A stretch of DNA of 38,469 nucleotides from Gammaproteobacteria bacterium. GTDB lineage: Bacteria; Pseudomonadota; Gammaproteobacteria; SZUA-152. The translations under genes and the position numbers were made by a program. Under the pieces are notes generated by a model that was not told the origin of the DNA, made no database searches, and saw nothing but the letters and a program-made list of their open reading frames with translations. The stretch is from positions 1 to 38,469 of the forward strand of contig JAVVEP010000028.1 in NCBI GenBank assembly GCA_032250735.1. The letters run 5' to 3'. Shown here piece after piece: positions 1-38,469 of the stretch (positions are counted from its first letter, which is position 1; the number at the start of each line of letters is the position of its first letter).

Positions 1-41
1 CCTTGCAGCGAAACACCACAGGAACGCTGAACCCGTAAATA

Positions 42-1091
42 TTACCTTGAAGGAGCACTAGTTCCGGTTACTGGAGGTGCATCATCGTGCTGCGTGGGGA
101 TCGCCGTCCGTTTCGGTACCTGCTGGAGGTCCCAGTGTGAGATCGCCCAGCGGAGGATCTCTGCCGGGGCCGCATCGGCCAGCCCGGGCGGCGGTTGCTG
201 ACCCAGGAATGCCAGCGCCCTGCACAGGGTGGGGCCAGGCTGGCGGATATCAATGGCGGCGGCAAAGGTTTGCTTGCTGAGTTTCTGCCCCTGCCTATTG
301 GTGGCGACGGGCAGATGACAATAGGCCGGATGGGGCAGTCCCAGCCGTGTCTGCAGGTAACGCTGCGGTGGCGTGGAGGACAGCAGGTCCGTGCCGCGAA
401 CAATTTCGCTGATCTGCTGTTCCGCATCATCGACCACCACGGCCAGGTGATAGGCGAACAGGCCGTCGGCCCGTCGGACGACAAAATCACCCACTCCGGT
501 TTGCAGGGGCGTCTGTTGCGGGCCTTGCAGGGCATCGGTGAAGCTGTCGGTAAGGGGTGGTACCCGCAACCGAATGGCGCGTGCTGTGGTGCCGGGCGGT
601 AAGCCGTGACGACAGGTGCCGGGATAGATCATCGGCAGGGGGGCGTGTTCGTCAGCGGGATCGTCTGTGGTGTGGTCGGTAGACGGGTTTCGCTGGGCCG
701 TGCTGATAGCGCTGCGGGTGCAGCCACAGGGAAAACTGTCGCCCTGTTGTTGCAGTTGCAGCAGGGCGGCCCGGTAGGCATCGCTGCGTGCACTCTGGTA
801 GAGCACCGTGCCATCCCATTGCAGATTGTAGGCCTCCAGCGCGCGCAGGATCGCATCGGCGGCACCGGCCTGCTCGCGTGGGGGGTCGATATCCTCCATC
901 CGCACCCACCATTCCCCGCCCTGACTGCGGGCCTGCAGATAGCTGCCGAGGGCGGTAATCAACGAGCCGAAATGCAGGGGGCCGGTGGGCGAGGGCGCGA
1001 AACGTCCACGATAGGGCCGGGCCGGCCTTTTTGCGGAAGGCGCGGAAGGCGCGGATAGGGTGAAGGCGGATGGAACTTCATGCTCGCTCAT
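42..1091 (-). CDS. gluQ: Glutamyl-Q tRNA(Asp) synthetase
   Basis: Activates glutamate and attaches it to the queuosine base at the wobble position of tRNA-Asp, acting in the cytoplasm. It is a paralogue of the catalytic half of GluRS without the anticodon-binding domain, and the 349-residue length fits that. Seen in the sequence: an N-terminal RFAPSPTGPLHFGSL stretch with the HIGH-like motif, a zinc-binding set of cysteines (PCGC, then YPGTC), and the KMSKS-like QKLSK near residue 280. The reading frame is open upstream to position 1172, but the ATG at 1091 is preferred because it starts about 25 residues before the conserved RGRFAPSPTG block and the upstream part has no family character. No strong ribosome binding site is seen. 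It lies on the same strand as dksA, its usual neighbour, but here a divergent DUF3579 gene separates the two. The product name is secure; only the start is uncertain. Confidence 0.93.
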   Translation of the reverse strand: MSEHEVPSAFTLSAPSAPSAKRPARPYRGRFAPSPTGPLHFGSLITALGSYLQARSQGGEWWVRMEDIDPPREQAGAADAILRALEAYNLQWDGTVLYQSARSDAYRAALLQLQQQGDSFPCGCTRSAISTAQRNPSTDHTTDDPADEHAPLPMIYPGTCRHGLPPGTTARAIRLRVPPLTDSFTDALQGPQQTPLQTGVGDFVVRRADGLFAYHLAVVVDDAEQQISEIVRGTDLLSSTPPQRYLQTRLGLPHPAYCHLPVATNRQGQKLSKQTFAAAIDIRQPGPTLCRALAFLGQQPPPGLADAAPAEILRWAISHWDLQQVPKRTAIPTQHDDAPPVTGTSAPSR

Positions 1092-1230
1092 GACGTTTAT
1101 TGTACCAGTCCTATATTGTTTGCGAGCCCGGTCACTATTTTTACTCGGTGGGCCTAATAAAAAAATGGCCATGGACGATGTACAGGAGAGTGAGATATTT
1201 CAGGCGTAAGGAAACTGTGAGGAAACGAAG

Positions 1231-1545
1231 GTGAGTTGGTTAATTGAAGGTATAACGAATGACGGTCGGACCTTTCGACCCAGTGACTGGATCGATCGTG
1301 TATCCGGTGCAGTGGCAAGTTTTGGTCTGGATCATCGGCTGCGTTACGGCCCGGTGCGACCCTGTTTCATCGCTGGCAAACGCTGTCTGCTGATGGATAA
1401 ATCGCTGCAAAACGAGAATCCGGTCGCCTTTGAGTTTGTGCAGAGTTTTGTGCGCCTCAACGGTCTGCGTATGAGCGATTTCGAGGCGGCCAATAAACCG
1501 GCAGACCCGGATGGCCATGGATCCGTGTTGGGGGCCGTTGCCTAA
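1231..1545 (+). CDS. DUF3579 family protein
   Basis: A 104-residue protein that opens with MSWLIEGITNDGRTFRPSDW and continues with the RYGPVRPC and KRCLLMDKSL segments typical of DUF3579, a small family of proteobacterial proteins without an assigned function. The start is a GTG at 1231 with a purine-rich GAGGAAACGAAGG just upstream. No signal peptide or membrane segment is seen, so it is probably cytoplasmic. It stands alone between divergent gluQ and convergent dksA, and a strong terminator follows 80 bp after its stop, so it is probably transcribed on its own. I recognise the family by its sequence pattern only; I have no basis for a function. Confidence 0.82.
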   Translation: MSWLIEGITNDGRTFRPSDWIDRVSGAVASFGLDHRLRYGPVRPCFIAGKRCLLMDKSLQNENPVAFEFVQSFVRLNGLRMSDFEAANKPADPDGHGSVLGAVA

Positions 1546-1625
1546 GGATTTGATTTAGAGAGTGACCGGTTGCCGGCGGGATGCGGCAATGAGCGGTAGC
1601 AGCAGGAATCTGTAGGAGTTTCAGG

Positions 1626-1659
1626 AAAGCCACCCATCCGCGAGGATGGGTGGCTTTTT
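1626..1659 (+). terminator. Rho-independent terminator after DUF3579 gene
   Basis: A perfect 14-bp stem (1626-1639 with 1644-1657) closes a GCGA tetraloop, and the plus strand carries a run of five T at 1655-1659. It lies between the DUF3579 stop and the dksA stop. The minus strand has a shorter T run after the stem, so weaker termination of dksA transcripts is also possible. Confidence 0.9.
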
Positions 1660-1678
1660 CTATGGGGCGTGTCCCGGG

Positions 1679-2311
1679 TTATTTCCCGTATTGCTTTTCG
1701 CGGATCTCGTTGAGGGTTTTGCAATCGATGCACTGGGTCGCCGTGGGGCGTGCCTCCAGCCGACGAATGCCGATTTCTACCCCGCAATGCGAGCAGTAAC
1801 CGTAATCTTCTTCGAGGTCATCAAGGGATTCGTCGATCTTTTTGATCAGCTTGCGCTCCCGGTCGCGGGTGCGCAATTCCATGGCGAATTCGGATTCCTG
1901 GCTGGCGCGGTCATTCGGGTCAGGGAAGTTGGCCGCCTCATCCTGCATGTGGTGAACGGTCTCATCGACATTGGTCATCAACTGTCTTTTCCAGCCCTCA
2001 AGAATCATGCGGAAGTGCGCGATCTGATTCGGATTCATGTATTCCTCACCCTTCTTCTCCTTGTAAGGGGTGAAGTTGGTGAAGTTGCTGTCGTCCAGGA
2101 CGGGTGTGCTGACAGCGGGCGCGGCCTTTTTGGGCGCGGGCTTGGCGACGGTTTTTGCGGCGGGTTTTTTCACTGCGGCCTTTTTGGCCACCGCCTTGGT
2201 GGCGACGGTCTTTTTGGCCACGGCCTTCTTGGCCACGGCCTTTTTGGCGGTGGCGTCTTTGTTGACAGAACTCGTGGTTCCCTTTTTCTTAACAGCCTTT
2301 TTGACGGCCAT
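1679..2311 (-). CDS. dksA: RNA polymerase-binding transcription factor DksA with Lys/Ala-rich N-terminal extension
   Basis: DksA binds the secondary channel of RNA polymerase and, with ppGpp, adjusts promoter activity in the stringent response. The C-terminal 130 residues match the family closely: the coiled-coil tip with DPNDRAS, the [16 protein letters not shown] helix, and the four-cysteine zinc finger (CSHC and CIDC) ending [10 protein letters not shown]. The unusual part is residues 2 to about 75, a low-complexity run of KKAVAKK/KKTVATK units like histone H1 tails or AlgP. This makes the protein 210 residues, where about 150 is usual. The start at 2311 is chosen because AGGAG sits 8 bases upstream; the frame is open further upstream to 2395 but overlaps the promoter. 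The core is certain. The role of the basic tail, perhaps DNA binding, is inference. Confidence 0.95.
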
Positions 2312-2366
2312 GGAACTGCTCCTATCTTCCTGACGCATGACGCCGGGTACAAAATTAAGGGCGCAT

Positions 2367-2395
2367 CTTATAGCAAAGATGGCATTTTTGCGCAA
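2367..2395 (-). promoter_or_regulatory. Probable sigma-70 promoter of dksA
   Basis: Read on the minus strand, TTGCGC (2395-2390) and TATAAG (2372-2367) are separated by exactly 17 bases. The -10 box is preceded by TGC, an extended -10. The bases after the -10 box are GC-rich (GATGCGCCC), like discriminators of stringently controlled promoters. The 5' leader would be about 50 bases. It is a consensus match by eye only. Confidence 0.55.
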
Positions 2396-2583
2396 ATTTA
2401 TTCGCCCCGCCGACTCGCCTGGTCACTGGCGGCATCGAGGGGAAGGGCGTGTGGGGCCTTGGTGCCGGGATCTTATGTGACGTTATTCGGCGCGCTATTG
2501 CGTAGTGGGGTAAGATATGCGGCCATTTGCGGCCAGATCAAGCGGCCAGACGTAATAATACTGACTGGGGAATCGATAAATAG

Positions 2584-3357
2584 ATGAATGAGTTAAAAGC
2601 CCTTTTGTTTGACGTGGACGGCACCCTCGCCGACACCGAGCGCGATGGCCATCGGGTCGCCTTTAACCGGGCCTTTGCGGATGCCGGCCTGGATTGGGAC
2701 TGGTCGCCGGAATTATACGGCCAGCTGCTGGCGGTGACCGGTGGCAAGGAACGTATCCGTTACTACCTCGATACCTTCAATCGCGACTTTGCCCGCCCTG
2801 CTGACCTGGATGATTTTATTCGCGGCCTGCACGCGGCCAAGACCGAGCACTACACCCGCATGCTGGCGGAGGGCGCCATTCCGCTGCGCAGCGGCGTGCG
2901 CCGTCTGCTGGAGGAGGCGCGGGCCGCCGGCATGCGTCTGGCCATCACCACCACTACCACCCCGGCCAATGTGGAGGCCTTGCTGGTCCATGCGCTGGCC
3001 GCGGATGCCATGAGCTGGTTCGAGGTGATTGCCGCCGGGGACATCGTGCCGGCAAAGAAACCGGCCCCGGATATCTATCTCTACGCCCTGCAGGCGATGG
3101 GCCTGGACCCGGCGGACGCCATCGCCTTCGAGGACTCGCACAACGGCATACGCTCGACGCGGGGCGCAAACCTGGCCACCATTATTACCGTCAACGGCTA
3201 TACCACCGGGGACGACTTTGACGGCGCCGCCATCGTGCTGGACCAGATGGGCGAGCCGAATGCACCCTTCACCGTACTACAGGGCGATGCGGGCGATGCC
3301 AGCTATCTGGATATGGCCCTGGTGCGCCGGCTGCACGCGGCCCAGTTTAACGACTAA
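2584..3357 (+). CDS. cbbY: CbbY-like HAD-superfamily phosphatase
   Basis: A 257-residue HAD hydrolase of the beta-phosphoglucomutase/CbbY subgroup. Motif I is FDVDGTLADTE with the nucleophile Asp10 and general acid Asp12. The helical cap follows and contains the GGKERIRYYLD segment typical of CbbY. Motif II is AITTTTT, motif III the lysine of PAKKPAPD, and motif IV is FEDSHNGIRS. In Calvin-cycle bacteria CbbY removes xylulose-1,5-bisphosphate, a dead-end inhibitor of Rubisco. Whether this organism has Rubisco is not visible here, so the substrate remains inferred and another sugar phosphate is possible. The ATG at 2584 is the natural start for motif I at residue 9. It is followed by an aminotransferase gene 46 bp downstream on the same strand. 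Confidence 0.82.
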   Translation: MNELKALLFDVDGTLADTERDGHRVAFNRAFADAGLDWDWSPELYGQLLAVTGGKERIRYYLDTFNRDFARPADLDDFIRGLHAAKTEHYTRMLAEGAIPLRSGVRRLLEEARAAGMRLAITTTTTPANVEALLVHALAADAMSWFEVIAAGDIVPAKKPAPDIYLYALQAMGLDPADAIAFEDSHNGIRSTRGANLATIITVNGYTTGDDFDGAAIVLDQMGEPNAPFTVLQGDAGDASYLDMALVRRLHAAQFND

Positions 3358-3385
3358 GGACTGAGGACTGAGGACTGAGGACTGT
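3358..3385 (+). repeat. Heptanucleotide tandem repeat GGACTGA x4
   Basis: Four head-to-tail copies of a 7-mer (3358, 3365, 3372 and 3379; the last has one change) begin directly after the cbbY stop codon and end 18 bases before the aminotransferase start. Such arrays can change copy number by replication slippage. Confidence 0.95.
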
Positions 3386-3403
3386 GAGTTTAGGGCTATA
3401 TTG

Positions 3404-4600
3404 ATGCAAAAATCTCAATCCCAACGAATGCCACGCATCGCCGATCGCATGGCCGGCATCGAGCCCTTCCACGTCATGGATCTGCTCGCCAGGGCCCGTG
3501 CGCTGGAGGCCCAGGGGCGGGATATCGTGCACATGGAGATCGGCGAGCCGGATTTTGAGACCCCGGCGCCGATCCGTGCCGCAGCCAGGCAGGCGGCGGA
3601 CGCCGGCCATACCCACTATACGCCCGCCATCGGCCTGCCCGCCCTGCGCGAGGCGATCAGCGCCTATTACCAGAACGACTACGGCGTATCGGTCGCACCG
3701 GAACGCATCATCATTACGCCCGGTGCCTCAGGCGCCCTGCTGCTGACCACGGGGGTGTTGATCAACCCTGGCGATCAGGTGCTGATGGCCGACCCCGGCT
3801 ATCCCTGCAATCGGCATTTCGTGCGCCTGATGGGGGGTGAGGCGGTGGGGATTGCGGTGGGCGCGGCCAGCGCCTACCAACTCACTGCCGCGCTGCTGGA
3901 CGCGCACTGGACGGATAAGACCGTTGCCGCCCTGCTGGCCTCTCCCTCCAACCCCACCGGCACCCTGGTGCCCACCGCCGCCCTGCGCGAGATGGCGGAG
4001 GCCGTCTCCGCCCGCGGCGGGCGGCTGATTGTCGACGAGATCTATCACGGCCTCACCTATGGCCATCCGGCCGGCAGCGTCGAGACGGCGCTGGGCCTGT
4101 CCGATGAGCTGTTCGTGGTCAACAGTTTCTCCAAGCAGTTCTGCATGACCGGCTGGCGGCTGGGCTGGCTGGTGGCCCCCCCGGCCTATGTGCGCGAGCT
4201 GGACAAGCTGGCGCAAAACCTGTTCCTCGCCCCGGCCACCCTCTCGCAGTACGCCGCCCTGGCCGCCTTTACGCCGCAGTCCCGCGAGATACTGGCGGGC
4301 TATCGCGAGGCCCTCCAGGCGCGGCGGGACTTCCTGTTGCCCGCGTTGCGTGGACTGGGTTTCGAGATCCCCGTCGAGCCCGCCGGTGCCCTGTATCTGT
4401 ACGCCGACTGTTCCCGCTTCACCACCGACAGTTATGTCTTTGCGCTGGAGCTGCTGGAGCAGGCCGGAGTCGCCATCACTCCCGGCAAGGACTTTGGCTC
4501 GAACCGGCCGGAGCGGCATGTCCGCTTTGCCTACACCACGGGGATGGATCGTCTGCAGGAGGGCGTCGAGCGGCTGGCGCGTTATCTTCAGGCCCGATAA
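3404..4600 (+). CDS. PLP-dependent class I/II aminotransferase
   Basis: A fold-type I aminotransferase of 398 residues. Seen: the N-terminal HMEIGEPDFETP, the substrate-loop HYTPAIGLPALREAI, the SPSNPTGT asparagine block, VDEIYHGL with the PLP-pyridine aspartate, and NSFSKQFCMTGWRLGW with the Schiff-base lysine at about residue 244, followed by an arginine near the C-terminus (VRFAY) for substrate carboxylate binding. The subfamily resembles aspartate or alanine aminotransferases, but the amino-acid substrate cannot be read from the sequence. A TTG at 3401 directly precedes the ATG at 3404, and another ATG lies at 3428 close to the conserved RIADRM segment; no good ribosome binding site decides between them. 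It may be co-transcribed with the upstream cbbY-like gene. Confidence 0.88.
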   Translation: MQKSQSQRMPRIADRMAGIEPFHVMDLLARARALEAQGRDIVHMEIGEPDFETPAPIRAAARQAADAGHTHYTPAIGLPALREAISAYYQNDYGVSVAPERIIITPGASGALLLTTGVLINPGDQVLMADPGYPCNRHFVRLMGGEAVGIAVGAASAYQLTAALLDAHWTDKTVAALLASPSNPTGTLVPTAALREMAEAVSARGGRLIVDEIYHGLTYGHPAGSVETALGLSDELFVVNSFSKQFCMTGWRLGWLVAPPAYVRELDKLAQNLFLAPATLSQYAALAAFTPQSREILAGYREALQARRDFLLPALRGLGFEIPVEPAGALYLYADCSRFTTDSYVFALELLEQAGVAITPGKDFGSNRPERHVRFAYTTGMDRLQEGVERLARYLQAR

Positions 4601-4826
4601 TTTGTCGCGCCCGGGTTGAACTTTCCGCCGAAGCCTGCGTCTGAGAAAAGGACTGGTGATGCTGCCTCGGACTACCGACAGCGCACAGCAAGGGTTTCAT
4701 GATATCTGTATTGCCCGGTGTCTGCCGCACGGTCTCGTGCAAAGACTCCTCCCCCCTAGTGTGGTGGGCGCCGGTGTGTTACAGGGGCATGGAACCCTTT
4801 TTTTTGCCCCCGATTTGCCCCGTGTT

Positions 4827-5561
4827 TCAGATGCCTTTCTTCCAGCGCTCCACCCACATCGCCGTGGCGCCGGCCACCGCCGCCGGCATCACCACAAAGT
4901 TGACCACCGGAATCAGCGTCGCGATGCTCACCGTGGCACCAAAACCCAGCGACATCAGGCGTTTTTCCCCCAGCCGGCGCTTCTGTTCGTCCGCCCGCAG
5001 GCCGTGATTGCCCATGGGGTAATCGGCGTATTCCACCGCCAGCATCCAGGCGCTGAAGGCCAGCCACAGGAAGGGGGCCGCGAGATTGAGCACGGGGATC
5101 AGGAACAGCAGCAAAAACGGGATCGACCAGGCGAGCAGATAGAGCAGTTTGCGCAGCTCGTCGATGATGGTGGGCACCAGCTCCGTGAGCAGCTTCTTCC
5201 AGCCGCCATCGGCCGGCGGCGACTCGCCGGTGAGGTGTCGCTCCACCGCCTCGGCCAGCAGGCTGTTGAAGGGGCTGGCAATCAGGTTGGCCAGCAGCGA
5301 AAACACATAAAACAGGATCAGCAGGGCCGCCAGGCCAAACAGCGCCCACAGCACCCATTCCAGCCACTGTAGCCACTCCGGCAAGACGGGCAGCAGCCAT
5401 TGCAGCAGGGCCTCAAACTGGCTGCTGCCAAACCAGATCAGCCCGGCAAACAGCAGGAGATTGATCAACAGCGGGATCACCACATAGCGTCGCAGCCCCG
5501 GCTGCACGATGAGTCGCAGGCCCTGAAAAAAATAGCCGATGCCGGAAAAGGGATTGCTCAT
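4827..5561 (-). CDS. cysZ: CysZ-like sulfate permease (EI24 family)
   Basis: A 244-residue inner-membrane protein. Hydrophobic segments are seen around residues 25-45, 65-95, 140-175 and 210-230. CysZ mediates sulfate entry that feeds assimilatory sulfur metabolism. Family features include the N-terminal NPFSGIGYFFQGLRLI, LLANLIASPFNSLLAE after the second hydrophobic block, and the EYADYPMGNHGL segment with following basic residues. Length agrees with known CysZ (about 250). Its ATG overlaps the stop of the upstream FGGY kinase gene by 4 bases (ATGA), so the two are translationally coupled. No cys biosynthetic genes are near. The 226 bp downstream, to the aminotransferase stop, contain a run of T but no convincing terminator hairpin. 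Confidence 0.88.
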   Translation of the reverse strand: MSNPFSGIGYFFQGLRLIVQPGLRRYVVIPLLINLLLFAGLIWFGSSQFEALLQWLLPVLPEWLQWLEWVLWALFGLAALLILFYVFSLLANLIASPFNSLLAEAVERHLTGESPPADGGWKKLLTELVPTIIDELRKLLYLLAWSIPFLLLFLIPVLNLAAPFLWLAFSAWMLAVEYADYPMGNHGLRADEQKRRLGEKRLMSLGFGATVSIATLIPVVNFVVMPAAVAGATAMWVERWKKGI

Positions 5562-6883
5562 GGTGAAGGGCTCCTGGAGGGCTGAGAACCTGCAGCCAGC
5601 AGGGCGGCCCCAAAGGCCGCCTCGGTGTGTGCGGCGTCCTGCATCGGGGTCTGTAAATACTGATGACGGATCTGTGTCCAGGCCGCGTTGCCGGCACCAC
5701 CGCCGGTGGTGCGCACGGAGACCGGGTACGGCGCCCCCAGCTCGGCGAGCAGGCGATAGGCGCGGGCCTCGATGGCCGCGATGCCCTCTAACAGACCCTG
5801 CAAGAATAGCCGCTCATCGTCGGGGCGGGGGCTGAGGCGCGGCGCGAGCCGGGCATCGTTAATGGGAAAGCGCTCGCCGATGGCGGGCAGGGGATAATAG
5901 TCCAGCCCACTGTGGTATCGGCCCTGCGGGTCGGGGACGATCTGGGCGCTCAGGGCCTGCAGTTGTGTATCACTGAAATACTGCCGCAAGACCGCGCCGC
6001 CACTGTTGGAGGCCCCGCCCACCAGCCAGCGTTGCCGGCCGTCCACCATCAGCGGCTGGCTGTAGACGCCGTAGTCCGCGGCGAAGATCGGCTGCTCGGC
6101 GATGACTTTGACCACCAGGGTGGAGCCCAGCGCGGTCACGGCCTCGCCCACCGCATGGGCCCCGGTGGCCATAAATGAGGCAGTGCTGTCGGTGGTGCCG
6201 GCCACGATGCGGGTGTCCCCGGCCAGCCCAAAACGCTGTGCAAGCTCGTGGCGGATCGGGCCGATGGGCGTGCCGGGGGCGATGACCGTCGGCAGCAGCT
6301 GTGGTGGCAGCTCGAGCGCGGCCAGCCACGTCGGCCAGCCCGGTTGCCCGGCATCGAAGCCCAGCTTGAGCGCGTTGTTGTAATCGCTGATGCCGAACCG
6401 GCCGCACAGCCGGCCGGCAATCCAGTCGGCCTGATGCAGCAGGTGGTCGGCGGCGGCGGTCTGGCCGTGGTCTTTGAGCCACAGCAGTTTGGCCAGGGCG
6501 CAGCTGGCGCCCTGGGCGGCGGTGTTGTCGGGCGCGACCCGGGCGATGGCCGCCGCCTGGCCGCTGGCGCGGGCATCGTTATACATCAGAGCGGGGCCGA
6601 GCGGGGTGCCGTTGCGATCGGTTAGCAGCACCGTGGCCGAGGTGCCGTCCACGGCGATGGCCGTCACTTGATCAGCGTTGATGTTTGCGGTGAGTGAATC
6701 GAGACAGTCGCAAACAGCGACCCACCATAGCTCAGGGTCCTGTTCGACGTGTGTACCACTGCGATTCGGCGCAGACAGATCCACGGCGGCCTCGGCGTGG
6801 AGGTTGTGATGCTCATCAATGGCAACGGCCCGGACGCCGGAGGTGCCTAGATCGATGCCGATGAATAGGGGGGAATGGTTCAT
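5558..6883 (-). CDS. FGGY-family carbohydrate kinase (ribulokinase-like)
   Basis: Phosphorylates a sugar or sugar alcohol with ATP. The 441 residues show the two actin-like FGGY domains: IGIDLGTSGVRAV at the N-terminus (phosphate loop), AVDGTSATV, the MYNDARASGQA segment, GTTDSTASFMATGA in the second domain, and TTGGGAGNAAWTQI near the C-terminus for adenosine binding. It is shorter than xylulokinase or glycerol kinase (about 490-500) and is closest in feel to the short D-ribulose kinases of cyanobacteria and plants; the substrate is therefore inferred as a pentulose. The start ATG at 6883 lies 7 residues before the phosphate loop. The gene is the first of a coupled pair with cysZ. Its promoter region, if directly upstream, would lie in the repeat block at 6891-7145. 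Confidence 0.82.
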   Translation of the reverse strand: MNHSPLFIGIDLGTSGVRAVAIDEHHNLHAEAAVDLSAPNRSGTHVEQDPELWWVAVCDCLDSLTANINADQVTAIAVDGTSATVLLTDRNGTPLGPALMYNDARASGQAAAIARVAPDNTAAQGASCALAKLLWLKDHGQTAAADHLLHQADWIAGRLCGRFGISDYNNALKLGFDAGQPGWPTWLAALELPPQLLPTVIAPGTPIGPIRHELAQRFGLAGDTRIVAGTTDSTASFMATGAHAVGEAVTALGSTLVVKVIAEQPIFAADYGVYSQPLMVDGRQRWLVGGASNSGGAVLRQYFSDTQLQALSAQIVPDPQGRYHSGLDYYPLPAIGERFPINDARLAPRLSPRPDDERLFLQGLLEGIAAIEARAYRLLAELGAPYPVSVRTTGGGAGNAAWTQIRHQYLQTPMQDAAHTEAAFGAALLAAGSQPSRSPSP

Positions 6884-6890
6884 TTTTCTT

Positions 6891-7145
6891 TCCCCTCACC
6901 CCAGCCCTCTCCCCCAGGGGGGCGAGGGGGTAAAAGACGACTGTGTTTTGAGATGTAGGAATGTATCACTACTGGCTTCGTCATTCCCTCTTCCCCAGGG
7001 GGCGAGGGGGTAAAAGACGACTGTGTTTTGAGATGTAGGAATATATCACTACTGTCTTCGTCATCCCCTCTCCCCTTTGGGGAGAGGGTTAGGGTGAGGG
7101 GTTTCATTCATCCCCTTTGGGGAGAGGGTTAGGGTGAGGGGTTTC
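6891..7145. repeat. REP-like G/C-rich repeat block with nested tandem duplications
   Basis: Composite of short palindromic units of the CCCTCACCC...CTCTCCCC type that occur widely in proteobacterial intergenic DNA. One unit at 6892-6930 points one way. Two units at 7071-7101 and 7111-7141 point the other way and form a 40-bp tandem repeat (TTTGGGGAGAGGGTTAGGG and neighbours). Between them an 80-bp sequence is tandemly duplicated (about 6919-6990 and 6999-7070) with three differences. The last unit extends into the 3' end of the DUF559 reading frame. Confidence 0.9.
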
Positions 7146-7487
7146 ATTCAATGCACAGAAAATCACCTCGAGCACAGTTTCAGTTTCTGTCAGCACTTCA
7201 TTATTCCAAAACCGCAGCACCCGAAATCCCTGAGCTTCTAAAAAGGTAGTCCGTTTTTCGTCTTGCGTTTGTCGTTCGGCATGTTGCCCACCGTCTGCCT
7301 CAACGATGAGCTTCTTCTCCAAACAAACGAAATCGACAATATAGGGTGGAATGGGGTGTTGGCGACGAAATTTGGCATTGAGGATTTGCCGATTACGAAG
7401 TCGTTGCCAAAGCGTTTGTTCAGCTTCCGTGGCCTGTTGGCGGAGGTCTTTGGCGAAGTCGTTTATTTGTCCGTGATTCACCGCCAT
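7104..7487 (-). CDS. DUF559 domain protein (Vsr/PD-(D/E)XK-like nuclease fold)
   Basis: A 127-residue protein with the DUF559 pattern: AEQTLWQRLRNRQ, then FRRQHPIPPYIVDFVC, then LIVEADGGQH, then the FLEAQGFRVLRFWNNEVL strand. The Asp of VDF and the Glu and Asp of VEADGGQH correspond to the catalytic acidic residues expected in this endonuclease-like fold. The family is related to Vsr-type nucleases, but its activity is not established. The domain ends at about residue 115 (VIFCALNE). The last 12 residues (TPHPNPLPKGDE) are encoded by the REP-like repeat, so the frame has run into repeat DNA until a chance stop. No clear ribosome binding site precedes the ATG at 7487. It lies 17 bp downstream of the queF stop on the same strand. 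Confidence 0.82.
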   Translation of the reverse strand: MAVNHGQINDFAKDLRQQATEAEQTLWQRLRNRQILNAKFRRQHPIPPYIVDFVCLEKKLIVEADGGQHAERQTQDEKRTTFLEAQGFRVLRFWNNEVLTETETVLEVIFCALNETPHPNPLPKGDE

Positions 7488-7504
7488 GATTGTAATACCG
7501 CTTT

Positions 7505-7894
7505 TTAAGGCAGCTCGACCCGCTCGGGTGGCTGCCAGCCGGCGGCGCGATGCTCGACGATCACCGAGGTGTAGATGCCGCCGCGTACATTGAATTCGCC
7601 GCTCAGGCGCATGAAGCGGGGCGCACAGGCGGCGACCATGTCGCCGAGTATCCGGTTGGTGACGGCCTCGTGAAAGGCGCCCTCATCACGAAAGGACCAC
7701 ATGTACATCTTCAACGATTTCAGTTCGATGCAGGCCCTGTCTGCGATGTATTCGAGGTGAAAGGTGGCGAAATCCGGCTGCCCGGTCTTGGGACACAGGC
7801 AGGTGAATTCGGGGATATCGATGCGGATGGTGTAGTCACGCTCGGGATTCGGGTTATCGAAGGTTTCGAGCGTTTTGGACGGTTTGCTGGACAT
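7505..7894 (-). CDS. queF: NADPH-dependent 7-cyano-7-deazaguanine reductase, short type
   Basis: Reduces the nitrile preQ0 to the amine preQ1 in queuosine biosynthesis. This is the single-domain (Bacillus-type) QueF of about 129 residues, not the double-domain E. coli form of 282. Seen: [14 protein letters not shown] with the thioimide-forming Cys34 and the proton donor Asp41, seven residues apart as in the family, and the [13 protein letters not shown] segment that holds the NADPH-binding QueF motif. The C-terminus contains FNVRGGI. The start at 7894 is chosen because it lies at the usual distance from these motifs; the frame is open to 7957. No preQ1 riboswitch or convincing ribosome binding site was recognised upstream. 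Downstream comes the DUF559 gene. Confidence 0.93.
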
Positions 7895-8146
7895 GATGGA
7901 CTCGCTGGCTGTGGGACGGACGGAGTGTACATAAAGGATGCAGGTTGGTGCATCCACGTTAAAGGTATGAAAAATCAGCCGCGTACGATACCCGAATTTG
8001 ACAATATTCTCACCGTTGGGACGTCATTTTGTGGGCTTTGCTGCAAGAAAGTGCCTGTCAATATTGTGCCATTGGCGGCGCTCCGGTATCTTGCTTGCCT
8101 GACAATTTATCTGCCCCTCCAGCACAAAATTTGAGCACAGCTATCC

Positions 8147-11100
8147 ATGCGTCTAAGCAAGATCAAAATCGCCGGTTTTAAATCCTTCGTCGATCCCACC
8201 ACCATCCCCATGCCGTCCAACCTGATCGGCGTGGTGGGCCCCAACGGTTGTGGTAAATCCAACGTGATCGACGCGGTGCGCTGGGTGATGGGCGAGTCTT
8301 CCGCCAAACATCTGCGCGGCGATTCCATGACCGACGTCATCTTTAATGGCTCGACGGCGCGCAAGCCGGTGGGGCAGGCGACGGTGGAGCTGCTGTTCGA
8401 CAATTCGGACGGCACCGTCGGCGGCGAATTCGCCCAGTACAACGAGATCTCGGTGCGCCGCATGGTGTCCCGCGACGGGCAGTCGCAATATTTCCTGAAC
8501 GGCACGCGCTGTCGTCGCCGCGATGTCACCGACATCTTCCTCGGCACCGGCCTGGGGCCACGCAGCTATTCCATTATCGAACAGGGCATGATCTCGCGGC
8601 TGATAGAGGCGCGGCCGGAAGACCTGCGGGTGTTTCTGGAAGAGGCCGCCGGCATCTCCAAATACAAGGAGCGTCGCAAGGAGACCGAGACCCGGATTCG
8701 GCACACCCGCGAAAACATGGAGCGCCTGACGGACCTGCGTGACGAGCTGGGCAAGCAGCTGGATCGCCTGCAACGCCAGTCAAAGACGGCGGAGAAATAC
8801 AAGGAGCTCAAGGATGAGGAACGCCTGCTCAAGGGCCAGCTGACGGCCCTGCGCTGGCGGGGGCTGGATGTGCAGGCCACCGCGCGTGAAACCCAGATCC
8901 GCGAGCAGGAGATCAACTTCGAGGCCATGGTCGCCCGCCAGCGGGCCATTGAGGCGGAACTGGAAAAACTGCGCGACGGACACGTGGAGGCCACCGAGAT
9001 CTTTAACGAGGTGCAGGGCCGCTTCTACAGCGTGGGCGGCGACATCGCCCGTCTTGAGCAGTCCATCCAGCACTCCAATGAACGCCGCGCCGAGCAGCAG
9101 CGGGAGTTGCAGACCGCCGAACGCAGCTGGATCGAATCCGAGACCCATCTGGCCTCGGATCGCCGCAAGATCGAGGAGCTGACCCAGGCGCTGGAGGAGC
9201 TCCAGCCCCGGCTGGAAGAGAGCGCCGCCCGACAGGAGGCCTCGCAGGCGGCCCTGGCCGAGGCCGAGCAGGCGATGCAGGAGTGGCAGACGAACTGGGA
9301 CGATTTCAATCAGCGCTCGGCGGAGCCCGCGCGCAGCGCCGATGTGGAACGCACCCGTATCCAGAATATGGAACAGCAGTTCATCCAGCACGAGACCCGC
9401 ATCAAGCGTTTGCGGGAAGAGCAGCAGAATCAGTCGACGGCCGATCTCGAACGCGAGATCGCCGAGCGACAGGCCAGGGAGGAAGAGAGCCGTCTGCAGG
9501 CCAGCGCCTTGCAGGAACGCCTGCAGGGCCATCTGCACACCATTCAGGCGACCCGCGATAACACCCACCAGCTCAGTGCCCAGCTCGATGAGCAACGCGG
9601 CCAGTTGCAGTCCATGAAGGGGCGTTTCGCCTCCCTGGAGGCCCTGCAACAGGCGGCGCTGGGGAAGACCAAGGGTGAGGTGGCGCAGTGGCTGTCGGAC
9701 AACCGACTCAACGAGGCGCAACGACTGGCGCAGGGCCTGAAGGTGGCGGCCGGCTGGGAGCGTGCCGTGGAGTGCGTGCTGGGTTTCCACCTGGAATCCG
9801 TCTGTGTCGACGGCATGGATGCGGCGGCCACCAGCCTGGCCGGTCTGGAAAAGGGCGCGGTCGCCCTGTTCGACATGGCGGCCACCGCCAATGACCAGCT
9901 GCTGCCGGCGACGGGCGACCTGGCCACCGCACTGAGTGCGCACGTCGAGTCCCCCTGGTCACTGGATGCCCTGCTGGCCGGTGTGTACGCCGTCGAAGAC
10001 ACCGCTGCGGCGCTGGCGCTGCGGAGCCATCTGGCGGCGCATGAATCCGTCATCACCACCGATGGCGTGTGGCTCGGCGCAAACTGGTTGCGCCTGGCGC
10101 GGGATGCCGACGACAAGGCCGGGGTATTGCAACGCGAGCAGGAGCTGAAAGAGCTGGCGCATGCCATCGACAGCCTCGGTGGCGAGGTGGAAGAGGCCGA
10201 GGCGCAGCTGGGCGAGGCCCGCGAGCAGCTCAAACGGCTCGAAGAGGAACGCGAGACCGTGCAGCGTGAACTGCATCAGGCCAGCCGCGCCCAGGCCGAG
10301 GTGCAGGCGCAGTTGAGCGGACGCCAGGCGCGCCTGGATCAGCTGCGCAACCGCAGCCAGAATATCGAACAGGAGATTGCCGAGCTGGACGGCCACACCC
10401 GGCAAAATCAGGATGACATCCGCATCGCCCGCGAGCGCCTCAGCGAGGCCCTGGCGCTGATGGAGGACCTGTCGCAACAGCGTGAGATGCTGAGCCAGCA
10501 ACGCGACGAACACCGTGCCCGCCTCGACGAGGTGCGCAACATGGCGCGCAGCGACCGCGACCTGTCCCACGAGGTCACCCTCAAGACCCGCACCATGAGC
10601 ACCGAGCTGAGCTCAACCCGGCAGAGCCTGGCGCGCATGGAACAGCAGCTCACCCAGGTCGGCGCACGCCGTGAGAGCCTGCAGCAGGCGCTGGCCGAGA
10701 GCGAGGCCCCCATCGCGGCGATGAAGGAGGAGCTGGAGCAGCTGCTGGAGGCCCACATGCAGGTGGAGGAGGAGCTGACGGAGGCGCGCCGCAAGGTGGA
10801 AGAGGTCGAGCACGGCATGCGCAGCCATGAGCAGGAGCGGCAGACGGTAGAGCGGTCAACCCAGGAGATTCGCGGCGGCCTGGAACAGACCCGCATGGCC
10901 TGGCAGGAACTCAAGGTACGCCGCCAGACCCTGGTGGAACAGCTCAACGAAACGCGCTATAGCCTGGAAGAGCTGTTCGAATCCCTGCCGGAGACGGCGG
11001 AGGAGGAGAGCTGGATCGAACAGGTGGAACGCATGGCGACGCGCATTCAACGCCTGGGCCCGATCAACCTCGCGGCCATCGAGGAATACAAGAGCGAGGC

Positions 11101-11668
11101 CGAGCGCAAGGAATACCTGGATGCGCAGCACAAGGATCTGGAAGAGGCGCTGGAGACCCTGGAAAATGCCATTCGCAAGATCGACCGGGAGACCCGCACC
11201 CGTTTCAAGGAGACCTACGAGAAGGTCAATTCCGGTTTCAAGGAGCTGTTCCCGCGCCTGTTCGGCGGCGGCCACGCCTATCTGGAACTGACCGGCGACG
11301 ACCTGCTGGATACCGGGGTCACCGTCATGGCCCGCCCGCCGGGCAAACGCAACAGCACCATCCACCTGCTCTCCGGTGGTGAGAAGGCGCTGACCGCGGT
11401 GGCCCTGGTGTTCTCCATCTTCCACCTCAATCCATCACCCTTTTGTATGCTCGATGAGGTGGACGCGCCGCTGGATGACGCCAACGTCGGCCGCTTCTGC
11501 GCGATGGTGAAGGAGATGTCGGAGAAGGTGCAGTTCGTGGTGATCACCCATAACAAGATCACCATGGAAATGGCCAGCCAGCTCAATGGCGTCACCATGC
11601 ATGAACCGGGCGTCTCACGCCTGGTGTCGGTGGACGTGGACGAGGCAGCGCTGATGGTGGCGAGTTAA
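8147..11668 (+). CDS. smc: Chromosome segregation protein Smc
   Basis: A 1173-residue SMC ATPase that organises and helps segregate the chromosome as a homodimer with ScpA and ScpB, which are not in this window. Domains in order: N-terminal ATPase half with Walker A GPNGCGKS (residues 31-38) and the LFDNSDG region; a long Gln/Glu-rich coiled coil (about 170-505); a hinge at about 510-665 (from GEVAQWLSDNRL to NWLRLARDADD); the return coiled coil to about 1010; and the C-terminal half with the ABC signature LLSGGEKAL and Walker B FCMLDEVDAPLDD. Having Smc, not MukB, separates this organism from enterobacteria. The ATG at 8147 is immediately before the conserved RLSKIKIAGFKSF. zipA follows 283 bp downstream, with a terminator between. 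Confidence 0.97.
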   Translation: MRLSKIKIAGFKSFVDPTTIPMPSNLIGVVGPNGCGKSNVIDAVRWVMGESSAKHLRGDSMTDVIFNGSTARKPVGQATVELLFDNSDGTVGGEFAQYNEISVRRMVSRDGQSQYFLNGTRCRRRDVTDIFLGTGLGPRSYSIIEQGMISRLIEARPEDLRVFLEEAAGISKYKERRKETETRIRHTRENMERLTDLRDELGKQLDRLQRQSKTAEKYKELKDEERLLKGQLTALRWRGLDVQATARETQIREQEINFEAMVARQRAIEAELEKLRDGHVEATEIFNEVQGRFYSVGGDIARLEQSIQHSNERRAEQQRELQTAERSWIESETHLASDRRKIEELTQALEELQPRLEESAARQEASQAALAEAEQAMQEWQTNWDDFNQRSAEPARSADVERTRIQNMEQQFIQHETRIKRLREEQQNQSTADLEREIAERQAREEESRLQASALQERLQGHLHTIQATRDNTHQLSAQLDEQRGQLQSMKGRFASLEALQQAALGKTKGEVAQWLSDNRLNEAQRLAQGLKVAAGWERAVECVLGFHLESVCVDGMDAAATSLAGLEKGAVALFDMAATANDQLLPATGDLATALSAHVESPWSLDALLAGVYAVEDTAAALALRSHLAAHESVITTDGVWLGANWLRLARDADDKAGVLQREQELKELAHAIDSLGGEVEEAEAQLGEAREQLKRLEEERETVQRELHQASRAQAEVQAQLSGRQARLDQLRNRSQNIEQEIAELDGHTRQNQDDIRIARERLSEALALMEDLSQQREMLSQQRDEHRARLDEVRNMARSDRDLSHEVTLKTRTMSTELSSTRQSLARMEQQLTQVGARRESLQQALAESEAPIAAMKEELEQLLEAHMQVEEELTEARRKVEEVEHGMRSHEQERQTVERSTQEIRGGLEQTRMAWQELKVRRQTLVEQLNETRYSLEELFESLPETAEEESWIEQVERMATRIQRLGPINLAAIEEYKSEAERKEYLDAQHKDLEEALETLENAIRKIDRETRTRFKETYEKVNSGFKELFPRLFGGGHAYLELTGDDLLDTGVTVMARPPGKRNSTIHLLSGGEKALTAVALVFSIFHLNPSPFCMLDEVDAPLDDANVGRFCAMVKEMSEKVQFVVITHNKITMEMASQLNGVTMHEPGVSRLVSVDVDEAALMVAS

Positions 11669-11717
11669 GCGATACCGCCTTAACAAAAACTTCCAGGCTT
11701 TTCTTTCAGGCTTTAAT

Positions 11718-11802
11718 AGTTCAACCATACAGTTCAACTATTAGTTCTACTATTAGTGAAATGAAGAGTGCAATAAATAGTGCAATAAATAGTGTAATGA
11801 AA
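11718..11802. repeat. Degenerate 12-bp tandem repeat between smc and zipA
   Basis: Units at 11731, 11743, 11755, 11767, 11779 and 11791 are all exactly 12 bases apart; a seventh unit at 11718 carries one extra base. All begin with AGT. Examples are AGTTCAACTATT, AGTTCTACTATT and two identical copies of AGTGCAATAAAT. The array is AT-rich compared with its surroundings and ends inside the terminator stem. Confidence 0.9.
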
Positions 11803-11841
11803 ACCGGGCGATGGTCGCGTCACCATTCCCGGTTTTTTTTT
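11800..11841 (+). terminator. Rho-independent terminator after smc
   Basis: AAAACCGGG (11800-11808) pairs with CCCGGTTTT, with an additional inner ATGGT/ACCAT pairing, and the stem is followed by a run of nine T (11833-11841). It separates smc from zipA, so zipA needs its own promoter or readthrough. Confidence 0.88.
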
Positions 11842-11951
11842 GGCCTGGATTCCGTCATAGTGTGCCATCATAAATTTGATCGGATCAGTGGCGGGTTAAT
11901 GGAAGCGAGTTCATTTTTTATTCTGCTGGTTATTTTCTAGGGGGCTGACGT

Positions 11952-13361
11952 ATGGAAGATCTGCGTTGGATATTGCTATTGGTCGGAGGCCTGGTGGTCG
12001 CCGCCGTCTATTTTTCCAGCCGGTTTGAACGCGAAGATTGGGTGCGGGAACGCGAGGAACAGGATACCCGCCAGCGTCCACAAGACCGGTCCCAAAACCA
12101 TTCACAAAAACATATTCAGCAACGTCCCCAGAACCGCCCACAAGACCGTCCACAACAAAAGGCGCCGCAGCAGGATCAGGTTAAGGCAAGGGTAGCCAGT
12201 GAGGCCCCGCGCCCGGGTGCATCAAGTCCCAGAAAAGAACCGCAGATGAGCAGCCTGGATGTTGTGGCAGAAAACAGCAGCGAGCCTGCTGTATCGACAG
12301 CAGGGATGATCGTAGAACAAGACCCCGCAACGCCCCTGGATTCTGCTGTGGGCTCAACGGTTGATGCTGCTGTCGATTCAACGGTCAATTCAACTGTCAA
12401 TACAGCTGTCAATGCAACTGTCAATACAGGAAGGGATTCAACTGTCAATGCAGGAAAGGATTCAATTCCTGATACAACTCCTGATTCAACTCTTGATACA
12501 GAGACAGGCTTGCGCAAAACGGAAGCGGTGACTGATCAGCAGTCGTCATCCGATTTATCCGAAGCGGAAGCAACGCCTGAGCCAAACGAAACGGGACAGC
12601 CGGAAGTAGTAACAGCAGCTGCGGTGTCGGAAATTCCATTGGATGCAGCTTTGCCGGAAGAAAGCGTCACGACGCGGGAAAAAACCAGGCCGGCAGCGCA
12701 AAACAGCAATGACGATGTGCATGTCGAAGATAGGCTGTTGGCTTCGGCGATCGACGCGGGCATTGAAGACGAAATCACCGGCGTGGATATTCCGCTTGAA
12801 CTGATGACGGCCGAGGCGGAGATTCAGATTGAAAATCATCGGCGCGAGACGCCGGAACCAACCACACAGAAAACCGCGCCAAGCGTGAATATCGAACCGT
12901 TGGTGTTGGTGATCACGGTAATGGCTGAGGATGAAAACTTTTCAGGTCCGGCAGTGCGCGAGGCCCTGGAAGCAGAAGGCCTGGAATACGGCGAAATGCG
13001 TATTTTTCATTATTTTGATCGCGACGCGGGCAATGCCAGCAACAATGAAAAACCGGAAAATATTTATCCCGTATTCAGTGTGGCCAGTCTGGTAGAGCCG
13101 GGTTACTTTGTGCTCGAAAAACTACAGGAAATGGAAATGCCCGGCCTGACCCTGTTTTGCCAGTTGCCCGGATCGTTACCCGGCGAGAAAGCATTCGAAA
13201 TCATGCTCGACAAAGGCCGAGGCCTGGCGGTGCGGTTACATGGTCAAATGTGTGACGACAAACATAACCGCTTCACCACCCAGGCCAAAACCCACTATCA
13301 GGATAGAATCGCGACATACTCGCGGAAGTTGGCCCTAGCCAGGAAAAAATCCGGTGTTTGA
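11952..13361 (+). CDS. zipA: Cell division protein ZipA
   Basis: Inner-membrane protein that tethers FtsZ to the membrane and stabilises the Z ring. The 469 residues show the expected layout. Residues 6-23 form a single N-terminal membrane anchor (WILLLVGGLVVAAVYF) followed by a charged segment. A long Gln/Pro- then Ser/Thr/Val-rich disordered linker spans about 30-310. The C-terminal FtsZ-binding domain runs from about 315 (LVLVITVMAEDENFSG) through MRIFHYFDR, IYPVFSVASLVEPGYF and GLTLFCQLPG to the end. The linker is longer than in E. coli ZipA (328 residues in total) and contains a four-residue repeat encoded by a 12-bp DNA repeat. A ribosome binding site AGGGGG lies about 8 bases before the ATG at 11952. 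Downstream, ligA, a frequent neighbour, is absent. Confidence 0.93.
   Translation: MEDLRWILLLVGGLVVAAVYFSSRFEREDWVREREEQDTRQRPQDRSQNHSQKHIQQRPQNRPQDRPQQKAPQQDQVKARVASEAPRPGASSPRKEPQMSSLDVVAENSSEPAVSTAGMIVEQDPATPLDSAVGSTVDAAVDSTVNSTVNTAVNATVNTGRDSTVNAGKDSIPDTTPDSTLDTETGLRKTEAVTDQQSSSDLSEAEATPEPNETGQPEVVTAAAVSEIPLDAALPEESVTTREKTRPAAQNSNDDVHVEDRLLASAIDAGIEDEITGVDIPLELMTAEAEIQIENHRRETPEPTTQKTAPSVNIEPLVLVITVMAEDENFSGPAVREALEAEGLEYGEMRIFHYFDRDAGNASNNEKPENIYPVFSVASLVEPGYFVLEKLQEMEMPGLTLFCQLPGSLPGEKAFEIMLDKGRGLAVRLHGQMCDDKHNRFTTQAKTHYQDRIATYSRKLALARKKSGV
12339..12506 (+). repeat. In-frame 12-bp tandem repeat in the zipA linker
   Basis: Fourteen consecutive 12-base units, all in phase with the reading frame, encode four-residue units such as DSTV, NSTV, NTAV, NATV. 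The commonest unit is close to AATTCAACTGTC, which resembles the AGTTCAACTATT unit of the non-coding array at 11718-11802. Confidence 0.92.
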
Positions 13362-13528
13362 TTGTAGTGGTTATTTGCTTAGTGATAATTAAGGGCAGGG
13401 TTATACTGAAAAGCGGTCTTTTACAACCTAACGATAAATGTCTAATGCCGCACCCCAAAGCAGTCGTAACATAAGTTGAGTATCTAAGGCTGCCTAAACT
13501 CCTGAGTAGACACTCCGCAGGCCTGATT

Positions 13529-16500
13529 TTATCGCAAACGCTTGATTCGCTCCTGAAGTGCCAATGCAGTGGGGATGTTTCTGGCTGCCAATGCAGCGGT
13601 GATCTCAACTAGCGCATTCCGCGTCTGGCTATCGTTGATTAAAGCCTGCGCGTTTTGATTCAGCGATGTGTTGACGAGTTCAATGAGAGCGTCACTCGCA
13701 CCATCGCGATACCTGTAACCGTTCGGATTATGCGCCTTGAGCATGGTAGCAATCCAGCGCAACCCATCGAAGCGCAGCGAGGCCCCAAACTCTGTCGTAA
13801 GGAAGTAACAGAAGCGCTTAATGCAGTCTTCGTCACGTCCCATATGAAACTCTGCCCAACGCTCGTAGACATCACGCATCCGTAGCGCTGCGCCTGGCGC
13901 TGATTGCCGAAGTGCGTCCTCGTTTCCGAATCCTAGTAAATCGCAAATCAGTCGTTCACCATAGTACCAGAGACGATGCTTCTCCCACTTGGCCGCAAGT
14001 CCGTATTCCGCCATCTCCCGCCAAACGCGCTCGAATGCATTTGGGTTATCTCCCTTTGCGAGGCGCAAGAAAAGACCACTGATGAAATCCTGGAGCGCGT
14101 AGTGCGCCTCAGGCCCGTGCATCAGCACTGGCTCCCAGAAATCCCGCGCCTCGGCTTCGGGAGCGGCTAGCGCAAGCTCACCAAGTTTTTCGAGCAAGCC
14201 GTATCCTAAGTTTTGGCTCAGAAGGTCGTACTCACCGTTTTCTTTCCTCGCCCGCTGACTGGCGCACCCTGTCTCGTATTCCCAAAGTAACCCTACAAGC
14301 TTGATGTCCCTGGACCAATCACCTGTTCCGGGACCATTGATAAGCCAATGGAACAGGAATCCCAGAAAGTGGCTGTCGAGGCCCATACCAGTACGACGCA
14401 CCGGCTTACCACGCCAAAGCTTGTCACCTGCCTCGAATACACGCATACGCCTGTAAAAGTCCAGTCGTTCGCAGCCGGCGGCGACGCGGGTCATGTTAAG
14501 GTCATCGACCGTCGCATCTTCGCCACGTAGGGGGAAATGTCTCAGTCTGGCGAGCCACACACCCCAAGCTCTTTCCTCATCTTCACCATCTCCATAGTGT
14601 GGTGCCAATAAGGTCAGTCCAGACCACAGCACGCCGGCTTGTAAGAGCCGCCACCACGCGGAGCCGAGATGCTGACGATTAGCGTAGGCGATACCAACAA
14701 TCGTGCCTGCGACTCTGGACTCGCCGCTCGTGAGAAGCCGAAGAACCGACGCTTCCCATTCAAGTGTTGGATCATCGGTTGTTATCCAATGATGCATGAC
14801 GGCGTAGGCCGCGAACTTCAGCTCATCGCCTTGGTGCCCGAATGGTTTGCTTTGGATTTCTTTGGCCGTGGAAGCAACTTCGCCAACGACTTTTCGAATG
14901 ATGGAGAGCGCGTCCTCTTTCGCTTCAGGTGTCTTCGCCAGCCAGCTATCAGCTAATACGATGAGCGTCGCCGCGAGTGCGACCTTGCACGTGGTCATGG
15001 AGTTCTCATCAATCGCTGCATCGGCCCCACATTCTTTCAGCAGATTGTGTAGGTGCGCTGCGTCATCATCGCCCACAGATTGTTTTGCCTGGAGAAGCTC
15101 CTCGCAGTGTTTGGGTAGCAGCAGGTATTGAAGCGGCTTTGAGTGCTCATCTTGCCACGATTGAACCTCAAGGCTCAGTTCATCCGGACATGCAAAAGTC
15201 AGAACCTCATCGCCCGTATCGGGATCGATGGTGGATCGGTAGTTGTCGCGGTCGAGCACCGCGAACAGCAGCTTGAACTCCAAGGCCACCTTCGGATTCT
15301 CAGGAAGGGGCCAACTCGGAATCATTGCCTGAAGTCGTTCTGATACAGCGGTATCGATGGAAAAGAGATCAACAACGACGTCCTTCAACGCCTTCTTTCG
15401 ATGGGGCGCCAGCGTCCAATCACGTGCGATATTGAAAACCACTTCACCAGCCCGACCCCAACAAAAGCTGTCGAATTTGGAACTGATGTTGTTGACTCGA
15501 CCGTTATCCCAATAGAACACGTAGGGGTCCGTCAGTAGCGGCGCTAGCACTCCCGAGAAGAGAGAAGGACGGTACTTTCCAACATTGGCCAGCAATCCAA
15601 TGAACGACGTCGATGTACCTTCGCGAAGTATCTGCTCCATATACGACGTGACATCGATGCCGGCATCGAGTCGGAGCGTAAGCCATCGCTCGAGCGCGTC
15701 GAGCGCACAAAACAGATTACCGTTGTGGTGCGAGTTGGTCTGTGTCCAGTCAAAAACCCGGTACAACCCAGCAAAAGTCTTATCTTCACCTTCCTCGATC
15801 CGGAGCGTCAGCCCAGGTGCAGATCCTTCACGCCCATCCATGAATTCCTCAATCCACCGCTCTGTGCAGAAATCGACGAGCTCAATCAGTGCCTTGAGAG
15901 CTGCGTCAGGCGCAATCTGGAAAAAAGAGAAGAACGGGCTCTTCCAGAACGCTGTCGGGTAACCATCATCCTGAGCGTAGTCAAGGCCCAACTCGATCTC
16001 GTGTCGGCTTGAACCATACTCCCGCTCCGGTTGGTCATCGATGATGAGGGCAAGCAACACCTCAGCCGCCACATCCGGACGTGTATGCATCAGAGTCTGT
16101 AGGCCGTTCCCCTTGAAGCAGGCATCTCGGAAGTCCATGTCGACTTTGTGGCTCGCGCCCAGCGGCCATGGAGGTAACCTTTCTCGGCTTGAACCAATTG
16201 ATGCTGGGATATGGTGCTTCGCCTCATGCCTAGCCTTGTATTCTGGATCAATCCTAAGATGTTCTTGATGCTTCTCGGCTTGTTGGCGAAGAGCCTCGGC
16301 AATCCGTTTGTTGACCTCGTCAGCGACCTTTCTACGGCCTGCGAGCTCCAGTGCCCAAGTTCCGATCTCGTCTGGTAAATCGGCGGCTCCCGCAAGCGCA
16401 GCCGTATAGAGCAGGGGCTCGCGGTCCGGGAACATGACCCCATGACCTTTTTTCACCTGAACCGTCCGCACCATGGCCAAGGCCATTTCAGCCAGTTCGC

Positions 16501-18790
16501 GGCGAAACGGCACCAATGTTTCATTACCGAGTTCGCGGGGAGTCCCAGTGAGCCAGGTCTGGACGACCTTGGCGACGGCGGTCGACACCTGGCCACTAAA
16601 TTTCGCTCGCTGCGCGATGAGGAACCGAAGGACTGGAAACCAGCGACCAATGACAATCGAGCGATTTTGAACCTCCATGTACAAGCCGAGCGACGACTCC
16701 ATACCAAGGATGCCGCCGGTCGGTATGGTACCGATGTGGTGAAACCGGGTGAGTAGCCTCGTGAAGCGCTTGGCATTATTCGCCAGAAGCAAGTCGACGC
16801 GCTCGGTCAGAAACCGTTCAGCCTCCGGGTCCAGGCAAAGCGCATCAAGGAGAATGTCGCATGCCAAGCTAAGTTCGGCCCCCTCGGCAGCCTCAAAGGC
16901 AGCGTCCCACGCGGTACCGTGCTCCGTTATCTGTCGAAGTAGATGCTGACCTAGCATCCGAAGCGCATTGGTCCAGAGTGGATTTTCCGCGAGAGCCGCC
17001 CACTGAGCAGTATCAGACCAAACCTGCTTGAGGAACTGGAAGCGTGCCCAGTCAGCTGCGAGATCGTGCTCGTACTCAATGCGGTTGGTCCGCTGATTGA
17101 GGTGGAGAGGCAGTTTATTCGGCCAAGGCGTTAATGTCGTAGCGTCGGCTGAATCCAAGTCGGTGAGAGCGAAGCTTCTCTCGAAGGATGCTTCACGCTT
17201 CGCGAGATTCATCATAAGCCTCTTTACGTCGACGCGGTCTCCCGTCCAGTAGCTCCACAGGCGATCAGCAATGGAAGTATGCGATGTCAATCCGCTTGAA
17301 TTCGAACCGAGTGCAGAACCCGCTTTGACCACCCAAGCCAAGGTTCTGAGGTTTGTCAACGCTGCAACAGTGTCGTCATGACCCGTCAGCCAGCCTAGGG
17401 AAGGCGACGCCAAAAGCGCTAACTTCACATCTGAGTTCTTGAGGAGCTCCAGTTCGACTAGCGCTGCCTGATGCTCATTAAGTATGGCCTCGGCACCTTC
17501 AGCCCAGCTCTGGGTCTGGGTGATGACGACAACGCGCCATGCGCTGCCATCGACCTGTTCCGTAGGGGAGAGGACAGCTTGGAGAAGTTGCTGGATAACG
17601 CCGAAGTCCGCTGGGTCGATACGTTCCGCGGAGTCGATAACGAGGACGTTATTCTGGTTTGCGGTAGCGTTAAGAACCCGCGCCAACTCATGACTGAGGG
17701 GAAGTGTGCCGTGACGCGCGGCACTGAGAGCCGTCTGTAGCTCATCCGGACCGAACCAAACCTGCGTCCAACCCCCTAACTGCCCGTCGAGCACGTTCTT
17801 GACGAGCGCTGACTTGCCGGAGCCTGACTCTCCAAATACCACTGTGACAGAATTTGTAGAAATAGCGGTTTCGAGCTTTGATTTCTCTTCAGTCCGGGGG
17901 ACGCTGTAGCCTGAGGGTAGCTCCGTCTCTATCCGCGCCTTGTAGTCGGACGTGATGCTGGAGATCGTTTCCCAATCACTCTCGTAGTCAGGATGCTGAA
18001 GAAGGCCGAACTCCCTGCGTAGGCCCGCCCAAAGCTCCTGAAGTGTGATTGTACCGCAACGAAGGCGCACATCCGCAGCAATGCTCACAAGCTTTTGCCA
18101 GAGCTTTTCCGCTTCCGTCAATTCTCCGTTCTCCAGGATTTGCCGACACTGTGCAATTGCCTGGTTCTTTGTTTCGGAGTGTGGGTTCTGTAAATCTACG
18201 GGCAGCACATGTAGTCGTCGAATGAGTTCAATCGTCTCTTCGTCTGATGCCGCAGGCCCATTTTGGTCGGGTTTCTGAACTCTGTTGAAGACCCTTAGTT
18301 GATTGGGATTGCTCCTGATTTGACTCATGGTGAGCGCGACGTCCGAGCCAGTGCATGCGTTCTTCACCTCCCGCCAGGCTGGGTCGAAGACGGCATGCAC
18401 CCCGAGTGTTACCAGCGCTAGACCATCACCCGACCGGATCATCGGGCTCTGCGGATCGCGCCACTGCTCCCACGCACGATTCACGAAGTCTGCTGGCAGG
18501 CCTGAAGCGCTGACTTGCAGATTCCCCTTCGCAGAGATAGCCAGGCGTTTAGATTCGCCTTTGTTACCCTGCGCTGTCAGTAAAAGGTCGTCGATATGCC
18601 AACCTAATGTCAAAACCTGTGATTGAAGCTGGGTGCCGGTACCACCGATTGCGGGGGCCTGCTCACCTTTCAGCATCTTTACCAGAAGCCAAGCACTAAT
18701 CAGGTCCTCAAACTCGAAACCAGCACCGCTCATTGAGCGCCGGGTCGCGGGCGTCGACTTCTTTACTCCAGATTTCTTCGGTCCGGCCAT
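13529..18790 (-). CDS. Giant P-loop NTPase with N-terminal nuclease-like domain; putative STAND/Avs-type defence protein
   Basis: A 1753-residue protein I recognise only by architecture. After a basic N-terminal tail comes GAGFEFEDLISAWLL (Glu26, Glu28), then GWHIDDLLL (Asp67, Asp68), then LAISAKGN (Lys88). This spacing suggests a PD-(D/E)XK nuclease like the Cap4/Mrr effectors, but Ser replaces the usual Glu/Gln two before the lysine. A P-loop FGESGSGKS (320-327) and a Walker B VLVIDSAER (382-390) give a STAND-like ATPase. The remaining 1300 residues have no motif I can name and look mainly helical, as in the target-sensing part of Avs proteins. No signal peptide or membrane segment is seen. 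It is a lone gene, antisense to zipA and smc, apparently lower in GC than smc or mfd, flanked by degenerate non-coding DNA; this suggests acquisition by transfer. Antiviral function is inference. Confidence 0.75.
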   Translation of the reverse strand: MAGPKKSGVKKSTPATRRSMSGAGFEFEDLISAWLLVKMLKGEQAPAIGGTGTQLQSQVLTLGWHIDDLLLTAQGNKGESKRLAISAKGNLQVSASGLPADFVNRAWEQWRDPQSPMIRSGDGLALVTLGVHAVFDPAWREVKNACTGSDVALTMSQIRSNPNQLRVFNRVQKPDQNGPAASDEETIELIRRLHVLPVDLQNPHSETKNQAIAQCRQILENGELTEAEKLWQKLVSIAADVRLRCGTITLQELWAGLRREFGLLQHPDYESDWETISSITSDYKARIETELPSGYSVPRTEEKSKLETAISTNSVTVVFGESGSGKSALVKNVLDGQLGGWTQVWFGPDELQTALSAARHGTLPLSHELARVLNATANQNNVLVIDSAERIDPADFGVIQQLLQAVLSPTEQVDGSAWRVVVITQTQSWAEGAEAILNEHQAALVELELLKNSDVKLALLASPSLGWLTGHDDTVAALTNLRTLAWVVKAGSALGSNSSGLTSHTSIADRLWSYWTGDRVDVKRLMMNLAKREASFERSFALTDLDSADATTLTPWPNKLPLHLNQRTNRIEYEHDLAADWARFQFLKQVWSDTAQWAALAENPLWTNALRMLGQHLLRQITEHGTAWDAAFEAAEGAELSLACDILLDALCLDPEAERFLTERVDLLLANNAKRFTRLLTRFHHIGTIPTGGILGMESSLGLYMEVQNRSIVIGRWFPVLRFLIAQRAKFSGQVSTAVAKVVQTWLTGTPRELGNETLVPFRRELAEMALAMVRTVQVKKGHGVMFPDREPLLYTAALAGAADLPDEIGTWALELAGRRKVADEVNKRIAEALRQQAEKHQEHLRIDPEYKARHEAKHHIPASIGSSRERLPPWPLGASHKVDMDFRDACFKGNGLQTLMHTRPDVAAEVLLALIIDDQPEREYGSSRHEIELGLDYAQDDGYPTAFWKSPFFSFFQIAPDAALKALIELVDFCTERWIEEFMDGREGSAPGLTLRIEEGEDKTFAGLYRVFDWTQTNSHHNGNLFCALDALERWLTLRLDAGIDVTSYMEQILREGTSTSFIGLLANVGKYRPSLFSGVLAPLLTDPYVFYWDNGRVNNISSKFDSFCWGRAGEVVFNIARDWTLAPHRKKALKDVVVDLFSIDTAVSERLQAMIPSWPLPENPKVALEFKLLFAVLDRDNYRSTIDPDTGDEVLTFACPDELSLEVQSWQDEHSKPLQYLLLPKHCEELLQAKQSVGDDDAAHLHNLLKECGADAAIDENSMTTCKVALAATLIVLADSWLAKTPEAKEDALSIIRKVVGEVASTAKEIQSKPFGHQGDELKFAAYAVMHHWITTDDPTLEWEASVLRLLTSGESRVAGTIVGIAYANRQHLGSAWWRLLQAGVLWSGLTLLAPHYGDGEDEERAWGVWLARLRHFPLRGEDATVDDLNMTRVAAGCERLDFYRRMRVFEAGDKLWRGKPVRRTGMGLDSHFLGFLFHWLINGPGTGDWSRDIKLVGLLWEYETGCASQRARKENGEYDLLSQNLGYGLLEKLGELALAAPEAEARDFWEPVLMHGPEAHYALQDFISGLFLRLAKGDNPNAFERVWREMAEYGLAAKWEKHRLWYYGERLICDLLGFGNEDALRQSAPGAALRMRDVYERWAEFHMGRDEDCIKRFCYFLTTEFGASLRFDGLRWIATMLKAHNPNGYRYRDGASDALIELVNTSLNQNAQALINDSQTRNALVEITAALAARNIPTALALQERIKRLR

Positions 18791-19225
18791 AGATATGGGA
18801 TTTTATCACTAATCATTCGGGTACGAGTGGGCGAAGGTAACATTCAAAGGTTGGGTCGCTAGGGTGCTCCCTCGTTCAGTGGTAGTTTAACTGTGAAGGT
18901 TGAAACTCGCCCCTGTCCCGATAGCGAAATCGGGGAAAATCTGCCAGCATCCAGATCGTTGCCAACTTCCGCTACGGAGTGAAAGCACCTCCTCGAGTGT
19001 ACCGAACAATGAACTTTCAGTCCTGATGCTTGGAAACGTCCACCGACAGGCACATAGTGGTCGTTCTAAATTCGCTGACAACCTGACTGTTATTGGCCAA
19101 GAGGAGTCGTCTGAATTATTCAAATCAATGACAGCTACCGCTGCAATGCAGTAGCGCAGTAAATTTTTGTAAATGACGTCTTTTAGGCAAATTGTAATTT
19201 CTGTTATCTGCAAATTTTGGTCGTT
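18791..19225. other. Non-coding interval between the giant NTPase gene and mfd
   Basis: 435 bp without a convincing gene. Short frames on both strands lack recognisable families. It is less GC-rich than the flanking mfd. It holds a small hairpin (CCCGAT 18917-18922 with ATCGGG 18929-18934, no T tract) and the left copy of the direct repeat listed next. The first 60 bases, read on the minus strand, must hold the giant gene's promoter; GATAAAAT at about 18798-18805 is a possible -10 region, but no good -35 box pairs with it. The segment looks like decayed inserted DNA. Confidence 0.6.
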
Positions 19226-19228
19226 CTA
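19058..19228. repeat. 11-bp direct repeats, one overlapping the mfd stop codon
   Basis: TGGTCGTTCTA occurs at 19058-19068 and again at 19218-19228, 160 bases apart. The second copy contains the mfd stop codon (TAG on the minus strand, 19228-19226). The copies could mark an insertion that duplicated the end of mfd, but no third copy was found at the other side of the giant NTPase gene. Confidence 0.75.
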
Positions 19229-22200
19229 GGTAAGCTCGTGCAAAAACAGCTCCATGGCGGCGAAGCGGGCGGCGGCGTCGGGGAAGTCGCCGATGATGCG
19301 CAGTTTGTCCTGCCCGTCCATGCGATAGATTTTTGATTTGGTTTGTATCAGGGTGATGATCTTCATGGGGTCGATGTTCGGCTCCTGCACAAATTGCACG
19401 CGCCCGCCGCTGTCACCCATTTCAACCTTCTTGATGCCCAGTGGTGTGGCGAGCAGTTTTAGCTCGGTGACACTGAACAGATTCTTGGTGGCTTCAGGCA
19501 ACAGGCCAAAGCGGTCGATCATCTCTACCTGTAGCTCGCGCAATTCTGCTTCGCTGTTGGCGCTGGCAATGCGTTTGTACTGGATGAGGCGGGTGTGCAC
19601 ATCGGGCAGGTAATCATCCGGCAGCAGCGCGGGGATGCCGAGATCGATCTCGGTGCCATGATCCAGCGGCCGATCCAGCTCGGGTTCGCGACCCTCTTTA
19701 AGTGCTTTGACGGCGCGTTCCAGCAGCTCCAGGTAGAGGGTGAAGCCGATCTCCTGCATGCGCCCACTCTGGCCTTCGCCCAACAGCTCGCCCGCGCCGC
19801 GGATTTCCATGTCGTGGGTGGCGAGGGTGAAGCCGGCCCCCAGGTCCTGAATAGACTCGATGGCTTCCAGCCGCTTCACGGCGTCCGCCGTCATCACATT
19901 TTTCGGCGGTACAACGAGATAGGCATAGGCCTGATGGTGCGAACGGCCGACGCGGCCGCGCAGCTGATACAGCTGCGCCAGGCCGAAATTGTCGGCCCGG
20001 TTGATGATGATGGTGTTGGCATTGGGGATATCGATGCCGGTCTCGATGATCGTGGTGCAGACCAGGATATTGAAGCGGTGGTGATAAAAATCCGCCATCA
20101 CCTGTTCCAGCTCGCGCTCGCGCATCTGGCCGTGCGCGGTTTCCACCTTGGCCTCGGGTACCAGTTCCTCCAGATCGCGACGCATCTTCTCGATGGTGTC
20201 GATGCTGTTGTGCAGGAAGAAGACCTGCCCGCCGCGACGAATCTCGCGCAGGCAGGCCTCTTTCAGCAGGGTATCGTTCCACTGGCTGACAAAGGTTTTG
20301 ACCGCCAGTCGGCGTGCCGGCGCGGTGGCGATGATGGACAGGTCACGCAGGCCGGCCATGGACATGTTGAGGGTGCGCGGGATCGGCGTGGCGGTGAGGG
20401 TCAGCAGGTCGACCTCGGAACGCAGCGCCTTGAAGCGTTCTTTCTGGCGCACGCCGAAGCGATGCTCTTCGTCGATGATCACAAGCCCAAGACGTTTGTA
20501 TTTGATGTCGTTCTGAATCAGCTTGTGGGTGCCGATGATGATGTCGATGTTGCCGCTTTCCAGCTGCTTGAGGATCTCGGTCTGTTCTTTCCTGGAGCGG
20601 AAACGGGACACCGAGGCGATGCGCACCGGCCAGTCGGAAAACCGGTCCTGAAAATTTTCGAAGTGCTGTTGGGCGAGCAGGGTGGTGGGCACCAGCATGG
20701 CGACCTGCTTGCCGTCCTGCACGGCGATAAAGGCAGCGCGCATGGCGACCTCGGTCTTGCCGAAGCCGACATCGCCGCACACCAGCCGATCCATGGGTTT
20801 ATCGGAGCGCAGATCGTTGAACACCCCCTCGATGGCGTCCTGCTGATCGGGCGTCTCCTCGAAGGGGAAGCTGGCGCAAAAGGCCGCGTACTGGTTTTCA
20901 TCAATGTGATAGACGTGGCCTTTGCGGGCCTCGCGCTGGGCATAGATCGACAGCAATTCCGCCGCAACATCGCGAACCTTCTCCCGCGCCTTGCGCTTGG
21001 CCTTTTCCCACTGGCCGCTACCGAGCCGGTGCAGGGGCGCGGATTCGGGTGATGCGCCGGTGTAACGGCTGATGAGATGCAGGTGACTGACCGGCACAAA
21101 CAGTTTGTCGCCGCCGGCGTATTCCAGGGTCAGGAATTCCTGCGTCATGTCACCGTGGGTGATGGTCTCCAGCCCGAGATAACGGCCGACGCCATTGTCT
21201 TCGTGCACCACCGGGGCGCCTACTTCCAGTTCTACCAGGTTTTTGATCACCTGGTCCGCGTCGCGCGCCTTGCGCTGACGGCGGCGTTGTTGCAGGACCT
21301 GTTCGCCAAACAGCTGTGGCTCCGCAATCAGTGCGATGTGTCTCTCGGGCAGTACCAGCCCTTCTTCCAGCGCGGAGACGGAGATGGCGTAGCGCGCACC
21401 GCTGGCGAGAAACTCCGCCCAGCCGCCGACCAGCTCGGCGTGCAGATTGCAGCCCTTGAGGATGTTGAGCAGGGTCTCGCGGCGACCGGTGGATTCTGCG
21501 CAGAATAAAACCCGGCCAGCAAAGTCGGCCAGAAACGCGCTGAGTCGCGCGCTCGGCAATTCGGCGCGCACATCCAGTGTCAGTTGCGGCGGCGCAGCGG
21601 TGGGGAAATTGATGGTGCCGGGCTTGTCGGCAATTTTGAAGCGTTGTAGCTCGATGCGCAGCTGTTTGCCGATGCGTTCGAACAGCTCGTTTTCCCGAAA
21701 AAAGAGCTGGTTGGGCGGCAGCAGTGGCCGACGGGTATCGTAGCGGCCCTGTTCGTAGCGCTCTTCCACGTCGGCCCAGAAGGCGCTCACGGCCTCTTGT
21801 ACGCCGTCGGTGGTGATAACGGTGTGGTTGCCGGGAAGATAGTCGAGCAGGTTGTGCGTCTGCTCAAAAAATAACGGTAAATAGTATTCTATGCCGGGCG
21901 GCGTGTTGCCATTGCTGACCTCGTTATAAATGGTGTTGGTCTGCAGGTCGCCCGCAAACTGGGTGCGGTAGGCGTGCCGGAAGCGGGTGATTGCCTCCGG
22001 GGTGAAGGGGAACTCACGCGCCGGCAGCAGCCGGATCTTGTCGACCTTTTCGATGGAGCGTTGTGACTCCGGGTCGAAGGTGCGAATGCTCTCGACCTCG
22101 TCGTCGAACAGCTCGATGCGAAACGGTTGCGAATGGCCCATCGGAAACAGGTCGATGATCGAACCGCGTATCGCGAATTCGCCGTGTTCAATCACCTGCG

Positions 22201-22750
22201 AGACGCAGCGGTAACCGGCGGCGTCCAGCCGGCTGCGTGTGGCCTCGAGATCCAGGGTCTGGCCGCGGTCGATGAGGAAACAGTTGCCATCGAGAAAATC
22301 GGTCGGCGCCAGCCGCTGCAACAGGGTCGCGACGGGTACGATCAGTACGCCGTGGCTCAGCCGGGGCAGGCGCGCCAGGGTGGCGAGGCGGTCGGAGATG
22401 ATGTCCTGGTGCGGTGAAAAGATATCGTAGGGCAGGGTTTCCCAGTCGGGGAAGGTGAGTACGGGAAATGTCTCGCGCCCTGCCTCGTCGGCCGCTGGCG
22501 CAGGATCCGCATCGGGTTTTTTGCCCGCCGCCTTGCAGAAGAAGGCAATCGCATGTTCCAGACGTTGTGCCGATGGGGTGTCGGGCGTGACCACCACCAA
22601 CGGTGCGGCGGAGGCCATGGCCGCTTCGGCGATGGCCAGTGCATCACTGCTGCCATAGAGCTGCCCCCAGTAGCGGCGCTGGCCGGTCTGCTGGGTTACG
22701 GTGCTGGAAAGCAATACGGGTGTGGCTGGGTTGGGATCGGTGTCGGACAT
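19226..22750 (-). CDS. mfd: Transcription-repair coupling factor Mfd
   Basis: A 1174-residue ATP-dependent translocase that removes RNA polymerase stalled at DNA lesions and recruits UvrA. Domains in order: UvrB-like N-terminal domains (about 30-370, including LPYDIFSPHQD, SIIDLFPMG and FDPESQRS); a CarD-like RNA polymerase-interaction domain around 500-570 (VHEDNGVGRY and GGDKLFVPVSHLHL); the RecG-like motor with Walker A GDVGFGKTE (Lys665), IIDEEHRFGV as Walker B and the TATPIPRTL motif; the VGRSHHQAYAYL motif of helicase domain 2; and the TRCF C-terminal domain that binds UvrA. Length is close to the E. coli protein (1148). It lies at the right edge of the putative insertion. Ribosome binding site weak. 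Confidence 0.97.
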   Translation of the reverse strand: MSDTDPNPATPVLLSSTVTQQTGQRRYWGQLYGSSDALAIAEAAMASAAPLVVVTPDTPSAQRLEHAIAFFCKAAGKKPDADPAPAADEAGRETFPVLTFPDWETLPYDIFSPHQDIISDRLATLARLPRLSHGVLIVPVATLLQRLAPTDFLDGNCFLIDRGQTLDLEATRSRLDAAGYRCVSQVIEHGEFAIRGSIIDLFPMGHSQPFRIELFDDEVESIRTFDPESQRSIEKVDKIRLLPAREFPFTPEAITRFRHAYRTQFAGDLQTNTIYNEVSNGNTPPGIEYYLPLFFEQTHNLLDYLPGNHTVITTDGVQEAVSAFWADVEERYEQGRYDTRRPLLPPNQLFFRENELFERIGKQLRIELQRFKIADKPGTINFPTAAPPQLTLDVRAELPSARLSAFLADFAGRVLFCAESTGRRETLLNILKGCNLHAELVGGWAEFLASGARYAISVSALEEGLVLPERHIALIAEPQLFGEQVLQQRRRQRKARDADQVIKNLVELEVGAPVVHEDNGVGRYLGLETITHGDMTQEFLTLEYAGGDKLFVPVSHLHLISRYTGASPESAPLHRLGSGQWEKAKRKAREKVRDVAAELLSIYAQREARKGHVYHIDENQYAAFCASFPFEETPDQQDAIEGVFNDLRSDKPMDRLVCGDVGFGKTEVAMRAAFIAVQDGKQVAMLVPTTLLAQQHFENFQDRFSDWPVRIASVSRFRSRKEQTEILKQLESGNIDIIIGTHKLIQNDIKYKRLGLVIIDEEHRFGVRQKERFKALRSEVDLLTLTATPIPRTLNMSMAGLRDLSIIATAPARRLAVKTFVSQWNDTLLKEACLREIRRGGQVFFLHNSIDTIEKMRRDLEELVPEAKVETAHGQMRERELEQVMADFYHHRFNILVCTTIIETGIDIPNANTIIINRADNFGLAQLYQLRGRVGRSHHQAYAYLVVPPKNVMTADAVKRLEAIESIQDLGAGFTLATHDMEIRGAGELLGEGQSGRMQEIGFTLYLELLERAVKALKEGREPELDRPLDHGTEIDLGIPALLPDDYLPDVHTRLIQYKRIASANSEAELRELQVEMIDRFGLLPEATKNLFSVTELKLLATPLGIKKVEMGDSGGRVQFVQEPNIDPMKIITLIQTKSKIYRMDGQDKLRIIGDFPDAAARFAAMELFLHELT

Positions 22751-22885
22751 GCGCTCAGGGTGCGGAATACGGCTTCATGGAGGCGCATATTGTAGACGCT
22801 GAACGGGGTAGGGGAAAGTCTGGTGGTCTGGTGGTGCAGTGCTTGGTAAAGCGGGAGTGCAGGTTTGCACGCGGTTGTCGAAACG

Positions 22886-23413
22886 TTAACGAATCTCCGC
22901 GATGGCGAAGCGTTTGTCCTGAATGCGGGGCGCGATCAGCACGTAGCCCTGTTTCTGCCAGTGGGCGAGCTCGACGATGCCGGAGGGAATCAGCCGCACA
23001 AAGTCGTGTAGATCCTCTAGCGCATAGTCGTAGTCGCGTGCGGCGATGGCGCAAAGCCGAAACTCCACCCCCAGTTGGGCGTAGTAGCGCATGCGCTCCA
23101 CGGCCTCCCGGTACTGGGCATAGTTGTGTTTGGCCAGGGCAACCACCTCGGTGCCGTGCAGGATGACCTTGATGTGCATATCGTCCGGCGACAGGTTGTA
23201 GGGCTCGGCCATCAGCGGGTCGATCAGCCCCTTGAGCCAGTACAGGGCGGGGTTGATTTTTTGCGGCTCATTAAAATAAAAATCGAACACGATCCTCTGT
23301 TCCTGCGCGTAGGGCGTGGCGACAAATTCCGCGGACGCCGCGCTGCCGCCTGCGGGCAGCCACAGGCAGAGGGCGATCAGTAATAGGCCAGGTCGGTTCA
23401 TTAGCTGCATCAT
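22886..23413 (-). CDS. Secreted DsrE-like family protein
   Basis: About 175 residues. An N-terminal signal peptide is visible (NRPGLLLIALCLWLPAGGSAASA), so export to the periplasm is likely. The mature part, from AEFVATPYAQEQRIVFDFYF through KVILHGTEVVALAKHNY and MRYYAQLGVEFRLCAIAARD to a final PSGIVELAHWQKQGYVLI, follows the DsrE/DsrF fold pattern. In that pattern a central cysteine (here LCAIAA) can carry sulfur in sulfur-relay proteins. Periplasmic members are common in sulfur-oxidising Gammaproteobacteria but have no settled role. The start is one of three close ATGs (23413, 23410, 23401); the frame is open to 23521 but the upstream residues do not look like a signal sequence. It lies between mfd (136 bp) and pgi (202 bp), all on the same strand. 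Confidence 0.72.
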   Translation of the reverse strand: MMQLMNRPGLLLIALCLWLPAGGSAASAEFVATPYAQEQRIVFDFYFNEPQKINPALYWLKGLIDPLMAEPYNLSPDDMHIKVILHGTEVVALAKHNYAQYREAVERMRYYAQLGVEFRLCAIAARDYDYALEDLHDFVRLIPSGIVELAHWQKQGYVLIAPRIQDKRFAIAEIR

Positions 23414-23582
23414 TTGCCGGTTCGAGTGCGGGTGGCTGGGCGAGACGGTGAGGCAGCGTTGCCGGCCGCCAATCTCCGTTTTCCCCCGTGTTATCGGGTT
23501 TATCGGACCGGGACGCGGCAATGTTGAGGATTTTTACGGGGACACCGCACCGGATCGGGCGGTATAAATGGTATCGGTGGCA

Positions 23583-23604
23583 GCCTGCCGGGAACCCGGC
23601 AGGC
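23583..23604. other. Perfect hairpin just after pgi
   Basis: GCCTGCCGGG and CCCGGCAGGC form a perfect 10-bp stem with a two-base AA centre, 11 bases beyond the pgi stop. No T tract follows on either strand, so it is not a typical intrinsic terminator; it may stabilise the pgi mRNA 3' end. Confidence 0.55.
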
Positions 23605-23615
23605 CCCTGGCCCGG

Positions 23616-24929
23616 CTAAAACTCCGGGCTGAGCAGATCGCCCAGGTATTCACGGGTGAGCACCTTGCTTTCTTCCACCGCCGGCTGGTCGAAGGCATCG
23701 ACGCCCATCAGCTCGGCCATTACCACGGTTTCCATCTCCAGCAGCATGATCAGTTCACCGATGGCATAGGCGTCGCGGTCGTACAGGCCGAAGGTGCGAT
23801 TGGGCCGCCCGCGTCGTGACAGGGTCTCGCGGGTGGCCTTGAGCTCGGAGATAAACAGTTCACCGAGGGTGTGGCCCGCCAGCGGGGCGACCGCCGGCAA
23901 TTCCTGGAAGCGCATGGGGATACGCCGGCCTTCATGGCGCACGCCCGGGTTGGCGATAAAGGTGACCTGCTTGTCATCGGGGCCATCCAGCATGAGCTGT
24001 AGCTGGGAGTGTTGGTCGGTGACGCCGTGATTTTCGATGGGGGTCATGCCGCGATGCCTGCCCTGGGCGTCGATTTTACCCAGGCTTTCCGCCCACAGCT
24101 GGCGATACCAGTTGACCACCAGGCGCAGGTTATCGGCATAGGGCATGAACACGCTGATGGTGCGTCCCTTCTCCGTGTGCAGATACTGGGCGGCGGCGTT
24201 GGCAAAGGCCGGGTTGACGAGCATATCGTCTGCGGCACAGCGTTTGGCCATGGCGCGCGCCCCCTCCATGACACCGCTGATGTCGACGCCGGAGATGTAG
24301 GCCGGCAACAGGCCGACCACCGTCAGCACCGAGAAGCGTCCACCGACCGCGGGATGGGCGACGGGTTCGATGCCCAGCTGCAGGGCGATCTTGTACAGCG
24401 CCCCCTCGGTGTTTTCGGTGATGATGATGGTGTGTTCACGCACACCCTCTGCGCCCAGATAACGCTCCATGCGCGGCAGTACGGTGAGGAACTGGCTGAG
24501 GGTCTCGGCGGTGTTGCCGGATTTCGAGACCACGATGCAGAGTGTGTCGGCCCAGCTGGCCTCGTTGACCTCGTCAAAGGTGCGCGGATCGATGTTGTCA
24601 TAGAACTTCACCTGATTGCGCGGGCTACGGTGGCCAAGGGTGCGGGCCAGCATTTCGGCGCCCAGCGATGAGCCGCCGATACCAAACACGATGGTGTGCT
24701 TGAACTTGTGCGCGCATTTCCGTCCCAGCTGGGCGATGGAATCCAGGTCGGTGGTGTCCGGGAGGTTGAAGAAATTCACCTCCTTGCTCGACTGCCACTG
24801 TTTGATTCTGGCGCGCAAGGCATCGAGCCGTGGCGAGAGGGCGGCGATCTCTTCGTCGGTGACGCCGCTGTCGCCAATGATGTCTTTTTTGAAGCCGGCA
24901 CTATCGATGGAAAGGCGGGAAATGGTCAT
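23616..24929 (-). CDS. pgi: Glucose-6-phosphate isomerase, short form
   Basis: Interconverts glucose-6-phosphate and fructose-6-phosphate in the cytoplasm. The 437 residues correspond to the short PGI type (about 445 residues, as in Bacillus), not the 549-residue E. coli type. Seen: VFGIGGSSLGAEML, the phosphate-binding VSKSGNTAETLSQF, VGGRFSVLTVVGLLP of the PGI signature, GRHRGMTPIENHG, and the QHSQLQLMLDGPDD segment with the conserved histidine. AGGA lies about 8 bases before the ATG at 24929. Downstream of glgB-glgA and the Rap1a/Tai-like gene on the same strand, it links the central carbon pool with glycogen synthesis through the nearby Pgm and GlgC. The 163 bp upstream contain short tandem repeats and may hold its own promoter. 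Confidence 0.95.
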   Translation of the reverse strand: MTISRLSIDSAGFKKDIIGDSGVTDEEIAALSPRLDALRARIKQWQSSKEVNFFNLPDTTDLDSIAQLGRKCAHKFKHTIVFGIGGSSLGAEMLARTLGHRSPRNQVKFYDNIDPRTFDEVNEASWADTLCIVVSKSGNTAETLSQFLTVLPRMERYLGAEGVREHTIIITENTEGALYKIALQLGIEPVAHPAVGGRFSVLTVVGLLPAYISGVDISGVMEGARAMAKRCAADDMLVNPAFANAAAQYLHTEKGRTISVFMPYADNLRLVVNWYRQLWAESLGKIDAQGRHRGMTPIENHGVTDQHSQLQLMLDGPDDKQVTFIANPGVRHEGRRIPMRFQELPAVAPLAGHTLGELFISELKATRETLSRRGRPNRTFGLYDRDAYAIGELIMLLEMETVVMAELMGVDAFDQPAVEESKVLTREYLGDLLSPEF

Positions 24930-25020
24930 GATGGGGTCCTGTCGCGGTAAGGGTTATTTTTGTTTGTTGTGTATGGCGTGTTATTTGTAGCGTGCTGTCT
25001 ATCCGGTTAGGGGCTGCTGC

Positions 25021-25044
25021 TTACTTGCTTACTTGCTTACTTGC
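25021..25044. repeat. 8-bp tandem repeat TTACTTGC x3
   Basis: Three exact head-to-tail copies in the gap between pgi and the Rap1a/Tai-like gene, within the likely 5' region of the pgi transcript. Confidence 0.95.
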
Positions 25045-25069
25045 CAATAAATAATAGTAGGCAATCCCG

Positions 25070-25098
25070 GCTGCGCTAACGGCCCAGCTGCGCTAACG
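25070..25098. repeat. 12-bp direct repeat at a gene end
   Basis: GCTGCGCTAACG occurs at 25070-25081 and 25087-25098. The second copy overlaps the stop codon and last codon of the Rap1a/Tai-like gene; the two are 17 bases apart. Confidence 0.9.
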
Positions 25099-25563
25099 AC
25101 AGGGAAACGCCGTTTGCAGGGCCCGCATCACCAGCTCCTCCGCGGGGCGTTGCAGATAGATCGGGTTGTGCTGGGCAAAGTTGAGCACAATGCCGGCAAT
25201 CTTCTCAAATGAGCGCTGCCAGTCAAAGCAGTAAATGCGAAAGGCGGCCTGATTGCCGCGGCCTGCGGTGGCCAGTGCAAACTCCAGTCGGGCTCGCTCG
25301 TTGGCGTGCCGGGCGGCGGCCATGATGCCGTTCAGATAGGCCATGCAGATAAAGGCGTCATTGCGGGGTATCGGTTTGTCATAGCGTTTGTCCAGCGTCA
25401 GCAGGGCCTGCTCACAACTTACGGCGAGGCTCATGCCGTGGGTGATGGTCTGTACCTCGGCATTGTCCGGGGTGTCGGACCATGCGGGCGCGCAGGTCAG
25501 TAGGCCGATGAGGCACAGCAGCCGGTAGCGTCCGGTCTTTGGGTGTGGCGGGGTGGTATGCAT
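25093..25563 (-). CDS. Rap1a/Tai-domain secreted protein
   Basis: A 156-residue protein with a signal peptide (RYRLLCLIGLLTCAPAWS, cleavage probably near residue 29). The mature part has the Rap1a/Tai pattern: an N-terminal cysteine (AVSCEQALL), a second cysteine in FICMAYLNGIMAA, a third in FRIYCFDW, then IAGIVLNFAQHNPIYLQRP, AEELVMRALQ and a final FPC. Rap1a and Tai4 are periplasmic immunity proteins against type VI secretion amidases, but many relatives occur without effector genes and have unknown roles. It lies 28 bp downstream of glgA on the same strand, so it is probably transcribed with glgBA. No type VI secretion gene is in the window. Family assignment is by motif only; immunity is not implied. 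Confidence 0.72.
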   Translation of the reverse strand: MHTTPPHPKTGRYRLLCLIGLLTCAPAWSDTPDNAEVQTITHGMSLAVSCEQALLTLDKRYDKPIPRNDAFICMAYLNGIMAAARHANERARLEFALATAGRGNQAAFRIYCFDWQRSFEKIAGIVLNFAQHNPIYLQRPAEELVMRALQTAFPCR

Positions 25564-25591
25564 CGTTCTCTTGATTCCCGGATTGTTCTAT

Positions 25592-27091
25592 CTATTCCCT
25601 ATTCCCAGCTATTCCTAAAAGGCGATCCCCAAAAGGGTGCGCGGTAATCGCGTGCAGGGCGTCGTTATAGAGGGCGATATATTGCCCCGCGCTGGCCTCC
25701 CAGGAAAAATCGCTGCTCATGGCCGTGGTCTGTAGTTTTCGCCACAGTTCGGGCCGTTGGTACAGGGCCAGTGCGCGATCGATGGCGGCCATCAGGGCGG
25801 CGGCGGATTTCCCCCCGAGCACAAAACCATTGGCGGTGCCGTTGAGGATATTCACCTCGCTGGCATCGACCACGGTGTCGGCAAGCCCACCGACAGGGGT
25901 CACCACCGGCAGGGTTCCATAGCGCAGACTATAAAGCTGGTTGAGTCCGCAGGGTTCAAAGGTGGAGGGCATCAGGTAGATATCGCTGGCCGCCTCGATC
26001 CGGTGGGCCAGCGGCTCGTTGTAGCCAACGATCACCTTCAGGCGGTCGGGGTGTCGGGCCGCCAGTTTCGCCAACGGTATTTCGTACTGCGGTTCACCGC
26101 TGCCAAGAATGACGAGCTGCACGTCCTTCTTTAATAGTGCCTCCAGGCCCTGCAGGATGAGATCGAAACCCTTTTGCTCGACCAGGCGGCTGACCATGCC
26201 GATCATGGGGAGGCTAGTGTCAGCCGGTAAGGACAGCTCCTGTTGTAGGGCGATTTTATTTAACGGCTTTTTGCCGAGCGTCCGGCGATTGTATTTCTGG
26301 GTTAAATAGTTGTCGGTGCCGGGGTTCCAGTACTTTTCGTCAATGCCGTTAAGGATGCCGGAAAGATCCTTGCGCCGGTGTTGCAACAGACCGTCAAGGC
26401 CATAGCCGTACTCCGGCTGCAGGATTTCCCGCGCGTAATTCGGGCTGACCGCGGTGATCTTGTCGGCATAGGCGAGGCCGCCCTTGATGAAGGACATCTG
26501 GCCGTAAAACTCCAGCCCGTCCATGTGCCACAGCACTTCGGGAAGTTGCAGCTCGGTGAAGGTCTGGCGCTCAAACAGGCCCTGATAGGCAAGATTGTGA
26601 ATCGTGAACACCGTCGCCGGCCGGCTGGCGTGCAGGCTCAGCAGGGCGGGCACCAGGCCTGTCTGCCAGTCGTTGCAGTGTACGATCTCCGGCGTCCAGT
26701 CGAGCTTCAGCCGGTTGAGGGCGATGTCGGTCGCCGCCTGGCAGAAGATGGCGAAACGCAGCGCGTTGTCTTTCCAGGGCTGTCCCTTTTCATCGGCATA
26801 AGGGCCGCCGGGGCGATCAAAGGCCGCCGCACAATCCACCAGCCAGACGCTGACCTTGCTGCCCGGGAGTCGGGCCTCAATGATCTTCACCGGCTGATTG
26901 TAATAGGTAGTTTCGGCCAGAAGTCTGGTGCGTGAAAGCCTGCTCAGGGCCTCGGGATAGGCGGGCAGCAGCAGCCGCACGTCCTGCGATTTTTTCAGCA
27001 AGGCGGGGGGGAGGCTGCCGGCGACGTCGCCCAGTCCGCCGGTTTTGATCAGCGGAAAGGCCTCACTGCTGATATACAGCACCTTGCTCAT
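25592..27091 (-). CDS. glgA: Glycogen synthase GlgA
   Basis: Transfers glucose from ADP-glucose to the growing alpha-1,4-glucan (GT5, GT-B fold). The 499 residues show the N-terminal [16 protein letters not shown] with the ADP-glucose-binding Lys16, the [12 protein letters not shown] segment, the second-domain [16 protein letters not shown], and [19 protein letters not shown] with the conserved glutamate and cysteine of the active site, then GGLADTV. Length is slightly above the E. coli enzyme (477). Its ATG overlaps the glgB stop by four bases (ATGA), so translation is coupled to glgB. It acts with GlgC (upstream, divergent) and GlgB. Confidence 0.96.
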
Positions 27092-29301
27092 GACACCCTT
27101 TTGAGGATCAGCCCGGCCAGCGGGGGCAGGGTCAGCACCAGGGAGGCGGGGCGGTTCATCCAGGCTAGTTCTTCGCTGTGCAGTGATATCTCGCTGCCGG
27201 CGTTGCTGCCCGAATAATAGCTTGAGTCCGAATTGAAGATGACCTCGTAGCGTCCCGTGGCGGGCACCCCGATGCGATAGTTGTTACGGATCACCGGCGT
27301 GAAATTGAGCACGATGATGAGCGTTTCATGATCGTCCTTGCGCAGGTACGACAACACGGACTGGTCGCTGTCATGGCAGTCAATCCATTCAAACCCCATG
27401 TGGTCGAAGTCATAAAAGTGCAGCGCGGACTGTTGCCGATAGAGGCCGTTAAGGTCGGTCACCAGTTTTTTGATGCCGCCATGCTGTGCGTATTGCAGGA
27501 CATACCAGTCCAGGGTTTTGTCGTGATCCCATTCACTGCCCTGGCCGAATTCACAGCCCATAAACAGCAGTTTCTTGCCGGGATAGGTGAACATGTAGGT
27601 ATAGAGCAGCCGCAGGTTGGCAAAGCGCTGCCATTCGTCGCCCGGCATTTTATACAGCATCGAGCTCTTGCCATGCACCACCTCATCATGTGAGAAGGGG
27701 AGGATAAAATTTTCGGTGAAGAGGTATAACAGCCCAAAGGTCAGGCTGTCATGATGGTAGTGACGATGCACCGGATCCTTGGAAAAGTAGCTCAACGTGT
27801 CATGCATCCAGCCCATGTTCCATTTCATGCTGAAGCCCAGCCCCCCGAGGTTGGTGGGGCGGGTCACCTGGGGCCAGGCGGTGGATTCCTCGGCCATGAT
27901 CATGGTGCCGGGAAAGTGGGTATGGGTGGCGATATTCAGCTCGCGCATGAATTCGATGGCCTCGATGTTCTCATTGCCGCCATGCTGGTTGGGGAGCCAG
28001 TCCCCCGCCTCACGCGAATAGTCCAGGTACAACATGGAGGCCACCGCATCGACCCGCAGGCCGTCGATGTGGTATTCCGTCATCCAGAATACCGCGTTCG
28101 AAATGAGGAAATTTTTTACCTCGTTGCGGCCATAGTTATAGATCAGGGTGCCCCAGTCCCGGTGCTCTCCGCGCCGGGGATCTTCATGTTCATACAGGGC
28201 GCTGCCGTCAAACCGCGCCAGCCCATGTGCGTCCTTGGGGAAGTGGGCGGGCACCCAGTCCAGCAATACGCCGATGCCATGCTGATGGCAGTAATCGACA
28301 AAATAACGGAAGTCATCCGCCGTACCAAAACGACGGGTAGCGGAAAAGTATCCGGTGGTTTGATATCCCCAGGAGGCGTCGAGCGGATGTTCGGTGATCG
28401 GCAGCAATTCGATGTGGGTGAAGCCCGTGTCTTTCACGTAATCGACTAAACGATGGGCGAGCTCGCGATAATTCAGAAAGCCGTTATCGGCGTCCCGCTG
28501 CCAGGAACCCAGGTGGCATTCATAGATGGAGAGTGGCGAATGCAGCCAGTCACTGTGTGCCCTGGCGGCCATCCATTGGTCGTCGTTCCAGCCAAAGGTC
28601 GAGGCCTTTTTGACCACGGAGGCGGTCTGTGGCCGCAGCTCGAGCTGCTGGGCATAGGGATCCGATTTTGAAACGATGGCGCCAGAGTCCCGGTTGCGAA
28701 TCTCGAATTTGTAGAGCTCCCCGCTATCGAGGTCGGGAATAAACAGCTCCCAGACCCCGGTTGCCCCGCGCACATTCATGGGATGCAGCCGCCCGTCCCA
28801 GCCGTTGAAGTCGCCAATTACACTGACGCGCGCGGCACTGGGCGCCCAGGTGGCGAAGCAGACACCGGCGACACCGTCGATAACCGCCGGGTGCGAGCCG
28901 AGAATATGGTAGATATGCAGGTGTTTACCTTCGGCAAACAGGTACAGATCATATTCGCTGATCTGTGGCTCAAAGCTGTAGGGGTCATGTGCGGTGCGCG
29001 ATGAGCCATCGTCAAAAATGCGGGTCACGCAATAGTGCGGTTCGATGTTTTCCAGTGGGCCGGTGCACACAAAAAAATCGCTATTCGAAAGCCGGAAGGC
29101 TGGTATATCATGCCTGGAAATGGTCACGGCCTTTGTGCCGGGCGCGTACACAAGGATACATTCACCCTCCGGGTACACATGCCGTCCCAATATGGTGGAA
29201 GGGGCATGGTGAGAGGCTGACACAATCCTGTTCAGATCATCCTGTAAACCGTTCAGTATCCCGCTTGCCTTGCCAGCAGAGGGTGCGTCATTTTGGGGCA
29301 T
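27088..29301 (-). CDS. glgB: 1,4-alpha-glucan branching enzyme GlgB
   Basis: Introduces alpha-1,6 branches in glycogen (GH13). The 737 residues comprise two N-terminal beta-sandwich modules (CBM48-like; the second contains [21 protein letters not shown]), the catalytic barrel, and a C-terminal beta domain. The nucleophile is Asp418 in [15 protein letters not shown], the acid/base Glu471 in MAEESTAWP, and the third acid lies in [12 protein letters not shown] near residue 539; the 53-residue spacing of the first two equals that in the E. coli enzyme. Having both N-terminal modules makes it the long E. coli-like type. It is the first gene of the minus-strand transcript, divergent from glgC. No clear ribosome binding site precedes the ATG at 29301. 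Confidence 0.96.
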
Positions 29302-29715
29302 AGGTTTGATGATTTCCGTTCTTTAGTTTTGGTGGATCTGTTCGATATCACACTATCGGCAGGCTGGTCGCTGACTTGTAATACCCGCCATCCCCGGCAC
29401 TGTTATCCGCCGTGAGTTTATTCTCTATACTCGGTGTAATATAAACCTAACACTGGAGTCCGGCTGGTTGATAGCTGCAACCGGCAGATATTACCTTCAG
29501 GTATTCGCGCATTTTGCATACTAGACGTTTTGCATACTAGATAAGTGCAGCCTACCACCAAAAAACATAATAACAGGATATTTCTCCGAAGTTTATGGTG
29601 TGGCTGATTTTTGCGGGTTTATAGGGTGTTATAGTAGGAAACAATTGGCTACCCAGACGGACGTTAGCCGTTCAGCGACGTAGCATCATTTAGCGATAAT
29701 GGGGAGGATGGGCAG
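29302..29715. promoter_or_regulatory. Divergent control region between glgB and glgC
   Basis: 414 bp without a gene, AT-richer than its neighbours. It must hold the promoters for glgBA and for glgC-GH57-malQ-glgP. A possible plus-strand promoter is TTATCC (29403-29408) with TATACT (29426-29431), 17 bases apart, weak at -35, which would give a leader of about 280 bases. TATAGT at 29630-29635 has no matching -35. A pair of 14-bp repeats lies at 29512-29541. No convincing minus-strand promoter was found. Confidence 0.45.
29512..29541. repeat. Paired 14-bp direct repeats in the glgB-glgC control region
   Basis: TTTTGCATACTAGA occurs at 29512-29525 and 29528-29541, 16 bases apart. Identical tandem copies in a divergent control region could be an operator, but the protein that would bind them is unknown. 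Confidence 0.8.
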
Positions 29716-30984
29716 ATGAAGGCGAAAAATTCGCCACGTTTTATCAGTAACCTTACCAGGAACACGCTGGCATTGATTATGGCGGGTGGACGTGGTTCGC
29801 GGTTGCAGCAGCTCACGATGTGGAGGGCGAAGCCGGCGGTCCCCTTTGGTGGCAAGTTTCGGATTATCGACTTCCCGCTATCAAATTGCATCAATTCCGG
29901 CATTCGAAGAATCGGCGTCCTGACGCAATACAAGGCGCATTCGCTCATTCTGCATATTCAAAGAGGATGGGGGCATTTCCGTGGTGAGTTTGGCGAATTT
30001 GTCGAACTCATGCCGGCGCAGCAGCGGATCGAGGCATCCTGGTACGCAGGCACCGCTGACTCTATCTATCAGAATCTCGATATCATTCGCTCGCACTCCC
30101 CCGAGCATGTGCTAATACTGGCCGGGGACCATATCTACAAGATGGACTATGGCGCCATGCTGGCAAAGCATGTCGAAAATAACGCCGATGTCACCATCGG
30201 CTGTATTGATGTCCCTATCGCAAAGGCCTCAGGGTTTGGAGTGATGGGTGTTGATAATGACATGCGCATCACCAGCTTTCTGGAGAAACCCGAAAATCCT
30301 CCGCCCATGCCAGGCAGACCGGACGAGGCATTGTGCTCAATGGGTATCTACATCTTCAATACGGATCTGCTGTTTGAACTGCTGATACGCGATGCGGACA
30401 CACCCAATTCGAGCCGCGACTTCGGCATCGACATCATCCCGCACGCCATAAAAAATTACCGGGTATTCGCCTACCCATTCACCAATGCCAATAGTGATAT
30501 CCAGGCCTATTGGCGTGATGTGGGTACCGTGGACGCATTCTGGGAGGCCAATCTTGAGCTGATCGGCATGACCCCCGAGCTCAATCTGTACGATGAAGAA
30601 TGGCCGATATGGACCTATCAGGAACAGCTGCCGCCGGCAAAATTCGTGTTCAATGATGATGATCGGCGCGGTATGGCGGTCGATTCCATGGTCTCTGGCG
30701 GCTGCATCATATCGGGCGCGCATATTCAGAGCTCATTACTTTTCTCAAACGTCACAGTCGATAATTACACCACGGTCGATTCATCGGTGGTATTGCCCGA
30801 TGTCACCATCGGTAAGAACTGCAGTATTAATCATGCCGTCATTGATAAGTACTGTGAAATTCCGGATGGAACTGTTATTGGCAAAAATGAAAAAGATGAT
30901 AATCAACGGTTTTATGTCTCGCCCACCGGCGTCGTGCTGGTGACACCGGAAATGTTCGGACAAGTGGTTCACTATGTCCGATAG
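29716..30984 (+). CDS. glgC: Glucose-1-phosphate adenylyltransferase GlgC
   Basis: Makes ADP-glucose from glucose-1-phosphate and ATP, the committed step of bacterial glycogen synthesis. The 422 residues contain the nucleotide-binding MAGGRGSRL (about 22-30), the [20 protein letters not shown] segment, the [12 protein letters not shown] and [12 protein letters not shown] motifs, FLEKPENPP with the glucose-1-phosphate-binding lysine, and a C-terminal left-handed beta-helix ([29 protein letters not shown]). The N-terminal extension has the basic residues seen in allosterically controlled enzymes. GGGAGG lies 8 bases before the ATG. It is the first gene of the plus-strand cluster and overlaps the GH57 gene by 11 bases. 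Confidence 0.97.
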
Positions 30985-32683
30985 CCCGAAGAAAGAACTC
31001 CCCTTGAATGTTGTTCTTTACTGGCATATGCATCAGCCGGAATACCGCGATATGCGAAATGGCGAATATCACCTGCCGTGGACCTATTTGCACTCGATAA
31101 AAGATTATGTCGACATGGCGGCGCACCTGGAAGACAGTCCCGGCGCGCGTGCAGTGGTAAATTTCGCCCCCATTCTGCTTGAACAGATTGATGACTATGC
31201 ACGACAGCTTGACGGCTATCTGCGCCATGGCATGGGTTTGCGTGACCCTCTGCTGCTGGCGCTTGCCGATCCGGTGGTGTCGCAGTATCCCGAAAGGCGT
31301 ATGGAAATCACCCGGGCCTGTTTGCGCGCCAATAAACATAGATTGATCGATCGGTTCGTTGAATTCAAAGTGCTGGCAAAGATGGCGCAAGGCCTGTTGC
31401 ATGAGCCGGAAAAAGTAGTCTATTACTCCGAACAATATTTCGCGGATCTTCTGGTGTGGTATCACCTGGCATGGATGGCGGAAACATCCAGAAGAAAAGA
31501 CCCGCGCATTCGCGCTTTGATGGAAAAGGCAAATAACTATAATCTGCATGATCGCCACCTGTTGATTGAAATCATCAGCGAGCTGATCGGTGGCCTGATC
31601 GAACGCTATAAGAAATTGGCGCAGGCCGGCGTCATAGAATTATCCATCTCGCCCTATGCACACCCGATCCTGCCGTTATTGCTGGACCTGACATCGGCCA
31701 AACAGGCTATCCCCGATGTGGAACTGCCTGCTGCTTCTGAATATCCAGGCGGCCTTGAGCGCAGCCGCTGGCATATGCAAAAAGGCATCGAGACATTCAG
31801 GAAATATTTTGGCATGGCACCAAAAGGTTGCTGGCCATCGGAAGGTAGTATTAGTAATGAATCGATTGAGCTGATTGCGGAGACGGGAATTAAATGGTTG
31901 GCCAGCGGCGAAACCGTGCTCAGGAATTCATTGCATAAATCATCGACCAGGGTGAGCAAGTGTTTGCATGAGGCCTATCAGTTCCACGACAACGATGTCG
32001 CCTGCTTTTTTCGGGATGATGGCCTTTCCGACCTGATTGGATTCAAATATTCGGATTGGCATGCCGATGATGCGGTCGCCAACCTGGTTCACCATCTGGA
32101 AGAAATAGCCGAAGCCTGCGCGGAAAAAGAAAATGCTGTGGTGTCAATCATCCTGGATGGGGAAAATGCCTGGGAGTATTACCCGGAAAACGGATTTCAT
32201 TTCATATCGGCGCTCTACAAAAAACTGGCGCAGCACGAAGGCATCAACCTGACCACCTATAGCGAGTATCTTGAAAAGCATAATGCCAGAGCCGTGTTGC
32301 AGGATGTTGTGGCGGGCAGCTGGGTATATGGAACACTGTCAACCTGGATAGGTGAAAAGGATAAAAATCGCGCCTGGGACATGCTGGTCGAGGCGAAGCA
32401 GGTTTTCGACCGAGTGAAAGGCGAGGGCGCGTTGACCGGTGACGAGCTGCTGATTGCCGAGCAGCAGTTGGCAACCTGTGAAAGTTCTGACTGGTTCTGG
32501 TGGTTTGGCGAATATAACTCCGCGGAATCGGTCGCGACCTTTGACGAGCAGTACAGAATGCACCTCAGTAACTTATACCAGCTGCTCAAGGTGGAGGCGC
32601 CCGATTATCTCGCCAAGGCTTTTTCATTTGGCGCAGGAGAACCCGTCATGGGCGGCGCAATGTTACCCGGAAAAAAACAGTAG
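30974..32683 (+). CDS. GH57-family alpha-glucan-active glycoside hydrolase
   Basis: A 569-residue GH57 enzyme, a family of retaining amylases, amylopullulanases, 4-alpha-glucanotransferases and branching enzymes. Seen: the first conserved region [11 protein letters not shown] (residues 16-25), PILPLLLD around 230, the third region [11 protein letters not shown] with the putative nucleophile Glu290, and the fourth region [12 protein letters not shown] with the putative acid/base Asp395. The length and the lack of a signal peptide point to a cytoplasmic enzyme. It overlaps glgC by 11 bases and is followed three bases later by malQ, so it belongs to glycogen metabolism. The exact activity (alpha-1,4 hydrolysis, debranching or transfer) cannot be read from the sequence. 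No glgX is seen nearby, so debranching is a reasonable guess. Confidence 0.88.
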
Positions 32684-32686
32684 AAA

Positions 32687-34195
32687 ATGGCCCCAACAGA
32701 ACGTCATATCACGGTGAATCGCCAACGTCGCGCCGGCGTATTACTGCATCCTACCTCGCTGCCGGGACCCCTTGGTAACGGAGACTTCGGGCACCAGGCC
32801 TACCGGTTTATCGAGTTTCTTCATACCCATGGGTTCAAGGTCTGGCAAATGCTGCCATTGGGGCCGACGCATGACGACCGGTCGCCCTATCAATGCCTGT
32901 CGTCACATGCCGGTAACCCGCTGCTGATCAGTCTGGACTGGTTGCACGACAAGGGCTGGCTGGACGCAGGCCAGATCGCTACCCCGAAAACGGATGTCGC
33001 GTACCGTGCGCAGTGTCTGAAATTTGCCTGCCATTTTTTTTATGAGCATTTTTTTTATGGGCAGAATAATACTGAGTGGCAGGCCCGGCTGGCGGGTTTC
33101 ATGCAGGAAAATGTTGCCTGGCTGGAAGACTACGCCCTGTTTGTCAGTCTGAAGAACAAGTTTGAAAAGCGACCCTGGTATGAATGGCCTGACGGCCTGC
33201 GTGATCGCAATGCCGACAGTCTCGATGAGGCGGGTCAGGAACTGAAGGCCGAAATTCGGCAGGTGATATTTGAGCAGTTCCTGTTTTTCAGCCAGTGGGA
33301 AGAGGTGCGCGCCTATGCGCGCCGGCATGATGTTGAATTATTTGGCGACCTGCCGATATTTGTGGCGCGCGATAGTGCCGATGTGTGGGCGGAGCGGGAA
33401 AATTTCCTGATTGATAAAAATGGCGATATGAAATTCATCGCCGGCGTTCCGCCCGATGCCTTTTCCGAAACCGGCCAGCGCTGGGGAAACCCGTTATACG
33501 ACTGGGACTACCTGAAGGCATCAAAATTTGACTGGTGGAAGCAGCGGCTGAAATCGCAGCTGAAGCTGTTTGATATGGTGCGTATCGACCATTTTCGCGG
33601 ATTACAGGCGTGCTGGGAAATTCCCCAGGAGGATGAGACCGCCATCAATGGTCAATGGGTCGAGGTGCCGGGCCGGGAAATGCTGGATGAGCTGTTTGAC
33701 ACGATGCATCGTCTGCCGCTGGTGGCAGAAGACCTGGGTGTCATTACGGACCAGGTGATTGAGCTGAAGGAGTCCTTCAATCTGCCCGGAATGAAGGTGT
33801 TGCAGTTTGCCTTCGATGGCAGCAACAACAATCCCCACCTGCCGCACTGCCACCATGTGGAAGATATTATTTATACCGGTACTCACGATAATGACACCAC
33901 GCTCGGCTGGTTAACGAACGCGAGCAATTATAATGAGGCCTTTTTTAATGACTATGTCGGTATCCCGCATCAGGATATCGAACATAAGTACTGGAGCGTA
34001 ATTAGATTGGCCATGTCATCGGTATCATTTTTAAGTGTGCTTCCCATGCAGGATTTACTGCAGCTGAATTCATCCTCGCGCATGAATATGCCCGGTACCA
34101 CCGAGGGTAACTGGAGCTGGCGTTTTAAATGGTCTGATGTGAGTGATAGCTCTATGAAAAAAATATCACACTTCATGGCTTTGTATCAGAGGTAA
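32687..34195 (+). CDS. malQ: 4-alpha-glucanotransferase (amylomaltase)
   Basis: Disproportionates malto-oligosaccharides by transferring alpha-1,4-glucan segments (GH77), recycling the short chains left by phosphorylase. The 502 residues match the short amylomaltase type (about 500, as in Thermus and plant DPE1), not the 694-residue E. coli MalQ. Seen: RAGVLLHPTSLPGPLGNGDFG, QMLPLGPTHDDRSPYQ, the nucleophile Asp301 in MVRIDHFRG, the acid/base Glu348 in LVAEDLGV and Asp401 in TGTHDNDTT. The gene begins three bases after the GH57 stop, and glgP starts five bases after its own stop, so the four genes form one transcription unit. Confidence 0.96.
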   Translation: MAPTERHITVNRQRRAGVLLHPTSLPGPLGNGDFGHQAYRFIEFLHTHGFKVWQMLPLGPTHDDRSPYQCLSSHAGNPLLISLDWLHDKGWLDAGQIATPKTDVAYRAQCLKFACHFFYEHFFYGQNNTEWQARLAGFMQENVAWLEDYALFVSLKNKFEKRPWYEWPDGLRDRNADSLDEAGQELKAEIRQVIFEQFLFFSQWEEVRAYARRHDVELFGDLPIFVARDSADVWAERENFLIDKNGDMKFIAGVPPDAFSETGQRWGNPLYDWDYLKASKFDWWKQRLKSQLKLFDMVRIDHFRGLQACWEIPQEDETAINGQWVEVPGREMLDELFDTMHRLPLVAEDLGVITDQVIELKESFNLPGMKVLQFAFDGSNNNPHLPHCHHVEDIIYTGTHDNDTTLGWLTNASNYNEAFFNDYVGIPHQDIEHKYWSVIRLAMSSVSFLSVLPMQDLLQLNSSSRMNMPGTTEGNWSWRFKWSDVSDSSMKKISHFMALYQR

Positions 34196-34200
34196 AAGTT

Positions 34201-36675
34201 ATGGCGAACAATATTGTTTCTTGCAGCACCAGTCTTCCGATAATGAAAAAACTGCCGACCGACAGCGAGTCGTTGGCCAATGATTTTGAGCGTTACCTGA
34301 CGCATCATTTAGGGCATTTTTCCGGTTGTATCCCGTCCTATTTATACACGGCCCTATGCTATACGATCCGTGACCGGATCATGACCCACTGGCACGACAC
34401 CTGGCAAAGGTACGAACAAAAGGGACAGCGGAAAGGATTTTATATGTCTCTGGAGTTTCTGGTGGGGCGCTCGCTGTCCAACAATATTCTTAATCTGGAC
34501 GTCAATGAAGAAACAAGGTCGGCGCTGAATAAATTTGCGCTCGAGCTCGAAGATATCCGCAGTGCGGAGCACGATGCCGGCCTGGGCAACGGTGGTCTTG
34601 GCCGTCTGGCCGCATGCTTTATGGACAGTTGCGCAACGCTCGGACTGCCGGTAGTGGGCTACGGCCTCCGTTATCAGTACGGCATGTTCCGTCAGGAAAT
34701 CGAAAATGGTTATCAACTGGAAGAACCGGACCATTGGCTAAGGGATGGAAATCCGTGGGAGCTTGAGCGGCCAGAATTCTCACAGACCATAAAGTTTGGT
34801 GGTCATGTGGAAAAGATCACCGATAAACATGGACAGGTCTATTTCTCCTGGGTGAGCAACGCCGATGTGCTCGCCATCCCCTACGATGTGCCGGTGACGG
34901 GTTACAAAAACAACACCGTAAACACCTTGCGCCTGTGGGCGGCCAGTGCGACCAATGTGTTTAATCTGGACGAGTTTAATTCCGGCAGTTATCCGGAGTC
35001 CGTCGAATCCAAAAATGATGCAGAACATATCACCATGGTGCTGTATCCGAATGACGCCAGCGAGAACGGCAAGGAGCTGAGGCTAAAACAGCAGTATTTC
35101 CTCGCCTCCGCCGGCCTGCAGGATGTGATGCGCATGTGGGAAACCTATGAGGGTGATGATTACAGCAACTTTCATGCGCAAAATGTCTTTCAGCTAAACG
35201 ATACCCATCCTACGATTGCGATCCCTGAGCTGATGCGTCTGTTGATGGATGAAAAAGATATGTCATGGGATGAGGCATGGGCAACTACCAGCCGGACGAT
35301 GGCTTATACTAACCATACCCTGTTGCCAGAGGCGCTGGAAAAATGGCCGGTCGCCCTTTTTGAAAAACTGTTGCCGCGTTTGATGCAGATAATCTACGAG
35401 ATTAATGCGCAATTTCTCAAACAGGTGGCGCTGAAGTGGCCCGGTGATACGGAGCGACAGATAAAAATGTCGATCATCGAGGAAGGCCAGACCCGTTATG
35501 TGCGTATGGCCTACCTGGCGATTGTCGGCAGTTTTTCAGTCAACGGTGTTGCTGCCTTGCACTCTCAGCTATTGATCGACGGTCTATTCAGGGAGTTCTA
35601 CGAGCTGTGGCCCGAGAAATTCAATAACAAAACCAACGGCGTGACACCGCGCCGCTGGGTGTCCCATTCAAATACCAGGATGAGCGCATTGATTAGCGAA
35701 AAGCTGGGCGAGGAATGGAAGCGGTATTTTAACCGTGTCAGCGATCTGAAAAAATATATCAATGATGAGGACTTCACGGCACGCTGGTTTTCCATAAAGC
35801 AGGAAAACAAGCGCCGTCTTTCCGAGCTGGTGCTGCGGGATTGTGGCATCAGTTTTGATGTGGAGTCCATGTTTGATGTGCAGGTCAAGCGCATCCATGA
35901 ATATAAACGGCAACTCCTGAATGTGTTGCACGTCGTCCATCTGTATGACCGGATCAAGCGCGGTGACACCGAAAACTGGACAAATCGCTGTGTGCTGATC
36001 GGTGGCAAGGCCGCTCCAGGCTATCATCTGGCCAAGCAGATCATTAAGCTGATTAACAATATTGCCGCGGTTATCAATAACGATCCACAGACCGGGGACA
36101 GGCTGAAACTGGCCTTTATTCCAAATTACGGCGTAACAAAGATGGAAATCATTTGCCCCGGCACGGATCTGTCCGAGCAGATATCAACGGCCGGTAAAGA
36201 GGCCTCCGGCACAGGTAACATGAAGTTCATGATGAATGGCGCTGTGACCATCGGCACCTACGATGGCGCCAATATCGAGATATATGATGCTGTAGGCGCG
36301 GATAACTTTTTTCTGTTCGGGATGAAGGCGGATGAAGTAGAAGCCTTGCGACATAACTACCAGCCGCAATCCTTTGTCGATGCCAATGAGGACCTGAAGA
36401 GGGTGTTGCACCTTTTATGTTGCGGCCATTTCAACTCTTTTGAGCCGGGCATCTTTGACGACATCATCGCCTCGTTATTGGCCCCCAGTGATCCCTGGCT
36501 GACGTTGGCAGATTTTCGGAGTTATATTGACGCCCAGGACAGGGCGTCACAGGCTTATCGTGACAAGGCAGCATGGATCAAAATGAGCATCAACAATACG
36601 GCGTCAAGCGGGCATTTCTCGACCGATCGCACCATGGCCGAATATAACGACGATATCTGGAAGTTGAATGCCTAG
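34201..36675 (+). CDS. glgP: Glycogen/maltodextrin phosphorylase GlgP
   Basis: Releases glucose-1-phosphate from non-reducing ends of glycogen (GT35, PLP-dependent). The 824 residues contain YMSLEFLVGRSLSNN, the DAGLGNGGLGRLAACFMDS glycine-rich active-site loop, NDTHPTIAIPELMR, KTNGVTPRRW, VKRIHEYKRQLLN, and the cofactor motif EASGTGNMKFMMNGA with the Schiff-base lysine at about residue 675, then IGTYDGANIEI. Length equals bacterial phosphorylases (about 800-830). AGAGG just before the ATG overlaps the malQ stop codon. The last codons and stop are part of a 15-bp tandem repeat. It converges with pgm, 40 bp away. Confidence 0.97.
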   Translation: MANNIVSCSTSLPIMKKLPTDSESLANDFERYLTHHLGHFSGCIPSYLYTALCYTIRDRIMTHWHDTWQRYEQKGQRKGFYMSLEFLVGRSLSNNILNLDVNEETRSALNKFALELEDIRSAEHDAGLGNGGLGRLAACFMDSCATLGLPVVGYGLRYQYGMFRQEIENGYQLEEPDHWLRDGNPWELERPEFSQTIKFGGHVEKITDKHGQVYFSWVSNADVLAIPYDVPVTGYKNNTVNTLRLWAASATNVFNLDEFNSGSYPESVESKNDAEHITMVLYPNDASENGKELRLKQQYFLASAGLQDVMRMWETYEGDDYSNFHAQNVFQLNDTHPTIAIPELMRLLMDEKDMSWDEAWATTSRTMAYTNHTLLPEALEKWPVALFEKLLPRLMQIIYEINAQFLKQVALKWPGDTERQIKMSIIEEGQTRYVRMAYLAIVGSFSVNGVAALHSQLLIDGLFREFYELWPEKFNNKTNGVTPRRWVSHSNTRMSALISEKLGEEWKRYFNRVSDLKKYINDEDFTARWFSIKQENKRRLSELVLRDCGISFDVESMFDVQVKRIHEYKRQLLNVLHVVHLYDRIKRGDTENWTNRCVLIGGKAAPGYHLAKQIIKLINNIAAVINNDPQTGDRLKLAFIPNYGVTKMEIICPGTDLSEQISTAGKEASGTGNMKFMMNGAVTIGTYDGANIEIYDAVGADNFFLFGMKADEVEALRHNYQPQSFVDANEDLKRVLHLLCCGHFNSFEPGIFDDIIASLLAPSDPWLTLADFRSYIDAQDRASQAYRDKAAWIKMSINNTASSGHFSTDRTMAEYNDDIWKLNA

Positions 36676-36706
36676 TAGTTGAATGTCCAGGAGTTGAATG
36701 CCTGGA
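36662..36706 (+). repeat. 15-bp tandem repeat duplicating the glgP 3' end
   Basis: Three consecutive 15-base units start at 36662, 36677 and 36692, each beginning AGTTGAATG. The first contains the last codons of glgP (Leu-Asn-Ala-stop); the other two lie in the 40-bp gap before the pgm stop and carry changes (TAG to CAG or TGG). Confidence 0.92.
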
Positions 36707-36715
36707 GGCCGGTGC

Positions 36716-38398
<1,683 letters not shown>

Positions 38399-38469
38399 CT
38401 AAAAAACTGGCTAATACCTGAATCCGTAACTTCTCAAGAGCATTCGCTCTTCCCATATCATTCCAAGCG

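Follow-up and report, generated by a model that had tools for sequence, protein, structure and literature searches.

Association of DUF559 nuclease genes with inverted BoxC-type repeats suggests a gene-plus-repeat system

The DNA analyzed here, referred to as the window, is a stretch of 38,469 nucleotides from a gammaproteobacterium (GenBank assembly GCA_032250735.1, contig JAVVEP010000028.1). The open reading frame at 7104-7487 on the minus strand encodes a protein of 127 amino acids of the DUF559 family (Pfam PF04480, E 2.2e-44, 150.2 bits against a gathering score of 20.6). It is the only DUF559 gene of the genome. The unit to which it belongs is located between queF and an FGGY kinase gene; the gene is intact, and the unit has no upstream end. 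The features of the site are as follows.

5558-6883, minus strand: FGGY carbohydrate kinase gene (Pfam FGGY_N, FGGY_C), the downstream neighbor on the other side of the site.
6893-6928, minus strand: exact TM_ECO/BoxC match in inverted orientation, 5' of the FGGY kinase gene (published pattern and repeat comparison).
6913-7072, no strand assigned: two 80-nt tandem units, 93% alike, occupying the gap between the inverted copies (repeat comparison).
7066-7100, plus strand: exact TM_ECO/BoxC match, with the third-strand side towards the gene (published pattern).
7071-7110, minus strand: second tandem copy of the 40-nt unit, containing the stop codon (repeat comparison).
7104-7487, minus strand: DUF559 nuclease gene, 127 aa, with a repeat-encoded tail (PF04480; structure model, pLDDT 88.5; dN/dS against locus L146).
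7111-7150, minus strand: first repeat copy 3' of the gene body, on the gene strand and read as the protein tail; most of its outer arm is absent (identical to 7071-7110).
7505-7957, minus strand: queF (Pfam QueF), the upstream neighbor of the DUF559 gene; the site is conserved in the family and has no upstream hairpin here.

An earlier note on this DNA had described a DUF559 frame ending inside a palindromic repeat. This was confirmed at the coordinates given there: the frame crosses the repeat copy at 7111-7150 and ends a few bases into the next one, and the protein tail NETPHPNPLPKGDE comes from the repeat. The two tandem copies, 7071-7110 and 7111-7150, are identical over 40 nt, and the inverted copy at 6892-6921 is 87% complementary. 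The two further copies and one inverted copy of the earlier description were thus right in substance, with the copy adjoining the gene lacking most of its outer arm. The 80-nt tandem units at 6913-7072 represent a local duplication beside a motif that Holder et al. link to instability.

In the sections of Holder et al. (2015, PMC4666352) drawn on here, BoxC is equated with the PIT element and with the intrastrand triplex motif TM_ECO, whose pattern is CCCTCNCCC N3-6 GGGNGAGGG N3 GGGNGAGGG. According to the same sections, BoxC was discovered in E. coli in the 1990s, the E. coli sequence forms an intrastrand triplex in vitro, and 3610 TM_ECO motifs were counted over 262 proteobacterial genomes and linked to genome instability. 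These sections report no mobility gene and no transposase remnants near TM_ECO, and no terminator activity of PIT elements. Across the whole 38-kb window, the published pattern occurs exactly twice, at 7066-7100 (plus) and 6893-6928 (minus); the two copies are mutually inverted and both adjoin the DUF559 gene. The repeat therefore has the sequence of BoxC but differs from the published element in being tied to a DUF559 gene. No link of DUF559 or YcjD to these repeats was found in the titles and abstract openings of the open PMC literature, among the matches listed. Rfam gave three matches at E 0.5-0.8, none near the gathering score. The family of short palindromes envisaged in the earlier note exists in the genome: the repeat 22-mer, with up to 3 mismatches, was detected in 15 copies in 3.43 Mb and the reversed pattern in none, indicating that the repeat is not due to chance.

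DUF559 was detected at E<=1e-20 in 73 of 369 genomes of the window's class. The class set was assembled from 110 places or clusters (101 from the main search, 9 from another), each taken with as much as 8 kb of flanking sequence on either side. By profile, 110 class loci including the window hold DUF559, and L153 had none under that profile. G311:C290 was left out because of the contig end, and of the further places nine were taken and the weaker ones were not. The named set consisted of 80 named loci from several phyla, ranked with a query that ends in the repeat's own tail, which can favor repeat-bearing loci. The two sets overlap in at least three contigs (L190/L150, L247/L053, and L262/L097).

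The association between DUF559 genes and the repeat is very strong. The repeat 21-mer, with up to 3 mismatches, was located within 500 bp of DUF559 in 45 of the 110 class loci. Its density fell from 20 per 10 kb in the nearest 150 bp to between 0.1 and 0.4 at distances above 500 bp. A reversed control 21-mer likewise rose near DUF559, but with 8 hits compared to 66. Within 100 bp, the repeat was present at 43 of 116 DUF559 genes and 35 of 1248 control ORFs (Fisher p 6e-29), a conservative comparison since some of the control hits are the DUF559-side repeat seen from a neighboring ORF. Exact TM_ECO matches within 300 bp were found at 29/110 class loci and 33/80 named loci, at densities 39-fold and 119-fold, respectively, over those beyond 1 kb. 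A lack of enrichment, the outcome that the earlier note had set against its own proposal, was therefore not observed. At the genome level, with kinship ignored, the repeat (up to 2 mismatches) was detected in 50 of the 73 genomes with DUF559 and in 53 of the 296 without it; G294, one of the repeat-bearing genomes, has an equal number of reversed-control hits. G132, with no detected DUF559, has 82 copies.

DUF559 genes are usually framed or adjoined by BoxC-type repeats in inverted orientation. Copies upstream of the gene are preferentially on the opposite strand, and downstream copies on the strand of the gene. Inverted copies on both sides within 100 bp were found at 11 of 116 DUF559 genes and at 0 of 1248 control ORFs. 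Close pairs without a gene were also detected. In the window's genome, 4/4 pairs under 60 bp were oriented as in the gene-bearing unit, and the same orientation was found in 7/7 close pairs among the matches listed in a further search, two of the seven being the same.

The framing was also scored blind to sequence, by local alignment of the 260 bp upstream with the reverse complement of the 260 bp downstream; flanks under 100 bp were excluded from all inverted-end tests. At scores of at least 20, inverted ends were found in the class set at 59/115 DUF559 genes, 8/992 control ORFs, and 59/913 mismatched ends, and in the named set at 58/80, 6/724, and 128/791, respectively. At scores of at least 14, the corresponding numbers were 78/115, 16/992, and 182/913 for the class set and 71/80, 21/724, and 329/791 for the named set. 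The cut-off of 20 is the fairer one, since the ends of different loci often match at 14 or more. The counts within loci exceeded those for mismatched ends, indicating that the ends of one locus are more alike than ends across loci. Even at 14 or more, 37 of the 115 class loci had no inverted ends. The two control gene families gave 0/30 (ParE) and 0/25 (Y1_Tnp/RAYT) at 20 or more and, for Y1_Tnp/RAYT, one locus at 14 or more; the BoxC motif within 2 mismatches was absent at all ParE and Y1_Tnp loci scored. Fifteen control ORFs had inverted ends at 19 or more, ten of which were scanned; one control ORF with inverted ends (L096:12808-13338) is a Y1_Tnp gene itself.

The reading of the repeat as protein tail is not confined to the window. 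A PxPLP tail ends 35 of 170 DUF559 frames, and 91/170 stop within the C-rich repeat or past its start. At several loci (L072, L083, L096, L100, L116, L128, L139, and others), the DUF559 domain lies within a stop-free frame of 600 to 1200 residues, perhaps by read-through of GC-rich flanks or as a fusion.

Repeat types besides BoxC are CCCCCTTT/AAAGGGGG (AT-rich), CTCCT/AGGAGG, CCTTCTCC, and CCCTCCCC. Of 298 purine-arm hairpins by DUF559 genes, 136 carried a perfect mirror-image third strand on the side of the gene and 51 on the outer side, compared to 3 after shuffling. Judging from the gene-side count, the TM_ECO triplex design seems to be common to the repeat types.

Most hairpin types follow nuclease clades. 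On a tree of 178 proteins, with types assigned by crude regular expressions and with near copies sharing both nuclease and repeat, hairpin type changed 52 times, compared to a shuffled mean of 74.7 (as low in 0/200 shuffles). Types A, B, and C clustered on the tree (0/500 shuffles each), type E less so (6/500), and type D not clearly (15 changes compared to 16.4 after shuffling, as low in 55/500). Of the 9 genomes that have the matching nuclease clade, 7 contain at least six copies of the AT-rich pattern, compared to 6 of 64 other genomes with DUF559 and 5 of 296 without it; the pattern was derived from loci of the tested clade, and the counts include copies beside DUF559. All six copies in G113 lie near its DUF559 gene, and G199, a genome without detected DUF559, has 89 copies of the type. 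Compared to the backgrounds of other loci, that of its own locus was the better match for a hairpin end (mean rank 0.64, n=113, p 1.2e-5).

The best NCBIfam model for the window protein was PRK09767 (114 bits, below the cut-off of 218), which we take to be YcjD. In the record of E. coli K-12, ycjD is annotated as DUF559, the same Pfam family as the window protein, and a hairpin of the same sequence is located about 165 bp downstream, before fabI. The ycjD frame of strain 2021CK-01784 (L287) terminates within such a hairpin. At the K-12 gene, the inverted-end test detected no matching end upstream (score 8). Directly upstream of it is a perfect palindrome of another sequence (CTCATTCTGACAA...TTGTCAGAATGAG; L284:5761-5840). 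An E. coli control genome gave no PF04480 match, though K-12 carries ycjD; either this was another strain or the search missed the gene.

The ycjD region was detected, at 80% or more in one place, in 3333 of 5426 E. coli genomes, and the BoxC hairpin in a median of 19 places per genome. For comparison of the two, 60 records evenly spread over 5420 were sampled and one plasmid was left out, giving 59 chromosomes. The 37 chromosomes with ycjD had 16 to 31 matching places (median, 23) and the 22 without it 3 to 20 (median, 5), with the ycjD or fabI place itself included in the count. The difference was significant by the Mann-Whitney test (p 6e-10), which ignores kinship, and few lineages underlie it. 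O157-like E. coli have no ycjD, yet 13 to 16 places. Neither of the two ycjD-less E. coli genomes compared (L285 and L286) has a precise empty site; other genes replace sapF-ycjD there.

Given the observed association, the bracketing, the likeness of the ends of one locus, and the tendency of most hairpin types to go with particular nuclease clades, it is on balance probable that DUF559 genes belong together with BoxC-type repeats in a single gene-plus-repeat system, which would resemble that of RAYT transposases and REP sequences. This suggests that BoxC repeats are spread or maintained by the DUF559 nuclease, which would be their missing enzyme. We infer that DUF559 mobilizes the repeats, in what would best be read as a partnership like that of RAYT and REP, but with an enzyme of unrelated fold, PD-(D/E)XK (Vsr/homing-endonuclease). 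A full unit would consist of a hairpin with a mirror-image third strand, the DUF559 gene, and the same hairpin inverted, and the gene-less pairs of ends elsewhere would be its non-autonomous form. The nuclease may recognize an end that is single-stranded and folded as a hairpin or triplex, as could occur at the replication fork, and nick it; through repair, nicking could then lead to the copying or conversion of the whole unit or of individual ends.

Several results weigh against the gene-plus-repeat system. Target-site duplications showed no excess over permuted flanks in 126 elements, and no precise empty site was obtained. The repeat occurs in the 53 genomes without detected DUF559, O157-like E. 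coli keep their places, and the 37 class loci mentioned above have no inverted ends; the genome-level and E. coli tests ignore kinship. PD-(D/E)XK enzymes are known to hydrolyze strands and are not known to join them. The lack of target-site duplication is consistent with a process that is REP-like or based on repair, and it argues against a DDE transposon.

The parallel to REP elements and their RAYT nucleases drawn in the earlier note holds for the layout. As described in parts of two reports (PMC3733652, PMC8266576), in the REPtron/TIRYT layout a single small nuclease gene has palindromic repeats on its flanks, and these repeats are also dispersed singly and as inverted pairs. The DUF559 system shares with TnpA_REP and with TIRYTs and their TIRs the gene-flanking repeats that are also dispersed in the genome, and no target-site duplication was seen here. 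It differs in the enzyme, which is a PD-(D/E)XK protein (PF04480) and not HUH Y1, in the mirror-image third strand carried by its ends, and in the foot of the repeat, which is GGGTGAGGGG-like and not GTAG. The tag GTAG (or CGTC) was not found, and the window copies end in the foot TTAGGGTGAGGGG. Moreover, the DUF559 repeat was absent from the flanks of the Y1 genes sampled in these genomes (0/30 loci). The RAYT/REP partnership is the nearest working analogy; with a non-HUH enzyme and no GTAG tag, the DUF559 system does not belong to it.

The structure model of the window protein (pLDDT 88.5) matched NGO0050 (Z 17.7), the homing endonuclease I-Bth0305I (3r3p; Z 13.0, rmsd 2.6 over 94 residues), Vsr (Z 10.7), and, more weakly, TnsA (Z 7.2). 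In 34 sequences, E23, E63, D65, and H69, among others, are invariant and D52 is nearly so; these residues probably form a PD-(D/E)XK site. The catalytic-domain fold is thus similar to those of EDxHD I-Bth0305I and of Vsr, but the protein is far below the Vsr profile cut-off (NCBIfam TIGR00632, 14.3 bits compared to 97.85), and no intron or intein was seen at the window gene, which adjoins palindromic repeats. The matches obtained with PADLOC, to DpdF (E 5e-4) and to a homing endonuclease model (E 0.03), were weak and partial.

The fold bears on an alternative that we consider unlikely, namely, that DUF559 is a homing endonuclease landing in pre-existing BoxC-type pairs, which provide target and homology, and does not move the repeats. 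Its best functional fold match is I-Bth0305I, and a DUF559 gene was previously assigned to the EDxHD homing family, according to part of one report (PMC9403480). The lack of target-site duplication and the many repeats without DUF559 would be expected as well. This alternative is at odds with the tracking of nuclease clade by hairpin type and with the presence of the AT-rich type in most genomes of its clade. An enzyme cutting BoxC pairs would also break its own genome often, yet E. coli with ycjD have more BoxC.

The history of the queF site indicates what the gene has undergone in the window's family, in which queF was detected in 18 of 24 genomes. DUF559 is located beside queF in G000, G008, G011 (frameshifted), G017 (C end short), and G019, and a remnant of 37 residues is present in G002. 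The queF sites of G004 and G021 have a single hairpin only, and eight relatives have queF and the kinase with neither DUF559 nor hairpin between them. In G006 and G010, the queF stretch has no kinase and no DUF559; G010 has a partial DUF559 about 1.8 kb from queF. DUF559 at this site looks like long residence with decay and is no proof of transposition. Relatives with and without the gene at queF exist; a precise empty site was not obtained, and the earlier note's proposal of a nuclease travelling with the repeat is only partly shown. Compared to its orthologue in G008 (L146), the window gene has a dN of 0.175 and a dS of 2.19 (pS 0.71, near saturation), indicating that the gene is kept by selection. 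It is under purifying selection.

Purifying selection and vertical persistence at queF in several relatives would suit a host enzyme that trims or resolves hairpin or triplex DNA, with the copies by its own gene controlling that gene. According to part of another report (PMC12907096), the DUF559 protein VsrA of C. crescentus is required for the SOS response of cells lacking the cytosine methyltransferase; the family can therefore act on DNA in vivo. We nevertheless regard a host enzyme as improbable. The gene is patchy (73/369 genomes), some genomes have several copies, G055 has near-identical dispersed units, and the gene is bracketed by repeats instead of having a single control site.

The dispersed units of G055 have different flanks and lie inside an outer inverted repeat. 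This repeat, GTATCTACACAA, encloses DUF559 units at L062, L067, and L069 (G055) and at L142 (G341), which are possibly nested MITEs. An apparent target duplication of 9 to 11 bp was seen at the G055 units, within another palindromic repeat. It was not counted for the DUF559 unit because it lies outside the GTATCTACACAA repeat, which an unrelated DUF559 locus in G341 shares. The DUF559 unit resembles MITEs of DDE transposons in its inverted ends and gene-less copies and differs from them in having no target-site duplication above chance and no DDE gene. A DDE-type MITE was rejected on the former result in the 126 elements. RAYT was likewise rejected as the mobilizer: of 33 genomes searched, 29 have Y1_Tnp genes, but the repeat was within 1.5 kb in 0 of 30 Y1 loci (26 of which entered the inverted-end test, 25 being scorable).

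These results also make it slightly less probable still than a host enzyme that DUF559 is a passenger, hitch-hiking between repeats moved by RAYT or a DDE transposase. The frequency of Y1_Tnp genes and the units within the outer inverted repeat, with their apparent duplication, point that way. Y1 loci, however, have neither the repeat nearby nor inverted ends at 20 or more, there is no general duplication, and the sections of Holder et al. cited above report no transposase remnants near TM_ECO (PMC4666352). Finally, although the repeats are mostly intergenic and the GC-rich hairpins look like terminators, a coincidence of place, with repeats and small accessory genes sharing permissive spots or hairpins acting as terminators, is close to refuted by the ParE and Y1 loci without inverted ends at 20 or more or TM_ECO, by the rarity of such ends at control ORFs of the same loci (8/992 and 6/724), by the better match of ends within a locus than across loci, and by the PIT elements without terminator activity in those sections of PMC4666352.

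The gene-plus-repeat system proposed here for DUF559 may have a counterpart in a second nuclease family. At loci of PDDEXK_3 (PF13366; L288-L317), inverted ends were found at 14 or more in 25 of 29 scored loci and at 20 or more in 21, and mismatched ends reached 20 or more in 15/812. These ends are variants of a CACAGAGG-like tandem repeat, and no BoxC motif was found at the PDDEXK_3 loci. Since the layout is the same and the repeat is different, small PD-(D/E)XK nucleases may quite generally drive the dispersal of repeats in bacteria. A bolder possibility, serious but somewhat doubtful, is a new class of bacterial mobile element consisting of a stand-alone PD-(D/E)XK nuclease with inverted triplex-forming ends, whose gene-less derivatives would be the BoxC/PIT/TM and AT-rich CCCCCTTT/AAAGGGGG repeats. 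The link between DUF559 and BoxC would give DUF559 a likely substrate, and bacteria would have a second route besides RAYTs to gain dispersed palindromes. Tying BoxC to an enzyme carried by E. coli K-12, YcjD, would turn an old open question into a bench experiment. In G013, the interval between queF and the kinase gene (L273) contains a gene-less pair of the CACAGAGG-like repeat.
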